DNA from: an uncultured Sphingomonadaceae bacterium
Lineage (GTDB): Bacteria; Pseudomonadota; Alphaproteobacteria; Sphingomonadales; Sphingomonadaceae
Assembly: GCA_947499255.1 (NCBI GenBank)
Contig: CANMNF010000002.1
Location: forward strand, 818,430-882,429
DNA length: 64,000 bases
Reading direction: 5' to 3'
The position numbers and the translations under genes are program-made. The notes beneath the pieces are model-generated. The model was not told the origin of the DNA. It searched no databases and saw only the letters and a list, made by a program, of their open reading frames with translations. Below are positions 1-64,000 of the stretch, in pieces (the first letter of the stretch is position 1; the number at the start of each line of letters is the position of its first letter).

Positions 1-667
1 GGAAAAGAAGCGCAAATTTATCGGCGGCGAATTTATCAATGTGTTTGAGGAAGAAGCGGCCAAAATCGGTGGCGCGGATTTCCTCGCACAAGGCACGCTT
101 TATCCCGATGTGATTGAAAGCGTCAGTTTTACAGGCGGGCCATCGGTTACAATCAAAAGCCACCACAATGTGGGCGGCTTGCCCGAACGCATGAATATGC
201 AGCTGGTTGAGCCTTTGCGTGAACTGTTCAAGGATGAAGTGCGCGCGCTGGGCCGTGAATTGGGCTTGCCCGACATGTTCGTTGGCCGTCATCCATTCCC
301 CGGACCCGGCCTTGCCATCCGCATTCCGGGCGAGGTGAACAAGGAACGCTGCGATATCTTGCGCAAAGCAGATAGCATCTATCTCGATGAGATCCGCAAG
401 GCAGGGCTTTACGATGCGATCTGGCAGGCATTTGCCGTGTTGCTGCCGGTAAAAACCGTGGGCGTGATGGGCGATAGCCGCACCTATGATAGCGTGTGCG
501 GCCTTCGCGCTGTGACCAGCACGGACGGGATGACCGCGGATGTCTATCCTTTCGATGCCAGTTTTCTGACCGGGGTGTCCACGCGCATCGTCAATGAAGT
601 GCAAGGCATTAACCGCGTGGTTTATGACTACACCTCCAAGCCGCCCGGCACGATTGAGTGGGAATAA
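1..667 (+). CDS. guaA: GMP synthase (glutamine-hydrolysing), C-terminal part
   Basis: This is the 3' part of GMP synthase, which aminates XMP to GMP with ammonia from glutamine in the cytosol. The reading frame is open from base 2, so the start and the glutamine amidotransferase half lie outside the window. Visible are the end of the ATP-pyrophosphatase domain ([14 protein letters not shown]) and the dimerisation domain with the near-invariant stretches [25 protein letters not shown] and VYPFDASFL, ending in the canonical KPPGTIEWE. The stop lies one base before the GTG start of the next gene, so the two may be co-transcribed. Identification is secure from these motifs. It also connects to the purine theme of the far end of the window, although that is probably coincidence. 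Confidence 0.97.
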
Positions 668-668
668 C

Positions 669-1517
669 GTGAGCGCGGCAGACCAGCGCCTGCAAAAACA
701 ATCGCTGGGTTTTGCGACCACCATACTTCTCGCCACCCTTGCGATCATTGCCTTTGCAGGCAATTCGGTCATCGCGCGGTATGCGCTTGGTGGTGGGCTG
801 ATTGATCCGGGCAGCTATTCAGTGATCCGGCTGGCGTCTGGCGCGCTGGTTTTGCTGCCTTTGTTGATCGGGCGAAAGCCTGCATGGGATTGGCGCGGGG
901 GCCTTGCGCTGTTGTGTTATGTCGCGGCGTTCTCGTGGGCCTATGTCGCTTTGCCAGCAGCGTTGGGCGCACTGATCCTGTTCGCCTGTGTGCAGGCCAC
1001 CATTATGATCACCGGGCTTGTGCGCGGGGAGCGGGTGGGGCCGCTGGGCATTGCTGGATTGCTTTTGTCGTTATTGGGGCTGGGCGTCTTGATGGTGCCG
1101 GGTATGGCAGGCGGCGCTTTGACACCGGCGGCGATGATGGCGCTATCGGGCATTGCGTGGGGCGCATACACGATGCTTGGCCGCAGATCGGGCGATGCAG
1201 CACAATTCACCGCGACCAGTTTTGTGATCGGCAGCGTGCTGGCTTTGCCGCTTTTGGCCCTCGCGCCGCAAATGCCTGCGATGTCTGGCATTGGGTTGGC
1301 AGTGTTGTCTGGCGCGGTGACATCGGGGGCAGGTTACGTCGTGTGGAACAAGGTATCGCCCATGCTGGGTCTTGCGACATTGGCAACGGTGCAATTGGCA
1401 ACGCCTGTTGTGGCTGGCATTGGCGGTGTGATTTTGCTGGGTGAAGTGATCACAATGGCCTTGGCGGGGGCGGGCGCGTTGATCATTATGGGCATTGTGC
1501 TGACGTTGAAACGTTAA
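669..1517 (+). CDS. EamA/DMT-family permease
   Basis: A 282-residue integral membrane protein with about ten hydrophobic segments and an internal two-fold repeat, as expected for the drug/metabolite transporter superfamily. The first half contains FAGNSVIARYAL and SVIRLASGALVLLPLL, typical of EamA domains; the second repeat begins near SGIAWGAYTMLGRRSGD. The GTG at 669 is preferred because it starts two bases after the guaA stop and gives a short cytosolic N-terminus before the first helix; a longer open frame from 594 would overlap guaA. The substrate cannot be told from sequence; family members export amino acids, metabolites or drugs. Proximity to guaA may only reflect shared transcription. 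Confidence 0.85.
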   Translation: MSAADQRLQKQSLGFATTILLATLAIIAFAGNSVIARYALGGGLIDPGSYSVIRLASGALVLLPLLIGRKPAWDWRGGLALLCYVAAFSWAYVALPAALGALILFACVQATIMITGLVRGERVGPLGIAGLLLSLLGLGVLMVPGMAGGALTPAAMMALSGIAWGAYTMLGRRSGDAAQFTATSFVIGSVLALPLLALAPQMPAMSGIGLAVLSGAVTSGAGYVVWNKVSPMLGLATLATVQLATPVVAGIGGVILLGEVITMALAGAGALIIMGIVLTLKR

Positions 1518-1565
1518 AGCGCCAGCCCTTGTGGAAGCGTGCGCATATGATACTTTGTCGTCGAA

Positions 1566-2201
1566 ATGCATCGCAAGAGGATCACCGTGATCAACCGAAT
1601 TCAAACAGCGCTCGCCGCTACATTTCTTACCCTCACCGCCGCTTGTGCGCAGGCTCCCGAAGAACCGCCTGAGGTGACCCAAGGCGAATGGCGCGTCATC
1701 AGCGAAGCGTCTGAGCTATCCTATGTGACCGTCAAGGCAGGCGAGATTGCCGAAGTTAACGGCTTTGACGGGTTGACCGGATCGGTCAGCGCGGACGGCG
1801 CGGCGCAAATCGATATTGCGCTTGGCTCGGTCAACACCGGCATTGATATCCGCGATGAACGGATGCGCGATGTCTTCTTTGAAGTGGCGCAAAATCCAAC
1901 CGCAACGATCTCGGCTCAGCTTGATCCGGCGACTTTTGCCTCGCTTGCTGTGGGAGAAAGCATATCGGAATCGATCAGTGCAACCTTGTCGCTCAAAGGC
2001 ATCGAAGCGCCGGTTGAAGCCGATGTGACCGCAACGCGCGTTGCGCCAGACAAGGTGCTGGTGGTCTCCGATGCGCCGGTTATTGTGTATGCCTCCACAT
2101 GGCAGCTGACAGATGGCCTTGCCCAATTGCAACAACTGGCCAGCCTGCCGTCCATTACGCCCGCTGTTCCGGTGAGCTTTTCGATCACTTTTCAACGGTG
2201 A
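1566..2201 (+). CDS. YceI-family periplasmic lipoprotein
   Basis: An exported protein of about 204-211 residues. The N-terminus has a hydrophobic segment ending in a lipobox (LTAAC), so it is probably a lipoprotein. The remainder resembles the YceI lipid-binding beta-barrel: a SELSYVTVKAG-type opening strand, the substrate-exclusion motif NTGIDIRDERMRD, then an FFEVAQNPTATISA strand and a final S-x-T-WQLTDGLAQL region. YceI proteins bind polyisoprenoid or quinone-like lipids; the ligand here is unknown. The frame opens at ATG 1566, but GTG 1587 (VINRIQTALAA) has an AGAGG about 7 bases upstream and gives a better signal peptide, so the true start may be 1587. Confidence 0.8.
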   Translation: MHRKRITVINRIQTALAATFLTLTAACAQAPEEPPEVTQGEWRVISEASELSYVTVKAGEIAEVNGFDGLTGSVSADGAAQIDIALGSVNTGIDIRDERMRDVFFEVAQNPTATISAQLDPATFASLAVGESISESISATLSLKGIEAPVEADVTATRVAPDKVLVVSDAPVIVYASTWQLTDGLAQLQQLASLPSITPAVPVSFSITFQR

Positions 2202-2249
2202 TTGTGCCACGCAACCAGGTCGCCAAACTGCCAAACCTGTGAGGCCTTT

Positions 2250-3200
2250 ATGAAACACCGTGTTGTGTCGCCTGGCCCTAAAATGGGGGTGACAAAGGCA
2301 GTGACAAAGGCAGTGACAAAGGCAGTGACAATGGCAGTGGCTACGGGTTTGACAATGGGATTGATGGCCTGTGCACCTGTTGGTGCTGCTTTAGCCGAGG
2401 CAAGCGCTGACGCGGCATCTGCTGGCGATGACAATTGCGCCAATGCGCCGATGATCGGACAGTTTGATCCGGCGCGCGATGTGTTGATCGCGAACTTTGA
2501 TAGCAAGCCTGATGTCGATGATCTGCAAGCTGTGGCCGGCCTGGGTACTGTGCTGGCCGATCCTGCTTTTGCCTGCGTGCAATATATCGCCACCGCCGGG
2601 GCTTATGGCACGCAAGGTGGGGCCTTTATTCCCGCTGGCGATTTGTTCGATCTGGCTTTTGGTGATCGCTGGGTCGATGCCCATGCGGACCGCGAAGGTG
2701 CGATTGCCAGGTTGAGTGATACAGCGCGCCCTGTCTTGGAGGCGGGCGGCAAAGCCTGGATTACCGAGGCCGGGCAATCCGATGTGTCCGCTGCAATGGT
2801 GCGCACATTGCCGCAAGAGCTTTGGGGCCAGATCCATCTGGTGCAACATAGCAGTTGGAATGAAGGCACAACTGGCAAAGAAGCTTTGCGCTTTGTGCGC
2901 AGAATGGTGCGTTATCACCGTATTTCCGATGGCAATTTTGCACATAATGGCACGCCATCTTTCAACACGCATGATGGCTCGTCCTGGGCTGCATTGCTGG
3001 CTGATCCGCGCATTGGCCCGATCTGGGCAGAAGCCAAACGGCTTTCCGAATTGCTCAATCCCGAAGCAGATTACGTCAATCCTGCGGTAAGCGCAGGGGG
3101 CCTGGATTTCTCCGACACGGTTGAAGTTTCATACGTCTTTGGTTTTGACGATATGACAGGCGTCGGCGATTTTGTGGCGCGGTTTGCCAATCCGGAATGA
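2250..3200 (+). CDS. Secreted nucleoside-hydrolase-like protein
   Basis: About 316 residues with an unusual N-terminal export region. After a basic start come repeated VTKA units, then a hydrophobic stretch and a possible lipobox (GLMAC). The mature part opens with DVLIANFDSKPDVDDLQAV. The arrangement of acidic residues (D-x3-D-x-DD) at the end of a first beta strand recalls the calcium-binding loop of inosine-uridine nucleoside hydrolases and of the DUF1593-type nucleoside-hydrolase-like proteins. Further blocks are FVRRMVRYHRISDGNFAHNGTPSFNTHDGSSW and a C-terminal VEVSYVFGFDDMTG. The ATG at 2250 is chosen over 2202 because it directly precedes the basic signal region. A ribosylhydrolase role is inference; catalytic competence is not shown. 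Confidence 0.55.
   Translation: MKHRVVSPGPKMGVTKAVTKAVTKAVTMAVATGLTMGLMACAPVGAALAEASADAASAGDDNCANAPMIGQFDPARDVLIANFDSKPDVDDLQAVAGLGTVLADPAFACVQYIATAGAYGTQGGAFIPAGDLFDLAFGDRWVDAHADREGAIARLSDTARPVLEAGGKAWITEAGQSDVSAAMVRTLPQELWGQIHLVQHSSWNEGTTGKEALRFVRRMVRYHRISDGNFAHNGTPSFNTHDGSSWAALLADPRIGPIWAEAKRLSELLNPEADYVNPAVSAGGLDFSDTVEVSYVFGFDDMTGVGDFVARFANPE
2289..2336 (+). repeat. 12-bp in-frame tandem repeat in signal region
   Basis: The unit gtgacaaaggca occurs three times perfectly (2289-2300, 2301-2312, 2313-2324) followed by a one-base variant (2325-2336). It encodes V-T-K-A repeats in the n-region of the export signal of the surrounding gene. The unit length is a multiple of three, so copy-number change would lengthen or shorten the signal without a frameshift. 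Confidence 0.95.
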
Positions 3201-3237
3201 TCGCGGTCGGCTGAAACTATGCAGGCTGAAAGAGACC

Positions 3238-3936
3238 ATGGAATTGCCGCTCGGCTCTGACCCGCGCACCGATATTTTGCGCGATATGCAGGCCGCGCTG
3301 ATTGCGCGATTTGGCCCGATTGTGCGGCCTGCAGACAAACGCCGCGCGCCCGAATGGGTGTTGGTGCATGGCGTGATCGGCGCGCGCGCAAAAACGGCTG
3401 CGTCGAACGCTTCAACCGATGGCTTGTTGGCGGAATTCGGCAGTTGGGAAGAGGTGGCAGCGCAAAGCGTGGCGGTGTTGGAAGAGCGGTTGCAGCGTCA
3501 GACTTTTCCCGGTCAATCCGCGCGCCGGCTGCATGATTGCCTGAATGCAATTATCGCGCAGCGCGGCAGAGTTGATCTAGGTCATCTGGACGCGATGGAA
3601 ACCGATGATGCGATGGCGTGGCTGGAACAGCTGCCCGGCATTGCGAGAAAGATCAGTGCAGGCATCATGAACACCTCCCATTTTGATCGCCGGGCGATGG
3701 TGATCGATGGGCATCACCGGCGCATAATGCAGCGCACGGGGATCGTGCCGGGCAAAGCTGATACAGCGCGCGCTTTTGATGCGCTAATGCCGATATTGCC
3801 GCCGGAATGGTCCGCTGGAGATATGGATGAACATCATTTGCTGTTAAAAGCGTTGGGGCAAAACCATTGCCGCCCGCGCCAGCCTGTGTGCGATGGATGT
3901 CCGATTAGAAAAGGATGCGCGACAGGCGCGCGTTAG
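3238..3936 (+). CDS. Endonuclease III-like DNA glycosylase
   Basis: A 232-residue HhH-GPD superfamily base-excision repair protein. The helix-hairpin-helix is LEQLPGIARKISAGIM, with the lysine at the position of the Nth catalytic lysine (LPGVGRKTA in E. coli Nth). It is followed by VIDGHHRRIMQRTG, whose Asp matches the catalytic aspartate of the VDTH motif. At the C-terminus four cysteines are spaced C-x6-C-x2-C-x5-C, exactly the [4Fe-4S] cluster loop of this family. The ATG at 3238 follows an AAAGAGA ribosome site and lies 38 bases after the previous stop. It diverges enough from classical Nth that substrate range (oxidised pyrimidines or other lesions) is uncertain; it could be a UPG-like branch. 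Confidence 0.82.
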   Translation: MELPLGSDPRTDILRDMQAALIARFGPIVRPADKRRAPEWVLVHGVIGARAKTAASNASTDGLLAEFGSWEEVAAQSVAVLEERLQRQTFPGQSARRLHDCLNAIIAQRGRVDLGHLDAMETDDAMAWLEQLPGIARKISAGIMNTSHFDRRAMVIDGHHRRIMQRTGIVPGKADTARAFDALMPILPPEWSAGDMDEHHLLLKALGQNHCRPRQPVCDGCPIRKGCATGAR

Positions 3937-3942
3937 GCGTAA

Positions 3943-4389
3943 TTAGCCCTCGGCAACTTCGTCATCGATTTTGGTGTAAGGCACAAAATCTTCCAAAAAG
4001 AGCACGCCTGAAAACATGCCGGAAGACCGGTCAACCATAGTGATCTGATCAAATTTGCACAATTGGCTGCCAAATCGTTCGAATACTGGCACATCGAAAT
4101 GATCGAGGCGGCGCGGGTTGTGCGCCAGTGCAATCCAAGTCGTGTCGCCATCTTCATAGATAACGCCCACATGTTCAACCACGCGAATGCGATTGTTGTT
4201 AAAAGCTGACACGCAGCTGCGCGGTTCACCAGCGGTGCGGCCTTCGGTCAGCTTGTTAAAAGCTTCTTCGTCCAGCCCGCGATCACGAGCGGTTTTTTCA
4301 ACCTTTTCGCCATCTGCTTCATCAGCGGCCAATGGGGCGGCGGTCAGAGCCAGTGCGGCGCTGGCTGTTGCGGCTAAGACTATTTTCAT
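3943..4389 (-). CDS. Small secreted protein (DUF6491-like?)
   Basis: A 148-residue exported protein. The first 22 residues (MKIVLAATASAALALTAAPLAA) are a clear Sec signal peptide with cleavage near AADEADG. The mature part has two cysteines (in EPRSCVSAF and SQLCKFDQI) that could form a disulphide, with the strand-like stretches IRVVEHVGVIYEDGDTTWIALAH and MFSGVLFLEDFVPY. The Cys plus N-x-I-R-V opening and overall length recall a group of small secreted proteins (DUF6491-like); that match is from memory and is weak. It converges with the endonuclease gene, the two stops being about 7 bases apart. No function is claimed. Confidence 0.6.
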   Translation of the reverse strand: MKIVLAATASAALALTAAPLAADEADGEKVEKTARDRGLDEEAFNKLTEGRTAGEPRSCVSAFNNNRIRVVEHVGVIYEDGDTTWIALAHNPRRLDHFDVPVFERFGSQLCKFDQITMVDRSSGMFSGVLFLEDFVPYTKIDDEVAEG

Positions 4390-4465
4390 CGCACGTCTCC
4401 CAGAATGATAGAAATACCGTGTTCTATCTCATCTGAACCAATGCTGACCGCGCAGGTTCCCGTTT

Positions 4466-4708
4466 TTAGCCAGCCGCGACATCGGGCACAGTGCCATCAT
4501 CAGCTGGCCCGCCGATAAGGACGAAGCGCCTGTCGCAATATCCGCAATCGACAAACCCGCTTTCATCGATCTGCATGTAGACCCGCGGATGACCCAAAGC
4601 AGCGGAGCGATAATTTTCACCCCCGCGAATATCACCAGCGCCATCGCACCACACACGCGGTCCATCAACCAAAGTCATTTCAGGCACTGTTTGCGAAAGT
4701 TTGCTCAT
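4466..4708 (-). CDS. Zinc-finger (CHCC-type) small protein
   Basis: An 80-residue protein with the pattern of the zf-CHCC family: a Cys in RVWCDGAG, a His in LGHPRVYMQI, and a C-x2-C in VDCGYCDRRFVL. These four residues likely bind one zinc ion. Homologues occur throughout alphaproteobacteria and are related to the 13-kDa subunit (NDUFS6) of respiratory complex I, so a complex I assembly or stability role is possible but not shown here. The start is fixed by AGAGGCAA about 6 bases before ATG 4708. It is divergent from the ABC ATPase gene that starts at 4833, leaving a 124-bp shared promoter region. Confidence 0.8.
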   Translation of the reverse strand: MSKLSQTVPEMTLVDGPRVWCDGAGDIRGGENYRSAALGHPRVYMQIDESGFVDCGYCDRRFVLIGGPADDGTVPDVAAG

Positions 4709-4832
4709 ATTCTTGCCTCTAATCTCATGGTGCGATTCCTGCAATATCTCCCTGCAATATCTCAGTGTAGCATGAATGCGGCGCGGGACAGGGGCTTTAC
4801 TCGCTGCGCGTTTGCCCGCAAATGCTGCGGCG

Positions 4833-5765
4833 ATGTCTGATGCAGCTATTGAAATTCGCGATCTTGCCAAGGTTTATGCCGGTGATCGATCCACCCCGCC
4901 TAAAGAAGCGCTCAAAGGCATAAGCTTTGATGTGCCCACAGGCGGCGTTTTTGGCCTGCTTGGCCCCAATGGCGCGGGCAAATCCACGCTGATCAATATC
5001 ATGGCGGGCCTTGTCACCAAAACCGGCGGCACCGTAAAAATCTGGGGCCACGATATCGATGAAGATCATCGCAATGCGAAACTCAATATCGGTATCGTCC
5101 CGCAGGAAATCGTCTTCGATCCTTTTTTCACCCCCTTTGAAGTGTTGGAAAATCAGGGCGGCTTTTATGGCGTGGCCAAAGCGCTGCGGCGATCTGAGGA
5201 ATTGCTGCGCGCGGTGCGGCTGGAAGACAAGCGCAATGCCTATGCGCGCACTTTGTCTGGCGGGATGAAGCGGCGGCTGCTGATTGCCAAAGCGATGGTC
5301 CATTCCCCGCCAATCCTTGTGCTGGATGAACCAACGGCAGGCGTCGATGTGGAATTGCGCAAACAGCTGTGGGAATTGGTTGGCGAAATGAATGCCGAAG
5401 GCGTGACTGTCGTCCTCACCACGCATTATCTGGAAGAGGCTGAGCAGCTGTGTGAACGCATCGCCATCATCAATCATGGCGAACTGGTAACGAACAAGCC
5501 GACGCGCGAACTGGTTGGCATGATGGGTGAAAAGATCGTTGCGGTCACGATTGAAGGCGACATGGCAGGAATGCCCAGCGATCCACGTTTCCGCAAATGT
5601 GAAAAAGCGGGCGAGAACCAGATCGAGATCACCTATGACAAAAGCGAAATGACCGCCGGCCAGGTGCTCGCCAAAGTGCAGGAGCAAGGCTTCACCATTG
5701 CCGATGTGACCACGCGCGAAGCGGACCTGGAAGACGTCTTCGTGCAGCTGACTCAAGCTGGTTAA
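4833..5765 (+). CDS. ABC transporter ATP-binding protein (CcmA/ABC-2 type)
   Basis: A 310-residue nucleotide-binding subunit. Walker A is GPNGAGKST, the ABC signature is LSGGMKRRLLIAKAM, Walker B is ILVLDEPTAGVD, and the H-loop is LTTHYLEEAEQL, all intact. The architecture and the C-terminal regulatory stretch (DLEDVFVQLTQ) match ATPases that drive ABC-2 exporters of drugs, lipids or polysaccharides (COG1131). No permease gene follows: the next genes are a small opposite-strand protein and nadB, so the membrane partner must be encoded elsewhere. The ATG at 4833 (MSDAAIEIRDLAKVY) is chosen because upstream codons (from 4776) encode sequence unlike the family's N-terminus. Confidence 0.9.
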   Translation: MSDAAIEIRDLAKVYAGDRSTPPKEALKGISFDVPTGGVFGLLGPNGAGKSTLINIMAGLVTKTGGTVKIWGHDIDEDHRNAKLNIGIVPQEIVFDPFFTPFEVLENQGGFYGVAKALRRSEELLRAVRLEDKRNAYARTLSGGMKRRLLIAKAMVHSPPILVLDEPTAGVDVELRKQLWELVGEMNAEGVTVVLTTHYLEEAEQLCERIAIINHGELVTNKPTRELVGMMGEKIVAVTIEGDMAGMPSDPRFRKCEKAGENQIEITYDKSEMTAGQVLAKVQEQGFTIADVTTREADLEDVFVQLTQAG

Positions 5766-5819
5766 TTGGGGCTGTTTGATAGGGGCCAGCTAATAGGGCG
5801 ACCTAAATCACGCCAATCC

Positions 5820-6062
5820 TCACAAATATTCCAGCGCGCGGTTGTCCTTCACCCATTTGCCGGAACTCACCCGGCGAATAGGCGCGCTGCAATGTTCGCA
5901 GCGGCTGACATAATGCTCACCTGTCCAATTGGCCTGGCGTGCAAAAGGTTCGTGGCGGCCCAAACGGCATTGCAGACGCGGGCCGGAATCACCGGGACGA
6001 GCGCGCTCTTTTGGGGTGCTTGGCTCGATATGAATATGCTGCAGGCTAAATTGTGTGGCCAT
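5820..6062 (-). CDS. Small conserved protein with Cys/His cluster
   Basis: An 80-residue protein starting after a good ribosome site (GGAGAAAG, 3-4 bases before ATG 6062). It contains CRLGRHEPF and a C-x2-C in SRCEHCSAPI, i.e. three Cys and nearby His that could form a zinc knuckle. The C-terminus is basic and then LEYL. The strong start signal and cysteine pattern argue that it is real and not an antisense frame. I do not recognise the function. It lies convergent to the ABC ATPase gene and divergent from nadB. Confidence 0.65.
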   Translation of the reverse strand: MATQFSLQHIHIEPSTPKERARPGDSGPRLQCRLGRHEPFARQANWTGEHYVSRCEHCSAPIRRVSSGKWVKDNRALEYL

Positions 6063-6197
6063 GATCTTTCTCCTTCGCCCCCGAAGAATGCGGCTATCTC
6101 AATCAAATCATGGTGAATGTGCAACTACGTATTGCCTCTGATCACGTCAGACAGTGCCAAGCTTGCGGCAATGCGCATCGCGCGGCAAAGAGGGCTG

Positions 6198-7790
6198 ATG
6201 AATAGCGAAACTTCACAAGCCGACGTCCTTGTTATCGGTTCAGGTGCCGCAGGTCTGACCGCCGCTTTATCGCTGGCGCGCGATAAAAAGGTGCTGGTTC
6301 TGGCCAAAGGGCACCTGCGCTCCGGCTCCACCGCATGGGCGCAAGGCGGCATTGCCGCAGTGCTGGATACAGGCGATACGTTTGAAAACCATGTGCGCGA
6401 TACGATGGTGGCAGGTGCGGGCTTGAATGACCGCGAAACTGTCGAATTCGTGATTGAACGCGCGCCTGCGGCAATTGATCGGTTGTGCGAATTGGGTGTG
6501 CCGTTCAACCGGGAAAGCGGCGATCTGCATCTCACGCGTGAAGGCGGACATTCGCATCGCCGCATCGTGCATGTCGATGATGCCACAGGCTGGGCCGTAC
6601 AGGCGGCATTGCTTAAAGCGGCAGAGGAAAATCCCAATATCACCTTGCTGCCCGATCGCACCTGTGTGGAGCTGATCACGGGCAAGCATGAGGCGAAATA
6701 TTCCGCCAGTGGCCGGGTGTGGGGCGCCTATGCGCTCAACACCGAAACGGGCCGCGTTGAAGCGCATACCGCGCGCGCCACAGTGATGGCGGCAGGCGGG
6801 GCGGGCCGGGTCTATCAATTCTCCACCGCGCCGCGCGGGGCAACGGGCGATGGTATTGCGATGGCTTGGCGGGCAGGCGCGCGTGTTTCCAATATGGAAA
6901 TGATGCAGTTTCACCCCACGTGTCTTTATAATCTAGAAGTCAAAAATTTCCTCATCACAGAGGCCGTGCGCGGAGAAGGCGGCCATTTGCTGCACCCCGA
7001 AACGGGCCACCGCTTCATGACAGATTATGATGAGACGCGCATGGAGCTGGCTCCGCGAGATGTCGTGGCGCGGGCCATCGATGATCAGATCAAGCGCTTT
7101 GGCCTGGATTATGTCCATCTCGATATCAGCCATAAGCCGCGCGAATTTGTGATGGAGCATTTCCCGACCATCTATGAAAAGCTGATCGGGCTGGGCATCG
7201 ATATGACGAAAGAGCCGATCCCGGTTGTGCCAGCGCAACATTATACCTGTGGCGGCATTCTTATCGATTTAGACGGGCAAACCGATTTGCCAGGCCTGTG
7301 GGCGGCGGGCGAATGCACCGAAAGCGGATTGCACGGGGCCAATCGCCTTGCGTCCAATTCGCTGCTGGAATGCTTTGTCTTTGGAGAAGCTGCCGCGCGC
7401 AATATCGGCGAGTTATGGGACAGCTTTGCCGAACCGCCATCGATCCGCGAATGGGATGAAAGCCGCGTTTCGGATTCCGATGAAGAAGTGGTGATCAAAC
7501 AGAACTGGACCGAAATCCGCCGCTTCATGTGGAATTATGTCGGCATCGTGCGCACCACCAAACGGCTGGAACGCGCGGCCAATAGGATTGCCTTGTTGCA
7601 AGAGGAGGTGGACGATTATTACGGATCTTTCCGCGTCACCACCGACCTTATCGAATTGCGCAATTTGCTGCAATCAGCAGAGCTTATCGTGACCAGCGCC
7701 CTGCGCCGTCATGAAAGCCGCGGGCTGCATTACATCCTCGATTACCCTGAAATTGACGAAGCGATGATCGATACGGTGCTGGTGCCTTAA
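6198..7790 (+). CDS. nadB: L-aspartate oxidase
   Basis: A 530-residue flavoenzyme that oxidises L-aspartate to iminoaspartate, the first step of de novo NAD synthesis in the cytosol. The FAD-binding motif is VLVIGSGAAGLTAALSLA. NadB/SdhA-family blocks follow: SGSTAWAQGGIAAVL, TREGGHSHRRIVHVDDATG, AAGGAGRVYQFSTAPRGATGDG, QFHPT, and HYTCGGILID with its catalytic-region residues. The C-terminal helical domain includes ELRNLLQSAELI and SRGLHY. The ATG at 6198 is preferred (AAAGAGGG just upstream; MNSETSQADVLVIG); an open frame to 6117 adds non-homologous residues. Its stop overlaps the stop of the convergent phosphate transporter gene. nadA and nadC are not adjacent. Confidence 0.95.
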   Translation: MNSETSQADVLVIGSGAAGLTAALSLARDKKVLVLAKGHLRSGSTAWAQGGIAAVLDTGDTFENHVRDTMVAGAGLNDRETVEFVIERAPAAIDRLCELGVPFNRESGDLHLTREGGHSHRRIVHVDDATGWAVQAALLKAAEENPNITLLPDRTCVELITGKHEAKYSASGRVWGAYALNTETGRVEAHTARATVMAAGGAGRVYQFSTAPRGATGDGIAMAWRAGARVSNMEMMQFHPTCLYNLEVKNFLITEAVRGEGGHLLHPETGHRFMTDYDETRMELAPRDVVARAIDDQIKRFGLDYVHLDISHKPREFVMEHFPTIYEKLIGLGIDMTKEPIPVVPAQHYTCGGILIDLDGQTDLPGLWAAGECTESGLHGANRLASNSLLECFVFGEAAARNIGELWDSFAEPPSIREWDESRVSDSDEEVVIKQNWTEIRRFMWNYVGIVRTTKRLERAANRIALLQEEVDDYYGSFRVTTDLIELRNLLQSAELIVTSALRRHESRGLHYILDYPEIDEAMIDTVLVP

Positions 7791-8851
7791 ACAAACTGCC
7801 CGATCGTAAAGGCAATTGCCATCGATATGGGCAGCGTCGCGACCCATGATAGCAGCACGTTGCGCACCACCGATATATCGAGCGTGCCTGCCGCTCCGCC
7901 TGTGCCGATGATCGATCCGACAGAGACATGCGTGGTGGAAACGGGCATGCCCAAACGGCTGGCGAACAGGACCAGCCCGGCTGTGATCAGATTGGCTGAC
8001 ACGCCTTGCCCGGTATCCAGACGATTGATTTTCTTGCTCATCGTTTCTGCCACGCGGCGCGATAACAGCCAGCCGCCAAGTCCCATCGCCACCGTTGCCA
8101 CAAGCGCTGATCCTATCCCATCGAGCAATTGCGAGGCGATCAGCAATGCGGCGAGCTTGGGCGTATCATTGACCCCTCTGGCAAAGCAGATCGCGCTGGC
8201 GGAAAGCAGATGCACACCATCCATAAACCGGCTCGGCGTAGGGGTGCTGACAGTACCCATCGCGCCTAGGGAGGGAGCATTCGCCGCCTTGTTTTCGCGC
8301 CGCGCGCGGATGATGCGATAAGCGATATAGCCAAGGGTGAAGGAGATGATCGGGCTGGTCAAAAGCGGCAGCACAAAACCAGAGCCCAGATTGGCAAGGT
8401 TGATCGGGGTCTCGCTCAAAGCCAGCCCTGCGCCCACCAATCCGCCCACCAGCGCATGGGTGGTGGAAATGGGAAAGCCCAGCCGCGTTGCCAGCATCAC
8501 CGTGGTCGCCGCGCCGCCTGCCACGGCCAACGCAAATGCCGGCGTGTTGGCCAAGCCGTCATCCACCAAGCCTTTACCCGAGAACTGCTGCACCAGACTT
8601 TCTGCAATCAGGATCGATGCAATTCCCCCCAGAACGGTGGCCACGGTGGCAAGCAAAAGCGCGCGTTTAAAAGGCAGCGTTTCACTGCCCCAAACCGTTG
8701 CGAACCCTTTGAAATTGTCATTGGCGCCGTTGCTAAAAGCAAGGAAGATAGCCGCAAATGCGAGCATGGCGATAATAAGAATGGTTTTCTCCCAAGAGGC
8801 GCGATTGCGGGTTTGTACCGCGGTGATGATGCACGGTATTCGCGCTGCCAT
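7787..8851 (-). CDS. Inorganic phosphate transporter, PiT family
   Basis: A roughly 354-residue membrane protein of the PiT/Pit low-affinity phosphate symporters. The two inverted-repeat signature motifs are present: SNGANDNFKGFA in the first half and ARGVNDTPKLAALL in the second. The two repeats also each carry a PISTTHA/PVSTTHV element (GFPISTTHALVGGLVG and GMPVSTTHVSVGSIIG), a hallmark of the family. About ten transmembrane segments are visible. The start is uncertain: ATG 8851 gives a 28-residue extension, while ATG 8767 would begin directly in the first helix. The stop shares a TTAA with the nadB stop (4-bp convergent overlap). No phoU-like gene is beside it. Confidence 0.9.
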   Translation of the reverse strand: MAARIPCIITAVQTRNRASWEKTILIIAMLAFAAIFLAFSNGANDNFKGFATVWGSETLPFKRALLLATVATVLGGIASILIAESLVQQFSGKGLVDDGLANTPAFALAVAGGAATTVMLATRLGFPISTTHALVGGLVGAGLALSETPINLANLGSGFVLPLLTSPIISFTLGYIAYRIIRARRENKAANAPSLGAMGTVSTPTPSRFMDGVHLLSASAICFARGVNDTPKLAALLIASQLLDGIGSALVATVAMGLGGWLLSRRVAETMSKKINRLDTGQGVSANLITAGLVLFASRLGMPVSTTHVSVGSIIGTGGAAGTLDISVVRNVLLSWVATLPISMAIAFTIGQFV

Positions 8852-8898
8852 CCTGCTTGGTTACGCGTGATCGGCGCGATTGGTACGCAAAGCGCGCT

Positions 8899-9120
8899 CT
8901 AGTCCCCGATCATCAACAAAAGCGCCCATGTCAGCCCCGTACCACCCAAAAACAGATACCAGCTCCAATATAGCTCAATATCGATGCCCAGTTGCGCGAT
9001 ATCGACATCGAAACTGCGAATGGCCAGTGTTCCGCCCGATCCGCCGCCTGACCCCATGAACAGGCAAACGATCAAAGTGAGTACTATTCCAAAGGGGACA
9101 GCTTTGAGTAATGCGATCAT
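8899..9120 (-). CDS. Small two-helix membrane protein
   Basis: A 73-residue protein beginning MIALLKAVPFGIVLTLIV, with one hydrophobic helix at each end (about residues 5-22 and 48-70) separated by a Gly/Ser-rich and acidic loop (GSGGGSGGTLAIRSFDVDI). The N-in/C-in hairpin topology is inferred. It reads towards and lies 47 bases upstream of the phosphate transporter on the same strand, so it may be in one transcript with it. I do not recognise the family. Confidence 0.55.
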   Translation of the reverse strand: MIALLKAVPFGIVLTLIVCLFMGSGGGSGGTLAIRSFDVDIAQLGIDIELYWSWYLFLGGTGLTWALLLMIGD

Positions 9121-9547
9121 GGGTGGGTGAGCCTCTCTGTTTTTCGACGACGTCCCAAGGGCAATGTGGCGCAAGCGAAGCGCTTGGTCCAGCCTTGAGT
9201 GGTCAATTCCTGGTGCAGTTCTTGATGCAATTGCGGTGCGATGATTCTATTGCATCGCAGCATTGTTGCGTGGTTTTGTGCAAAAGATTCACACTTGCGA
9301 ATTTGCATAGTTTTTTTCCGCAGTTTCGATTTCCCCCTTGCGCAACCCGCAAGCCTTGGGAAGTCCACGCGTCGCGGCGTATTGCTGCCATGGGACGCCC
9401 AAGGTTTCATTATCAAGATGGCATAAATCGCAATTAACCCTCTTGCGCCCAATTACGGTGTGATTCACCATTGATTGTGTGCGGGGATGACCTCGACACG
9501 CTATATGTTGATTTAGCGTACTGACGTACGTCGTAAGGAGTTATTAG
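9121..9547. other. Intergenic region, promoter-like, no clear gene
   Basis: About 430 bases without a convincing gene. It contains three GATTC sites (9243, 9286, 9462), the sequence methylated by CcrM-type enzymes of alphaproteobacteria (GANTC), and a perfect 10-bp palindrome gacgtacgtc at 9523-9532 just before the ribosome site of the small frame at 9548. Whether any of these regulate the ribonucleotide reductase genes downstream is unknown. Confidence 0.4.
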
Positions 9548-9730
9548 GTGAGCAAGAGTTCCGTTCCGATTGAAATCGCTGGTTTCGTTGACCGTCGTGT
9601 ATGGGTTGTGGAAAGCTTTATGGGGACATCAGGTTTTAGATGGTGTTCCTTCAAGAATGACAAATTTCGTGACTCCCACCAATCTCGTGGGTTCAAGCTG
9701 TCAACAGCCGCCATCGTTAGCGAGCTTTAG
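9548..9730 (+). CDS. Possible small protein with strong ribosome site
   Basis: A 60-codon frame opening with GTG at 9548, seven bases after a near-ideal TAAGGAG. The product (VSKSSVPIEIAGFVDRR...) begins with an amphipathic stretch and ends LSTAAIVSEL; no family is recognised. The strong Shine-Dalgarno and spacing are the only evidence for translation. It could be a leader or a small protein belonging to the ribonucleotide reductase control region, since nrdA starts 219 bases later. It could equally be chance. Confidence 0.35.
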   Translation: MSKSSVPIEIAGFVDRRVWVVESFMGTSGFRWCSFKNDKFRDSHQSRGFKLSTAAIVSEL

Positions 9731-9820
9731 TTGAGGCCGAATTGCGATGATTTTTTATTGACCTGTTGACAATTCCCGGCACAAGATTCAGAACACAACC
9801 ACTAGATGATTTGGAGAATG

Positions 9821-9842
9821 GACTACACCATATGGTGTAGTC
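9821..9842. promoter_or_regulatory. Perfect 22-bp palindrome upstream of nrdA
   Basis: The half-site gactacaccat is followed immediately by its exact reverse complement, giving a 22-bp perfect inverted repeat centred between 9831 and 9832, 107 bases before the nrdA start. A dyad of this length with no loop is typical of a dimeric repressor operator rather than a terminator. It does not fit the NrdR box, whose ACAC and GTGT ends are 8 bases apart rather than 6. A TTGACA lies about 50 bases upstream (9766-9771), so the palindrome would sit near or just after a promoter. The regulator is unknown. Confidence 0.6.
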
Positions 9843-9949
9843 ATTTACGTTTCGCGCCCTGCCTGTATGGTTTCAATCTGAAGAGTATTGCTTTTCAGTA
9901 CATTTCGGGATTCGGCTCGAGCGTCAGTGGCAAAGCTGGGAGCTGACAA

Positions 9950-11992
9950 ATGGAACTTCGAGTAGATGGTTCTTTAGACGAAACGCATATCGACGAATCT
10001 GCCTCATCCGGAAATTCTAAAAGCGGGAAAAAAGCAGTCGATATGACGTCCAAGGATGATGGCAGCCAAGAGCTGGTAAGCGAAGCGACTGCACAAGCGA
10101 CCGCAAATGCTTTGGCACAAGCGGCAACCGCGGCTGCTCTTGCTGAAAGCGAAGCCAATACCGGCTCCAAGAAAGTCAATCCGCGCCGTTTTGATGTGCA
10201 GACCGATCCTGAGCGTGATGCCAATTTGACCGAATTTGGCAAAGAAACGCTGATCGATCGGTATTTGCTGCCCAATGAAGGTTTTCAGGATCTGTTTGCG
10301 CGCGTCGCGGATGCTTATGCCGATGATGCCGAACATGCGCAGCGTTTGTATGATTATATCTCGAACCTGTGGTTCATGCCGGCAACGCCTGTCTTGTCCA
10401 ATGGCGGCACCGGGCGCGGCCTGCCGATCTCATGCTATCTCAACTCTGTGTCAGACAGCCTTGATGGCATTGTTGGCACATGGAATGAAAATGTGTGGCT
10501 GGCCTCCAAAGGCGGCGGCATCGGCACTTATTGGGGCGATGTGCGCGGCATTGGTGAGCCGGTTGGCCTGAACGGCAAGACCAGCGGCATCATTCCGTTT
10601 GTGCGGGTGATGGACTCGCTGACTCTGGCGATTTCGCAAGGGTCGCTGCGCCGTGGATCGGCCGCTTGCTATATCGACATTCACCACCCGGAAATCGAAG
10701 AATTCCTCGAAATCCGCAAACCTTCTGGCGATTTTAACCGTAAGGCGTTGAACCTGCATCACGGCGTGTTGCTAACCGATGCGTTTATGGAAGCGGTGCG
10801 TGCAGGCGACAAGTTTGAATTGCTGTCTCCCAAAGATGGCAGCGTGCGCGGCGAAGTGGATGCACGTTCGCTGTTCCAGAAACTGGTCGAAACGCGGCTT
10901 GCAACAGGTGAGCCTTATATTGTCTTTTCTGACACGGTGAACCGCATGATGCCCAAGCATCACCGCGATCTGGGCCTTAAGGTTTCCACCTCCAACCTGT
11001 GTTCTGAAATCACTTTGCCCACCGGGATTGATCATCTGGGCAAAGATCGCACCGCGGTGTGCTGCCTGTCCTCGCTCAATCTGGAAAAGTGGGACGAATG
11101 GAACGGCAATAAGCAATTCATTGAAGATGTGATGCGCTTCCTCGACAATGTGTTGCAGGATTATATTGACCGCGCGCCCGATGAAATGGCCCGTGCGAAA
11201 TACTCTGCCAGCCGTGAACGTTCGGTGGGCATGGGCGTGATGGGCTTCCACTCCTTCTTGCAAAGCAAGAGCATTGGTTTTGAAAGCCCGATGGCCAAGG
11301 TGTGGAACCTTAAAATGTTCAAGCACATCAATGCCAAAGCGAACGAAGCATCGATGATGCTGGCCAAGGAACGCGGGCCGTGTCCGGATGCCGAAGATAT
11401 GGGCGCGATGGAGCGGTTTAGCTGCAAAATGGCTATTGCTCCCACGGCATCGATTTCGATCATTTGCGGCGGCACCAGCGCGTGTATCGAACCGATCCCG
11501 GCCAATATCTACACGCACAAAACGCTGTCCGGCAGCTTCATCGTGAAGAACCCTTATCTGGAGAAAGTCCTCGATAAGAAGAGCAAGAATTCCAACAATG
11601 TATGGAATTCGATCCTCGAAAAAGGCGGCAGCGTGCAGCACCTTGATTTCCTCTCACCAGAGGAAAAAGCGACCTTCAAGACCAGCTTTGAAATTGATCA
11701 GCGCTGGTTGCTGGAATTTGCCGCAGACCGTTCGCCCTTTATCGATCAGGCGCAATCGCTGAACCTGTTTATCCCGGCTGACGTGGACAAGTGGGACTTG
11801 ATGATGCTGCACTTCCAGGCATGGGAAAAAGGCATCAAATCGCTCTATTACCTCCGTTCCAAATCGGTGCAGCGCGCAGGCTTTGCCGGCGGCGTTGAAG
11901 CGGACAATACCGCCGATGCCCCCGAAATTGAGCTGAAGGCAGAACTGGGCGAGCAGCAAACGGACTATGAGGAATGTCTGGCCTGCCAGTGA
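9950..11992 (+). CDS. nrdA: Ribonucleoside-diphosphate reductase, alpha subunit
   Basis: A 680-residue class I catalytic subunit that reduces ribonucleotides to deoxyribonucleotides with the NrdB radical subunit. Core motifs: WFMPATPVLSNGG, GLPISCYLNSV (first redox cysteine), LRRGSAACYI, STSNLCSEITLP with the active-site N-x-C-x-E (Cys about residue 351), MGVMGFHSF, and the C-terminal swinging-arm cysteine pair in EECLACQ. The N-terminus has no ATP-cone; residues 1-75 are Ser/Lys- and then Ala-rich low complexity. Overall activity may therefore not respond to dATP through that domain. Start 9950 follows GGGAG. nrdB is 4.7 kb downstream rather than adjacent. Confidence 0.95.
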   Translation: MELRVDGSLDETHIDESASSGNSKSGKKAVDMTSKDDGSQELVSEATAQATANALAQAATAAALAESEANTGSKKVNPRRFDVQTDPERDANLTEFGKETLIDRYLLPNEGFQDLFARVADAYADDAEHAQRLYDYISNLWFMPATPVLSNGGTGRGLPISCYLNSVSDSLDGIVGTWNENVWLASKGGGIGTYWGDVRGIGEPVGLNGKTSGIIPFVRVMDSLTLAISQGSLRRGSAACYIDIHHPEIEEFLEIRKPSGDFNRKALNLHHGVLLTDAFMEAVRAGDKFELLSPKDGSVRGEVDARSLFQKLVETRLATGEPYIVFSDTVNRMMPKHHRDLGLKVSTSNLCSEITLPTGIDHLGKDRTAVCCLSSLNLEKWDEWNGNKQFIEDVMRFLDNVLQDYIDRAPDEMARAKYSASRERSVGMGVMGFHSFLQSKSIGFESPMAKVWNLKMFKHINAKANEASMMLAKERGPCPDAEDMGAMERFSCKMAIAPTASISIICGGTSACIEPIPANIYTHKTLSGSFIVKNPYLEKVLDKKSKNSNNVWNSILEKGGSVQHLDFLSPEEKATFKTSFEIDQRWLLEFAADRSPFIDQAQSLNLFIPADVDKWDLMMLHFQAWEKGIKSLYYLRSKSVQRAGFAGGVEADNTADAPEIELKAELGEQQTDYEECLACQ

Positions 11993-12006
11993 GGCGGCCT
12001 TCCGCA

Positions 12007-12321
12007 ATGTTCACTATCGCGATCCCATCTACCAAAACAATCAGGGCCAGCGCAGCAATCGCCGCGCTGGCCTTTTTGTCTGCCTGCGCGTCCCAAATCG
12101 ACGCAGGCGTTGCGCAGAGCGCCGAAGCGCCCGGTTTTTGGTGGGGGCTGTGGCATGGGTTTATCTTTCCATGGGCGTGGATCGGATCGCTGTTTAGCGA
12201 ACAGATCGCGGTCTATGCCGTCCCCAATACTGGCGGCTGGTATGATTTCGGGTTCTTCATCGGCATCACGGTGCTGGGCGGTGGATCGTTTTTCGGCTCG
12301 CGCAGCCGATCGGGCCGATAG
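12007..12321 (+). CDS. Small lipoprotein with W-rich membrane segment
   Basis: A 104-residue exported protein. The signal region ends in a lipobox (AFLSAC). The mature part carries the striking conserved-looking block GFWWGLWHGFIFPWAWI followed by IAVYAVPNTGGWYDFGFFIG, a pattern I recognise from many bacterial genomes as a short lipoprotein of unknown function. A hydrophobic C-terminal segment (FFIGITVLGGGSFFGS) could be a second membrane anchor. The ATG at 12007 lies 14 bases after nrdA, so co-transcription with nrdA is likely. No function is claimed. Confidence 0.65.
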   Translation: MFTIAIPSTKTIRASAAIAALAFLSACASQIDAGVAQSAEAPGFWWGLWHGFIFPWAWIGSLFSEQIAVYAVPNTGGWYDFGFFIGITVLGGGSFFGSRSRSGR

Positions 12322-12396
12322 CGCAGCGCAAAGCTGCGCATTTGTCACTTTCTTCTGGGGCCACTCCGCATTAGCATCGCTGATGTGCAAGGATTG

Positions 12397-15339
12397 ATGC
12401 CAAATCAACGCGGTGCGATGCGTGCAGCATTGGCAGGGGCGCTGGCGTTTACAGCCGTGGTTTGCGCCGTGCCCCATGCGCCAGCGGCCGCGCAAACTGA
12501 CGCGGTGGCTCATCGGCAGATCGCGCTGATCGCGGTGTTATCGGACATGCGCAAACGGGATCGGTTTGGCGTTCCGGCTGAAGAGCTTGCCGCGTGGGAG
12601 GATTGGGCCGCGCAGATTGGCGCTGAACCTGATGCACCCGCGTCGGTGGTCGCAGAAACTCGTCTTGGCCTTGCGATAGCGCGGTTTTACGCCAAGCAAT
12701 ACGAAACCGGCCTCACAGAAGCGCAGGCTGCGCGCGCCATTGTCCCGGCGCTTGGCCACGCCCCCACTTTCGCCGCCGAGCTTGATGCCTATACCAGCCT
12801 CTTGCTGACCGAACTTGGCCAATTCGATGAAGCCGACCAATTGGCGCGCAATGCCATGGATGCAGCGAAAAAAAGCCAGCGTCCCGGCGATCTTGCCCTT
12901 GCGCACAATGCCCGCGCCAATCTCGCTTTTGCGCGCAATGATTTGCCGACCGCGCTCACCAGTTTTTGCAAAGCGCGCGAGCTTGGCCTTGGCGATGCCT
13001 GGGCTGATCCGGGCATGGTGGTGAACAATGCCGCATCGTGCGCGGCGCTGCATTATTACCTCGAAACGCCCGAAACTTTGGAGCAGGTGCGCATCGTGCG
13101 TGATTATGCGCTGGCCAATCTGCCGCCCGATCATGGGCGCATGGGCAATGTCTATAATACCGGATATGCGATCCTGCTGCTTTATGGCCGCCATGCCGAG
13201 GCAGAGGATCTGATCCGCCAGCACCTTGCGCTGGAAAGGCGGCTGCATTCCGGCGATGCTGATGATATTTACGATCCTTTGTCGATGCTCGCCAGGGTGC
13301 GTTCGCGGCGCGGCGCGTTGGAGGATGCTGCCGATCTGTTCGCTGCTGCAGCTGCCATGGCAGAGCGGCTCAGCAATGGTGCGCAGCCTTATATCGCAGG
13401 CATCTCCCGCGCCAATGAAGCGCGCGTTCTGGCACAGTTGGGGCAGCTGGACCGGGCCAAAGCGCAGGCACAGCGCGGGCTGGATCGGCTGCGCGCAGAT
13501 GTGGCGCCCGATGATTGGCATATTGGCAGCGTGCAAGTGTTGCTGGCCGATATTGCGCGCCAGCAGGGCGAGCTGGAACACGGGCTGGCGTTGCTTGACG
13601 AAGGCCTGATTTTGCTGCGCGCGAAATTGCCACCGACCCATAGCGAAGTGGTGACCGGCCAAATGGTGCGCGCGCAATTGCTGGCCCGCATGGGGGAGCG
13701 GGCGGCGGCGCTTGGTGTGGCGCGCGATCTTGTCACCGTGCTGGAAGACAAGATGTTCGATCTCACCGCTGGAGAGCGCGGGCAGGTGGCGCTGGAACCT
13801 TTCCTGCAATCTGCCTTTGGCCGCTATCTTGATGTGGCTTTGCACACCGGTTCTGATCGCGATGCGGTACGCGCGTCGCAATTGCAGCTGATCTCCAATC
13901 TCACGGTCACCAATGCGCGCATTGCCGGGGCGCGGGCGGCGCAAGATGCTGGCATTGCAACATTGCTGGCAGAGCTGGAAACAGCGCAGATCGCGATGGA
14001 GGAGGCGGAGGCAGCATTGCGCGGGGCGCAGGGCGATGATGCGCTAGATAGCGCGCCTTTGGCGGCATCGCTGCAAACAGCGCGCCTTCGCACAGCGGCG
14101 GCAGAGCAGGCTTTGATCGCGCAATTCCCTGATTGGACGGCATTAACGCGGCCTCATGTCGCCTCGCTGGAGGTTTTGCAGGCTAAGTTGGAGCCGGGCG
14201 CAATGTTGGTCTTGCCTGTGGCTTTGGAAGATCGGGCGATCACTATCGGCATCACGGCGGACACAATGGCTTTGGGGCAAAGCGCGGTGCGCCGGGATGA
14301 GCTGGCGGCGTTATCAGACGATTTGCGGCGCGGGATTACTGTTCCATCGGCATTGGATGAGGCAGCAGCGCAGCAGATGTTCGCGCATGTCTTCCCGCCC
14401 GAAGTTGCCGCGCTGCTCGACCAAACGGAGCATTTGGTATTCCCGGCGAGCGGCTATCTGGCGCGCATTCCCCCGGCCATGTTGCAGCGGCCAAATGCTA
14501 GGGAAGGCAGCAATGATCGCGGTCATGACGGCGGTAAGGGCGCATGGCTTGTGCGCAGCCACTCCATCGCCATTGCCGCCAATTTTGCAGGCAATTCTGC
14601 TGCCAATATTTCGGCTGATGACAGCAGCGCTTTTGCCGCTCAAGATCAGCAAACCGCTTTCCTTGGCATTGGTGCGCCATTGGCCATTGCTGCAGCGATA
14701 GCGCAGGCCGATGAAACCTATCGCCTGAACCTTGCCCCGCTGCCCGAAGCTGAAGCGGAATTGATCGCGATAAGCGAAGCTTTGCAATCGGCCCAAATTG
14801 ATGTCCTCACCGGCGCGAATGCGACCGAGCAGCGTTATCGGGAAAAGGCAGCGGCGGTGCGCGGCGGAGTGTTGGCCTTTGCAACGCATGGTTTGATCGG
14901 CGGCGAAGTGCCGGGCCTGTCAGAGCCTGCTTTGCTGCTCACTCCCGATCCCCAAAACGCACAAAGCACCCAAAACGCACAAAGCAGTGGCGACGGGTTC
15001 TTGACTGCAAGCGAGATTGCTCGGGTGCCGCTCAATGCCGATTGGGTGATCCTGTCCGCTTGCAACACTGCATCAGGCGCGGATGGTTCAGCGCCTGCCT
15101 ATTCCGGCCTTGCCAATGCCTTTACCAAAGCGGGTGCGCGCAATCTCATGCTCAGCCATTGGCCCGTGCGCGATGATGCGTCTGCGTTTTTGAGCGTGGA
15201 GACAGTGCGCGGAGCTGCGGGCGGAATGGCGCGGGCGCGCGCTTTGCAACAGGCGCAAATCGCGCTGATGGATAGTGCAACGATCCGCGATGCGGCGCAT
15301 CCTGCAATTTGGGCGCCCTTTGTGATGGTGGAGAATTGA
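12397..15339 (+). CDS. Secreted TPR-CHAT (caspase-like) protein
   Basis: About 980 residues. A signal peptide (AALAGALAFTAVVCAVPHAPAAA) is followed by a long helical tetratricopeptide-type region (about residues 60-480; e.g. LAHNARANLAFARNDLPTA) and a coiled region near 530-580. A C-terminal CHAT domain spans about 700-980. The CHAT caspase-like dyad is intact: His in LAFATHGLIGGE (about residue 831) and Cys in WVILSACNTASG (about 889), with the family's GARNLMLSHWPVRD block after it. It is predicted to act in the periplasm or outside as a cysteine protease or peptide-sensing protein; the substrate is unknown. ATG 12397 is chosen over GTG 12385 and ATG 12418, but the start is uncertain. It sits between nrdA and nrdB. 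Confidence 0.85.
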   Translation: MPNQRGAMRAALAGALAFTAVVCAVPHAPAAAQTDAVAHRQIALIAVLSDMRKRDRFGVPAEELAAWEDWAAQIGAEPDAPASVVAETRLGLAIARFYAKQYETGLTEAQAARAIVPALGHAPTFAAELDAYTSLLLTELGQFDEADQLARNAMDAAKKSQRPGDLALAHNARANLAFARNDLPTALTSFCKARELGLGDAWADPGMVVNNAASCAALHYYLETPETLEQVRIVRDYALANLPPDHGRMGNVYNTGYAILLLYGRHAEAEDLIRQHLALERRLHSGDADDIYDPLSMLARVRSRRGALEDAADLFAAAAAMAERLSNGAQPYIAGISRANEARVLAQLGQLDRAKAQAQRGLDRLRADVAPDDWHIGSVQVLLADIARQQGELEHGLALLDEGLILLRAKLPPTHSEVVTGQMVRAQLLARMGERAAALGVARDLVTVLEDKMFDLTAGERGQVALEPFLQSAFGRYLDVALHTGSDRDAVRASQLQLISNLTVTNARIAGARAAQDAGIATLLAELETAQIAMEEAEAALRGAQGDDALDSAPLAASLQTARLRTAAAEQALIAQFPDWTALTRPHVASLEVLQAKLEPGAMLVLPVALEDRAITIGITADTMALGQSAVRRDELAALSDDLRRGITVPSALDEAAAQQMFAHVFPPEVAALLDQTEHLVFPASGYLARIPPAMLQRPNAREGSNDRGHDGGKGAWLVRSHSIAIAANFAGNSAANISADDSSAFAAQDQQTAFLGIGAPLAIAAAIAQADETYRLNLAPLPEAEAELIAISEALQSAQIDVLTGANATEQRYREKAAAVRGGVLAFATHGLIGGEVPGLSEPALLLTPDPQNAQSTQNAQSSGDGFLTASEIARVPLNADWVILSACNTASGADGSAPAYSGLANAFTKAGARNLMLSHWPVRDDASAFLSVETVRGAAGGMARARALQQAQIALMDSATIRDAAHPAIWAPFVMVEN
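14951..14986 (+). repeat. 18-bp perfect tandem duplication in the CHAT gene
   Basis: The 18-base unit cccaaaacgcacaaagca occurs twice back to back (14951-14968, 14969-14986), encoding a repeated PQNAQST/TQNAQSS stretch in a loop between the catalytic His and Cys of the CHAT domain. It is in frame and probably an indel-tolerant surface loop. Confidence 0.9.
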
Positions 15340-15402
15340 TACCGGCCTTTGACCAAGCGCAGGTAAGCAGTCTTTAACCATTATCGCGCTACGCCGCGAG
15401 CT

Positions 15403-15705
15403 ATGGCTAGTTCAGGGTCCAAACGATTTCCCACCCATCACGGGTATGGCGAGGTGAAGTTCTCGCGGTATCTCGCCTTGTATATCGCGCAGGCAGGGTG
15501 GGTTGCGCTGGGCATTTTCCTGTATTGGGGCGCGTTCTGGCCATCGACCTGCACGCCGGAAAACCTGCTTGAAGTGTATGGCTGTTCGATGCGGCTGCCG
15601 GAAAATGGCGGCTGGCGCGAAGCGGCCTTGCTCACATGGTTGTGGGCGACACCGATATTGATCGCGCTGGAAGTATCGCGCCGTTTCGGGAAATCAAAAG
15701 ACTAA
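15403..15705 (+). CDS. Small membrane protein with two helices
   Basis: A 100-residue protein with two transmembrane segments (about residues 22-45, LYIAQAGWVALGIFLYWGAFW, and 75-92, ALLTWLWATPILIALEV). The intervening loop contains two cysteines (STCTPENLLEVYGCSM) that may form a disulphide on the periplasmic side. It lies 63 bases after the CHAT gene. I do not recognise the family; the ORF is supported by its hydrophobicity pattern and position between same-strand genes. Confidence 0.6.
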   Translation: MASSGSKRFPTHHGYGEVKFSRYLALYIAQAGWVALGIFLYWGAFWPSTCTPENLLEVYGCSMRLPENGGWREAALLTWLWATPILIALEVSRRFGKSKD

Positions 15706-15732
15706 TCTCGCCGCGGCGCAATTGGCCAAATA

Positions 15733-15891
15733 TTAGCGGATTTGCGAGATGGGATTGCCCAGGATCTGGGCCTGGATCATCTGATAATCGGGCGCAAACG
15801 GATCACCGGGCGCACAAAAATCATCAGCGGCTTGCTGCACTGCGGCAAGATCGTGGCCTTGCTGATTTGAGCCGTTATCGGCGCCCGCCAT
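15733..15891 (-). CDS. Small acidic protein, strong ribosome site
   Basis: A 52-residue frame opening at ATG 15891, preceded by GGGGAGGATC, one of the best Shine-Dalgarno sequences in the window. The product (MAGADNGSNQQGHDLAAVQQ...) is Gln/Asp-rich, has one cysteine and ends PISQIR. It looks soluble and helical in its middle. Upstream in-frame codons to 16065 exist but lack a ribosome site. Function unknown. Confidence 0.5.
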   Translation of the reverse strand: MAGADNGSNQQGHDLAAVQQAADDFCAPGDPFAPDYQMIQAQILGNPISQIR

Positions 15892-16020
15892 ATGATCCTC
15901 CCCTTGCTGCAATTGCGTAAAGCATTGTTTGCTTGTTAATTTTTCAATAGCGCAATAAACCGTTTTCGTCAATTTGGGGCGATTGCGGAGGGGCTTTCTT
16001 AAGGGTTCCAAACCGTTATC

Positions 16021-16548
16021 ATGCAGCCACCAATGCTTGAAGAAGTCGCCTTCATTTACGCACACCCGCCGTTCAGTCCGGTGGTGGTCTTAGGCTTGGC
16101 GGTCGCTGGGGCGCTGGGCATCCCGGCATTGATCCAAGGCTCCTATGCTGTGCGCAAATGGCTGCATGAGCGGCGGATCAGGCGTTTGGAGGCGATGCCA
16201 AACGATGATGGATTTCGGCCAGAGTTGGGCGATCCACCGCCGCCTGTCGAAATCCACCGAATGGCCATGGTCGTGCTCGCGGTGATCATTTGGCTAACTG
16301 CTGTGAGCGTGGTTAGGGCCTATGAGTTGGATGGCTTCTGGGAAATCGCCATCAGCGCATTGTTGGGGTTTGTTCCTTGGCTTGCAGCACTCTGGCGCAA
16401 GGCCAACGATCCCAAGGATGAGGACGGGAGCCACTCGCAAGACTACGGCACCCCGCCCGATGTCGAATTTCCGGGCGAAGCAATCGGCGCGTTTCTCATC
16501 GCGGCTGCGTTAATTGCGGGAATTTTTATGATCTGGTGGACCTTGTGA
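16021..16548 (+). CDS. Uncharacterised membrane protein
   Basis: A 175-residue protein with about four hydrophobic segments: residues 18-40 (SPVVVLGLAVAGALGIPAL), 80-100 (MAMVVLAVIIWLTAVSVV), 105-122 (ISALLGFVPWLAALW) and 155-173 (FLIAAALIAGIFMIWW). Basic and proline-rich cytosolic loops separate them. It is the last gene before nrdB and on the same strand. I do not recognise the family; ATG 16021 or ATG 16033 could be the start. Confidence 0.55.
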   Translation: MQPPMLEEVAFIYAHPPFSPVVVLGLAVAGALGIPALIQGSYAVRKWLHERRIRRLEAMPNDDGFRPELGDPPPPVEIHRMAMVVLAVIIWLTAVSVVRAYELDGFWEIAISALLGFVPWLAALWRKANDPKDEDGSHSQDYGTPPDVEFPGEAIGAFLIAAALIAGIFMIWWTL

Positions 16549-16708
16549 TCCCCGCGTGATCCGCGCATTTGCGTGCGTTGTGCAAAAGGCTTTCGCCGCC
16601 ACCTGCAGACGATTGCATGTTATCCCCGGACCAAAGGGCCCCCTTGCTATCGAATCACGCGTCTGTTTCACTATATAGGACGTTCGCGCCAGAAACCGGA
16701 GATACCAC

Positions 16709-17791
16709 ATGTCGTTGCTAGAAGCTCGCAAGACCTACAAGCCCTTTGAATATCCATGGGCTTACGACTTCTGGAAACGGCAGCAACAAATCCACTGGAT
16801 GCCCGAAGAAGTGCCGCTTGGCGAAGATTGCCGCGACTGGGCGCAAAACCTCACCGATCATGAGCGTAATCTGCTCACCCAGATCTTCCGCTTCTTCACG
16901 CAGGCGGACGTGGAAGTGCAGGATTGCTATCACGACAAATATGGCCGCGTTTTCAAACCGACAGAGATCAAGATGATGCTGGCCGCCTTCTCCAATATGG
17001 AGACGGTACATATCGCGGCATACTCTCACCTGCTCGACACGATCGGCATGCCCGAAAGCGAATATGGCATGTTCCTCGAATATGAGGAGATGAAAGCCAA
17101 GCACGATTATCTGCAGGAATTCGGCGTTGATACCGATGAAGATATCGCCCGCACTCTGGCGATGTTTGGCGGCTTTACCGAAGGGCTACAGCTGTTTGCC
17201 AGCTTTGCCATGCTGATGAACTTCCCGCGCTTTAACAAGATGAAAGGCATGGGGCAGATCGTCAGCTGGTCTATCCGTGATGAAAGCCTGCATTGCGAAG
17301 GCATCACCCGGATGTTCCACGCCTTTTGTCAGGAACGCGATTGTCTGACAAAATCGGTCAAAGAAGACATCATGGATATGTGCCAGAAGACGGTGCGCCT
17401 TGAAGATGCCTTTATCGATCTGGCGTTTGAGCAAGGTCCGGTGCCCGGCATGACGGCGAAGGAAATCAAAAAGTATATCCGCTACATCGCCGATTGGCGC
17501 TTGGGCCAGCTGGGCCTGCCCACGATGTATATGGTCGAAGACCACCCCCTCCCATGGCTCGCCCCGCTGATTAACGGCGTGGAGCATGCCAACTTCTTCG
17601 AAACCCGCGCAACGGAATATTCCAAAGGCGCGACGAAGGGCAATTGGCAAGACGTGTGGTCAAGCTTTGACAACCGCAAGAATGCAGCTGCCGCGAATGA
17701 GGAAGACGGCGAGGTTGATGAGGGGCCGGATATGTTTGGCGAAACGCGCTCGGGTGAGGGTGGTGGTGCTGGGAGTGTTGCGGCGGAGTAG
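16709..17791 (+). CDS. nrdB: Ribonucleoside-diphosphate reductase, beta subunit
   Basis: A 360-residue class I radical subunit partnering NrdA. Diiron ligands are visible in order: the early acidic ligand region FFTQADVEVQD, then E-x2-H in NMETVHIAAYSHL, Glu in FTEGLQLF, and E-x2-H in RDESLHCEG. The tyrosine four residues after the first His (HIAAY) is in the place of the radical Tyr122 of E. coli NrdB. The C-terminus is acidic and Gly-rich, with the tail that normally docks into NrdA probably around DEGPDMFGE. ATG 16709 follows a CCGGAGA site. A tatata element lies about 30 bases upstream, so nrdB may have its own promoter apart from nrdA. Confidence 0.95.
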   Translation: MSLLEARKTYKPFEYPWAYDFWKRQQQIHWMPEEVPLGEDCRDWAQNLTDHERNLLTQIFRFFTQADVEVQDCYHDKYGRVFKPTEIKMMLAAFSNMETVHIAAYSHLLDTIGMPESEYGMFLEYEEMKAKHDYLQEFGVDTDEDIARTLAMFGGFTEGLQLFASFAMLMNFPRFNKMKGMGQIVSWSIRDESLHCEGITRMFHAFCQERDCLTKSVKEDIMDMCQKTVRLEDAFIDLAFEQGPVPGMTAKEIKKYIRYIADWRLGQLGLPTMYMVEDHPLPWLAPLINGVEHANFFETRATEYSKGATKGNWQDVWSSFDNRKNAAAANEEDGEVDEGPDMFGETRSGEGGGAGSVAAE

Positions 17792-17799
17792 GGTTGGTT

Positions 17800-17842
17800 G
17801 AAAAACATTCCCATTAAGCCCGCTGGTGCTGGGTTGTTTTTC
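17800..17842 (+). terminator. Hairpin after nrdB
   Basis: The sequence gaaaaaca (17800-17807) pairs with tgtttttc (17835-17842), with inner ccc/ggg pairing, and the 3' arm ends in a T run. It begins 9 bases after the nrdB stop and fits a Rho-independent terminator, possibly bidirectional. Confidence 0.5.
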
Positions 17843-18010
17843 ATCTGGCTTTGACGTTTATAACTCTAGCAATGAGATTGGTCGTGAAACCGCGCGACTT
17901 GGCGCGGTATCGACTAGCTTCTAAAAGCTAGCGAAAGATACAGTAAGAAAGCTGTCGGTTTTTCAACGGTATTTGACCATATTCAAATGCCCGCGCAGAA
18001 CGATGCCTCA

Positions 18011-18195
18011 CCCACCCCGCTGCGACTAGGTTCGCTTTGGCTCACCAAGTCTCGCTGCCCCTCCCGCAGGCGGGAGAGGATCTCAGCGCTCTATTCCCCC
18101 TCCCGTTTGCGGGAGGGGTTAGGGGAGGGCCTCCCCGCTGCGACTAAGGCAGCAAGCTGCCAAGTCTCGCGACCCTCCCGCAAGGCGCGAGGGTG
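18011..18195. repeat. GC-rich palindromic repeat cluster, left of DUF559 gene
   Basis: A mosaic of short elements: cccaccccgctgcgactagg at 18011; a hairpin ccctcccg-caggcgggag near 18057-18077; the 35-base element 18096-18130 (hairpin cccctcccg-tttg-cgggagggg then ttaggggagggc); and a second gctgcgacta element running into ggcagcaagctgcc near 18137-18161. Nearly identical elements recur at 18627-18780. They bracket the nuclease gene and look like repeat-extragenic palindromes. Confidence 0.85.
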
Positions 18196-18558
18196 TTAGT
18201 CGCGCTCTGCTTTCATGCGTTCGACTTCGGTGCGGATCATCGTCACAACCCCCTCCACATTTTCCATCACATTCGCATTGGTAAAGCGCAGCACCACATA
18301 ACCTTCGCGCTGCATCCAAGCATCGCGCTTCGCATCGGCTTCAACCGTCAGATCATGCGAGAAGCCATCCAGCTCCACCACCAGTTTGAGCGCTCGGCAT
18401 AGGAAATCTGCGAAATACGGGCCGACCGGCATCTGGCGGCTGAACTTCGCGCCCAATTGGCTGCGGGATAAATGCTGCCACAGTTTGCGTTCCGCCGGTG
18501 TCGCCGCATTGCGCAGCTTTCGTGCGCGGGCGGTGTTGCGGGGCTTCCGGTTGGGCAT
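18196..18558 (-). CDS. DUF559 endonuclease-domain protein
   Basis: A 120-residue protein of the DUF559 family, related to Vsr and other PD-(D/E)XK-fold nucleases. Family landmarks: ARKLRNAATPAERKLWQHL, then LGAKFSRQMPVGPYFADFLC with the metal-binding Asp, LVVELDGFSH with the second acidic residue and G-x-x-H, DAWMQREGYVVLRFTN and NVMENVEGVV. Start ATG 18558. The last base of the gene abuts one repeat cluster and another repeat cluster lies 69 bases upstream of its start. Members are typically found as short solitary genes inside such repeats; the biological role is unknown, with selfish or repair roles both proposed by analogy. Confidence 0.85.
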   Translation of the reverse strand: MPNRKPRNTARARKLRNAATPAERKLWQHLSRSQLGAKFSRQMPVGPYFADFLCRALKLVVELDGFSHDLTVEADAKRDAWMQREGYVVLRFTNANVMENVEGVVTMIRTEVERMKAERD

Positions 18559-18626
18559 GGCGTTGTTTTGCGCGCGTGGTGGCCGTTGGCCGAGTTAAGT
18601 ATTGTTCATTGCGGGCGCCGCGCTGG

Positions 18627-18780
18627 CCCACCCCGCTGCGACTAGGCAGCAAGCTGCCAAGTCTCGCTGCCCCTCCCGTGAACGGGAGGGGATGGTCGTG
18701 CTTTCTCGCCCCCTTCCGTATCGGGGAAGGGATGCGCAACCTCGTCCCCCTCCCGTTTGCGGGAGGGGTTAGGGGTGGGC
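18627..18780. repeat. GC-rich palindromic repeat cluster, right of DUF559 gene
   Basis: The second copy of the mosaic: cccaccccgctgcgactagg at 18627, ggcagcaagctgcc, ctcgctgcccctcccgtgaacgggagggg hairpin to about 18691, a degenerate hairpin (ccccttccgtatcggggaagg) near 18710-18730, and the 35-base element 18746-18780, which differs from 18096-18130 at one base (aggggtgggc against aggggagggc). The 35-base copies are direct repeats exactly 650 bases apart. Confidence 0.85.
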
Positions 18781-18865
18781 GGCGCGAATTTGACCCACAT
18801 CAAAGCCCGCACACCCGCAGCCCGCTAACCTCCTCCCACACCACAACCGGAAGGAAGCGCGCCCA

Positions 18866-19120
18866 ATGTCTCAACACACCCCCAATGAGCTAACCGAAAT
18901 TTTCAAGCGGGATCGTGAATTGCTCACGCAGCTTAAGCAAAGCGATGCGCATTATGCCAAGCTTGCCGATGCCTATCACGCGGTCAACCGGCAGGCGCAT
19001 CGCATTGAAAGCGAGACCGAGGCGGCGAGTGATGAGCGGTTTGAGGATGTAAAGAAGCAGCGGCTTGCCCTGCTCGATGATATCACCGCCATCATCACCA
19101 AAGCGCGCTCGGCTGCCTGA
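18866..19120 (+). CDS. DUF465 (YdcH-like) small coiled-coil protein
   Basis: An 84-residue, fully helical charged protein that matches the YdcH/DUF465 family: ELTEIFKRDRELLTQLKQSDAHYAKLADAYHAVNRQAHRIE, then a C-terminal KKQRLALLDDITAII helix. Start follows GGAAGGAAG. DUF465 proteins are common in proteobacteria; function is unknown. Confidence 0.85.
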   Translation: MSQHTPNELTEIFKRDRELLTQLKQSDAHYAKLADAYHAVNRQAHRIESETEAASDERFEDVKKQRLALLDDITAIITKARSAA

Positions 19121-19362
19121 GTGCCCAAGCTTGCCTAGACGCAACGAGCAGAGCCAATTCTGCCAAGTTTTGCATTTCCTACACGCGCATGGCCGCGCCA
19201 CAAACGCGCCATGTCTGGCCCTTATCTCCTGCCCCCATTGCATCGCAATATCGCGCCATTTTGCGGCATGCGGTGCGCGAGGCAGTTTTCAACTCTAGGC
19301 CAGTTTTTCGACTCTAGGACTGTGTCCAACGTGTCCATTTTGTAGGATTTGTGCAGACAGGC

Positions 19363-20139
19363 CTAATCGTCCCAAGGCGCAAAAGCGGGGATGGGTTTCA
19401 GCGAGGCAAACTCCTCACTTAACGGCTCATGGTCCAGCTTTGGCCAATCGATTGGCTCTTGCGGGATATGCGTATCGGGCAAGCGGCCTAACAGATCGCG
19501 GATCAATGTCAGGCGGCCTTGCTTCTGATCGTTGTAATCCACCACTGTCCAGGGCGCATGTTCGGTATGGGTAGCGGCAAACATGGCTTCACGCGCGGCG
19601 GAGTATTCGGCAAACAGGGTGCGCGCCTTGATGTCGATAGGCGAAAGTTTCCAGCGTTTGAGCGGGTTGTCGAGGCGTTCGGCAAAGCGCTCTTCCTGAT
19701 GCGCTTGATCGCAGGACAGCCAGTACTTGAACAGGCGAATGCCGCTATCGACAAGCAGCTGCTCGAAAATCGGGGCTTCACGCAAGAACGCCTCGACCTT
19801 GTCCTCGCTGGTAAAGCCCATTACTCGTTCAACGCCTGCGCGGTTGTACCAGCTGCGGTCAAACAGCACGATCTCGCCGGCGGCTGGCAGATGGGCAGTG
19901 TAGCGTTGGAAGTACCACTGCGTTTGCTCCACATCGCTGGGCTTGGGCAGAGCGACCACGCGGCATTGGCGCGGGTTGATGCGGGCAGAGATGGCCTTGA
20001 TCGTACCACCTTTCCCAGCGGTGTCGCGCCCCTCCAGGACCACGCAGATCCGTTCCCCTGTAAGCCGCGCCCAGCGCGCCATTGCGACCAGCTCCAGCTC
20101 AAGCGGTTCCAGAGCCTTCTTGTATTGCTTGCGCTTCAT
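19363..20139 (-). CDS. ppk2: Polyphosphate kinase 2 family protein
   Basis: A 258-residue PPK2, which transfers phosphate between polyphosphate and nucleoside di- or monophosphates in the cytosol. Walker A-like loop VVLEGRDTAGKGGTIKAI, the NPRQCRVVALPKPSD block, the Walker B/lid region IVLFDRSWYNRAGVERVMGF, and the QEERFAERLDNPLKRWKLSPID stretch are all intact. Length and single-domain form fit the one-domain PPK2 enzymes. ATG 20139 (MKRKQYKK) follows GGAAAG; the open frame upstream to 20265 lacks homology. It is divergent from the cysteine-repeat gene, with a 119-bp shared promoter region. Confidence 0.92.
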   Translation of the reverse strand: MKRKQYKKALEPLELELVAMARWARLTGERICVVLEGRDTAGKGGTIKAISARINPRQCRVVALPKPSDVEQTQWYFQRYTAHLPAAGEIVLFDRSWYNRAGVERVMGFTSEDKVEAFLREAPIFEQLLVDSGIRLFKYWLSCDQAHQEERFAERLDNPLKRWKLSPIDIKARTLFAEYSAAREAMFAATHTEHAPWTVVDYNDQKQGRLTLIRDLLGRLPDTHIPQEPIDWPKLDHEPLSEEFASLKPIPAFAPWDD

Positions 20140-20258
20140 TCTTGGCTTTCCTTCAAGGTCCGGGGCATGGTGTGGGTAAGAATATATCGGGTTGTTCGAG
20201 TAACTCTTAACAAGGATTGCGCGAAAGACCTGTTGGTTGCAACCAAAGGAGATCAACC

Positions 20259-20585
20259 ATGCCACACAACAATCTCGCCACTTTCCTCAAAGTCGCCGGC
20301 GGCCTCGCGCTCGCCACACCTGCATTGGCAGGCTGTGGTGCTTGTGGAGCCTGCTGTGCAGCAGCGGGCGCATGTTCCGCCTATTCATCAGGAGCCGCGC
20401 TTGGCTGCGGTGCTGCACCAGGCTGCTGCGCTGCATCAGCTGACAAAGCTGGGTGCTGCGCTGCATCAGCGGCCAAAACCGGGTGCTGCGCTGCATCGGC
20501 GGCCAAGACCGGATGCTGTGCTGCTGCTGCCGGGTGCTGCGCTGCTGCTGAAGAGAAGAAGGGCTGCTGTGCCGCTGCCGGTTAA
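20259..20585 (+). CDS. Cysteine-repeat exported peptide/lipoprotein
   Basis: A 108-residue protein starting nine bases after AAAGGAGA. Residues 1-25 form a weakly basic hydrophobic export region ending PALAGC, which reads as a lipobox (LAG-C) or a signal peptidase I site. From residue 26 it is almost only Gly, Ala, Ser, Lys and 18 cysteines: CGACGACC, then a GCCAASAAKT decapeptide repeated at residues 55-90, then GCCAAAEEKKGCC. Seven CC pairs result. The leader plus a repetitive cysteine-rich tail recalls metal-binding RiPP precursors such as the bufferins/HvfA, but no MNIO (DUF692) gene is beside it. Its end overlaps the start of the next gene by 17 bases. Metal sequestration is inference. 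Confidence 0.75.
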   Translation: MPHNNLATFLKVAGGLALATPALAGCGACGACCAAAGACSAYSSGAALGCGAAPGCCAASADKAGCCAASAAKTGCCAASAAKTGCCAAAAGCCAAAEEKKGCCAAAG

Positions 20586-21189
20586 TCGGCAGGATCAGAT
20601 CGCCGCTTTGCTCGAGCTGAGCAAGCATATGGCGATGGAGGGCAGGACGCTGATAGAGCGCGTCCTGCCCCAACCACCTGATACCTACACGCAATATGAG
20701 CATTACCCAAAGGGCGATGCAATCGATCCTGATAGCCGCGCGCGTTGGTTCTATCACGCGCATGCTCCCGAAGCACGCGGCATGGATGAACACGGCCATT
20801 TCCACATGTTCCTGCCGTTAAGCGCCTTTGGTGATGAACCAGCTTTGGCCACCCCGCGCAAGGATGGCGCGGCCAAAGTGGTGCATGTCGCAGCCTTGTG
20901 TTTCAATACAGATGGCTTGCCGACCCATTGGATCGCCACCAATCAGTGGGTGACAGAGGAATTCCTCTATCCCGCCGAAGCGATCATCGCACGGTTGGAC
21001 CGTATGCAGATGGAAGGCGCCGGAGTGTCCAAAGGCATTCCTTATATTGGCCAATGGCTAACACTGGCTCTGGCTATTGCGAGGGACGATATCGCAGATA
21101 TGCTGCGCGCCCGCGATGTGGCTTTGAAGAATACAGACTTGCGCGATTATAACGCGGAAATCTTGGCTCAGTGCGATTTCACGATGTGA
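20569..21189 (+). CDS. HGHFH-motif protein coupled to Cys-repeat gene (DUF6969-like?)
   Basis: About 206 residues, soluble. An N-terminal helix (IAALLELSKHMAMEGRTLIERVL) leads to RARWFYHAHAPEARG and DEHGHFHMFLP. The five histidines at about 63, 65, 75, 77 and 79 look like a metal site. Later blocks are KVVHVAALCFNTDGLPTHWIATNQWVTEEFLYPA and a C-terminal helical part. I associate the H-x-HGHFH pattern with the DUF6969 family, but only from memory. The start is inferred: GTG 20569 has AGAAGAAGG upstream and overlaps the cysteine-repeat gene; TTG 20608 and ATG 20629 are alternatives. The overlap implies coupled translation and a shared task, perhaps modifying or metallating the peptide. Confidence 0.65.
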   Translation: MPLPVNRQDQIAALLELSKHMAMEGRTLIERVLPQPPDTYTQYEHYPKGDAIDPDSRARWFYHAHAPEARGMDEHGHFHMFLPLSAFGDEPALATPRKDGAAKVVHVAALCFNTDGLPTHWIATNQWVTEEFLYPAEAIIARLDRMQMEGAGVSKGIPYIGQWLTLALAIARDDIADMLRARDVALKNTDLRDYNAEILAQCDFTM

Positions 21190-21553
21190 AGCTTAGCGGT
21201 GTTACGCCTCCTTTGTCGGGGGCGATTCCTAAGATATTTACCAATCACCTTCATCGCGTATTACGAGATACTGCGTAGTCCGCGCCAATATTCGATGCGC
21301 TTCGACATTCGGATAGCAGGCGCAGACCGGTGTGATCTAACTGCCCGCTATTCCACCGTCGTAACGCGTTCAATATATTGAAAAAATGAGTATTTGGGGC
21401 AGAGGGCTTTGTGGCTGAAACCAGGGCACTACGAGACACCGCAAAAGCATCGCGCAGGTGGGCAAAACAAACCGGTTTGAGACTAAGGGAAACCTGCTAT
21501 TAACCACGCGCGAAAATTGAACGGGCAGTTAAGACAAAAACGGGGAATTATAT
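21190..21553. other. Intergenic region, nothing clear
   Basis: About 360 bases, somewhat AT-rich towards its 3' end (tcaatatattgaaaaaatgag near 21370-21389). It probably holds the promoter of the RTX-repeat gene. I see no RNA gene, repeat or conserved frame. Confidence 0.4.
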
Positions 21554-22243
21554 ATGGCAGAATTTATTGGCACCATTGGTAGCGACAGGCTCGTTGGCAC
21601 AGGTGATGCAGATGTGATCGAGGGCCGCAACGGCAACGATTTTCTGGTTGGTCGCGGCGGCAATGATTTTATCAAAGGCGGCGGCGGCGCTGATTTCATC
21701 CTTGGCGGCGCTGGTACTGATACGATTATTGGTGGCACGGGGCGCGATACGCTATTTGGCGGACGTGGCGACGATACCATCGGTGGTGGATCGGGCGCAG
21801 ATACGCTGAGTGGTGATTTTGGCTTTGACCGGCTCACCGGCGGATCAGGAGATGACAACTTCGTTTTTAACGAGAACACAGCTGGCTTCGATGCAAATGG
21901 CAATTTTGCCTGGGATACGATCACCGATTTTGCTGATGGCGATACATTGACCTTCACTGACCTGCCGCCTTTCCTCACGCTCAATTTTCAGCAGATTGGC
22001 GATGATGTGCATGTCTTCGTCCAGCAAAGTTTTGTGATCTGCGACGAGGAAGAGTGTTTTGACTTCAAACCGCTTCCCCGTGAATTCGCACTAGATGTAA
22101 GGGAGTTCGACGAGGGCGAAGGCGAGGGCGAAGGCGACTTCGGGATACCGTTCTCTCTGCTGGTTGTTGTTGTTGAAGATTCATTGGCGGACGATGTAGC
22201 CAACGCATCCATCTCCACATTTGATGGTGACTTCTTCATCTAA
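21554..22243 (+). CDS. RTX-repeat calcium-binding protein
   Basis: A 229-residue protein with about nine nonapeptide repeats of the hemolysin type (GGxGxDxxx) between residues 15 and 100, e.g. [20 protein letters not shown] and GSGDDNFVF. Such repeats fold into a calcium-bound parallel beta-roll and mark substrates of type I secretion. There is no N-terminal signal peptide, in keeping with that route. The C-terminal half ([18 protein letters not shown]) is the usual trailing domain, then an acidic Gly/Glu repeat (EGEGEGEGD) and a hydrophobic tail ending FDGDFFI. No secretion genes are nearby. Catalytic domain: none seen. Confidence 0.85.
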
Positions 22244-22272
22244 GTGAACGCAGCTTTGCGTTCAGTATCTAC

Positions 22273-22309
22273 AAAGCGCCCGGTTTGCAGGATGCAAACC
22301 GGGCGCTTT
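22273..22309 (+). terminator. Strong Rho-independent terminator
   Basis: A perfect 17-bp stem (aaagcgcccggtttgca with its complement) and a three-base loop, ending gcgctttc. It lies 30 bases after the RTX gene stop and before argB. The stem has A and T runs at both outer ends, so it could work in both directions. Confidence 0.9.
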
Positions 22310-22341
22310 CCTATTGGGCCTTGCCGCTCTATGGGCACAGC

Positions 22342-23280
22342 ATGATGGTTGCGAGAGACAAAAATCCCATGCTCGATGAAAAGCAGATGCCCAGTGAAAA
22401 GCAGATTTTGGCCAAAGCCGAAACGCTGATTGAAGCGCTGCCATATTTTCAGCGCTATGCCGGGCGTTCCTTTGTAGTGAAATATGGCGGCCACGCGATG
22501 GGCGATCCCAAAGCGGCGCAAGATTTTGCCGAAGATATCGTGCTGCTAAAAGCTGTCGGCATCAACCCGGTGGTGGTGCATGGGGGCGGGCCGCAAATCG
22601 GTGCGATGCTCAAAAAGCTGGGCGTTGAAAGCAAGTTCATCGATGGCTTGCGCGTTACCGACAAGGCGACAGCGGAAGTGGCCGAGATGGTCCTTTCGGG
22701 CGGGATCAACAAAGAACTGGTGAGCTGGATCAGCAAAGCGGGTGGCAAGGGGCTGGGCATTTCCGGCAAGGATGGCGGGCTGGTGACGGCACGCAAAGTC
22801 AGCCGCACGGTAAAGGACCCCGATAGCCAGATCGAGCAGGTTGTTGATCTGGGCTTTGTTGGTGAACCGGCAAGTGTCGATACAGCCATTCTCGAAACAG
22901 CCACCAGATCGGGCATGATCCCGATTATCGCGCCAATTGCGGCAGGCGAAGATGGCCATACTTACAACATCAATGCTGACACGATGGCAGGCGCGGTTGC
23001 AGCGGCCTTGGGTGCGGCGCGGCTGTTCTTGCTTACAGATGTCAGCGGGGTCTTGAACAAGGATGGCAAGCTGCTCACCGATCTGCGCCCTGCCGATATC
23101 GCCGCTTTACAAGAAGATGGCACCATTTCAGGCGGCATGATCCCTAAGCTGCAAACCTGTGTGACGGCAGTGGAATCCGGGTGTGAGGCAGCGGTGGTGC
23201 TTGATGGCCGTGTGCCCCATGCAATGTTGCTGGAGTTTTTCACCAGTCGCGGGGCCGGCACGCTGGTTAGCGCGACTTAA
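22342..23280 (+). CDS. argB: Acetylglutamate kinase
   Basis: A 312-residue amino-acid kinase family enzyme that phosphorylates N-acetylglutamate in arginine synthesis (cytosol). Motifs: [12 protein letters not shown] for ATP phosphates, [16 protein letters not shown] for the substrate, [37 protein letters not shown] and [14 protein letters not shown], with [10 protein letters not shown] near the end. The start is ambiguous: ATG 22342, 22369 and 22387 are all in frame; the last two give lengths closer to the family's usual 295-303. An open frame beginning at 22285 would run through the terminator and is rejected. No other arg gene is adjacent. Confidence 0.95.
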
Positions 23281-23354
23281 CCGTATTACACAGTTGATAC
23301 ACCAGCGTTCGTCGCTATATCCTGGCGGGACGTATTGAGCGAAAGGCGAGTGTC

Positions 23355-23654
23355 TTGGGTATTTTAGGAAGTATTGCAGGCGTTCTTGCCATTGTGGCCA
23401 ATGTGATCATCATGTTGGTGATTGTGCAATTCGTGCTGAGTTTGCTGATCGCATTTAACGTTGTGAATATGAGCAATCAGTTCGTGTCTACGGTGTATGA
23501 GGGCGTGAATGCGTTGCTTGATCCATTGCTGCGGCCCATTCGCAGGCTGATGCCCGATACCGGTGCGATCGACTTTTCGCCGCTTGTCTTGATCGTGGGT
23601 TTGAACATCGTGATCTATCTGCTCAACCGCGCCGCTTATGGCGTGCTTATTTAG
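23355..23654 (+). CDS. YggT family membrane protein
   Basis: A 99-residue protein with two transmembrane helices (about residues 8-33 and 77-96) around the signature loop NALLDPLLRPIRRLMPDTGAIDFSPLVLI, which is diagnostic of YggT. YggT proteins are linked to osmotic shock resistance and, in Gram-positives, to division. The initiator is TTG at 23355 after GAAAGGCGAG; no in-frame ATG precedes the first helix. Confidence 0.88.
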   Translation: MGILGSIAGVLAIVANVIIMLVIVQFVLSLLIAFNVVNMSNQFVSTVYEGVNALLDPLLRPIRRLMPDTGAIDFSPLVLIVGLNIVIYLLNRAAYGVLI

Positions 23655-23707
23655 CCTGTTGAATTTAACCGGGTTTTGACAAACGGGCTGGTGAGGGGCA
23701 GTTGCAG

Positions 23708-24514
23708 ATGATGCTGCGTGTCTTTGTCTTCGCCACTTTTGCAACGGCCTTATTGGCCGCATGTGCTTCTCCGCAACAACAACAGCGCAGCCGCCTTGCC
23801 AGCATGGCTGAGCGCGCTCTTGATAGAATGGAAGTGGAAGCACCGCGGGCTGATCCTGGCCTAGTGGCCGCCACCGATATCGCCTTTGCCCGATCCGCGC
23901 GCGATACCGATCTGCTCAGCGCATTTCGCGAATATGCTGCCAATGGCGCGATCCGCCACGCAGGCCGCGGAGCCATCGATCTGGAGTCCAGCCTTGTTGG
24001 CCATCCGCCCGTGCCCGAAGCCGAACGCTGGGTGCCCAATGCTGTGTGGTCGAGCTGTAATGGCCGGTACGCGGTGAGTTTTGGCAAGTTTGTGACGCCC
24101 GATGGAACCGTTGGCACCTATGCAACGCTTTGGCAGCGCCAACGTGACCGGACGATCCCTTACAAATGGCTCTACCGGCTGGCCGCCAAAGATGGCGTGC
24201 AACCCGCGCCGCGCCCTGATCTTGAGGAGCCGTCTGGTGAGGATGTGATCGTCGTTGAAGAAGTGAAATCTATCAACGCGCGCACCGCCGATTGCGCGCG
24301 ATCTGGCGCAGCAGACATGCCGCCTCCACCATCGCGCGAAGTTGCAACGACGAGCGCGCATCAAACCGGCCTATCAGATGATGGCACTTTGTATTGGGAT
24401 TGGGAGCATCGTGAAGATGGCACCCGCGTCTTTATCACGCGTTATCTGCGCGATGGCGTTTGGGAAGAGGTGGTGAATATGACTGTGGGCGATGCAGGCG
24501 TGGTTGGCCTTTGA
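23708..24514 (+). CDS. Exported lipoprotein of unknown function
   Basis: About 268 residues. The signal sequence MMLRVFVFATFATALLAAC ends in a lipobox. The mature segment starts with AATDIAFARSARDTDLLSAFREYAANGAI, the opening helix pattern of SnoaL/DUF4440-like folds, followed by RWVPNAVWSSCNGRYAVSFGKFVTPDGTVGTYATLWQRQ, where a beta-sheet would carry R/W residues facing a cavity. The C-terminal third (GLSDDGTLYWDWEHREDGTRVFITRYLRDG) is a separate sheet. The ATG at 23708 (or 23711) is preferred to TTG 23702. A ligand-binding role is inference. Confidence 0.65.
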   Translation: MMLRVFVFATFATALLAACASPQQQQRSRLASMAERALDRMEVEAPRADPGLVAATDIAFARSARDTDLLSAFREYAANGAIRHAGRGAIDLESSLVGHPPVPEAERWVPNAVWSSCNGRYAVSFGKFVTPDGTVGTYATLWQRQRDRTIPYKWLYRLAAKDGVQPAPRPDLEEPSGEDVIVVEEVKSINARTADCARSGAADMPPPPSREVATTSAHQTGLSDDGTLYWDWEHREDGTRVFITRYLRDGVWEEVVNMTVGDAGVVGL

Positions 24515-24638
24515 TTGCCCTGTTCTGATTGCCCTGTTCGTTTCGGCTTTCACAACGTTGTTCGTGGTGATCGCTGGACTTCGCGGTAGCTTTTTGGGCT
24601 GAAACGCCTGCCTTGGTGCCCCTTGCCAATGGCCGATA

Positions 24639-25253
24639 CTAATGCAGCGTCACGCGGCCTTCATCAGGATCGCCATGGCCATAAAACTCCATCAGCTGCA
24701 CCAGCATCTCGCACCGTTCTTTGATATCGGGCGCTTCGAGCAAGCCTTGCTTGGCCGCCGGATCAAATGGCGCGATCTGTGACACACCATTGATCAGCGC
24801 CACATCATCAAGCTGGGCAACCGAATCCCAATCAATCGCATAGCCTTGGGCATCGGCAAATCGGCGCGCCTCGCGTTCAAAACTGGCGCGTTCAGCAAAG
24901 CTGAGAGCTTCACGCTCCGGCTCTTCCAATAGCTCAGCTTCGATCTGGCGGAAGGGCGTTACAACGTCCAATTCGCGCAGCAGGCGAAACCGCGCCTCGC
25001 CGGTAAGGACGATATTGTAGCGTCCATCATCGGACGCCTCGACATCCTCAATCTTGCCAACACAGCCGACGGTGAACAGCGGCGCATCTTCAATGCTTTC
25101 CTGCGGCTGGATCATCGCAATGCGCCTATCACGCGCCAAAGCAGAGCCAACCAGCTCGCGATAGCGCGGCTCAAAAATATGCAGCGGCAATTGCAATCCG
25201 GGAAACAGGATCACACCGGGCAGGGGAAAGATGGAAAGGCGCGTTTTGCTCAC
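24639..25253 (-). CDS. LON substrate-binding domain protein
   Basis: A 204-residue protein composed of the Lon N-terminal (substrate-recognition) domain alone: LSIFPLPGVILFPGLQLPLHIFEPRYRELV is the family signature. No AAA+ or protease domain is present, so it does not degrade proteins itself. It begins with GTG 25253, whose last base overlaps the stop of the thioredoxin gene (GTGA), meaning coupled translation with that upstream gene. In alphaproteobacteria the two genes commonly travel together, so the pair probably acts in protein quality control; that is inference. Confidence 0.88.
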   Translation of the reverse strand: MSKTRLSIFPLPGVILFPGLQLPLHIFEPRYRELVGSALARDRRIAMIQPQESIEDAPLFTVGCVGKIEDVEASDDGRYNIVLTGEARFRLLRELDVVTPFRQIEAELLEEPEREALSFAERASFEREARRFADAQGYAIDWDSVAQLDDVALINGVSQIAPFDPAAKQGLLEAPDIKERCEMLVQLMEFYGHGDPDEGRVTLH

Positions 25254-26197
25254 CCGAACAATAGCAGCGAAAGCTTGCGCCGCTCTCCTGATACCCACGG
25301 ATCCTCAAGGCCAACCGCTTCAAAGAATTGCAACAGTTTGGCTTTGGCCGCGCCTTCATTCCATTCCGGATCGCGCTGGATCATGGTGAGCAATGTAGCC
25401 GACGCTTCATCACGCTCTCCCGCTGCAAAGGCAGCTTCGGCAAACGCCATTTGCGCATCCATATCATCTGGTGCGGACTGGGCGGCAGAACGAAGGCCGG
25501 CAAGCTCGCTATCGTCCACCTGCTCTCCGGCAAGCTCAAGCTGCGTTGCGGCCTGCACGATGGCAGGATCGTCTTTCAATTCTTCGGGCACACGGGTCAG
25601 CGCTTCTTTCGCCTCGTCCATCATGCCGCCGGCGATCAATGATTTGAGCAGTCCGCCTTGTACGCTAGCATTGTCGGGCGCCATTTGTGCGATTTGGGCA
25701 AAAACGCCGATGGCGCGCTCATGATCGCCTTCGGCCAACACTTGCTCACCCATCGCCACCAACTGATCGATATCGGGCGCTTGCTGACCATCCGGCCCGC
25801 CTTCGCCGCCGCCATTTACCGGGATTTGCTTGAGGATCTCATCCAGTGCCTTTTTCAGCTCCGATTCGCTGCGGGCTGGCGTGAGATCAGCCACGGGCTG
25901 GCCCTGAAAAATCGCATAGACCGTGGGGATCGACTGCACTTGAAACTGGCTGGCGATGAACTTTTCTTCATCCACATTCACTTTGGCCAGCATCACGCCT
26001 TTATCGGCATATTCAGCGGCAACCTTCTCAAGGATCGGGGTAAGCGCTTTGCACGGTCCGCACCATTCCGCCCAGAAATCAAGGATCACCAGCTTATTGC
26101 GGCTGGGCTCAACAACTTGAGTACGGAAACGGTCGACCGCTTTTTGCTCGTCGATATTAAGGGGCGGGGTGGCCAAGGTGTGATGCTCCTGCTGCAT
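25250..26197 (-). CDS. cnoX: Thioredoxin-TPR protein (CnoX/YbbN-like chaperedoxin)
   Basis: A 315-residue cytosolic protein. The N-terminal thioredoxin fold carries LVILDFWAEWCGPCKALTPIL with an intact WCGPC active site; the rest is a run of TPR-like helices (e.g. DHERAIGVFAQIAQMAPDNASVQGG). This layout is that of CnoX, a holdase that also forms mixed disulphides and passes clients to GroEL. The E. coli protein lacks the CxxC, but the Caulobacter-type has it, as here. ATG 26197 (MQQEHHTLATPP) is chosen over 26236. Its stop overlaps the LON-domain gene start. Confidence 0.9.
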   Translation of the reverse strand: MQQEHHTLATPPLNIDEQKAVDRFRTQVVEPSRNKLVILDFWAEWCGPCKALTPILEKVAAEYADKGVMLAKVNVDEEKFIASQFQVQSIPTVYAIFQGQPVADLTPARSESELKKALDEILKQIPVNGGGEGGPDGQQAPDIDQLVAMGEQVLAEGDHERAIGVFAQIAQMAPDNASVQGGLLKSLIAGGMMDEAKEALTRVPEELKDDPAIVQAATQLELAGEQVDDSELAGLRSAAQSAPDDMDAQMAFAEAAFAAGERDEASATLLTMIQRDPEWNEGAAKAKLLQFFEAVGLEDPWVSGERRKLSLLLFG

Positions 26198-26356
26198 TTG
26201 TGTCTTTGTGCACGCAATGTGGCGTTTTATAGCCATTTGTGAAGGGGGTGGGGTTAAACCGGTGCCCGCTTGCGATTTCCCTCTTGCGGGGTGGGAAAGG
26301 CGGTGCTAACCGCGCCGCTCCTCATTCGGAAGAACATTTCGAATTAGCGTCTGTGA

Positions 26357-26431
26357 GCGGGCGTAGCTCAGGGGTAGAGCACAACCTTGCCAAGGTTGGG
26401 GTCGGGCGTTCGAATCGCCTCGCCCGCTCCA
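26357..26431 (+). tRNA. tRNA-Gly (anticodon GCC)
   Basis: A complete cloverleaf: acceptor gcgggcg pairs with cgcccgc, D arm tagctcaggggtagagc, anticodon stem-loop caaccttgccaaggttg with GCC, T arm with ggttcgaat-like gcgttcgaatcgc, and an encoded CCA at 26429-26431. A T run (atttttcc) follows directly and may terminate. Confidence 0.97.
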
Positions 26432-26619
26432 TTTTTCCTATCGTGACAGGTCTGGACACGCGCCCTATGGGTGCGTGCGTTATGTTTCTTGTCGTCTTTC
26501 GCAATCACAAGCGCGACCATTGAGATGCAGATGCGCGGGCGCGCGGAGTATCATCAAGGTTACACGATGTTCGCAGGTACCCCATCGCGCATCTATCATT
26601 TTAACCAGAAGGACGAGGC
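26432..26619. other. Short intergenic region after tRNA-Gly
   Basis: About 190 bases with the post-tRNA T run at its start and an AGAAGGACGAGG ribosome site at its end (before 26620). No other feature is visible. Confidence 0.3.
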
Positions 26620-26964
26620 GTGATTGAACTATACGGCATCCCCAATTGTGACACGGTGAAAAAGACGCGTAACTGGCTGGATGGACATGGCCATGCCTAT
26701 CACTTTAACGATTACAAAAAGGTCGGCGTTGATCCGTTGCAACTGGCCAGCTGGGCGCGCGAAGTGGGTTGGGAAAAGCTGCTGAACAAACGCGGCACAA
26801 CTTTTCGCAAGCTGGATGATGGTGACAAGGCGGACTTGGATGAAGCCAAAGCGCTCAAATTAATGGAAGCCAATCCCAGCATGATCAAACGCCCTGTTGC
26901 CGAAACACCGGGCGGGGTTCTGGTGGGCTTTGTCTTGAGCGAATGGGAAGATCGTCTTCAATGA
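26620..26964 (+). CDS. ArsC/Spx-family protein (YffB-like)
   Basis: A 114-residue thioredoxin-fold protein. It opens with IELYGIPNCDTVKKTRNWLD, placing the single catalytic-position cysteine at residue 10 as in ArsC/Spx/YffB, then the FNDYKKVGVD strand and the KRPVAETPGGVLVGF cis-Pro region. The family includes glutaredoxin-dependent arsenate reductases and the glutathione-dependent YffB; this length and motif fit YffB better, so true arsenate reduction is doubtful. GTG start with AGAAGGACGAGG upstream. It overlaps the next gene by ATGA. Confidence 0.85.
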   Translation: MIELYGIPNCDTVKKTRNWLDGHGHAYHFNDYKKVGVDPLQLASWAREVGWEKLLNKRGTTFRKLDDGDKADLDEAKALKLMEANPSMIKRPVAETPGGVLVGFVLSEWEDRLQ

Positions 26965-28046
26965 GAGAGTTGGCAAAGAGCAAGTTGGCAATGAGCAAGT
27001 TGGCAATGAGAAACTCAGCTAGGAGTTGTCCAGCAAAGTGGCTTGCCTTTCTTGCAGCCTTGGTGCTGGCTGTTCCGGCTATGGCTGAAGACTTTATCAT
27101 CATCGCGCATCGCGGCGCTTCGGGCGATCGGCCTGAGCATACCTTGGCTGCGTATGAGCTGGGCATTGATCAGGGCGCCGATTATATTGAACCCGATCTG
27201 GTGGCGACCAAAGATGGCGTTCTTGTCGCGCGGCATGAGAACGAGATTTCCCAAACCACCGATGTGGCTGAGCGGAGCGAATTTGCGGATCGCAAGGCGA
27301 CCAAGCTGATCGACGGGGAAGAGTTCACCGGCTGGTTTACCGAAGATTTCACGCTCGCTGAATTGCGCACTCTGCGCGCGAAAGAGCGCTTGCCCGATAT
27401 GCGCCCCCAAAATACGCGCTTCGATGGCTTGTATCAGGTGCCCACTTTGGCCGAGATCATAAAGCTGGTCCGGGCCAAGGAAGCACAGACGGGCCGCGTG
27501 ATTGGCCTTTATCCTGAGATCAAGCATCCGACCTATTTTATGGGGCAGGGCCATGATCTGGCAGAAATGCTGGTCGAGCAATTGGGCGAGGCGGGATATG
27601 CAGGTGAAGACGCGCCTGTCTTTATCCAATGCTTTGAAGCCGGGCCATTGGCGCGCCTTGACGGGCTGACCGATCTGCGGTTGATTCAATTGGTATCGGT
27701 TGATGGCGGTCCTGCAGACAGGCCGGGTGAAACCTATGCCGATATGTTGAGCGATGAGGGGCTGGCGCAGATCGCGGAATACGCCGATGGCATTGGAGCG
27801 AACTGGAAGCTTGTTGTGGGTGAGCATGACACCGCGCAATCAGACCTGGTTGAACGCGCGCATGCAACAGGCTTGCTGGTCCATGTGTGGACCCTGCGGC
27901 AAGAAAGCGACTTTCTGCCCGGATGGGCCGTGAACAGCGACAGGCGGCTGTTTCTCGCGCTTTATCTGGCCAAGGCGGATGGTGTCTTTGCCGATTCACC
28001 GGGCCGCGCCGTATCGTTTCGCCAACGGGCCACACCTGTGCCATAG
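26961..28046 (+). CDS. glpQ: Glycerophosphodiester phosphodiesterase
   Basis: About 361 residues, exported, hydrolysing glycerophosphodiesters to glycerol-3-phosphate in the periplasm. After an n-region with repeated SKLAM and a hydrophobic core ending VPAMAEDF, the GDPD motifs appear: IIAHRGASGDRPEHTLAAYELGIDQGADYIEPDLVATKDGVLVARHE (catalytic His, metal-binding E-x-D), GLYQVPTLAE, and IGLYPEIKHP. Length matches GlpQ-type enzymes. ATG 26961 overlaps the previous stop by ATGA; the frame also opens at 26943 but lies inside that gene. It converges on ubiG with a 10-base gap. Confidence 0.92.
   Translation: MRELAKSKLAMSKLAMRNSARSCPAKWLAFLAALVLAVPAMAEDFIIIAHRGASGDRPEHTLAAYELGIDQGADYIEPDLVATKDGVLVARHENEISQTTDVAERSEFADRKATKLIDGEEFTGWFTEDFTLAELRTLRAKERLPDMRPQNTRFDGLYQVPTLAEIIKLVRAKEAQTGRVIGLYPEIKHPTYFMGQGHDLAEMLVEQLGEAGYAGEDAPVFIQCFEAGPLARLDGLTDLRLIQLVSVDGGPADRPGETYADMLSDEGLAQIAEYADGIGANWKLVVGEHDTAQSDLVERAHATGLLVHVWTLRQESDFLPGWAVNSDRRLFLALYLAKADGVFADSPGRAVSFRQRATPVP
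26979..27008 (+). repeat. 15-bp in-frame tandem repeat in GlpQ signal region
   Basis: The unit agcaagttggcaatg occurs twice perfectly (26979-26993, 26994-27008), with a partial copy before it (gagttggcaaag). It encodes SKLAM repeats in the n-region of the signal peptide and so adds lysines and hydrophobic residues before the core. Confidence 0.9.
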
Positions 28047-28056
28047 TTTGCGCTGT

Positions 28057-28794
28057 TTATTTGCGGCTGACCGTGGCGATATAATTTAGGCCCAGATCAC
28101 CTGATAGATGCAGGCCTTTATCGGGCCGCCAGCTAATGCCTTTGGGCTCGTCCATGCTCAGGCCCGCATCGGATAGCAAATCGCCCAATTCTTCAGGCGT
28201 TACAAAGTCATCCCAGTGATGCGTGCCGCGCGGGATGGCGCCAACGGCTTCTGCTGCGCCGATCAGCAGCGCGCGGCTGGCCACGGTTTTGTTGGGAGTG
28301 GAAAGGATCATCAAGCCGCCGGGCGCCAATCGGTCCGCCAAAGTCGCGAGGAATGCTGGCTTGTCTGCGACATGTTCGATCACTTCAAGACACGTCACCA
28401 GATCGAACTGACCCAGACCCAGCATCGAAAGCTCTCCGGGTATATAGCGGATATCCAGCCCCGCACCTTCGGAATGAAGCGCGGCGGCTTGCGTGTTCTG
28501 AGGCGCGGCGTCAACGCCGGTGACTTCGGCCCCCATGCGTGCCAAAGGCTCACACACCAAGCCCGCACCACACCCCACATCCAAAGCGGCTTTGCCCAAA
28601 AGTGGCCGCACGCTTTCAATATCGCCGCCCCAATGCACATCAATTGCTTCCCGAATGAAGCGCAGCCGCACGGGATTAAGCTTGTGCAACATGGCCGAAC
28701 TGCCACTTGGATCCCACCATTCAGCGGCCAATGCACCGAAATGCGCGGCCTCATCAGGGCGAATGGTTGCGTTGGATAGGCTTGCGTCAGACAT
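28057..28794 (-). CDS. ubiG: Ubiquinone biosynthesis O-methyltransferase
   Basis: A 245-residue SAM-dependent methyltransferase that makes both O-methylations of ubiquinone. UbiG hallmarks: EAAHFGALAAEWWDPSGSSAMLHKLNPVRLRFI at the N-terminus, SAM motif I LDVGCGAGLVCEPLARMGAEVTGVDAA, QFDLVTCLEVIEHV, LMILSTPNKT and the GTHHWDDFVTPEEL block. Start ATG 28794. It is divergent from lysC with about 70 bases between. Confidence 0.95.
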   Translation of the reverse strand: MSDASLSNATIRPDEAAHFGALAAEWWDPSGSSAMLHKLNPVRLRFIREAIDVHWGGDIESVRPLLGKAALDVGCGAGLVCEPLARMGAEVTGVDAAPQNTQAAALHSEGAGLDIRYIPGELSMLGLGQFDLVTCLEVIEHVADKPAFLATLADRLAPGGLMILSTPNKTVASRALLIGAAEAVGAIPRGTHHWDDFVTPEELGDLLSDAGLSMDEPKGISWRPDKGLHLSGDLGLNYIATVSRK

Positions 28795-28862
28795 GATCGC
28801 TCCCTAACAGCGCGCGGGGGATTCAACCAGACGGAACTAAGGCCAGTTAAAGGACGATATTC

Positions 28863-30140
28863 TTGGCGCGGATTGTAATGAAATTTGGCGGCACCTCGAT
28901 GGCCGGGACAGAACGCATTCGCCGCGTGGCCAATATCGTGCGCGCGCAGGCGGCTGCGGGCAATGAAGTTGCCGTGGTGGTCAGCGCAATGGCGGGGGAG
29001 ACGGATCGTCTGGTCAATTTCTGCCGCGAAGCCAATCCGCTTTATGATCCTGCTGAATATGATGTGGTTGTTTCCAGCGGCGAACAGGTCACATCGGGCC
29101 TTCTTGCACTGACGTTGCAATCAATGGGCTGTGATGCGCGCAGTTGGATGGGCTGGCAGGTTCCGATCAACACTTTTGCCAATCACGCCAATGCGCGAGT
29201 GGGCGATATTGATGCCGAAAAGCTTATCGCCTCCATGCAATCAGGCCAAATCGCTGTATTGCCCGGCTTCCAAGGCGTGTCCGAAGAAGGCCGCATCACC
29301 ACGATGGGCCGCGGCGGTTCTGATACCTCAGCTGTGGCCGTTGCTGCGGCGGTTGATGCAGATCGCTGCGATATTTATACCGATGTGGACGGCGTTTATA
29401 CAACCGATCCGCGCATCGTTTCGCGCGCCCGCAAACAGAAATATGTCACCTTTGAAGAAATGCTCGAACTGGCATCGGTGGGCGCAAAAGTCTTGCAAAC
29501 CCGCTCGGTCAGCTTGGCAATGAAGCGCGGCGTGCGCTTGCAAGTGCTAAGCTCCTTCGTCGAGGAAGGCGCACCAAGCGCAGATACACTACCTGGCACC
29601 ATGATTGTCTCTGATGAAGAGATGGATGCCATTCTGGAGGAAAACAACGTGGAACGTCAGAGCGTTACCGGCATCGCCCATGATAAAAACGAAGCTCGCG
29701 TGGTGTTAACCCGTGTGCCGGATAAGCCCGGCGCTGTGTCGGAGATTTTCCTGCCGCTTGGCGATGCAGGCATCAATGTCGATATGATTATCCAGAATGT
29801 CGGCCGCGATAAAGGTGAGACGGATGTGACATTCACGGTCCCTCAGGCTGAACTTGCGCGCGCAATTGCGCTGCTGGAAGAAAAGCAGAGCGTGATCGGT
29901 TTCAACCGTATTATCTCCGATGCGAATGTCGCCAAAATCAGCGTTGTTGGTATGGGCATGAAAAGCCATGGCGGTGTGGCGGCCTTGATGTTCAAGACGC
30001 TGGCTGATCGCGGGATCAATGTGCAGGCCATCTCAACCAGTGAAATCAAGATCAGCGTCTTGATCGATGCCGATGAGACAGAGCTGGCTGTGCGTGTGCT
30101 GCATTCCGCTTATGGCTTGGACAGCCAAGAGGCGGCTTAA
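28863..30140 (+). CDS. lysC: Aspartate kinase
   Basis: A 425-residue monofunctional aspartokinase, first step of the Lys/Thr/Met/diaminopimelate route. Kinase motifs: IVMKFGGTSMAG, VVSSGEQVTSGLLA, TMGRGGSDTSAVAVAAA and CDIYTDVDGVYTTDPR. Two C-terminal ACT domains follow (VTGIAHDKNEARVVLTRVPDKPG and KISVVGMGMKSHGGVAALMFKTLADRGINVQAISTSEIKISVLID), so feedback inhibition by lysine/threonine is likely from the family. The initiator is TTG 28863 behind AAAGGA. Its stop shares TTAA with the convergent downstream gene. Confidence 0.95.
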   Translation: MARIVMKFGGTSMAGTERIRRVANIVRAQAAAGNEVAVVVSAMAGETDRLVNFCREANPLYDPAEYDVVVSSGEQVTSGLLALTLQSMGCDARSWMGWQVPINTFANHANARVGDIDAEKLIASMQSGQIAVLPGFQGVSEEGRITTMGRGGSDTSAVAVAAAVDADRCDIYTDVDGVYTTDPRIVSRARKQKYVTFEEMLELASVGAKVLQTRSVSLAMKRGVRLQVLSSFVEEGAPSADTLPGTMIVSDEEMDAILEENNVERQSVTGIAHDKNEARVVLTRVPDKPGAVSEIFLPLGDAGINVDMIIQNVGRDKGETDVTFTVPQAELARAIALLEEKQSVIGFNRIISDANVAKISVVGMGMKSHGGVAALMFKTLADRGINVQAISTSEIKISVLIDADETELAVRVLHSAYGLDSQEAA

Positions 30141-31765
30141 CCCGCTTCTTGGCCATTGGCATCAAGCCAGTTCCAAACCGCTGAAATCACGACCGAGCCT
30201 TCGCCCACAGAGCTGGCGACGCGCTTAACCGATCCTGCGCGCACATCGCCCACTGCGAAGATACCCTCACGGCTGGTGGCGTATGGTGATGCAGCGTCAA
30301 CCGCCTCTCCGGTAAGGACAAAGCCGCGTCCATCCAGCTCCACCAGATCAGATAACCAGCCCGTATTGGGCGCCGCACCGATCATGATAAACAGTGCGCG
30401 TGTATCGAGGCGCCATTTGCCATCGCCGCTTTTGATCGTGACCGCTTCCAGGCTTTCATCGCCATGCAAAGCGTCCACCTGAGCGCCATAATGCACCGTG
30501 ATCTTGGGATCGGCTTCAAGCCGATTGGACAGATAGCTCGACATGGAAGCGGCAAGGCTATCTCCGCGTACCAACACATGCACATGGCTGGCTGAGCGCG
30601 ACAGATGCATCGCGGCTTGCCCTGCAGAATTGCCGCCACCGATCACGACCGCTTCGGTATTGCGGCAAAAACGCGCTTCCATATCGGTGGCTGCGTAAAA
30701 TACGCCTGCGCTTTCAAATTCTTCCAGCCTGTCTATCGGCAAGCGGCGATATTGTACCCCCGTCGCTACCAAAATGGCGCGCGCGCAAATTTCTGTCTCG
30801 TTGGTGCCCAAGGTGGCGCAAAAAGTCCCATCTTCGGCGATCCGCAGCGCACTAACCCGGCGCGGCATGGCAAAACGGGTGCCGAATTTAAGCGCCTGTA
30901 TCTCCCCGCGATAAACCAGATCAGAGCCTGATATGCCCGTGGGAAAGCCCATGTAGTTTTCAATCCGGCTCGACGTGCCCGCTTGCCCGCCAATCGCGCT
31001 ATCTTCTACCAGCAGCGCGCAGAGCCCTTCGCTTCCGGCATAGACCGCAGCTGCAACGCCGCCAGGGCCACCGCCTACAATTAGCAGGTCAAACATGGTC
31101 TCAGGATCAGCCTCAAGGTCCAGATTGAGCAATTGTGCGACTTTGCGCGGGCATGGATCCTCGATCACGTGGTTCTGATTGAAAATTACCGCAGGTTCAT
31201 GATCGGAAAGACGGCACAATGCAGCTGCTTCATCGTCCCCGCCATCCAGATCAAAACTTTGAAATGGTACGCGGTTGCGGCTGAGGAAGCGCTCCACATC
31301 CTGCACCTGTGCGTCGCGATCTGCCCCGATCAGCTTGATAGAGGAGTTCTTGGCCTGAAACTGGCGCTGGCGCCGGGCAACAAAGACGGTGATGATGTGG
31401 TCGGAAAGTTCAGGAACCCGCCCCATCAATGCCAGCATATCTTCCCGCGTGGCTTCGATGGTACGGGTTGGCTTGACCGCGCGCATGGGCAGGAAGAAAG
31501 ATCCTGCATTGAGGAAGCCGATATCGCCCATAAATTGCGTGGGGCCAAGCGAGGATTCAATCATCCTTTCGCCTGAATATGGGTCGACAAGCTCTATCTC
31601 GCCTTCGAGAAGATAGACGAAGCGGTCCTGCTTGTCGCCAACCTCGACAACGGTTTCGCCCGCCTCATAGCTTCGCTCTTTCGCGATTTGCCTTATCGCG
31701 TCCACATGCGCATCGGCCAAAGGCACGCGTCGCATGGTTTCCAATTCAACGCCAATGCCTTCCAT
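30137..31765 (-). CDS. cNMP-binding / glutaredoxin-like / FAD reductase fusion
   Basis: About 542 residues in three parts. Residues 1-115 form a cyclic-nucleotide-binding beta-barrel (ERSYEAGETVVEVGDKQDRFVYLLEGEIELVDP). About 130-210 is a glutaredoxin-like domain (IKLIGADRDAQVQDVERFLSRNRVPFQSFDLD). From about 225 comes a thioredoxin-reductase-type flavoprotein (FDLLIVGGGPGGVAAAVYAG; AVVIGGGNSAGQAAMHLS; GIFAVGDVRAGSVKRVASSVGEGSV). The redox CATC of thioredoxin reductase is replaced by AATD-type sequence (GVFYAATDMEA), so it cannot be a normal disulphide reductase. ATG 31765 follows AAGGGGAA; upstream codons are not homologous. It is divergent from the nitronate monooxygenase-like gene 50 bases away. 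Confidence 0.85.
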   Translation of the reverse strand: MEGIGVELETMRRVPLADAHVDAIRQIAKERSYEAGETVVEVGDKQDRFVYLLEGEIELVDPYSGERMIESSLGPTQFMGDIGFLNAGSFFLPMRAVKPTRTIEATREDMLALMGRVPELSDHIITVFVARRQRQFQAKNSSIKLIGADRDAQVQDVERFLSRNRVPFQSFDLDGGDDEAAALCRLSDHEPAVIFNQNHVIEDPCPRKVAQLLNLDLEADPETMFDLLIVGGGPGGVAAAVYAGSEGLCALLVEDSAIGGQAGTSSRIENYMGFPTGISGSDLVYRGEIQALKFGTRFAMPRRVSALRIAEDGTFCATLGTNETEICARAILVATGVQYRRLPIDRLEEFESAGVFYAATDMEARFCRNTEAVVIGGGNSAGQAAMHLSRSASHVHVLVRGDSLAASMSSYLSNRLEADPKITVHYGAQVDALHGDESLEAVTIKSGDGKWRLDTRALFIMIGAAPNTGWLSDLVELDGRGFVLTGEAVDAASPYATSREGIFAVGDVRAGSVKRVASSVGEGSVVISAVWNWLDANGQEAG

Positions 31766-31814
31766 ATGGGTTCCCCTTGCCTTCATAGCGGTAAGCGCCC
31801 TAAGCGACGCGGCC

Positions 31815-32828
31815 ATGACTGACTTCTCTAAGACAAAAGCGCTGATGGCGCGAGGTTCCGCGTTCCTTGGTTCTGAACACGCCATTTTATGCGGCGCGAT
31901 GAGCTGGGTGTCGGAGCGCAATCTGGTTTCGGCTATTTCCAATGGTGGCGGATTTGGTGTGATCGCGTGCGGCGCGATGACGCCCGAACTGCTCGACACC
32001 GAAATCGCGGCGACCAAAGCGATGACGGACAAACCGTTTGGCGTGAACCTCATCACGATGCATCCTGATCTGATGGAGCTGATCGCGGTATGCACCAAGC
32101 ACGAGGTCACGCATATTGTGCTGGCCGGCGGCATTCCGCCCAAAGGCAGCGTTGCGGCCATTAAAAGCAGCGGCGCAAAAGTCATCGTGTTTGCACCGAC
32201 TTTGGCGCTGGCCAAGAAATTGCTGCGCTCTGGCGCGGATGCTCTTGTGATCGAAGGCATGGAAGCGGGCGGCCATATCGGCCCTGTTTCTACCAGCGTT
32301 CTGGCGCAGGAATTCCTGCCTTCCCTGGCGGAGGATCATCTGGTGTTTGTGGCTGGCGGTATCGGGCGCGGCGAAGCGATGGCATCCTATCTGGAAATGG
32401 GCGCAGTCGGCGTGCAGCTGGGTACGCGTTTTGCCTGCGCCACGGAAAGCATCGCGCATCCCGATTTCAAGAAAGCCTTCTTCCGCGCCAATGCCCGCGA
32501 TGCGATCGCCAGCGTGCAGGTCGATCCGCGCCTGCCGGTGATCCCGGTGCGCGCGCTCAAAAACAAAGGCACAGAGGAATTTACGCAGAAACAGCGCGAA
32601 GTTGCCGCGGTGCTTGATGCAGAAGATATCGCGATGAGCGAAGCGCAATTGCAGATCGAACATTACTGGGCAGGGGCGCTGCGCCGCGCGGTAATCGATG
32701 GCGATGTCGAAAACGGATCGTTGATGGCAGGTCAGTCTGTTGGCATGGTCAAAACAGAAGAGCCCGCTGCTGACATAATCGCAGCTCTGATGGCGCAAAG
32801 CGAAGCGGCTTTGAGCGAACGCCAGTAA
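31815..32828 (+). CDS. Nitronate monooxygenase / FabK-like flavoprotein
   Basis: A 337-residue FMN TIM-barrel protein. Landmarks are ILCGAMSWVSERNLVSAISNGGGFGVIACGAM at the N-terminus, PFGVNLITMHP, ADALVIEGMEAGGHIG with the catalytic-position His, and the phosphate-binding VFVAGGIGRGEAMASYLEMGAVGVQLGTRFACATES. These match the 2-nitropropane dioxygenase (nitronate monooxygenase) family, which also contains enoyl-ACP reductase FabK; the true substrate cannot be settled. ATG 31815 is used; codons from 31734 overlap the divergent gene's start region. Confidence 0.88.
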   Translation: MTDFSKTKALMARGSAFLGSEHAILCGAMSWVSERNLVSAISNGGGFGVIACGAMTPELLDTEIAATKAMTDKPFGVNLITMHPDLMELIAVCTKHEVTHIVLAGGIPPKGSVAAIKSSGAKVIVFAPTLALAKKLLRSGADALVIEGMEAGGHIGPVSTSVLAQEFLPSLAEDHLVFVAGGIGRGEAMASYLEMGAVGVQLGTRFACATESIAHPDFKKAFFRANARDAIASVQVDPRLPVIPVRALKNKGTEEFTQKQREVAAVLDAEDIAMSEAQLQIEHYWAGALRRAVIDGDVENGSLMAGQSVGMVKTEEPAADIIAALMAQSEAALSERQ

Positions 32829-32844
32829 TTAGTGGAGACAGTAT

Positions 32845-33726
32845 ATGTGCACATCCGATCACTTTTCTGGGCAGAACCAAAGCTCTGGCGGGATGAACCG
32901 TCGTCATTTTACCGCGATCAGCGCGGCAGCCATGTTGGCAGCATGTGCGCCTGCGACATCGGCCACGAATTCTGATGAAGCGACAGGCCTGATCGAAACC
33001 GCAGTCACCTTTGATGCGCCCGGCGGCACAATGGACGGCGTTTTCATTCACCCCGCCTCAGGAACATATCCTGGCGTTATCCTGTGGCCAGACATTGCGG
33101 GCCTGCGCCCTTCGAAGATCGAAATGGGCCGTGCTCTGGCTGCTGAAGGTTATGCGGTCCTTGTCGCCAACCCTTACTATCGCAGCGTTGCAGGCCAGCA
33201 ATTTGAGAATTTCGATGCTTTGCTGGAAGTGGGCTTTGGCGCCGTTGCTGACTGGCGCGAAGCCAATACCCCTGCTGCAATCATGGAAAGCGCAGCGGCT
33301 ATTGTTGCATGGCTCGATATGCAGGATGCGGTCGATACAAGTCGCGGCATAGGGGTACAGGGCTATTGCATGACGGGCACGTGGACTGCGCTGGCGGCGG
33401 CTTCTGTGCCGGACCGGGTTAAAGCAGCCGCTGCCTTCCATCCAGGCAGTTTTCTTGGCGATGATCCGTTAGCGGCGGTCAATGTCTTTGACCGGATCGC
33501 TGATGATGCTGGCGCACTGATGGCTCTGGCACGCAATGATGATGCCGATGCGCCAGAAGAAAAGACGCAGATACGCGCTGCTGCTGAGGCAACGGGGCTG
33601 GATGCGACGGTCAAAGTCTATACCGGTGATCACGGCTGGACCGTGCCCGACAGTCCGGCTTACGATGCACAGGCCGCGGCTGAAGCGCTGTCCGATCTGC
33701 TGGCGCTATATTCCAAGCATCTTTAA
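32845..33726 (+). CDS. Dienelactone hydrolase-like Tat lipoprotein
   Basis: A 293-residue alpha/beta-hydrolase. The N-terminus MNRRHFTAISAAAMLAAC (from residue 17) has a twin arginine and a lipobox, so export by Tat as a lipoprotein is likely. The DLH pattern follows: DGVFIHPASGTYPGVILWPDIAGLRP, the nucleophile elbow GVQGYCMTG with Cys in place of Ser, an acid in ARNDDAD and His in YTGDHGWTVPD. DLH enzymes open lactones in aromatic catabolism; no such genes are near, so the substrate is open. It lies 16 bases after the flavoprotein gene and probably shares its transcript. Confidence 0.88.
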   Translation: MCTSDHFSGQNQSSGGMNRRHFTAISAAAMLAACAPATSATNSDEATGLIETAVTFDAPGGTMDGVFIHPASGTYPGVILWPDIAGLRPSKIEMGRALAAEGYAVLVANPYYRSVAGQQFENFDALLEVGFGAVADWREANTPAAIMESAAAIVAWLDMQDAVDTSRGIGVQGYCMTGTWTALAAASVPDRVKAAAAFHPGSFLGDDPLAAVNVFDRIADDAGALMALARNDDADAPEEKTQIRAAAEATGLDATVKVYTGDHGWTVPDSPAYDAQAAAEALSDLLALYSKHL

Positions 33727-33825
33727 GGCGCGCGCAGACCGTATCGAAATCCCCTTGGCCCCCGGCGCAACTGGCTTATAGTGGCATTGTGCGAGCTGGG
33801 TGAACTAGCCGCCGGGGAGAGAGAT

Positions 33826-35430
33826 ATGGACGCTGCGCCGCTTGAGCTGGCCTTGTGCTCGACCTTTAAGGACGAACCCGTCCTTGATTGCACCATTGGT
33901 GGATTGCTGCGTGATGCAGCGCGCGATTATCCAGGTCATGACGCCCTGATTGAAGGGCAGATGGATGGCACGGCAGGTCGCCGTTGGACCTTTGCCCAAT
34001 TGCTGGCCGAGGCAGAGACGCTCGCCGGCGCTTTGGCGGCGCGTTACGCCAGGGGAGAGCGTATTGCCGTGTGGGCGCCCAATGTGCCGGAATGGGTGGT
34101 GCTGGAATATGCCGTCGCACTGGCCGGGCTAACGCTGGTCACTGTCAATCCGGCGTTTCAGGCGCGCGAACTGGAGTATGTCTTGCGCCATTCACGCGCA
34201 TCAGGCCTGTTTCTGGTCAAAGAGTTTCGTGGCAATCCAATGGCCGATATTGCCGCTAAAGTTGCCGGCGATTTGCCTGATCTGCGCGAAATTGTTGATC
34301 TGCAAGATATGGCGTCGATGCCGGGCGATAAAACTGTGCCTTTGCCACAAGTGGGCACGCATGATGCGGCGCAAATTCAGTTCACATCGGGCACGACCGG
34401 CTTTCCCAAAGGCGTATTGTTGTCGCACCGCAATCTGGCAAACAATGCCCGCCTGTTCGTGACGACAGCGCAAGTCGCTCAAGATGAGCCATTCCTTGGC
34501 CTCACACCGTTATTTCACACTATGGGCTGCTCCATGGCGGTTCTGGGCGCATTGCAGGTCCACGCGCCATACATTCCGCTGCTCGCTTTCGATCCGGCTG
34601 CTGCGGTAAAGCTGATTGCGGAAGAAAAAGTCGGCTGTACGATCTGTGTCCCGGTTATGGCGCAGGCATTGATAGAGGCGCAAAAAGCACTTGGCTGTGA
34701 TCTTTCCACTTTGCGCGTGATCGGCGTTGGCGGCGCGATGGTTGCACCCGAATTGGCGAGAGCTGTTCAGGATGTTCTGGGCGCCAGAGTGCTGGTGGCT
34801 TACGGCCAAACCGAAAGCAGCCCGCTGATCACATCGGGGCGCCCGGATGACAGATTTGAAGATATCAGCACCACGGTGGGCCGCCCATGTCTTGGATGCG
34901 AAGTTGGCATCTTTGACCCTATCACCAATCAAGTGGTCCCGGTGCACGTTGTGGGCGAAGTGCGCTCGCGTTCTTATGCGACCATGCTTGGTTACGACAA
35001 TGATCCCGAAGCCACAGCGGAAACGATCGACAAAAATGGCTGGCTGCTTACAGGTGATCTGGGGACGATGGATGAACGCGGCTATGTGAAGATCACAGGC
35101 CGGGTGAAAGAGATGATCATTCGCGGCGGCGAAAACCTGTTCCCGGCGGAAATCGAAAATGTGTTGATGGAGCATTCCGATGTCGCCGAAGCGGCCATTG
35201 TCGGCGTGCCCGATGCCAAATGGGGTGAAGCTGTGGCGGCGTTTATTCGGCCCGTTGCAGGCGCGCAGATGGACGCCAAAAGCTTGACCGCGCATTGCCG
35301 CGCGCAGCTTTCTGGCCCCAAATGCCCCGCTCACTGGACACAGGTAGAAAGCTGGCCACTGACAGGCTCCGGCAAAATCCAGAAATTTGCTTTGCGCGAT
35401 CAATGGGTGAAAGGTGCAGCGGCCAATTGA
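33826..35430 (+). CDS. Acyl-CoA synthetase (AMP-forming)
   Basis: A 534-residue ANL-superfamily ligase that activates a carboxylate to acyl-AMP then acyl-CoA. A3 P-loop: IQFTSGTTGFPKGVLLSH; A5: VLVAYGQTESSPLI; A7/A8: GWLLTGDLGTMDERGYVKITGRVKEMIIRGGENLFPAEIE; A10 lysine: LTGSGKIQKFALR. The sequence type is closest to medium/long-chain fatty-acid or short-chain synthetases with the PGHDALIEGQ-like N-terminus. ATG 33826 follows GGGGAGAGAGAT; the frame opening at 33781 is less likely. Confidence 0.92.
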   Translation: MDAAPLELALCSTFKDEPVLDCTIGGLLRDAARDYPGHDALIEGQMDGTAGRRWTFAQLLAEAETLAGALAARYARGERIAVWAPNVPEWVVLEYAVALAGLTLVTVNPAFQARELEYVLRHSRASGLFLVKEFRGNPMADIAAKVAGDLPDLREIVDLQDMASMPGDKTVPLPQVGTHDAAQIQFTSGTTGFPKGVLLSHRNLANNARLFVTTAQVAQDEPFLGLTPLFHTMGCSMAVLGALQVHAPYIPLLAFDPAAAVKLIAEEKVGCTICVPVMAQALIEAQKALGCDLSTLRVIGVGGAMVAPELARAVQDVLGARVLVAYGQTESSPLITSGRPDDRFEDISTTVGRPCLGCEVGIFDPITNQVVPVHVVGEVRSRSYATMLGYDNDPEATAETIDKNGWLLTGDLGTMDERGYVKITGRVKEMIIRGGENLFPAEIENVLMEHSDVAEAAIVGVPDAKWGEAVAAFIRPVAGAQMDAKSLTAHCRAQLSGPKCPAHWTQVESWPLTGSGKIQKFALRDQWVKGAAAN

Positions 35431-35484
35431 TGCAATTTTCTCAAATTGCGTTACCTTGGCCGCGCACTTTAAGGGGTAATAGCG

Positions 35485-36447
35485 ATGCTTGAGGCACTTT
35501 TATCACTGATCGTTCTGGTCGTGATTTTTCTGGCGATGGGCGTACGGATTGTCCGTCAGGGCTATGTCTATACTGTTGAACGGTTGGGCAAATTTCACCT
35601 TGCTGCGGCCCCCGGTTTCCACTTGCTGATCCCTTTTGTCGACCGTGTCGGGCAGAAGGTGAACATGATGGAGCAGGTGCTCGATATTCCCGGTCAGGAG
35701 ATTATCACCAGAGATAATGCCATGGTTGGCGTGGATGCGGTGGTCTTCTTTCAAGTCCTGGAAGCGGGCAAAGCGGCTTACGAAGTATCCAACCTTTACA
35801 ACGCGATCATGGCGCTCACGACAACGAACCTTCGTACCGTGATGGGTTCTATGGACTTGGATGAAACCTTGTCCAAACGCGATGAGATCAATGCGCGCCT
35901 GCTTGCCGTGGTGGATCATGCCACCTCACCTTGGGGCGTGAAGATCACACGTGTTGAGATCAAGGATATCCGCCCCCCGGTTGACATTTCCGAGGCAATG
36001 GCCCGACAGATGAAGGCGGAACGTTTAAAACGTGCCGAGATCCTTGAGGCCGAAGGCGACCGCGCGTCAGAAATCCTGCGCGCCGAAGGCTCCAAACAAT
36101 TCGCCATCCTCGAAGCGGAAGGTCGCCGCGAAGCCGCTTTCCGTGATGCCGAAGCGCGTGAACGTGAAGCCGAGGCAGAAGCCAAAGCCACCGAAATGGT
36201 CTCCGAAGCGATTGCCGATAGCGGCGCGACTGCGATCAATTATTTTGTGGCGCAGGAATATACCAAAGCTGTCGCACAGTTCGCGAACAGCCCTAATGCC
36301 AAAACTATCCTGTTCCCGGTTGAAGCGACGCAGCTTATCGGCACGCTTGGCGGTATTGGCGAATTGGCGAAAGAGGCGCTACGCGATCACGGCTCACCAA
36401 CACCGCCCGCCACAGGTTCCAGCGTTCCGCGCAGTGGAGGCCGCTAA
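35485..36447 (+). CDS. SPFH/band-7 membrane protein (QmcA/stomatin type)
   Basis: A 320-residue protein anchored by one N-terminal helix (LLSLIVLVVIFLAMGVRIV). The SPFH domain follows (GYVYTVERLGKFHLAAAPGFHLLIPFVDRV; VEIKDIRPPVDISEAM). Then comes a long alanine/glutamate coiled coil (about residues 175-235) and the flotillin-like tail. The family forms large membrane microdomain cages and modulates membrane proteases. The stop overlaps the ATG of the NfeD gene by one base, the usual pairing of these two families. Confidence 0.92.
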   Translation: MLEALLSLIVLVVIFLAMGVRIVRQGYVYTVERLGKFHLAAAPGFHLLIPFVDRVGQKVNMMEQVLDIPGQEIITRDNAMVGVDAVVFFQVLEAGKAAYEVSNLYNAIMALTTTNLRTVMGSMDLDETLSKRDEINARLLAVVDHATSPWGVKITRVEIKDIRPPVDISEAMARQMKAERLKRAEILEAEGDRASEILRAEGSKQFAILEAEGRREAAFRDAEAREREAEAEAKATEMVSEAIADSGATAINYFVAQEYTKAVAQFANSPNAKTILFPVEATQLIGTLGGIGELAKEALRDHGSPTPPATGSSVPRSGGR

Positions 36448-36896
36448 TGGATTGGCTCGACAACGTAGAACCGCATTACATCTGGATCGCCATCGGCTTG
36501 TTTCTAGGCGCAGCGGAAATCCTTGTGCCCGGCATGTTCCTGCTGTGGCTGGCAGCGGCGGCTTTGATCACGGGCATCCTTACCTGGACTTTGCCGATTG
36601 GCGTTCCATTGCAGATCGTCATTTTCGCGGTGATGTCTATCGCTGCGGTATTTTTGGGCCGCAACTATATCCGCCGCAATCCTGTCCACGAAGTCGATCC
36701 CATGATGAACAAACGCGGCGCGCGCCTTGTCGGGGAGATAGCTTTGCTGGTTCAACCCATCGTGGGCGGCACAGGCCGGGTAAAGCTGGGCGATAGCGAA
36801 TGGATCGCCCGCGGACCGGATATGACCGATGGTGAACGTGTGCGGATTATCGGTACAGAAGGCGCGATCTTGTTGGTCGAACCAATCGCTGATTAA
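36447..36896 (+). CDS. NfeD-family membrane protein (short form)
   Basis: A 149-residue protein with three or four helices (ILVPGMFLLWLAAAALITGIL; PLQIVIFAVMSIAAVFLG) and a C-terminal OB-fold (LVQPIVGGTGRVKLGDSEWIARGPDMTDGERVRIIG). This is NfeD1b/YbbK type without the ClpP-like protease domain. It partners the preceding SPFH protein; the one-base overlap suggests coupling. Confidence 0.92.
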   Translation: MDWLDNVEPHYIWIAIGLFLGAAEILVPGMFLLWLAAAALITGILTWTLPIGVPLQIVIFAVMSIAAVFLGRNYIRRNPVHEVDPMMNKRGARLVGEIALLVQPIVGGTGRVKLGDSEWIARGPDMTDGERVRIIGTEGAILLVEPIAD

Positions 36897-36905
36897 GCGA
36901 CCAAA

Positions 36906-37847
36906 TCAGGCGGCAGTCTGCTCACCAGTAAAGCGCCCTTGGCGGCGATATTGCACCATCCAGCGATCCAGAAACAGCGATAGTGGCCGCACTTTCACGC
37001 CCAGCCTATCAAGCTGAGCAGCACCCGGCGTTGCAGCACTGCCTTCTTTTAACATGGCCAATTGATCGGAATTGAGCGGGGACATCGGCATCATCGCAAC
37101 AAGCGCCGCGACACTATCAGGCATTGGCAACATCGTTCGCTTGCGCCGCTGCGCTTTGGCGATCGCTTCGTAAATCTCAATCATTGACATCGCGACAGGG
37201 CCGGCGGCCTCATAGGTTTTGCCGCCATGCTTGCCCGGGTTCTCAAGCGCATTGCCGACCGCTTCTGCAAGGTCACTAACGATAACCGGCTGCAGCTTCG
37301 ATTGAGCGCCAAACACCGGAATGACAGGCAAGCTTTTCACCATCTGCGCGAACATCGGCACAAGCCCCTCTTCCTCGCCAGCAACGGCGGAAGGGCGCAA
37401 AATGGTGGCCTTCGGGAATGCGGCAAGGACACGCTCTTCACCTTGGCCCTTGGTGGAATAGTACCCGCCCTCTTTCTGCGCATCGGCACCAATGGCCGAC
37501 ATGTAAACAAATGCCGTCGCTCCGCCATCAGCTGCACTTTGCGCCGCATAGGCAGCACCATCGGCTTGCAAGGCTTTCTGGTCTGCACCAAACGTACCAA
37601 CCAGATAAACCACTGCATCAGATCCCGCGACACAAGCGGCGATGCTTTCCTTCTTGCGCACATCGCAACGGGCAAATTGCAATTGGCCCAAATTGGCCAG
37701 CGGTTTGAGCCCAAAAGCTTGTTCAGGATGGCGCGAGGCAATGCGCAACCGCGCACCGCGCTCAAGCAAATCTTGCGCGACATGGCTGCCGATAAATCCG
37801 CTGCCACCGATTATCGTGACAAGCTTGTTTTCGAGCGATGAGGTCAT
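36906..37847 (-). CDS. NAD(P)-binding NDUFA9-like atypical SDR
   Basis: A 313-residue Rossmann protein: VTIIGGSGFIGSHVAQDLLERGARLRIASRHPEQ gives the nucleotide loop and an Arg/His preferring NADP. The Tyr-x3-Lys is GYYSTKGQGE, and ATILRPSAVAGEEEGLV follows. The pattern matches complex I NDUFA9-like proteins, which in mitochondria stabilise complex I and bind NADPH; a similar role in alphaproteobacteria is inferred. ATG 37847 (GGAAGAC upstream) is preferred to the frame opening at 37985. Confidence 0.9.
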   Translation of the reverse strand: MTSSLENKLVTIIGGSGFIGSHVAQDLLERGARLRIASRHPEQAFGLKPLANLGQLQFARCDVRKKESIAACVAGSDAVVYLVGTFGADQKALQADGAAYAAQSAADGGATAFVYMSAIGADAQKEGGYYSTKGQGEERVLAAFPKATILRPSAVAGEEEGLVPMFAQMVKSLPVIPVFGAQSKLQPVIVSDLAEAVGNALENPGKHGGKTYEAAGPVAMSMIEIYEAIAKAQRRKRTMLPMPDSVAALVAMMPMSPLNSDQLAMLKEGSAATPGAAQLDRLGVKVRPLSLFLDRWMVQYRRQGRFTGEQTAA

Positions 37848-38063
37848 GGCGTCTTCCGCATAGTTTGGGCCAAGGTTTGCATATCCAAGCGCCTTGGCAC
37901 AAGCGCGGCCTTGCGGGCAATTGCAAATGCACCTGGAGCGCGCAAAAACGCACAGGGTAAATTCTGCGCCAGTGCCTCGCAGCAATCATTGACAGCCCCG
38001 CCCACCTGTCCTAATCGCCCGCGCCTCACTTGCATCCCGACACTTCGTGCGGGCCGCGCGAGT

Positions 38064-38150
38064 GCCCAGATGGCGGAATTGGTAGACGCGCATGCTTCAG
38101 GTGCATGTATTCGCAAGGATGTGGAGGTTCGAGTCCTCTTCTGGGCACCA
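38064..38150 (+). tRNA. tRNA-Leu (anticodon CAG)
   Basis: An 87-base class II tRNA. Acceptor gcccaga pairs with tctgggc, the D arm is tggcggaattggtaga, the anticodon arm catgcttcaggtgcatg shows CAG (38098-38100), a long variable arm follows, the T arm is gaggttcgagtcctc, and CCA is encoded at 38148-38150. The 760 bases after it are degenerate and include toxin-antitoxin remnants, so the tRNA may have served as an integration site. Confidence 0.96.
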
Positions 38151-38340
38151 TCGATCTGATGCGTTGAGATACAATGACAAAACGATATGTTTCGAGCACC
38201 CAAACTGGTTTTCCAAACGCTCGTCTCTGCCCACCTTTTCCACTCTCTTTTGGTTCCTGACGGCCTTGAGCGTTTGACTCTAAGTTCGTCCCGAGTCGAT
38301 CTTGATTGGACTTTCGCGGCGGTTTGGCAAAACCATATTC

Positions 38341-38546
38341 TGAGGTCCACGATTGCTTGCTTTCATTAACGCAGCGCATGGCGTGGATCAGCTGTTCGTG
38401 CCGCCAAACTTCGGCCGGCACGAGCTTACGAGAAACCGGAAAAGTGTCTCGTCTATGACCGATACACCCGCTGGTGCATGACATTCAAGCTGAATGAGGA
38501 TGGCGCGTTGCTGGCTATGGATCTGGAGGATTGGCATGAAGCTTAA
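38341..38546 (+). pseudogene. higB-like toxin remnant (frameshifted)
   Basis: Two frames carry pieces of a HigB/RelE-type mRNA interferase. From 38362 in frame 1, FINAAHGVDQLFVPPNFGRHEL matches the family's LNAA-x-LDDLRVPPGNRLE region. After a frame change near 38440-38455, the frame ending at 38546 reads YDRYTRWCMTFKLNEDGALL and MDLEDWHEA, matching the R-x-C-F-x-W-x-DG-DA-x-x-V-x-I-x-DYH end. The beginning of the gene is not detectable. Its last codons overlap the antitoxin remnant, as in intact higBA operons. Assignment is by motif reading only. Confidence 0.6.
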
Positions 38547-38771
38547 GATGCACCCATTGCTCGGCGGCCATGTCTGTCACTGGCTCGATAGCGACATTGC
38601 CGAGTTTGCAGGACAAAGCGTCACCCTCTCACTGCGTATTTCGACGTCTCCCGGCAGGTTCTGAGCACGCTCAAGGGCGGGCGCGTGAGGACGAGGTCAG
38701 AGGCACCAAGTTTGCCAAAGCAGCATGGTAGCTTGCGGCTTTGGGTCGCGCTGCAGAAAGCAGAAAGGTAG
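38536..38771 (+). pseudogene. higA-like antitoxin remnant (frameshifted)
   Basis: The frame from ATG 38536 reads MKLKMHPLLGGHVCHWLDSD, matching HigA/VapI antitoxins (HPGE-x-L-x-E-x-L). It is broken near 38635: the continuing frame reads YFDVSRQVLSTLKGGRV, equivalent to the recognition helix LGVSRxTLSxLLNGR, and later SLRLWVALQKAER, equivalent to the W-L-x-LQ end, stopping at 38771. The antitoxin would have bound the toxin and DNA; here both are dead. The order toxin then antitoxin with overlap is the standard higBA layout. Confidence 0.6.
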
Positions 38772-38910
38772 TGAACCCTAGGACCTCGTTAAAACCCGCC
38801 GACATGTCGACCGGAATGAAACTGGGCGGCTTGCGGTTTGTGCGCTTCTGAAAGGATAAGCCTCAATATTGGCCGTCATTTTCGGTTGAAAGTTTGGCTT
38901 ACTCTCAAAA
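38772..38910. other. Intergenic, no feature
   Basis: A short stretch after the toxin-antitoxin remnant containing no clear frame or hairpin. Confidence 0.3.
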
Positions 38911-39795
38911 TCATTCAAGATCGATCTGAGGTAGCCGGACAGACACCACATCGCGATTGGGCCGACTGATCGCGTAGACTATTCGGTCGTTATCATCTGG
39001 CGCGAACGCAAATGCCTGACCTTCGAAAGGAACCGCAATCGTGGCGATATGTTCAAGCACTGAACCAGCTTCTGGCAGGCGCAGTGCATAAAGTTCGGGC
39101 CGGCCGTGCCCCGATAGGTAGAGCAGGCCATCTGGCCCAAAGGCGCCGCCCGAGGCAGAATAGGGTGCCATGCGCGAAAGGACGCTGTCTGGAAGAATGT
39201 ATCCGCCAATTCGCTGCCATTCCTCGTCATAGCGCACGATCTGGGTCCAGCGATGATCGCGACCAGGCGTGCCGCCCTTTTCGTCATACTCGGCAAAGCC
39301 GGCCCAGTTCGAACCCTCATATCTGTCCAGCCAGGTTAGAGAACCCGGAACGGTGCCGAAGCTATGGCTATCCAGATGTTCAAGCGTCACTGGATCGAAA
39401 CGCTCGATGCTGCTTGTCATCGGCAGGGCGGGGAAGTTCGAATGTGCGCAAATCAGCGCTGCGTCGCGCAATTTACAGCTGTTGAGGTGCACAAACGGTC
39501 CCCCACGTTCGCCACGCCATTGGTTGACCACCTCGCCTGTTGCACGATCGTACCGCCCAATTGCATAGTTCACGATGGCATAGAAATGATGTGGTCCTAC
39601 CGCCGCGCCCTGTCCTGCTTCGGTGGCTGGATACCGGGCGATTTCTTCCGCAGTCAATTGAAGGATTTCGGCAGCGCTCTGGGGCGCCGCGCTTTGCGAA
39701 GCCACCCCCACTGGCGCCATCAAACCCAGAAGCGCGGCGAACAGTTTAAAACTGCGCACTGGCGCCAATCCAGTAAGTCCGGCCAAAACGCGCAT
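38911..39795 (-). CDS. Exported beta-propeller-like protein
   Basis: A 294-residue exported protein. A signal peptide (FKLFAALLGLMAPVGVASQSAA) precedes repeated strands with aromatic/acidic motifs, e.g. HHFYAIVNYAIGRYDRATGEVVNQW, SSIERFDPVTLEHLDSHSFG, GAFGPDGLLYLSGHGRPELYALRLPEAG and AFAPDDNDRIVYAISRPNRDV. This is typical of six- or seven-bladed propellers (esterase- or lactonase-like), but no catalytic residues are identifiable. Its start overlaps the end of the upstream TonB receptor by up to 50 bases; AGGAGG abuts ATG 39795, so GTG 39759 is also possible. The overlap suggests one transcript and a linked role with the receptor. Confidence 0.65.
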   Translation of the reverse strand: MRVLAGLTGLAPVRSFKLFAALLGLMAPVGVASQSAAPQSAAEILQLTAEEIARYPATEAGQGAAVGPHHFYAIVNYAIGRYDRATGEVVNQWRGERGGPFVHLNSCKLRDAALICAHSNFPALPMTSSIERFDPVTLEHLDSHSFGTVPGSLTWLDRYEGSNWAGFAEYDEKGGTPGRDHRWTQIVRYDEEWQRIGGYILPDSVLSRMAPYSASGGAFGPDGLLYLSGHGRPELYALRLPEAGSVLEHIATIAVPFEGQAFAFAPDDNDRIVYAISRPNRDVVSVRLPQIDLE

Positions 39796-42379
39796 CCTCC
39801 TGTAAAAATTGTCTGTTTGGTCCCGTCACCTCGGTGCGGCCGCTGTCGAAAAGATTATTTACTTCGCCGATCAAAGTGAGATTGGGTGTGATGGCAAGGC
39901 GAACTTGCGCATCGACGATCTCGCGCTTTTCCCAGAACTCATCGCGATTCGAATTGTCCGGTACGACCGTATCGATGAACGACCCGGTATAGCTATAAGA
40001 CAGGCGCGCTTCGAAGCCCTCAATCGCATAAAATGCAATCGCATTGGCGACCCATTCAGGCTGCTGCAAATAGCTGATTTCGCGCGTTCCACCTGCAGAA
40101 AGCGGCACGTTGAACTCGCCTCCAATGTAAGTTGCGTTCAAGTTAATTCCAAAGCCGTCCAGAGGGGCAGGCAGGAAATAGAACCGTTGTTGCACTTGCG
40201 CTTCTACCCCGAACAGGTTGGCGCTTTGGGCATTTTCTGGCTGCGTTACATCTGCAACAACACTGGTTCCATCAGTCAATGTGACGTTGACGTCCGGTGT
40301 TGTTACCGTGAATATCTCATTGGATATGTCCTTGTAGAAAACACCGACACTGATGAGGCCTTCGCGCATGTAATATTCAACCGCTGCGTCAAAATTGTCA
40401 GAAAGTCGCGGGTCGAGGTCGGGGTTTGAGCGGCTGACCGTAGTTCCTGCTCCATCAGAGCTAATGGATTCGCCCCGTGTCAGTGAGGAGATATCGGGCC
40501 TACCGATGGTGCGCGAATAGGCCGCACGTAGCACAACATTGGAATTTGCTTCGTAACGCAGCAACACGCTGGGCAAATAATTGGTGTAGTCCCCTTCGAT
40601 GATTGCCGATGGATTTGTACCGGCAAAATCGGTGTTCTCGATTCTGAGCCCGCCATTGATCAAGAACGGACCCATCTCGAAATTGGCCATCACATATCCA
40701 GCGAGAATGTCTTCCTGCGCTGTCGTGATGTTGCTTGCATCGGTGGTTTGCTGAAACCGTGCCCGGTTATCGTCAAACGCTGACAAAGCGGCAGCGCTGT
40801 CTATCCGGAAGGGAAAACGTGACCCGTCCTGCAGAATTTCGTCGCTCAATGAATTGTCGACCACTTCTGACAGGCGGTAGACATCGCCATCGCGTGGGCG
40901 AAACCGCTGAAACGCGAATTGCTCGGTGCGTTCGGTATTGCGATAAAGCCCGCCAGCTGAAACAGTCAGCTCACCACTTCCTGCGTCAATCACGTAATCG
41001 AGATCGCTTGTCACCTGCCACAAGTCTTCTTCAAGGGTCCGGTCAAGCCTTGTCGTCCCGCCGCGATTTGGCAAGCTGACATAGTTTGCCGGATCGAAAA
41101 AAGCGTCAGGATCAAGGGGCTGAATTTGCGGGAAGAATGTGTTGGTTGTGACCCTTGCGGCAAAAGCAGTATCAGCATCGGTCTGAAAGGTTTCGGTCGA
41201 TTCAGGATTATCAAGCTCGGCTCCTGAATAAGACACCTGGTTGCGCCAGCGCAGCGCATCGCTAACCTGCCAATCGAGCTGGGCCTGCGTGTTGTAGATC
41301 GTGCGATCAATAACGAACCGACCAAGGCCCACAATTCCAAACCCATCTTCGGTCGTGATGGAGGTGGCATTTTGCGACGCTATCGTATCCGGCTCGTTGG
41401 AACCCGTACCGGTCCCCAGCTCATAGCGGAATTCGTCGCGACGCTCGTCATCATTGAACTCGGTGTAAAGGCCGCTCAATGTGAATGCGATATTCTCATT
41501 GGGGCGCCATTCGAATTTGGCATTGGCACCGATCCGCTCTCGTGTGTTGTTATAGAAGAACTGACGGTTGTTGGTAGCCACCACAATGCCATTGCCGTTG
41601 CCAAGCCCGACATTGACGCCGGCATCGTTAAACTCGGTGTAGTCCGCGTCGTCGGTTTCAAGCTGCGGCACTTCGAAATTGCGTATTGAATAGTCGCCGG
41701 CAATAACGATCCCGAATTGCTCATCAGCTCCAAACCGATGAGAAAGCGCTGCATTGATACGGAAAGGTTGTTCTTCCGATCCCGGCCCACCGTCCAGAGT
41801 GCCGCCTTGGCCCGTCTGTTCATGAAAGCCAAGAAAAGCCTCACCCCGAAGCGTCGTACGGTTCTGTTCGGCGAACGCGCTGCGCGTAATGATATCGATG
41901 GTGCCACCAATAGCGTTTGGATCCATCGCAGCGGTCGGCGTCTTGACCACGTCAAGCTGGCGCAGCAGAGAAGCTGAGATGATGTCGAGCGGAACCGTGC
42001 GATCACCGCGTTCGGGCGATGCGAGGATCGCGCCATCAACGGTCACGCGGTTATAGGTCGATGGAAGGCCGCGAATGACCGGGAAGCGCGCCTCGCCCTG
42101 ATCGTTCTGGATTGAGACACCTGGCAAACGGCGAAGCACAGCAGCTGTGTTGAGGTCGGGAAGCCGTCCGATGTCATCCTGGCTAGCAACATCGACGATG
42201 CGTTTGTCTTCGCGCTTCGCCTCAATCGCCCGTGTTTGGGCGAGCGCCTGTCCCGTCACGATGATCTGGTCGTTTTGAGCCTCATCGCTCATGTTTCCGT
42301 CTTGTGCGTATACTGGCGAGGTTGCCGCGCAAGTCGCACCTGCGAGCAAAATCGTCTTCCACGAAACCTTAAAACGCAT
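39746..42379 (-). CDS. TonB-dependent receptor (Caulobacter/Xanthomonas type)
   Basis: An 877-residue outer-membrane receptor. Signal peptide MRFKVSWKTILLAGATCAATSPVYA; a TonB-box-like DQIIVTGQ near residue 38; then the plug domain (IGRLPDLNTAAVLRRLPGVSIQNDQG; FPVIRGLPSTYNRVTVDGA; DPNAIGGTIDIITR). A 22-strand barrel with many TonB_dep_Rec repeats follows, ending in an aromatic F. The plug sequence belongs to the TIGR01782-like sphingomonad group, many of which import plant or cell polymers. Location suggests purine or nucleotide ligands but nothing in the sequence proves it. ATG 42379 follows AGGAGATAAG. Confidence 0.9.
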   Translation of the reverse strand: MRFKVSWKTILLAGATCAATSPVYAQDGNMSDEAQNDQIIVTGQALAQTRAIEAKREDKRIVDVASQDDIGRLPDLNTAAVLRRLPGVSIQNDQGEARFPVIRGLPSTYNRVTVDGAILASPERGDRTVPLDIISASLLRQLDVVKTPTAAMDPNAIGGTIDIITRSAFAEQNRTTLRGEAFLGFHEQTGQGGTLDGGPGSEEQPFRINAALSHRFGADEQFGIVIAGDYSIRNFEVPQLETDDADYTEFNDAGVNVGLGNGNGIVVATNNRQFFYNNTRERIGANAKFEWRPNENIAFTLSGLYTEFNDDERRDEFRYELGTGTGSNEPDTIASQNATSITTEDGFGIVGLGRFVIDRTIYNTQAQLDWQVSDALRWRNQVSYSGAELDNPESTETFQTDADTAFAARVTTNTFFPQIQPLDPDAFFDPANYVSLPNRGGTTRLDRTLEEDLWQVTSDLDYVIDAGSGELTVSAGGLYRNTERTEQFAFQRFRPRDGDVYRLSEVVDNSLSDEILQDGSRFPFRIDSAAALSAFDDNRARFQQTTDASNITTAQEDILAGYVMANFEMGPFLINGGLRIENTDFAGTNPSAIIEGDYTNYLPSVLLRYEANSNVVLRAAYSRTIGRPDISSLTRGESISSDGAGTTVSRSNPDLDPRLSDNFDAAVEYYMREGLISVGVFYKDISNEIFTVTTPDVNVTLTDGTSVVADVTQPENAQSANLFGVEAQVQQRFYFLPAPLDGFGINLNATYIGGEFNVPLSAGGTREISYLQQPEWVANAIAFYAIEGFEARLSYSYTGSFIDTVVPDNSNRDEFWEKREIVDAQVRLAITPNLTLIGEVNNLFDSGRTEVTGPNRQFLQEDARFGRTYWIGASAQF

Positions 42380-42551
42380 CTGCTTATCTCCTGATCGAAG
42401 CCAGCTGCTTCGAAGGCCTAGCTAATGAGGTCAGGCTACAAGGCAGTGACCAAACGGCGTCAGGGACAAGACGATTATCGGACTATTGTGTGACCGACTT
42501 GGTGATTTTCTGGATAGAAGGTGTCGTCAGACCAAATGCGCTCGATGCAGG

Positions 42552-42567
42552 GGGCGGGGCTGCTCAG
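42552..42567. repeat. 16-bp sequence shared with upstream of the second TonB receptor
   Basis: gggcggggctgctcag at 42552-42567 recurs exactly at 45696-45711, 33 bases before the second TonB receptor start. Here it lies 173 bases upstream of the first receptor, in opposite orientation relative to the gene. Chance is possible in GC-rich DNA of this length. Confidence 0.35.
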
Positions 42568-42728
42568 CCAAGGCTTCGCGATCCCCGGGCTTTGCAACCC
42601 GGTTGAGAATTCTCACCTTGCATTTCGACGCCCAACGCTAGCTCGACAATCGCCAGACCTATAAAGTAGCCCGCTCAGCCGCATTGGCTGAGTGGCGAAA
42701 CCTCGTGGCCTGAGTTGGACGTGGGCAA

Positions 42729-42806
42729 GGGCGAATCGCGTCAAGCGGAGGCGATTCGCCCTGAGACTGGTAGCTTTGAGACTGGTAGCTTTGAAATTGG
42801 CAGCGC
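42729..42806. repeat. Hairpin and 15-bp tandem repeat between receptor and PRT genes
   Basis: An 11-bp inverted repeat (gggcgaatcgc 42729-42739 with 42751-42761, 11-base loop) is followed by tgagactggtagctt at 42762-42776 and 42777-42791 and a degenerate third copy at 42792-42806. The region lies in the intergenic space after the phosphoribosyltransferase stop. The hairpin lacks a T run on either strand, so it is not an obvious terminator. Confidence 0.8.
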
Positions 42807-42815
42807 TGCCGAGCG

Positions 42816-43376
42816 TTACTCGGCCCCCAGAATAATGTCTGCTACCGGTTTGTTCTGCCTGATTTCTTCGATTGTCAGGCCTTTGATCTCATGTGGAAAT
42901 ACAAGCCAGTCCTCGGTCTCTTCTACATAGAAATCGGGGATCAGTTTAGTCTTGTTGCGCGATGGTTTGTAATAAACCGTCGCCACCTTGACTTGATCCG
43001 GCATATTCTTTCTGCAGCGGGCCGTGAGCTTGTCGATCAGAGCTTCAATGCTGCGGCCGGTGTCAAAAACGTCATCGACGATCAGCAAGCGGTCATTGCA
43101 GTTGAGCGACTTGATCAGGTAACTCAGGGAAAAAACCCGCACGCGCGGTGCTTGCTTGTTGATCGCTTCATAAGACGATGTGCGGATGGCGATATGATCG
43201 GCATGCTGGCCGTGAAACTCCAACAGCTCCTGCACGGCGATGCCAACCGGCGCTCCTCCGCGCCAAATGCCAATCATATGCGTTGGATTGAACTCGTCAT
43301 CCAAAATTTGCCGGCCAAGCCGAAAGCTGTTTTCTAACAGACTGTTCGCATCGATATAGATTTTCTTGATGGTCAA
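42816..43376 (-). CDS. Purine phosphoribosyltransferase
   Basis: A 186-residue type I PRTase. The PRPP loop is LLIVDDVFDTGRSIEAL (two acidic residues then DTG), and the early GIWRGGAPVGIAVQELL gives the PPi loop. The flexible hood region (IRTSSYEAIN) suggests hypoxanthine/guanine/xanthine type. It would convert free bases into nucleotides, salvage for the purine locus in which it stands. The gene is the first downstream of the 5'-nucleotidase on the same strand (109-base gap). Exact base specificity cannot be read. Confidence 0.85.
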   Translation of the reverse strand: MTIKKIYIDANSLLENSFRLGRQILDDEFNPTHMIGIWRGGAPVGIAVQELLEFHGQHADHIAIRTSSYEAINKQAPRVRVFSLSYLIKSLNCNDRLLIVDDVFDTGRSIEALIDKLTARCRKNMPDQVKVATVYYKPSRNKTKLIPDFYVEETEDWLVFPHEIKGLTIEEIRQNKPVADIILGAE

Positions 43377-43485
43377 GTTAGGTCCACGCTCTTTTGCAAA
43401 AAAGGGGGCGACTAAATGGCAGGGGGGACGCTTTCGTCAAGAACAAACCGATTGGCCAAAGGCATTGCGGCGGCGCTGCCAAGGC

Positions 43486-45213
43486 TCACAGACCTGTTTG
43501 ATCGCTTACTCGCCCGCATGCTCCGATCTGAGCCCCAGCGCCAAGATAATTCTCCAGAATATCAAGATCGAAACCAATATCCGAAATCAGCGACGCTTTG
43601 CTAAAAGGAGCAAAGCCATCGCCGCCTTTGGCAATGAAATTGTTGATCGCCACACGATAGGTGGTGTTCGGATCGATTGCGGCACCGTCCAATGTGGCTG
43701 AAACGATGCGCTGGCCTTCTGGCTGATCCAGGTCGAAACGGTAAGCAAACCGAGCTGAAGGGATCAATAAGGAGCGGCACACCGTGGCCGGGGCATTGCC
43801 GCAAAACTGTCCTTCAAGCGCTTCTTTGAGCAGCGCGCCATCAATGGCAAATGTTTGGATCGTATTGCCAAACGGCTGCATCTCATAGATTTCGCCGAAT
43901 GTGAGCGTGCCTTGTGCCCCAGGCGGCAGCTGAGTGCGGACACCGCCTGTATTCATCAGTGCGAATTGGGCATCGCCTTTTTTGCTATGAGCTGCTGCTG
44001 CGGCATGGGCATCGGCCACAAGGCGTTGGGCGGACGTATCCCGGCAGGTTGACGCATCTTGCGGAGCGTTGCTTGCGACGCTGTATGGCCCAATGGGTCG
44101 CTCAGCAATGGCGGCAACAGCGCTGGCATAGTTCTCGACATATGCCGCGGTTTCAGTGTCTTCTCCGTATTCACCGGTAATCGGAACATTCGCCGCAGTC
44201 TTTCGCAGAATGGCCCCGCTTTGGGGATCAATTTCAAGCCGGATATCGGTTACAAAACTTCCCTGCGCACCGGCACTGGTCAGCAAGCGGGCGGTCTTGT
44301 CGGCAGTGGTTATCTGGCAGACATAGGCCTGGTGGGTATGGCCTGAAACAATCAGTCCAATCGACGGATCAAGTCTCTCGATAATGGACACAATGGGCCC
44401 CGATAATGCGGGACACCCCACAAGGCTAAGCTTGGGATCGACCTGAGCGCCTTCATGGATCAGCAAGACGATGAGGTCTGCGCCATCCTGCGTCAAACGC
44501 TTTGCAAGACTATTGGCGGCTTGCGCCTCATCAAGGAAAGTCCATCCAGCAACCGCTGATGGGGCAACCAGTTCCGGCGTGCCTTCGAGCGTCAGGCCGA
44601 TAAAGCCAACCGTCACTTCGCCAAATTGGCGCAGCGCAGTTCCGGGGAACAAAGTTTCGCCGGTATGATCAACCGTATTTCCGGCCAGATACGCAAACTG
44701 CGCTCCGGCAAACTGTTCAAGTTGACACGGTTCGCGCGGGGTGTGCTTGTCGCAGCCGCCATGCTGGATGCGCCGCAACTCAGCAATGCCGCGATCAAAT
44801 TCGTGGTTACCGACTGAGGCGATTTCGAGACCTGCACGATTAAGAGTGCCAATTGCGGGTTCATCGAGAAAGCGGGACGAGATGATGGGCGAGGCACCGA
44901 TCATGTCACCAGCAGCCACTGTGATCGTATGGTCATTGCCCTGACGCAGGACCTCTAATGCTGCCGCCAATCTGGCTGCGCCGCCCAACCTTTGGGAGCG
45001 TGATGCCTCCCCATCGCGGAAGGCGAACTCATAGCTGGGCGTCTCAAGGGCGCCGTGATAATCGTTAAGCGCAAGGATTTGCAGCTCGACCATTTGCAGA
45101 TCGACCGATGCCTGCTCGGCCAGAGGTTCTTGCACAATGCTGGTGCAGGCTGTCAGACCCCAGGCAATAGCTGCTATGCTTGCCAACTCTGAAATCTTTT
45201 GCATGGCTTTCAT
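43486..45213 (-). CDS. Exported 5'-nucleotidase (UshA type)
   Basis: About 575 residues, a lipoprotein by its lipobox (AWGLTAC). The N-terminal calcineurin-like metallophosphatase carries the metal motifs LALNDYHGALE (D-x-H), AAGDMIGASP (GD), GNHEFDRG (GNHE), LLIHEGAQ and SGHTHQAYV (GHTH). The C-terminal 5'-nucleotidase domain has LMNTGGVRTQLPPG and FGEIYEMQPFGNTIQTF for nucleotide stacking. It dephosphorylates nucleotides outside the inner membrane, supplying nucleosides. Either ATG 45213 or ATG 45204 starts it (AGGATGAAAG favours 45204). It is divergent from the second TonB receptor. Confidence 0.93.
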   Translation of the reverse strand: MKAMQKISELASIAAIAWGLTACTSIVQEPLAEQASVDLQMVELQILALNDYHGALETPSYEFAFRDGEASRSQRLGGAARLAAALEVLRQGNDHTITVAAGDMIGASPIISSRFLDEPAIGTLNRAGLEIASVGNHEFDRGIAELRRIQHGGCDKHTPREPCQLEQFAGAQFAYLAGNTVDHTGETLFPGTALRQFGEVTVGFIGLTLEGTPELVAPSAVAGWTFLDEAQAANSLAKRLTQDGADLIVLLIHEGAQVDPKLSLVGCPALSGPIVSIIERLDPSIGLIVSGHTHQAYVCQITTADKTARLLTSAGAQGSFVTDIRLEIDPQSGAILRKTAANVPITGEYGEDTETAAYVENYASAVAAIAERPIGPYSVASNAPQDASTCRDTSAQRLVADAHAAAAAHSKKGDAQFALMNTGGVRTQLPPGAQGTLTFGEIYEMQPFGNTIQTFAIDGALLKEALEGQFCGNAPATVCRSLLIPSARFAYRFDLDQPEGQRIVSATLDGAAIDPNTTYRVAINNFIAKGGDGFAPFSKASLISDIGFDLDILENYLGAGAQIGACGRVSDQTGL

Positions 45214-45743
45214 CCTGCGTTTGGACCTCTTGCCTCTTTGAATGGAATGGCGGCTTTCCAAAGCTGCACAATGTGCCGCAATGCAGCAGGTCTACCTGCT
45301 GCTTGAGCAAATGCAACGCTGCGATTCTGAGGTGTGACTGGTTTGTAGAGCGCGCATAGGCAGTTTCGAGCAAGTCCAGCAGGTGTGGAATTTTTGCAAC
45401 ACTGGCGGGCACCGAATCTGCGATCTTTATGAAAACATGGGAACTTTGTACGGCGCAAAACCAGATCGCGTTCGCCTTGTTGGCGATAAAATCGCAACTT
45501 TTCTGCCGCTTTGTGGCTATTTTTACAAATCTCGATTTCAGTCAGTGTTTTATGAATTGACTAATGCTGCAACTGCGATAGTCTCAGCCGCGTTGAACCA
45601 ATGATCGGCTGGTCCGCCGGTACAAGCTGCACACAGATTGCGCATACCGACGGACTGGTACAGGAGCCAAATGGCGATCAGATAAGGGCAACAATGGGCG
45701 GGGCTGCTCAGGGGCTAATTCCAGCTAAAAGGAACAGCTACCA
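45214..45743. promoter_or_regulatory. Divergent control region of nucleotidase and TonB receptor
   Basis: About 530 bases between opposing starts. A TTGACT near 45557 and AT-rich patches suggest promoters, and the shared 16-base element lies at 45696-45711. AAAAGGA 10 bases before GTG 45744 is the ribosome site. I find no riboswitch-like structure by eye. Confidence 0.4.
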
Positions 45744-48236
45744 GTGGCTCAAAATTATTCTGAGGGAAATGCCGCGCGGGTCTCAAACCCAACCGGTTGT
45801 CGCAAATTCGCCAAATTCGCCGCTAGCTCTGCGCTCGCACTGTCTTTGTTCGCGCCGGGCGTTGCTCTGGCACAAGATGCAGAGGAAGAAGAAGCTGGCG
45901 ACACAATCGTCGTTGTGGGCAATCTTAATGCTTTGCCTGTTGACGATGTGGGGTCGGTTTTCGGCTTTGATCGCAACCTTGTCGAAACACCGCGCTCGGC
46001 CTCGTCGGTCAGCAGCGAACAGCTTGATCGTTTCGGCATTACCGATATTTATGGTCTGGTGGCGCAAGCCCCGGGCACGTTCACAAACTCCTTCTTCGGA
46101 GTGGGCGGCGCGCTTGATATTCGCGGTACGCCGGGTGAAACATATTTCCGCGGCGTGCGCCGCCTCGACAATGCAGGCAATTATCCAACCCCGATTGCTG
46201 CAGCGGACCGGATTGATATTGTGCGTGGCCCAGCCTCGCCAATTTCCGGCCCTTCCAAAACCGGTGGTTATGTCAACTTTGTCCCTAAGACGGCGCGCGT
46301 AGGCAGTGGTTTTCGCCGGGATATTTCGGGCGATGTCCGGATCACCGCGGGCAGTTGGGACAAGGGCGTCATTTCAGCATCGCTGGTCGGCCCTATCGAC
46401 CTTGGCGACACCAAAGCTGGTTTTGCGATCTATGCCGAGATTGAGGATTCAGGCAGCTATTATCGCAATATCCACACCGATCAGAAGATCTTGCAAGGCT
46501 CGTTTGACTTCGATGTCGGCACCAATGCTCGCGTCGAATTTGGCGGCATGTATCATCAGTTTGATGGTGTGCAGAACGGCGGCTGGAACCGTTTGACGCA
46601 GGATCTGATCGACACTGGCACCTACATCACTGGTCAGGCGCAAATACTCGATCAGGATGGTGATGGACAGCTTTCGCGTCCGGAATTCCGCTCGGCCGGG
46701 TCGTTCAACCCGTTCGGCACCTTCGGTTGCCCGGCAGGGTCCACGCCCGCTACTTCCGATGGCGGTTTCGGTTCTGTCTTCGCGGCTGATTTCACTGATG
46801 ATTGTTTGACACAAGCCTTCCCGCAATTGGCGCTGGAAAACACTGGCACCACCACGCTCAGCAGGCGCAACTCACTCGCCGGACCGGACGATCTGCTCGA
46901 AAATGAATCCATCCTGCTCTATGCTGATTTCATCTGGGAATCCGATGCCGGGTTCGAAATCAAGAACCAGCTTTTCTATGACGCAACCGACAACCTTAAC
47001 GAGAATGACTATGGTTTCTCACAATTTGTCGATTCTTGGGTCGTTGAAAACAAGCTGATCTTTTCGAACAGCTACACCACGGATTACGGCGATTTCTCGT
47101 TCCAGCTTTCCCCGTCAATCCGGCATACAGATTTCCAACAGGGCGACGACTTTGATCTGGAATTCTTCCATCGGGTCGATCTGGTGCAGGATTACGATGC
47201 ACGTTCAAATCGCCTGCTTTCCACCGAATCTGGCGGTGATTTCGACAACTTCAATGTTGGCGAATACACCAACTATGCGATGGCCGGGCTTGTCGATCTT
47301 GATTTCGAATTTGGTCTGAGCGTCATTGCTGGCGGTCGGTATGACTGGATCGATGTGGAATCGACCAATCTTGGTGAATTCACTGAAGAGGGCGTTACCA
47401 GCACAGCTTCTGGCAGCGACGGCGCGTTCTCTTATTCGGGCAGCATTTCGTATGAATTGCCCTTCGGCTTTATTCCCTATGTTACCTATGCCGAGCAATC
47501 GACATTGATTGCTGGTCAGGGTGCCGAAGTGGGCGTTGATCAAATTGAAGGCAACACTTTCCTGAGTGCCTCGGAATTGTTCGAGTATGGTGTCAAAGGA
47601 TCGTTCTTCGAAGATCGCCTCTATGCCGCTTTGTCGATTTATGAGCAGGAGCGCACGGACTTCAACGCGCAGTCAATCGTCACCAATCAGGCCGTCAGAA
47701 CTGAAGGTCTCGAAGCGGAAATCCGCTGGGCGGTGACAGATGATCTGCTGATCACGGGCGCATATACCAATACCAAGGTCGTCAACCTTACCGCGCTTGA
47801 GAACGGCACCTTGTTCAGCTTCTTTGGTATCGAAGATCTGGTCAATGTGTCCGATCCCACGCTCCACCTGGGTGGTCAGCCTATTGGTCTGGTTCCGATC
47901 CCTGACGAAGATGCTGCCCGCCGGGCCGGTATTCCCGAAAACCTGTTCTCGGCAACGGCCACTTACGAATTCCCATTTGGCCTTGCGCTAAGCGGAAGTC
48001 TGGTGGTGGTTGAGGAGGTATTCTCCGGACAATCGCAAGCGGTAACATTGCCAGGTTATGAGCTGGTCGATCTGTCCGCCTCATACGAGACCGGTCCTTG
48101 GGTGTTCCGCGGTGTGGTGAAAAATGCGACCAACGCACAGTACTTCCGTGCGAACTTCACCGAGCTTTTCGGAAGCACGATCGTGTTGCCGGAACTGCCA
48201 AGAAGCTTCCAGGCTTCTGTGATTTACTCGTTCTAA
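45744..48236 (+). CDS. TonB-dependent receptor (siderophore/ligand type)
   Basis: An 830-residue outer-membrane receptor of FhuA-like layout. The signal peptide ends ALAQDAEE, then the TonB-box-like DTIVVVGN. The plug is LVETPRSASSVSSEQLDRFGI with LDIRGTPGETYFRGVRRLDN and IDIVRGPASPISGPSKTGGYVNFVPKTAR. The barrel ends with aromatic-alternating strands and VIYSF. Family features would suggest siderophore uptake, but the gene is directly followed by purine deaminase and nucleosidase genes, so a purine-containing ligand is a reasonable hypothesis. The initiator is GTG 45744. Confidence 0.88.
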   Translation: MAQNYSEGNAARVSNPTGCRKFAKFAASSALALSLFAPGVALAQDAEEEEAGDTIVVVGNLNALPVDDVGSVFGFDRNLVETPRSASSVSSEQLDRFGITDIYGLVAQAPGTFTNSFFGVGGALDIRGTPGETYFRGVRRLDNAGNYPTPIAAADRIDIVRGPASPISGPSKTGGYVNFVPKTARVGSGFRRDISGDVRITAGSWDKGVISASLVGPIDLGDTKAGFAIYAEIEDSGSYYRNIHTDQKILQGSFDFDVGTNARVEFGGMYHQFDGVQNGGWNRLTQDLIDTGTYITGQAQILDQDGDGQLSRPEFRSAGSFNPFGTFGCPAGSTPATSDGGFGSVFAADFTDDCLTQAFPQLALENTGTTTLSRRNSLAGPDDLLENESILLYADFIWESDAGFEIKNQLFYDATDNLNENDYGFSQFVDSWVVENKLIFSNSYTTDYGDFSFQLSPSIRHTDFQQGDDFDLEFFHRVDLVQDYDARSNRLLSTESGGDFDNFNVGEYTNYAMAGLVDLDFEFGLSVIAGGRYDWIDVESTNLGEFTEEGVTSTASGSDGAFSYSGSISYELPFGFIPYVTYAEQSTLIAGQGAEVGVDQIEGNTFLSASELFEYGVKGSFFEDRLYAALSIYEQERTDFNAQSIVTNQAVRTEGLEAEIRWAVTDDLLITGAYTNTKVVNLTALENGTLFSFFGIEDLVNVSDPTLHLGGQPIGLVPIPDEDAARRAGIPENLFSATATYEFPFGLALSGSLVVVEEVFSGQSQAVTLPGYELVDLSASYETGPWVFRGVVKNATNAQYFRANFTELFGSTIVLPELPRSFQASVIYSF

Positions 48237-48247
48237 CTTGAATACGC

Positions 48248-48282
48248 TTCCGCCCGGTTTCCTTTCAGGAAGCCGGGCGGAA
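48248..48282 (+). terminator. Hairpin after the TonB receptor
   Basis: ttccgcccgg (48248-48257) pairs with ccgggcggaa (48273-48282), with ttcc/ggaa continuing the stem. It starts 11 bases after the receptor stop and could act as a (partial) terminator or stabiliser; there is no long T run. Confidence 0.6.
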
Positions 48283-48327
48283 TGCGATGCTATAAAACAA
48301 ACGGCAAAAAGCATGGGAAGACAGAGA

Positions 48328-49341
48328 ATGCGTGACTTTATCGAGAAGCTGCCAAAAGCAGAGCTTCATGTTCATCTGGAAGGCACGTTAGAGCCTGAAC
48401 TCAGCTTCGAACTGGCTCGCAAGAATGGTGTGGACATGCCTTACGCCACACCTCAAGAACTGGTCGCAGCTTATGATTTTCACGATCTGCCTTCCTTTTT
48501 GACAATTTATTATGCCGGAATGGGCGTGTTGATCGAAGAGGACGATTTTTATCGCCTCACCTGGGATTATCTCGCCAAAGCGGCCTCACAAAATATAGTC
48601 TATGTTGAACTGTTTTTCGATCCACAGGGACATACAGTGCGCGGCGTCGCTTTTGACACGGTTATCCGCGGCATCCGCCGGGCGCAGGAAGATGCAAGCG
48701 AGAAGCTGGGCATCGAAAGCAAGCTCGTCATGTGTTTTTTGCGCGATATGTCTGCCCAAAGCGCGATGGACCATCTTGAACTGGCTAAACCCTATCTCGC
48801 TTGGTTGATCGGAGTAGGGCTCGATTCCGATGAGAAGAACAATCCTCCATCAAAGTTTGCCGAAGTCTTTGCACAGGCCCGCTCTTTAGGCCTCAAGTTG
48901 ACGATGCATTGCGATGTCAATCAAGACAATACGCTGATGCATATCGGGCAGGTGCTCGATGATATCGGTGTCGACCGGATTGACCATGGTATCAATTCGC
49001 TGGAATCCGATGCGCTGTGCGAGAAGATCAAAGCCAAAGGGCTGGGCCTGACGGTTTGCCCGGTTTCGAACCGTTTTGTGGTGCAATCGCTCACCTCGAA
49101 GGAAATCCGCGAAATGCTGTCGCGTCAGATGTGCGTCACGATCAATTCTGATGATCCGGCCTATTTCCGCGCCTATCTCAATGAAAACTATTTCGAGCTG
49201 CAGGAAGAAGGGGATTTCTCAGCAGATGAGATCGTCAAGCTAGTGGAAAACGGGTTCACCGCCTCCTGGCTGCGGGACGATGAGAAATCCGCGTATATCG
49301 ACAAGGTTAAAGCCGCCGCAACGATCGGAGCGACAGCATGA
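48328..49341 (+). CDS. Adenosine/adenine deaminase-family amidohydrolase
   Basis: A 337-residue TIM-barrel deaminase. N-terminal metal His pair is LPKAELHVHLEGTLEPEL. The specific stretch GLDSDEKNNPPSKFAEVFAQAR resembles adenine deaminases (PA0148-type, GLDS-E-x-PPSKF) rather than adenosine deaminases. The barrel continues with IDHGINS and TVCPVSN, and INSDDPAYF gives the terminal Asp pair. Unusually, the H-A-G-E proton-donor motif is replaced: LTMHCDVNQDN at residues 192-202, so no Glu stands after the metal His. Activity or substrate may differ. ATG 48328 follows GGAAGACAGAGA; the gene overlaps the next by ATGA. Confidence 0.85.
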   Translation: MRDFIEKLPKAELHVHLEGTLEPELSFELARKNGVDMPYATPQELVAAYDFHDLPSFLTIYYAGMGVLIEEDDFYRLTWDYLAKAASQNIVYVELFFDPQGHTVRGVAFDTVIRGIRRAQEDASEKLGIESKLVMCFLRDMSAQSAMDHLELAKPYLAWLIGVGLDSDEKNNPPSKFAEVFAQARSLGLKLTMHCDVNQDNTLMHIGQVLDDIGVDRIDHGINSLESDALCEKIKAKGLGLTVCPVSNRFVVQSLTSKEIREMLSRQMCVTINSDDPAYFRAYLNENYFELQEEGDFSADEIVKLVENGFTASWLRDDEKSAYIDKVKAAATIGATA

Positions 49342-50477
49342 CCGCTATCACAACGAGCGCCTTTGCGCTTACCACATTTCGCGCGCTGTTTATGGCGTTG
49401 ATCTGTTCGCTCACCTTGCAAGCCTGTAGCGAGAGCGAAGCATCCGCCGAGGTGGCATTGTGCGAACCGGTTGGTCCCTGTGATACCAAGCTTCCTGTGA
49501 AAGTAATAATCGTCGCCATGTTTGAAATCGGCGAAGATACAGGCGATACGCCGGGCGAGTTTCAACTCTGGCGTGAACGGCGCGGGCTGGATATGCAAAT
49601 TCCCTTCCCGCATTCGCATCATGATTTGTACTATAATCCAGAGACGCAAGTTCTTGGTATGGTGACCGGGATTGGCACGGCAAGATCAACCGCTGCGACG
49701 ATGGCGCTGGGCCTTGATCCGCGCTTTGATCTCACAAAATCCTATTGGCTGGTTGCAGGTATTGCCGGGATCGATCCCGAGGACGCTTCTATTGGATCGG
49801 CGGCATGGGCCAGCTATCTTGTCGATGGCGATCTGTCGCATGAAATCGACGCGCGCGAAAAGCCCGCCGATTGGCCAGACGGTTACTTCGCTCGGTATAC
49901 GCAAGGTCCAAACGACCCTGTCCGTCCCGAACCAACCGGTGAACTGTATATCGCCAATCCGGGCCTGCGCGATTGGGCTTATGAGTTGACCAAGGATCTG
50001 GAACTTCCTGACACGCCCGATATGCAGGAAGAGCGGGCGCAATTTGTCAATCACCCCAACGCCCAAAAACCGCCCTTCGTACTGAAGGGGGAACAGCTTG
50101 CCGCCATGACATTCTGGCATGGTGCGTTGATGAATGACTGGGCGAACCGCTGGACCACGTACTGGACCGAAGGGAAGGGCGAATTTGTCACCTCGGCCAT
50201 GGAAGACACAGGCACAGCAACAGCGCTGCAATATCTGGACAAACTTGGCGTGGTGGATGGCGACAGGTTTATGGTCCTGCGGGCAGGCAGCAATTACACT
50301 ATGCCGCCTCCTGGGTTCACTGCGGCGGAATATCTGCTGCGTGAAAACGAAGGTTTCGCAGGATTGGTCCCATCGGTAGAAAGCCTCTATCTGGTCGGGG
50401 GAACCGTGGTTGACGAACTGCTAGGCAATTGGGCAGTTTATGAAGATTGCGTGCCTGGCGGCGAGGAGGCGTGTTGA
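49338..50477 (+). CDS. Purine nucleoside permease/nucleosidase-like lipoprotein (NUP)
   Basis: A 379-residue protein matching the NUP family (PF06516 by memory). A lipobox (SLTLQAC) indicates export. The mature part has KVIIVAMFEIGEDTGDTPGEFQLWRER, GMVTGIGTARSTAATMALGL, YWLVAGIAGIDPEDASIGSAAWASYLVDGDL, FVTSAMEDTGTATALQYL and FMVLRAGSNYTMPPPG. No multi-span membrane pattern is present. The family is named from a Candida nucleoside permease, but its fold looks like nucleoside phosphorylases (the last motifs echo PNP substrate loops), so a periplasmic nucleoside-processing enzyme is the better guess. Overlaps neighbours by ATGA and by one base. Confidence 0.82.
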   Translation: MTAITTSAFALTTFRALFMALICSLTLQACSESEASAEVALCEPVGPCDTKLPVKVIIVAMFEIGEDTGDTPGEFQLWRERRGLDMQIPFPHSHHDLYYNPETQVLGMVTGIGTARSTAATMALGLDPRFDLTKSYWLVAGIAGIDPEDASIGSAAWASYLVDGDLSHEIDAREKPADWPDGYFARYTQGPNDPVRPEPTGELYIANPGLRDWAYELTKDLELPDTPDMQEERAQFVNHPNAQKPPFVLKGEQLAAMTFWHGALMNDWANRWTTYWTEGKGEFVTSAMEDTGTATALQYLDKLGVVDGDRFMVLRAGSNYTMPPPGFTAAEYLLRENEGFAGLVPSVESLYLVGGTVVDELLGNWAVYEDCVPGGEEAC

Positions 50478-51367
50478 TGATCCGCGCTTGTCTGAGGACG
50501 GTTGCTTGCGCCTTTGTTCTATTGTGCACAGCGGTCCTTCCGGTAACTTCAGTATCCGCCAATCAAGGCCCGCCGATTGCGGCCAATTACGAGGCTTCGG
50601 ATACTGTCCTGATCCTGGGCGCTGTCCCACAGGAAATCCCGCCATTTGTTGAAGCAATGGCCGCGCCTGAGCAGAAAATGATGTGGGGCATCCCCTATTG
50701 GGAAGGCGAGATTGCTGGTCAGCGCGCGATTGTCGCTATCACCGGCATCGGCAAGACCTACACCGCTTCAACCGCCACCTTGTTCATCACGCAGTTCTCT
50801 CCGCGGCTTGTTCTGATGAGCGGAACGGGCGCTCGGGTGAACTCTGAATTGCGCACTGGCGATGTGATTGTGGCCACCACCATGTACGAGCATGACTATG
50901 GCAGCTTAACGCGCGAAGACATGGTCTACCGTCCGTTCAACGGCCCCAACAACGGCGCAGAACTTGAAAACGGGTTCTCACCGCCAACATCACTACTTGC
51001 TTTGGCCGAGGAGGCAATTGCGACTTACGACGCGCCGCAGGTCACCGCCAACAACGCGACTTATCAGATTGCCGTTCGGCGCGGGGTGGTGTCCTCATCT
51101 GACCTGTTCGGCGTAACAGAGCAGCGCATCGAAAACCTGCGCAGCCGATTTAACACCGATATCATGGAAATGGAATCTGCGCCGCTCGCGCACATCTGCG
51201 TTACACTGGGCGTGCCGTGCATCGTTGTGCGTGCTGGCAGCAATGTCGCTCAAGAAGCGCCCAATGATGATTATCTGCGTTTGGGGCCAATCGCTGCGCG
51301 GCAAGCGGCCCTGTTCAGCTTGCATCTGCTGACCTATCTGGAAGATGCAGGAAAAGCAGCGCCCTGA
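50477..51367 (+). CDS. Exported MTA/SAH nucleosidase-like protein
   Basis: A 296-residue protein of the PNP/UDP phosphorylase superfamily. Signal peptide MIRACLRTVACAFVLLCTAVLPVTSVSA. The core has TVLILGAVPQEIPPFVEAM (the catalytic-Glu-bearing opening of MTAN enzymes), AIVAITGIGKTYTASTATLFITQF, LVLMSGTGARVNSELRTGDVIVATTMYEHDYG and MEMESAPLAHICVTLGVPCIVVRAGS (M-E-x-E substrate loop). Its export is unusual for this superfamily and suggests that nucleosides are cleaved outside the cytosol. Starts within the stop of the previous gene (TGATG). Confidence 0.85.
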   Translation: MIRACLRTVACAFVLLCTAVLPVTSVSANQGPPIAANYEASDTVLILGAVPQEIPPFVEAMAAPEQKMMWGIPYWEGEIAGQRAIVAITGIGKTYTASTATLFITQFSPRLVLMSGTGARVNSELRTGDVIVATTMYEHDYGSLTREDMVYRPFNGPNNGAELENGFSPPTSLLALAEEAIATYDAPQVTANNATYQIAVRRGVVSSSDLFGVTEQRIENLRSRFNTDIMEMESAPLAHICVTLGVPCIVVRAGSNVAQEAPNDDYLRLGPIAARQAALFSLHLLTYLEDAGKAAP

Positions 51368-51395
51368 ATTGCGCTGTTGCTGACGCCTGGCTGGC

Positions 51396-52754
51396 CTAAC
51401 TGCCGGACAGGCGCGCAACAGCTTGCCTTGCAGCGCTCATGTCAGATGCAATATCGAAAGTTGCGATATGGCCATCTTCGACCACACAGCGCCCTTCGAC
51501 CAGCAGATCACGGACATGGTGCGGCCCGCTTAAAACAAGCGCTGCAACGGGATCCCAGCTTCCGGCAAAGGCGATGCCTTTGGTGTCCCAAATCGCAATA
51601 TCGGCGCGTTTGCCTTTGGCCAGTTGCCCTACATCCTGACGGCCGAGCACTTCTGCCCCGCCGCGCGTTGCCATTATCAAAGCTTCTCTTGCAGCCATCG
51701 CGTCGGCGCCATGCGCAAGGCGTTGCAGGAACATTGCCTGACGCGCTTCGCCAAGCAGATGGCCTGCATCATTGGATGCCGATCCATCAACGCCCAACCC
51801 AACCCGCACCCCGGCATCACGCATAGCGCCCACGGGCGCAATTCCTGAACCAAGGCGGCAATTCGATGAAGGGCAATGCGCCACGCCGGTGCCGCTTGCC
51901 GCAAACAGGTCAATCTCCGAGCTATCCAGCTTAACGCAATGGGCGTGCCAAACATCCTCGCCGGTCCAGCCAAGTTCACTGGCATAATCACCCGGGCGGC
52001 ATCCAAATGTAGCCAGCGAATAGGCCACATCCTCGTCATTCTCAGCCAAATGCGTATGCATCATCACACCAAGTTCACGCGCCAATAACGCGGTATCGCG
52101 CATCAGTTCACGGCTCACTGAGAAGGGTGAACATGGAGCGAGCCCAACCCGCACCAAAGCCCCATCATCGGGATCGTGGAATTCGCTGACCACCCGCTCA
52201 CAATCTGCAAGAATGGCCGGCTCGCGTTCAACCAGCGCATCGGGAGGCAGGCCTCCGGCACTTTGCCCAATGCTCATCGCGCCGCGCGTGGCATGAAAGC
52301 GCAAACCCACTTGGGATGCTGCATGAATGCTGTCGTCCAGCCGCGCACCATTGGGAAAAAGATAAAGATGATCGCTCGACATGGTGCAACCTGATAACGC
52401 CAGTTCGGCCAGGCCAATCCGCGTTGACAGGGCAATATCGCCCGGTGTCATGCGCGCCCAGATCGGATAGAGTTCTTGCAACCAGCCAAACAGCAGGGCA
52501 TTTTGTGCCTGAGGCACCATTCTTGTCAGCGTTTGAAACAGGTGGTGATGCGTGTTGACCAGACCTGGCGTCACCACGCATCCTTCGGCATTGATAACCT
52601 TGTCCGCATCGAATTGCCTGATCGTGGCAGCGTCATCAGTTACGCTGCGGATCACCCCATCCTCAATCAGCAAGCTTGCATCCGCAATCTCGTCTGATGC
52701 ATCGTTCATTGTGACAATGACGGCTGCGTTGCGGATGAGAAGTTTGCCGGTCAT
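51396..52754 (-). CDS. 8-oxoguanine deaminase
   Basis: A 452-residue amidohydrolase superfamily member deaminating oxidised guanine to urate. TPGLVNTHHHLFQTLTRMVPQAQN gives the HxH site and the family-specific segment; MHTHLAENDEDVAY, EDVWHAHCVKLDSSE, VAHCPSSNCRLGSGIAPV and VGLGVDGSASND complete the metal and substrate sites. These signatures match characterised 8-oxoguanine deaminases (EC 3.5.4.32) more than guanine deaminase or cytosine deaminase. It feeds urate into the pathway encoded on the right. Its ATGA start overlaps the end of the upstream permease gene. Confidence 0.88.
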   Translation of the reverse strand: MTGKLLIRNAAVIVTMNDASDEIADASLLIEDGVIRSVTDDAATIRQFDADKVINAEGCVVTPGLVNTHHHLFQTLTRMVPQAQNALLFGWLQELYPIWARMTPGDIALSTRIGLAELALSGCTMSSDHLYLFPNGARLDDSIHAASQVGLRFHATRGAMSIGQSAGGLPPDALVEREPAILADCERVVSEFHDPDDGALVRVGLAPCSPFSVSRELMRDTALLARELGVMMHTHLAENDEDVAYSLATFGCRPGDYASELGWTGEDVWHAHCVKLDSSEIDLFAASGTGVAHCPSSNCRLGSGIAPVGAMRDAGVRVGLGVDGSASNDAGHLLGEARQAMFLQRLAHGADAMAAREALIMATRGGAEVLGRQDVGQLAKGKRADIAIWDTKGIAFAGSWDPVAALVLSGPHHVRDLLVEGRCVVEDGHIATFDIASDMSAARQAVARLSGS

Positions 52755-54130
52755 GGTTGCGCTTTTTCTTCTGGCAGTACGAGATTAAGAGCGATTGCGA
52801 CAAAAGCTGCGGGCAGCACACCGCTTCCCAGCAGGATACGCAAAGTGCCGTCCACATGCTGAAGCGCTTCGGGAACCAGTTGCAGGCCAAGCCCGACCGA
52901 TATCGCAACGGCAAATATCATCATATTGCGCTGATTCCAGTGAACATCGGACAGGATCGACAGGCCCGATGCCACAACCATACCGAACATGATGATGACA
53001 CTGCCGCCCAGGACCTCGATCGGGATGGTGGTAATCAGCGCGCCTACTTTTGGCAGCAACCCGCACAGGATCAGAAAGCACGCGCCGATGGTCACAACAT
53101 GGCGGCTGACCACGCCGGTCATTGCCACAAGGCCCACATTCTGCCCGAAAGCGGTATTGGGCAACGCGCCAAAAACCGCCGCCAGTGCGGTGCCAGCTCC
53201 ATCGGCGAGCGTCGCTCCGCGCAGTTCGTCATCTGCAGCCGTGCGTCCCAGAGCACTTTTCGTAATCGCGCTGACATTGCCGACTGTCTCTACAGCGGAA
53301 ACGATTACCATCAGGCAAAAGCCGGTAATTGTCGCCCCGCTGATCGAGATGCCATAGCGAAATGGCTCAGGCAGGATGAACCACCCAGCAGCCGGTAACG
53401 GGGAAAAATCAACCCGCCCCAAGGCATATGCCAGCCCATAACCTGCGCAAAGTCCCAGCAGAACCGATGCCGTTGCGGTGATCCCGCGCCCAAAAAAGCT
53501 GAAGCCCAGGGTGACCAGCATAACCACCAGCGCCAGCAGCCAGCTCGTCGCGCTGCCAAATTCGGGCGTGTTCATCAGCGGCACCCCTCCGGCAGAATAC
53601 TGGATCCCAACCGGCACCAGCGATAGCCCGATCATCAGCACCACGATGCCTGTCACCAAAGGCGGCAGGGCAAAGCGCAATTGGCGCACGAACAGGCTGA
53701 GGAACGTGTGGAACACGCCTCCCGCCAAAGCGCCTGTCATCAACGCAGCCATGGCTCCTACGCCCTGTCCCGCAACCAGCGGAACCATAATAGGAAGAAA
53801 AGCGAAACTGGTTCCTTGAACAATCGGCAGGCGCGCTCCCATCGGGCCAATACCAACCGATTGGAACAAGGTCGCGATGCCTGCAAAGACCATACTCACC
53901 TGAATGAGATAAATCAGTTCCGAGCTATCGCTACTGCCAAATCCGAAACCCGCCGCCCCGGCCACAATGATCGCTGGCGTAACGTTCGAAATGAACATTG
54001 CGAGGATATGTTGCAGCGCCAAAGCCGATGCGATCGGCAAAGGCGGCATGTCGTTTGGGTCACGAGATGTGATTTTTGGCGCTGTGTAATCGCCAGCCAT
54101 CACGGGAGCCTTGGCCACCTCAGGCGCCAT
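52751..54130 (-). CDS. NCS2 xanthine/urate permease
   Basis: A 459-residue permease with about 14 segments and the nucleobase/ascorbate transporter signature NTAFGQNVGLVAMTGVVSRHV. The first-half QGTSFAFLPIMVPLVAGQGVGA and the central SAVETVGNVSAITKSALGR (with the E/T that bind the base) match XanQ/UacT members. Xanthine or urate would be the cargo, in keeping with the cluster. It overlaps the purine permease gene upstream (11 bases) and the 8-oxoguanine deaminase downstream, so three genes form one coupled operon. Confidence 0.9.
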   Translation of the reverse strand: MAPEVAKAPVMAGDYTAPKITSRDPNDMPPLPIASALALQHILAMFISNVTPAIIVAGAAGFGFGSSDSSELIYLIQVSMVFAGIATLFQSVGIGPMGARLPIVQGTSFAFLPIMVPLVAGQGVGAMAALMTGALAGGVFHTFLSLFVRQLRFALPPLVTGIVVLMIGLSLVPVGIQYSAGGVPLMNTPEFGSATSWLLALVVMLVTLGFSFFGRGITATASVLLGLCAGYGLAYALGRVDFSPLPAAGWFILPEPFRYGISISGATITGFCLMVIVSAVETVGNVSAITKSALGRTAADDELRGATLADGAGTALAAVFGALPNTAFGQNVGLVAMTGVVSRHVVTIGACFLILCGLLPKVGALITTIPIEVLGGSVIIMFGMVVASGLSILSDVHWNQRNMMIFAVAISVGLGLQLVPEALQHVDGTLRILLGSGVLPAAFVAIALNLVLPEEKAQP

Positions 54131-55418
54131 CGATGAAGATGAACTTGAGGAGGAACAGGGCAGCGAGCACCATCACGCCGACCCCTGCTTCACGCCATTT
54201 CCCGGTGCCAATCTTGAGAAACGCATAAGCGATAAAACCCAGTCCAAGCCCGGTCGCGATCGAATAGGTGAAAGGCATGCCGACAGCTGTGATGACCGCT
54301 GGGATAAAGCTGGTTGGATCGTCCCAGTTAATTTTGGCAAGGCCGCTCATCATGACGCAGCCCACGAAAACGAGCGCAGGCCCGGTCGCATAGCTCTGGA
54401 TCATTCCAGCCAGTGGCGACAGCAGCAAAGCGGCAAGAAACAGCAGGCCAACCACGACCGCGGTCAACCCAGTGCGCCCGCCTGCGCGAACCCCCGAAGC
54501 GCTTTCGACATAGCTGGTGACCGAGGACGTGCCGATTACCGAGCCTATCAAGGTCGCGCTGCTGTCTGCCAGCAGCGCCTTTTTCATGCCGGGTAACTTA
54601 CCATCCTTATCAAGCAAATCGGCCTTGTGCGCCACTGCAATCAAAGTGCCTGCTGTATCAAACATATCGACGAACAGTAGCGATATGACCACCCCGATCA
54701 GCGCTAGCGAGAATGCGCTTTCGATATCGAGCTGCATGAATGTGGGCGCGACGGAAGGAGGGGCAGAAACGATGCCGCCAAAGTCTGCCAAGCCCAGAAT
54801 TGTGCCAAGAATTGCGGTCACCAGAATGCCGATGACGATTGCACCGGGTACGCGGCGGGCATCCAGAACTGCAATCAGAAGGAACCCGAAAATGGCCAGA
54901 GCAACAGGCGCAGAAGTCAGATCGCCCACGCCAACTAGCGTCGCCGGATTGTCAACCACAAGCCCCGCATTGCTCATGCCGATGATAATCAGGAATAGCC
55001 CGATGCCCGCAGAAATTGCCAATTTCAGCTCCATCGGGATGGCGTTGATGATCCATTCCCGTATCGGCAGCACACTCAAGGACAGGAACAATATGCCTGA
55101 CAGGAAAACCGCACCAAGCGCGATTTGCCAGGGGATGCCAAGGCCAAGCACGACACCATAGGTAAAAAACGCGTTGAGGCCCATGCCCGGCGCCTGAGCT
55201 ATCGGAAAATTGGCGTATAGTCCCATGATCAACGTACCGACAGCTGCAGCAACACAGGTCGCCACGAACACAGCCCCTGTGTCCATCCCGGCATCGGCCA
55301 GGATCATCGGATTGACAAAGAGGATGTAAGACATCGCCAGAAACGTGGTGATCCCGGCGATTACTTCGCGCCGAACGGTAGAGCCGCGCTCAGCGATGTT
55401 GAACAGCCGTTCGATCAT
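54120..55418 (-). CDS. AzgA-type adenine/guanine/hypoxanthine permease
   Basis: A 432-residue NCS2 (AzgA/PbuG) permease. Family features are VRREVIAGITTFLAMSYILFVNPMIL, APGMGLNAFFTYGVVLGLG, SLLFVDMFDTAGTLIAVAHKADL and IGTSSVTSYVESASGVRAGGRTGLTAVVVG. These sites bind adenine, guanine or hypoxanthine. ATG 55418 with AAAGGGA upstream fixes the start; longer codons to 55829 overlap the opposite operon. It is the first gene of the minus-strand operon and is divergent from hpxX. Confidence 0.92.
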   Translation of the reverse strand: MIERLFNIAERGSTVRREVIAGITTFLAMSYILFVNPMILADAGMDTGAVFVATCVAAAVGTLIMGLYANFPIAQAPGMGLNAFFTYGVVLGLGIPWQIALGAVFLSGILFLSLSVLPIREWIINAIPMELKLAISAGIGLFLIIIGMSNAGLVVDNPATLVGVGDLTSAPVALAIFGFLLIAVLDARRVPGAIVIGILVTAILGTILGLADFGGIVSAPPSVAPTFMQLDIESAFSLALIGVVISLLFVDMFDTAGTLIAVAHKADLLDKDGKLPGMKKALLADSSATLIGSVIGTSSVTSYVESASGVRAGGRTGLTAVVVGLLFLAALLLSPLAGMIQSYATGPALVFVGCVMMSGLAKINWDDPTSFIPAVITAVGMPFTYSIATGLGLGFIAYAFLKIGTGKWREAGVGVMVLAALFLLKFIFIDGA

Positions 55419-55491
55419 GTCGGTTCCCTTTCGGCAATTGCGCAAAAGATCCGCCCAAAAGCTACCATTTGCACCCCCATTGAAAAAAATT

Positions 55492-55514
55492 AATTCAGCA
55501 AAACTTGCATGAAT
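55492..55514. promoter_or_regulatory. Imperfect dyad between divergent purine operons
   Basis: ttcagcaa and ttgcatgaa face each other across aac (55494-55513), with outer a/t pairs making the dyad about 22 bases. It lies 74 bases before the permease start and about 86 before the hpxX-like start, a suitable place for a regulator of both operons. No known box is recognised. Confidence 0.35.
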
Positions 55515-55599
55515 CGCTGCCGCGCGCAATGATAATGCTGCGCTGCAAAAAATTGCGCTGGAAATTACCTCTGCCAAAGGCTGAAAGAATGGAGACGTG

Positions 55600-55788
55600 A
55601 TGCAATCTGGACCCAGTTCCGTGTCGCCTGCCACAGCGGCGCTCGAAGCGCAGCTTGAACAACGATTGGCAGAATATGGATTTGCCGAACTACCGGAAAG
55701 CGAATTGCCTGCGGTGCGCGGTGCGTGGGGGGCGATTGTGGAACATGCCACTTTGCTAACGGAGCGCAAAACCCGGACTGGATCATGA
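55600..55788 (+). CDS. hpxX: AtzG/HpxX-like small subunit (DUF4089)
   Basis: A 62-residue protein, with a hydrophilic start and the LAEYGFAELPESELPAVRGAWGAIVEHATLL core. That size, helix pattern and its place directly before an AtzE-type amidase match AtzG and HpxX, which form heterotetramers with the amidase (known for AtzEG in 1-carboxybiuret hydrolase). GGAG lies about 5 bases before ATG 55600. Its stop overlaps the amidase start by ATGA. Confidence 0.75.
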   Translation: MQSGPSSVSPATAALEAQLEQRLAEYGFAELPESELPAVRGAWGAIVEHATLLTERKTRTGS

Positions 55789-57182
55789 CGATTTGTGCTC
55801 CGCCGATGTCCGCCCGCCAAATAGTCCAAGCTATAACGGCCCGCACAAGCACCGCTGAGAAGCAGGTCGAGGCGGCGCTTGCACGGATTGCAGCGCTTGA
55901 TGGAAAGCTCAATTCCTGCACCAGGGTGCTAGGCGAGCGCGCTCTGGCAAAAGCACGCGCGCTTGATCAGCGGATTGCAGCAGGCGAACAGGTCGGGCCG
56001 CTCGCAGGCGTTCCGTTCGGCGCGAAAGACCTGTTCGATATTGCAGGCTTGCCAACCACCGGAGGCGCGGCATCGCGCCTTCAGGCATCACCGGCAAGCA
56101 ACGATGCCGAGGCGATCGCACGTATGGAGCAAGCAGACGCCATTCTGGTGGCGACCTGCAACATGGACGAATTTGCCTATGGCTTTGCGACGATCAATGC
56201 GCATCATGGGACCACACGCAACCCCCATGCTTTTGATCGGCTTGCGGGCGGTTCGTCGGGTGGTTCAGCAGCAGTTGTTGCAGCCGGCATCCTGCCTTTG
56301 TCGCTTGGCTCGGACACCAATGGCTCGATCCGTGTTCCCGCATCGCTTTGCGGTGTTTACGGCCTCAAGCCAACTCATGGTGCTCTTCCGATTGAGGGGG
56401 TCTTGCCTTTTGTTCGAAGTTTCGATGATATCGGCCCCTTCGCCGCCAATCTGGAAGATTGCGCTCTTGCGTGGCAGGTGCTGGGAGGCGATGCGTCGGG
56501 CGACTTTGCCGCAGACGATAAGCCTTTGCGCGTTGGCGTGCTGGGCGGCTTTTTCGCCGAACATGACGAAGCTGATCTGACCACCGCCCTGGACGCTATA
56601 GCGCAAGCGCTGGGCAACTGTCCCGCTGTCGTGCTGGACGATGTCAAAATCGCGCGATCGGCAGCCTATCTCATTACTGCCTATGAAGGTGGTCAGCTGC
56701 ATCTCGAAGCTTTGCGCGATGATCCGCTTGCCTTCGACCCTGCCACTCGAGCGCGGTTGATTGCAGGCGCGATTATGCCGCCGGAATATTATGCCGCTTC
56801 ATTGGCCATAAAGCGCGACTTTTACGCGACGACAATGCAAGCTTTCGACAAGTTCGATGTGCTTATTGCACCTGCCACACCGGCAGTGGCGCCGCTGATC
56901 GATGATCCTACCATCAGTATCAATGGCGCCAGTATGGCTGCCCGCGCTCATCTGGGTATCTTCACACAGCCACTCAGCTTTATCGGTTTGCCCTCTCTGG
57001 CGGTGCCCCTGTTGCGCCCGGGACGCCTGCCTTTGGGTGTTCAGCTGGCAGCCGCTCCTGGCAACGATAAGCTTTGCTTCCAGCTTGCCCGACAGCTTGA
57101 GGATCTGGGTTTGACAGGGGTCTCGCCAGCGCCAAGTCCATCCTCGCCGATGCAACCATCAAATGCAGGCGTAAATATGTAA
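55785..57182 (+). CDS. hpxY: AtzE/HpxY-like amidase
   Basis: A 465-residue amidase-signature enzyme. The catalytic triad is intact: Lys in PFGAKDLFDIAG, Ser in AGGSSGGSAAVVA and the nucleophile Ser in LGSDTNGSIRVPASLCG. The HGTTRNPHAFDRLAGG and MPPEYYAASLAIKRDFYATTMQAFD blocks are typical of AtzE/HpxY. Known AtzE hydrolyses 1-carboxybiuret; HpxY belongs to the Klebsiella oxalurate/oxamate branch of purine degradation. Oxalurate is chemically similar to 1-carboxybiuret, so oxalurate amidohydrolysis is the inferred reaction here. Confidence 0.85.
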   Translation: MTICAPPMSARQIVQAITARTSTAEKQVEAALARIAALDGKLNSCTRVLGERALAKARALDQRIAAGEQVGPLAGVPFGAKDLFDIAGLPTTGGAASRLQASPASNDAEAIARMEQADAILVATCNMDEFAYGFATINAHHGTTRNPHAFDRLAGGSSGGSAAVVAAGILPLSLGSDTNGSIRVPASLCGVYGLKPTHGALPIEGVLPFVRSFDDIGPFAANLEDCALAWQVLGGDASGDFAADDKPLRVGVLGGFFAEHDEADLTTALDAIAQALGNCPAVVLDDVKIARSAAYLITAYEGGQLHLEALRDDPLAFDPATRARLIAGAIMPPEYYAASLAIKRDFYATTMQAFDKFDVLIAPATPAVAPLIDDPTISINGASMAARAHLGIFTQPLSFIGLPSLAVPLLRPGRLPLGVQLAAAPGNDKLCFQLARQLEDLGLTGVSPAPSPSSPMQPSNAGVNM

Positions 57183-57278
57183 ATTTTTTATGATTTAGCA
57201 TTGCATCTAACCAGTAATCCAATAGTCATGCCCTAGAATGTCAAAAACTCCACTCCTTGCCTCTTTAAAGGCCTGCAA

Positions 57279-58886
57279 ATGACCGGGTCTGGCCAGGCAG
57301 AAGAAGCGCGCGGTTGCGTTAGCGCGCCCCATCATCTGGCAGCCCAAGCCGGTCAGGCGGTATTGCGCGATGGTGGCAATGCTGTTGAAGCCACTATCGC
57401 CATGGCGGCGTGTCTGGCCGTGGTTTACCCGCATATGACCGGAATTGGCGGCGATGGTTTCTGGCTTATCTCAAGGCCGGGCGAGCCTGTTGCCGCAATC
57501 GATGCTTCGGGCGCGGCGGCAGCGGCCACATCATTGGCGCTTTATGCCGGACAAGACAGCATTCCCTGGCGCGGCCCATCTGCAGCGATCACTGTTGCTG
57601 GAACCGTCTCGGGCTGGTCAACCGCGTTGGCGCATCATCCAGGAACATTGGACCGCTCGCGGCTTTTGCGCGATGCTATCGCCCATGCACATAGCGGCGT
57701 CGCCATCACCGCTGGCGGAGCAGCCATTGCACAAGCCAAAAGCCGCGAACTTACACCGCAGCCAGGCGCCTATCGCAGCATATTCGAGCCCGATGGCAAG
57801 CCGCTTTCTGAAGGTGACATTCTGCGTCAACCCGCTCTTGCTGACACGCTGCAGAATTTGGCCGAGAATGGGTTTGACAGCTACTATCGCGGTGCGCTTG
57901 CGAGAGATATTGCAGCGGACCTTGGCGAGCTTGGATCACCTCTCACCCAAAGCGACCTTGCAGCGCACAAAGCTGAAATGGTCGATCCCTTGTGCGCGCA
58001 AATTGCGGGTGCGGAATTGTTCAACCTGCCATTTCCGACACAAGGGCTCGCCTCGCTCCTGATCCTTATCTTATTCGAGCGACTGACCAAAGGCGAAGGC
58101 GCTAGAGAAGGTGAAGGTGCAGGCAGCTTTGCCCATATCCATTCACTTGTGGAAGCCACCAAACAAGCTTTCCGTATCCGGGACGAACATACTGGGGACA
58201 GGCATTTTGCCAAGTTTGCAGCGCAGGCTTTGCTGGATGACCCCGGCGCGCTTGATGCGCTTGCCGCATCGATCGATCCGCATGCCGCTGCCCCCTGGCC
58301 CCATCCCTCCGCGCCCGGAGACACCACGTGGTTCGGAGCTGCGGATAGCGATGGGTGCGTGGTCAGTGCCATCCAGAGCACGTATTTCGAATTTGGTTCC
58401 GGGCTGGTTTTGCCCAGAACGGGCATCACTTGGCAAAACCGCGGCGCAGGGTTCAGCCTTGAGGCTGGCAGCCCGAACCAACTTGCGCCGGGCCGCCGTC
58501 CTTTCACCACGCTTAATCCTGCGCTCGTCCGCTTTGCAGATGGCCGGGTTCTGGCCTACGGGACGATGGGGGGTGAGGGGCAGCCGCAAACGCAGGCTGC
58601 GCTGTTTACCCGCTATAACAATTATGGGCAGGATCTTACTGCTGCCATTGCCGCGCCGCGCTGGTTGCTTGGCCGGACGTGGGGCGAAGATACAACGCGC
58701 TTGCGGATCGAAGAAGGCTTTCCTCCTGAGCTTTATGCGCAGATGATTGCCGCGGGCCATGATGTCGAACGCGTGCCTCTCCATAGCTCGCTCATGGGTC
58801 ATGCCGGAGCGGTTGTTCGCCATCCTGACGGACGCACACAAGGCGCGAGCGACCCGCGCAGCGATGGAGCAGCGCTGTCATGCTGA
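57279..58886 (+). CDS. hpxW: HpxW-like oxamate amidohydrolase (gamma-glutamyltransferase fold)
   Basis: A 535-residue Ntn-hydrolase of the gamma-glutamyltransferase family. Family marks are GNAVEATIAMAACLAVVYPHMTGIGGDGFWLI and, at the self-processing site, SAPGDTTWFGAADSDG, where the second Thr-type residue becomes the N-terminal nucleophile of the small subunit. PFTTLNPALVRFADGRVLAYGTMGGEGQPQTQ follows. There is no signal peptide, unlike true GGTs, fitting the cytosolic HpxW oxamate amidohydrolase of Klebsiella. The neighbouring HpxX/Y/Z genes support this. A 96-base AT-rich gap precedes it; it overlaps the next gene by 7 bases. Confidence 0.82.
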   Translation: MTGSGQAEEARGCVSAPHHLAAQAGQAVLRDGGNAVEATIAMAACLAVVYPHMTGIGGDGFWLISRPGEPVAAIDASGAAAAATSLALYAGQDSIPWRGPSAAITVAGTVSGWSTALAHHPGTLDRSRLLRDAIAHAHSGVAITAGGAAIAQAKSRELTPQPGAYRSIFEPDGKPLSEGDILRQPALADTLQNLAENGFDSYYRGALARDIAADLGELGSPLTQSDLAAHKAEMVDPLCAQIAGAELFNLPFPTQGLASLLILILFERLTKGEGAREGEGAGSFAHIHSLVEATKQAFRIRDEHTGDRHFAKFAAQALLDDPGALDALAASIDPHAAAPWPHPSAPGDTTWFGAADSDGCVVSAIQSTYFEFGSGLVLPRTGITWQNRGAGFSLEAGSPNQLAPGRRPFTTLNPALVRFADGRVLAYGTMGGEGQPQTQAALFTRYNNYGQDLTAAIAAPRWLLGRTWGEDTTRLRIEEGFPPELYAQMIAAGHDVERVPLHSSLMGHAGAVVRHPDGRTQGASDPRSDGAALSC

Positions 58887-60163
58887 ACGTGCAAGTCCAA
58901 GCTTATAGCGGTGCAGGCGCCCGCGCGGTGGAACGCTGTGACCTGCTCGGCCTGCCGCCGCACAGCAGCGTTGCGGACGCGCTCACGCGCACATACCTCA
59001 CACCGGCCCACAAATCCGCCATTGTGCAAACCTCCCACTGGATGCGCGAGGCCGGGATGAGCGCGCGCACCGATCCGGCTGGCAATCTCATCGGGCGGTA
59101 CGAAGGTTTGCACGAGAATGCGCCGGCTCTGATTTTCGGCAGCCATATCGATAGTGTACGCAATGCCGGGCATTACGATGGCCCACTTGGGATCATGCTC
59201 GGCATTGAATGCGTTGCCATGCTGGCGCAGGCTGGCCAAAGATTTCCCTTCGCCATTGAAGTTATTGCCTTTGGTGACGAGGAAGGTTCCCGCTTTCCCA
59301 CCGCCATGCTGACCAGCCGGGCCTTTGCCGGAACCGCTCCTGTAGATGCTCTGGCAATCTGCGATACTGACGGCGTAAGTGTGCATCAGGCTTTGGGCGA
59401 ATTTGGTCTCGATCCCGTCGCTTTTTTCGAAGCGCGCCGCGATCCGAACTCCGTGATTGCTTTTGTCGAAGCGCATATCGAACAAGGCCCGGTGCTGGAA
59501 GCTGAAGATTTGCCTGTGGGCATGGTCACAGGGATTGCCTCGCAATTGCGTTACCGCGCGACTTTGAAAGGCATGGCCGCTCACGCAGGGACGGCATCGA
59601 TGAATTTGCGTTCAGATGCTTTGACAGCAGCGGCGCAATGCGTGCTTGCTATTGAGACTGTTGGCGGGCGTTTGCCTCCTGATCTGGTGGCGACTGTGGG
59701 GCGCATGGTGGTTATCCCCAATGCCCCAAATGTGGTACCCGGCGAGGTGCGCTTTACTCTCGATGTTCGTGCAGGTTCACAAGAGGCGCGCAATCGCGCA
59801 GCTGACGATATTTGCGCCGAGATTGAGCGTATTTGTAGCGAACGCGGCATCGAAAGCCTTGTTGAACAGATGCTGGACCTGCCACCAAGCCCGTGTGATC
59901 CGCAGCTAAGCGCGACGATGCTGGCCGCGATACATGCTTGCGGTGTGCATCCCCGTCCGCTGGTAAGCGGGGCGGGTCATGACGCAATGATTTTGTCCTC
60001 GCTATGTCCGACAACCATGCTGTTCCTGCGTTGCAAGGGGGGGATCAGCCACAATCCGGCCGAAAGCGTGGATCCCGCCGACGTGCAGATCGCCGCAGAA
60101 GTCTTGCTTGAATTTATTCACAGGTTCGCTGCAGAACAACAGGAGACAAACCTTGGGGCCTGA
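58880..60163 (+). CDS. Allantoate amidohydrolase (M20 family)
   Basis: A 427-residue Zn-dependent amidohydrolase. LIFGSHIDSVRNAGHYDGPLGIMLGIE holds the first metal His/Asp, AFGDEEGSRFPTAMLTSRAF the bridging Glu, VEAHIEQGPVLE the third site, and SGAGHDAMIL plus GGISHNPAES the terminal His residues. This H-D-E-H series with HIEQGPVLE is typical of allantoate amidohydrolase (AllC/HpxK) and of beta-ureidopropionase. The neighbouring allantoinase decides for allantoate. It yields ureidoglycine. Overlapped on both sides by its neighbours. Confidence 0.9.
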   Translation: MLNVQVQAYSGAGARAVERCDLLGLPPHSSVADALTRTYLTPAHKSAIVQTSHWMREAGMSARTDPAGNLIGRYEGLHENAPALIFGSHIDSVRNAGHYDGPLGIMLGIECVAMLAQAGQRFPFAIEVIAFGDEEGSRFPTAMLTSRAFAGTAPVDALAICDTDGVSVHQALGEFGLDPVAFFEARRDPNSVIAFVEAHIEQGPVLEAEDLPVGMVTGIASQLRYRATLKGMAAHAGTASMNLRSDALTAAAQCVLAIETVGGRLPPDLVATVGRMVVIPNAPNVVPGEVRFTLDVRAGSQEARNRAADDICAEIERICSERGIESLVEQMLDLPPSPCDPQLSATMLAAIHACGVHPRPLVSGAGHDAMILSSLCPTTMLFLRCKGGISHNPAESVDPADVQIAAEVLLEFIHRFAAEQQETNLGA

Positions 60164-61382
60164 CTTTTTCGGTGAAATTGACCCGCCACAACGCTTGTTG
60201 ATGGGGCCCGGCCCGGTCAATGCCCATCCGCGTGTCTTGCGTGCGATGTCAGCGGACCTTTTGGGGCAGTTCGATCCGGAAATGACCACCTACATGAACG
60301 AGGTCATGGCGCTCTATCGCCCTATTTTCGATACGCAAAATCAATGGACCTTCCTGATCGACGGCACTTCGCGCGCGGCGATCGAGGCATCGCTGATTTC
60401 GCTGGTGACGCCTGGTGATAGCGTGCTGGTGGTTGATTTTGGACGGTTTGGCCTGTTGCTGCGCGAAATCGTCGAACGGATTGGCGGGGTGGTTGTTACC
60501 GTCTCGGCTGAATGGGGCGAAGTCGTCCCGCTTGAAGCGATTGCTGCGGCCGCACGTCAGCATGAACCGCGCGTCATTGCCTGCGTGCATGGCGACACCT
60601 CAACCACTATGGCGCAGCCTTTAGACGGGATAGGTGCCCTTGCGCAGGAAGTCGGTGCCTTTTTCTATGTCGATGCGACAGCTACGCTAAGCGGGATGCC
60701 ATTGCCCACTGATGCGCTGGGTGTCGATATCATGACCGCCGGGCTGCAAAAATGCCTTGGCGGTCCGTCCGGTTCGGCCCCGATCACGATATCGGATCGT
60801 GCAGCCGAAGCGATCTTTGCCCGCCGTCATGTTGAAAAAGGCCTGCGCCGCGATGATCTGGCCAACAGCCATGGCGCCCGCATCGGCTCCAACTATTTCG
60901 ATCTGGCGATGATAATGGATTATTGGTCGGACAAACGTCTCAATCATCACACCGAGGCGACCTCCATGCTTTACGCTGCGCGCGAATGTGCCCGTGTCGC
61001 GCTGGCCGAAGGATTGGAGCAGCGCTTTGCCCGCCATGCGCTGGCTGGGCAGGCGGTCACAGCCGGACTGCGCGCCATGGGCCTGACAGTGTTTGGCGAT
61101 GATGCGCACCGGATGACCAATGTAACAGGCGTCTATATCCCCGATGGCATTGACGATCTGTGCGTGCGTCGCCGGATGCGGGAGGATTTTGAGATCGAGA
61201 TCGGCACTTCATTCGGCCCGCTGGTGGGCAAAATCTGGCGTATCGGCGCGATGGGTTACAACGCGCGCAAACACAAGGTGCTGCTCACGCTTGGCGCGCT
61301 GGAGGCGTGTTTGCGGGCGGAGGGTTTGGTCTTGCCAGCCGGAGCCGGGGTCGATGCAGCACTGGCGGTCTATCACGCATGA
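60153..61382 (+). CDS. pucG: (S)-Ureidoglycine-glyoxylate aminotransferase
   Basis: A 409-residue class V PLP aminotransferase. LLMGPGPVNAHPRVLRAMSADLLGQFDPEM is the PucG/AGT opening, IDGTSRAAIEASLISLVTPGDSVLVVDFGRFG contacts the cofactor, the Asp of FYVDATATLSG hydrogen-bonds the pyridine N, and the PLP lysine is in TAGLQKCLGGPSG. RIGAMGYNARKHKVLLTLGALE is near the C-terminus. It converts ureidoglycine plus glyoxylate to oxalurate plus glycine. The initiator is TTG 60153 with AGGAG 7 bases upstream, overlapping the previous stop by 11 bases. Confidence 0.9.
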   Translation: MGPDFFGEIDPPQRLLMGPGPVNAHPRVLRAMSADLLGQFDPEMTTYMNEVMALYRPIFDTQNQWTFLIDGTSRAAIEASLISLVTPGDSVLVVDFGRFGLLLREIVERIGGVVVTVSAEWGEVVPLEAIAAAARQHEPRVIACVHGDTSTTMAQPLDGIGALAQEVGAFFYVDATATLSGMPLPTDALGVDIMTAGLQKCLGGPSGSAPITISDRAAEAIFARRHVEKGLRRDDLANSHGARIGSNYFDLAMIMDYWSDKRLNHHTEATSMLYAARECARVALAEGLEQRFARHALAGQAVTAGLRAMGLTVFGDDAHRMTNVTGVYIPDGIDDLCVRRRMREDFEIEIGTSFGPLVGKIWRIGAMGYNARKHKVLLTLGALEACLRAEGLVLPAGAGVDAALAVYHA

Positions 61383-62269
61383 ATGGGCCCCGTGATCTTG
61401 TTGGCTACGGTGCCCATCCTCCCGAAGCACGCTGGCCCGGCGGTGCCAAAGTGGCGGTGCAGTTCGTGATCAATTATGAAGAGGGCGCGGAGAACTGCGT
61501 GCTCAACGGCGATGCAGGTTCGGAAAGTTTTTTGTCGGAAATGGTTGGCGCGCCCAGTCATCCGGCCCGCGCCATGGCGATGGAAAGCTTGTACGAATAC
61601 GGTTCGCGCGCAGGGTTCTGGCGGCTGCATCGGTTGTTCTGCAATCGCGGTGTTCCGGTGACGGTGTTTGGTGTGGCCAAAGCTCTCGAAGCGAACCAGG
61701 AGGCGGTCACAGCGATGCTAAAAGCGGATTGGGAGATTGCCAGCCATGGCTTGCGCTGGATTGATTATCAATCGATCCCCGAGGCGACTGAACGTGAACA
61801 TATCGCCCAAGCGATTGCCCTGCACGAAAAGGTAACCGGATCGCGCCCGCTGGGTTGGTATCAGGGCCGTACTTCGCCCAACACTGCGCGGCTGATCGCT
61901 GAAGAAGGCGGGTTTGTCTACGATGCGGACAGCTATGCCGATGACTTGCCATATTACGACACGCAGCATGGCCGGTCGCAATTGATCGTGCCCTATGCTC
62001 TGGACACCAATGACATGAAATACGTCGCTCTCAATGGCTTTCCCGATGGCGATTCCTTCTATCGCTATTTGCGCGACAATTTCGAGATGCTGCGCGCGGA
62101 AGGCGGGCGGATGATGTCGGTTGGTCTGCATGGCCGCGTTGCTGGAAGGCCCGCGCGCGCTGCCGCGCTTGCCCGGTTTGTCGATCATGTCTTGGAAAGC
62201 GGCGTGGCATGGACAGCGCGGCGGATCGACATTGCGCGGCACTGGCAAAAAGAGCATCCAGCGCCATGA
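61379..62269 (+). CDS. puuE: Allantoinase, polysaccharide-deacetylase type (PuuE)
   Basis: A 296-residue protein of the metal-independent PuuE allantoinase family. Characteristic stretches are RDLVGYGAHPPEARWPGGAKVAVQFVINYEEGAE, NGDAGSESFLSEMVGAPSHPARAMAMESLYEYGSRAGFWRLHRLF, WEIASHGLRWIDYQSI, GWYQGRTSPNTARLIAEEGGFVYDADSYADDLPYY and VGLHGRVAGRPAR. It hydrolyses allantoin to allantoate. ATG 61379 overlaps the pucG stop (ATGA). Identification is secure. Confidence 0.95.
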   Translation: MNGPRDLVGYGAHPPEARWPGGAKVAVQFVINYEEGAENCVLNGDAGSESFLSEMVGAPSHPARAMAMESLYEYGSRAGFWRLHRLFCNRGVPVTVFGVAKALEANQEAVTAMLKADWEIASHGLRWIDYQSIPEATEREHIAQAIALHEKVTGSRPLGWYQGRTSPNTARLIAEEGGFVYDADSYADDLPYYDTQHGRSQLIVPYALDTNDMKYVALNGFPDGDSFYRYLRDNFEMLRAEGGRMMSVGLHGRVAGRPARAAALARFVDHVLESGVAWTARRIDIARHWQKEHPAP

Positions 62270-62649
62270 TACCGATCAACGAACCTGCCATCCTTGCCGA
62301 AGTCACCGCCGCGTTTCACGAATATGAGCGCGCACTGATGGCAGACGACATCGCCGCCATGGATCGACTGTTTCACGAAGCGCCGACCACGGTGCGGTAT
62401 GGCATTGGCGAAGTTTTGTATGGGATCGAAGAAATCCGCGATTTTCGCAAAGGGCGTGGCGGATCGCCGCAGCGCAGGCTTGGCTGGGTCGCCATCGCAA
62501 CCTTTGGTAAGGATATGGCTACCGCCAATGCCGAATTTTTCCGCGAGGGGTCGGACCAGCGCGGTCGCCAAAGCCAGACCTGGCTACGCTTTGCTGATGG
62601 CTGGAAAATCGTTGCCGCGCATGTCTCTGTGGAAGGCAGCACATCATGA
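62266..62649 (+). CDS. hpxZ: AtzH/HpxZ-like protein (DUF3225)
   Basis: A 127-residue SnoaL/NTF2-fold protein. AFHEYERALMADDIAAMDRLFHEAPTTVRYGIGEVLYGIEEIRDFRKGRG is the family opening, then TWLRFADGWKIVAAHVS. AtzH hydrolyses 1,3-dicarboxyurea formed after AtzE, and HpxZ is its homologue in the hpxWXYZ group; here it lies in the same operon as the HpxX/Y/W genes but after the allantoinase. ATGA coupling on both sides. The specific substrate here is inferred. Confidence 0.82.
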   Translation: MIPINEPAILAEVTAAFHEYERALMADDIAAMDRLFHEAPTTVRYGIGEVLYGIEEIRDFRKGRGGSPQRRLGWVAIATFGKDMATANAEFFREGSDQRGRQSQTWLRFADGWKIVAAHVSVEGSTS

Positions 62650-63140
62650 ACGGGCCAGATTACAACGCCATATCAAAGGCCGAATTCATTGCCCGCTTCG
62701 GCCATGTGTTTGAGCATTCGCCCTGGGTTGTAGAGCGCACCGCCGCGCACCGTCCGGTGCGGCACCTGCATTCTGCCATGATGGCGGTACTTGAAGAATC
62801 CACCCGGGAGGAGCGCCTTGCCTTGATCAAAGCGCACCCCGAGCTTGCTGGAAAGGCGGCTATTGCCGGAGATCTCACTCCCAGTTCTGCCGCCGAACAA
62901 TCCTCGGCTGCGCTTGATCGGCTCTCGCCAGAGGAATACGCTCTGTTTCACGAACGCAATGCAGCTTACCGTGAAAAATTTGGCTTTCCTTTCGTCATCT
63001 GCGTGAAACTCACTGACAAGCAGGGAATTCTAGACGCGATGCAGCGCAGGCTCGGCAATGAACCGGAGGAAGAAATCGCCGCCGCTATCGAGGAAATCGG
63101 CCAAATTGCGCGGCTAAGGTTGGAGGAACAGGCCCTGTGA
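62646..63140 (+). CDS. uraD: OHCU decarboxylase
   Basis: A 164-residue all-helical enzyme that decarboxylates 2-oxo-4-hydroxy-4-carboxy-5-ureidoimidazoline to S-allantoin. FGHVFEHSPWVVERTA, LIKAHPELAGKAAIAGDLTPSSAAEQSSAALD and YREKFGFPFVICVKLTDK are diagnostic (the HPELAG and FGFPFVI blocks, with the catalytic His in the first half). It directly precedes uraH. ATGA overlap with the AtzH-like gene. Confidence 0.95.
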   Translation: MNGPDYNAISKAEFIARFGHVFEHSPWVVERTAAHRPVRHLHSAMMAVLEESTREERLALIKAHPELAGKAAIAGDLTPSSAAEQSSAALDRLSPEEYALFHERNAAYREKFGFPFVICVKLTDKQGILDAMQRRLGNEPEEEIAAAIEEIGQIARLRLEEQAL

Positions 63141-63466
63141 GCACACTTTCAACTCATGTTCTGGATACGATGCACGGCTGCCCCGCTGCTGGCATGGCTT
63201 TGCGCCTTACCGATGCGACTGGCTCTGTGCTGTTTACCGGTGTGACAAATGATGACGGGCGTTGCCCCGATCTGCCTTCGCCGAGTGCCGGACAATATTG
63301 CCTCCATTTCGAAGTCGCCGCTTATTTCCGCAAGCTTGGCGTGACGATGTCAGAGCCGCCGTTTCTGGACGTCGTGCCGATTGCTTTTGGCATGACCGAT
63401 GACGGGCATTATCATGTCCCGCTGCTCGCCTCGCCGTACTCCTTTTCAAGTTACCGGGGGAGCTGA
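63137..63466 (+). CDS. uraH: 5-Hydroxyisourate hydrolase
   Basis: A 109-residue transthyretin-like enzyme. LSTHVLDTMHGCPAAGMALRL is the N-terminal signature with catalytic His, and the C-terminal SPYSFSSYRGS is the Y-R-G-S end required in HIU hydrolases. It turns hydroxyisourate into OHCU. The initiator is GTG 63137 overlapping the uraD stop (GTGA). Confidence 0.96.
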   Translation: MSTLSTHVLDTMHGCPAAGMALRLTDATGSVLFTGVTNDDGRCPDLPSPSAGQYCLHFEVAAYFRKLGVTMSEPPFLDVVPIAFGMTDDGHYHVPLLASPYSFSSYRGS

Positions 63467-63470
63467 GCGC

Positions 63471-64000
63471 GTGGAATACGTCACCGAATGGCTTGAGCTG
63501 GGGCTGCGCTGGTTGCATCTGATCACCGGGATTGCGTGGATCGGATCGTCATTCTATTTTGTCTGGCTCGACAACAATTTGAAGCCCCCTGTCCAGGGCG
63601 AGGCGTCTGGTGAATTGTGGTCCGTCCATGGCGGCGGTTTTTATCATAATCAGAAATATGCCGTTGCCCCGCAATCAATGCCGGACGATCTGCACTGGTT
63701 CAAATGGGAGGCTTATTTCACTTGGATCAGCGGCATCAGCCTTCTTGCGCTGGTCTATTATATCGGTGCAGAAACCTATTTGATTGACCCGGCCAAAGCC
63801 GACCTTTCCCCCATCACCGCAAGCGCCATAGGACTGGCCGCCATTGCGGCTGGCTGGTTGTTTTATGATCTTTTGTGCCGCTCTGCGATTGGCCGGAGCA
63901 ATCAGGCTGTCGGGATCATCTGGTTTGGGGCCATGACTTTTGCCGCATGGGCGCTGAGTTTGATCTTCAATGACCGGGCAGCTTATATCCATGTCGGCGC
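63471..64000 (+). CDS. puuD: Urate hydroxylase PuuD, N-terminal part
   Basis: The first 176 codons of a membrane protein running past the window edge. It begins GTG 63471 (VEYVTEWLELGLRWLHLITGIAWIGSSFYFVWLDNNLKPP), followed by GEASGELWSVHGGGFYHNQKY and FKWEAYFTWISGISLLALVYY. These match PuuD, a membrane-bound urate hydroxylase with a C-terminal cytochrome c domain (beyond the window). It catalyses urate to 5-hydroxyisourate, the step before uraH. The initiator is four bases after the uraH stop, so it belongs to the same operon. Confidence 0.93.
   Translation, partial: MEYVTEWLELGLRWLHLITGIAWIGSSFYFVWLDNNLKPPVQGEASGELWSVHGGGFYHNQKYAVAPQSMPDDLHWFKWEAYFTWISGISLLALVYYIGAETYLIDPAKADLSPITASAIGLAAIAAGWLFYDLLCRSAIGRSNQAVGIIWFGAMTFAAWALSLIFNDRAAYIHVG

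Follow-up and report, generated by a model that had tools for sequence, protein, structure and literature searches.

Architecture of the locus

The window, i.e. the whole 64,000-nucleotide stretch analysed here (contig CANMNF010000002.1, positions 818,430 to 882,429 of the forward strand), belongs to the genome of an uncultured Sphingomonadaceae bacterium (GCA_947499255.1), hereafter the host. Flanked by PPK2 (minus strand) and an RTX-repeat protein, both assigned with Pfam, two overlapping genes encode a small exported-type cysteine-repeat peptide and a member of DUF6969 (PF22308), a domain of unknown function in Pfam. The features of this pair are, in window coordinates:

20200..20225, plus strand: sigma-F-type promoter GTAACT-N16-CGAA, an exact match to GTAACY-N16-CGAA, 33 nt upstream of the peptide ATG
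20233..20246, no strand: TTGGTTGCAACCAA, a perfect palindrome of 14 bp lying between the promoter and the Shine-Dalgarno, where transcription of the pair presumably begins (sequence reading)
20245-20251, plus strand: AAAGGAG, Shine-Dalgarno-like, preceding the peptide gene (sequence reading)
20259..20585, plus strand: Cys-repeat peptide gene, exported-type, 108 aa, 18 Cys (ORF reading)
20259..20333, plus strand: conserved leader, residues 1-25, ending in FLKVAGGLALATPALAG immediately before a Cys, with a lipoprotein-like LAGC box by eye (leader profile A3; pN/pS 0.30)
20334..20582, plus strand: Cys core of GCCAASAAKT-type repeats (ORF reading and Cys-repeat criterion)
20556-20563, plus strand: AAGAAGGG, Shine-Dalgarno-like for DUF6969, within the peptide gene (sequence reading)
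20569..21189, plus strand: DUF6969 (PF22308) protein, 206 aa, GTG start (Pfam E 1.5e-49; AlphaFold2 pLDDT 93.5)
20755..20763, plus strand: H63-x-H65 codons, invariant (100% of 176 sequences)
20788..20805, plus strand: E74-H75-G76-H77-F78-H79 codons, of which G76, H77 and H79 are invariant (176-sequence alignment)
20884..20886, plus strand: H106 codon, invariant (100% of 176 sequences)

Recounting in the frame at 20259-20585 (plus strand) agreed with the sequence-only reading, which had described a 108-residue peptide with 18 cysteines and seven CC pairs, and its end does overlap by 17 bases (20569-20585) the 206-residue frame bearing the HAH and EHGHFH motifs. A signal-type leader, judged by eye, precedes the Cys-rich core, and the peptide is the single frame of the 64-kb window to pass a fixed Cys-repeat criterion (a start codon followed by a repeat region with a Cys content of 10% or more, in which a Cys-containing 4-mer occurs at least three times). 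The same reading had envisaged that the Cys frame might be neither conserved nor translated; the pooled pN/pS of the leader (25 codons, seven sequences) is 0.30, indicating purifying selection and thus supporting translation of the peptide. By eye, a lipobox-like L-[AST]-[AG]-C closes the leader in seven of seven sequences. Leader profile, pN/pS and the compared tails together give the peptide family the general layout of RiPP precursors, with a conserved leader and a variable core, and the peptide matches no model of Pfam or NCBIfam.

The HGHFH protein had been taken for an anonymous partner of the Cys peptide; the partnership stands, as shown below, yet the protein is not anonymous, since it matches PF22308 over nearly its whole length with 168.8 bits (curated cut-off 27). 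In the openly licensed literature searched, neither DUF6969 nor PF22308 is named. Eight positions (P47, H63, H65, G76, H77, H79, H106 and R182) do not vary among the 176 aligned DUF6969 sequences, and H45, D50, E74, N125 and D183 are each more than 96% conserved. In the AlphaFold2 model (61 sequences; pTM 0.90), successive strands carry H63, E74, H77, H79 and H106, with H65 just past one strand and H45 just ahead of one, a predicted arrangement that would suit a metal site; DUF6969 is a probable metalloprotein. Foldseek searches with two models (pLDDT 89.4 and 93.5) against PDB, and with the first of them against BFVD, returned nothing at E ≤ 0.001, giving no enzyme class from structural homologues, while sequence profiles against PDB chains gave 0 matches and, in a second search, six at chance level (E ≥ 0.4). 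The absence of homologues in these sets makes a novel fold possible for the modelled protein, not proven. No DNA-binding domain was found in DUF6969 with Pfam or NCBIfam.

Association of Cys-repeat proteins with DUF6969

Among 61 related genomes, PF22308 occurs in 11, namely the host, 5 of 36 congeners and 5 of 24 other members of the order. Each of the six loci of the genus has a peptide that shares the leader and runs into the chosen DUF6969 start, and strong leader matches (E ≤ 3e-15 with leader profile A3) and DUF6969 are both present in these 6 genomes and both absent from the other 31 (Fisher 4e-7). The next-best A3 matches are found at another place in G022 (2.4e-6) and, weakly (0.002 to 0.006), in three congeners devoid of DUF6969. 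We considered whether the pair belongs to a larger cluster of conserved genes in the Sphingomonadales and rejected this, the common neighbours there reflecting clade synteny.

For a view outside the genus, named genomes were scanned and the best 80 of 561 loci examined; as their rank depends on likeness to the window, its own type is over-represented. Within these best 80 of 561, DUF6969 is no more than 3 kb away from any of the 65 Cys-repeat frames (65 of 65), which are distributed over 59 loci, and the remaining 868 kb contain none; the binomial probability is 2e-29, to be read with the frames not being fully independent (the peptide of L032 is identical to that of L033, and L006/L018 and L011/L020 each represent a single locus). 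By the same criterion, no frame was found in 16 MNIO loci (167 kb). This criterion skips some real cases, such as L093 recognised by eye, and also counts antisense frames of real ones, so that frames outnumber proteins. A leader whose hydrophobic part contains GGL, followed by a variable core, precedes DUF6969 in 50 of these best 80 of 561 loci; frame or GGL leader is found in 65 of the 80 and neither in 15, including the criterion miss L093. The neighbourhood in other genomes, on which the sequence-only reading had staked the pairing, is therefore borne out both by the co-occurrence in the genus and by the named loci.

A class-level sample of 385 genomes drawn evenly contained DUF6969 in 90 (65 of 276 genera). 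We extracted 93 class loci, with up to 4 kb on each side, from 86 of these 90 genomes, leaving out the host and three genomes with fragments only; the omitted DUF6969 fragments are G234, G174, G119:C44, G137 and G290:C53. Some named loci recur in this sample (L076/L175, L083/L220, L073/L199 and L096/L200). A Cys-repeat frame is present in 45 of the 93 stretches, one or two of them doubtful by eye (e.g. L223), and absent from 48. At the DNA level, a pattern of two NPCAA units was found in 31 of the 385 genomes, 27 of which have DUF6969 (Fisher 4e-15; 4 genomes with the pattern lack DUF6969, 63 of the 90 with DUF6969 lack the pattern and 291 have neither), and the backwards pattern in 0 of 385. 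The repeats lie 2.4 Mb from DUF6969 in G131 and on other contigs in G185, suggesting that the partner may act in trans.

In a phylum-level sample, DUF6969 was detected in 20 of 398 genomes. Outside the Alphaproteobacteria, three loci (L248, L250 and L253) carry NPCAA repeats fused by eye to a cytochrome-c-like half, L259-L261 carry NPCGP peptides and L263 a CGAKCGAK peptide; L251, with its short upstream stretch, showed no repeat. A Burkholderia glumae plasmid (L277) bears a KCGAKCGAK/KCAPKC peptide ahead of DUF6969, and in Sinorhizobium meliloti and Azospirillum ramasamyi, which likewise have plasmid-borne DUF6969, the listed frames of these loci included no clear Cys-repeat gene. Altogether, we regard the pairing of the peptide with DUF6969 as practically beyond doubt. 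The B. glumae locus also lies near ECF sigma/zf-HC2, CcdA and thioredoxin genes and is followed by arsenosugar-type glycosyltransferase genes.

The number of repeats, whose variation the sequence-only reading had proposed as a check, does differ between loci, as does their type. The leader is conserved and the tails are variable (GCCAA, NPCAA, CGAC, KCAPKC and Met/Asp), and cores in the named loci (best 80 of 561) include GCCAA, CAAEEA, NPCAA, NPCSA, KPCAPKGCGA, CGACGAC and APCVKT. Cysteines number from 1 to 21 in the 50 GGL peptides, with poor tails in L020 (4), L018 (5) and L040 (one Cys in the whole peptide), and Met/Asp repeats occur in L018, L019 and L008. Cys chemistry therefore cannot be everything that is conserved, and these five tails, as read from their sequences, argue for a metal-ligand function that would be broader than one Cys reaction. 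L040 combines the same leader and DUF6969 with a Lys/Arg/Glu-rich tail, a composition that suggests a decayed or switched core. In the openly licensed literature searched, NPCAA-type and GCCAASAAK repeat strings were not printed, nothing joined FGE, Cys-rich, copper and RiPP, and nothing relevant connected arsenosugar with Cys-rich.

The repeats are also carried by larger proteins in distant taxa. These comprise cytochrome P460-like proteins (L001, scoring 27.9 against a cut-off of 27, and L168, below it at 26.0), fusions to cytochrome c or SoxA-TsdA-like domains (L091 and L093) and, upstream of DUF6969 in L085 and L090, proteins that join NPCAA/NPCAP repeats to a DSP-PTPase-like domain (PTP-NADK, BLH_phosphatase). 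BLAST clustering joined 31 of the 93 class loci in a repeat-haem family; under a stricter haem-site rule 21 class loci pass, 14 of them with an FGE-like gene, and 26 loci have a member of a cytochrome c family. A protein with an FGE-sulfatase domain, exported by eye, is linked to 28 of the 93 class loci and to 5 of the 80 named ones (best 80 of 561), and GGSW-x3-5-C-x2-C-R is kept in 32 of 33 linked copies across both sets. The host does not have the linked type: its two FGE-domain genes are different ones, the first 28% identical to it and the second EgtB-like by eye.

Promoter and probable metal-stress context

The expected chance frequency of GTAACY-N16-CGAA is 0.08 per window on average, a value to be read with Y having been admitted post hoc because the window site carries T where the published consensus has C. 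The site thus differs by a single substitution (GTAACT) from GTAACC-N16-CGAA, the Caulobacter sigma-F consensus according to the accessible portions of PMC3511200. As far as the available parts of PMC3511200 and PMC8224329 describe it, YedY and two DUF2282-DUF692-DUF2063 operons, of which one also has DoxX, are among the members of the Caulobacter SigF regulon, which responds to Cr and Cd; it is also induced by Cu, a sigF::Tn5 mutant being Cu-sensitive (PMC8224329, in part). The host encodes NrsF, with a sigma-70 region-2 protein (Sigma70_r2) directly upstream and the motif before that, so that both marks of a SigF (ECF) regulon were found, the motif upstream of the pair and sigF-nrsF in the genome.

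Among 54 peptide upstreams (50 GGL loci, the window and L007-L009), 16 hold the motif with the N16 spacer and 0-1 with each spacer of 10-15 or 17-22, and 200 Markov shuffles yielded none. MNIO loci, as a positive control, show it in 7 of 16. The motif is absent from 38 of the 54, some of which have other conserved elements. Outside these upstreams the motif is rare: on both strands of the 80 named loci (2.72 Mb; best 80 of 561) there are 30 sites, and 12 of the 50 GGL upstreams in this set hold one. Genome-wide, the host shows no enrichment, with 12 sites versus 28 for the backwards control, which calls for caution over single sites. The link of the pair to metals, drawn initially from the peptide and its neighbour, now has the support of a sigma-F-type promoter, and we consider a metal-stress role of the pair to be likely.

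A second site in the window (8839-8864, minus strand) is an exact GTAACC-N16-CGAA, 71 nt before a PHO4-like frame whose match to the phosphate transporter is below cut-off and covers a 90-aa stretch. Elsewhere in the host, sigma-F-type sites (L265, L269 and L271) precede sigF-nrsF, a methyltransferase (its likeness to ArsM judged only by eye) and a DUF1223 protein, forming a candidate small metal-stress regulon. Other elements recur in subsets of loci: a conserved inverted repeat, approximately AGACTTGCC...GG(C/A)AAGTCT, stands about 25-75 nt before the peptide ATG and ahead of the Shine-Dalgarno in L023-L025 and L028-L030, an operator or 5' UTR hairpin rather than a sigma-F motif, and a conserved block, approximately GCCACATTCTTGCCGTGATTCGGGGCGC, lies upstream of the peptide in Erythrobacter (L042, L045, L049 and L053-L059).

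Proposed function and comparison with known systems

We propose that the pair is a peptide system for metal stress that resembles bufferins, with DUF6969 taking the place of MNIO and its partner, a chain of reasoning that, taken whole, we hold to be evenly poised. The two genes would form a translationally coupled unit within a sigma-F-type metal-stress response. The precursor, in which a Sec/lipoprotein-type leader is joined to a repetitive Cys core, would be exported and would bind soft metal ions. DUF6969 has no export signal by eye and so would meet the precursor in the cytosol; its metal site would be built from H63, H65, H77, H79 and H106, perhaps with H45, E74 and D50, and it would change core Cys residues prior to export, filling as an unrelated protein the role that MNIO and DUF2063 have in bufferins. 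We infer that the two genes are coupled, that the peptide is exported, that both products bind metal and that the modification is enzymatic. In its most specific form, which we advance tentatively and a little short of an even judgement, DUF6969 would be a new class of RiPP maturase. This metalloenzyme, with a fold that has no match, would oxidise or cyclise the Cys of exported repeat proteins (GCCAA, CNPC, CGAC, KCAPKC) without MNIO and would serve small metal-buffering peptides as well as cytochrome-like fusions.

Whether DUF6969 would modify Cys covalently, rather than load or chaperone the peptide, is about an even call. As a metal-loading or holding chaperone, it would keep the Cys precursor reduced or supply it with metal ahead of export and leave it covalently unchanged; we judge this unlikely. 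The tails, some with Met/Asp or few Cys, are too different for one strict chemistry, and a His-rich site could hold metal without catalysis, but the invariant R182 and the near-invariant E74, D50, N125 and D183, together with five His, look like an active site, and in bufferins, the closest functional analogue, the downstream gene encodes an enzyme (PMC12452194, in its accessible portions). Enzymatic modification would be likelier than metal loading. That DUF6969 instead senses or regulates the metal state of the peptide, with no part in maturation, is improbable: overlapping genes in the genus and a metal-stress promoter would fit, but the protein has no DNA-binding domain in Pfam or NCBIfam, and the distant repeats of G131 and G185 suit an enzyme acting in trans.

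The peptide might also be an ordinary bufferin with its MNIO encoded elsewhere, as MNIO occurs somewhere in 30 of 43 searchable genomes (45 asked) of the named loci. This we consider very improbable. The sequence-only reading had noted no MNIO gene, and indeed PF05114 is absent from the 2.96-Mb host genome, as is DUF2063 (Caulobacter control positive); with a home-made profile from 15 MNIOs, none was detected within 97 DUF6969 loci (L001-L097, 2.6 to 20.6 kb each); among the 61 relatives, MNIO occurs in 0 of 11 genomes with DUF6969 versus 14 of 50 others (Fisher p 0.054); and the peptide is outside the Pfam and NCBIfam models. Mutual exclusion of MNIO and DUF6969 was nevertheless rejected, the 30 of 43 genomes indicating that the two systems are not exclusive. 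An apparent MNIO at L040 was a coincidence of identical coordinates on another contig, L040 itself holding DUF6969 there. An accidental overlap, with an unrelated job for DUF6969, could appeal to the 48 class loci devoid of a nearby repeat frame, but has next to no probability and is contradicted by the 65 of 65 frames (best 80 of 561 loci, frames not fully independent), the perfect co-occurrence with strong leader matches in the genus and the recurrence of the pairing with unrelated repeat types.

The bufferin-like reading proposes a role for DUF6969, which 90 of the 385 sampled class genomes carry, and connects this uncharacterised domain with a large group of exported Cys-repeat proteins undescribed in the literature searched. 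The pair may represent an unrecognised bacterial route to metal-binding peptides, independent of known enzymes and spread across the Pseudomonadota. If so, bacteria would have evolved at least twice, under the same metal-stress sigma factor, a system that combines a leader and Cys core with a dedicated metalloprotein in the cytosol, and MNIO-based genome mining would overlook one branch.

Metallothioneins are, like the peptide, small, Cys-rich and repetitive; the peptide differs from them by its exported-type leader, its dedicated partner gene and its lack of a family match in Pfam and NCBIfam. With the Caulobacter SigF regulon, as far as described in the accessible parts of PMC3511200 and PMC8224329, the locus shares the promoter type, the sigF-nrsF pair and a small protein first in the operon, which there is a DUF2282 protein heading DUF2282-DUF692-DUF2063(-DoxX) and here the peptide followed by DUF6969. 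Compared with bufferins, the host has neither MNIO nor DUF2063, the peptide falls outside Pfam and NCBIfam precursor models, and the partner is unrelated by Pfam and has no PDB match, so that the pair is not a bufferin by the tested definition, though bufferin-like in its working. Indeed, the available portions of PMC12452194 describe bufferins (Buf1 DUF2282, Buf2, Buf_EGKCG/oxazolin) that share with the pair a Sec-type leader and Cys core, a dedicated partner gene directly downstream, a sigma-F-type promoter, a metal-stress setting and lipoprotein-type variants. They also report fusions of bufferin, cytochrome c and FGE-sulfatase, FGE being a cuproenzyme, and the links of DUF6969 loci to cytochrome c and FGE-sulfatase thus give the two systems parallel accessory parts.
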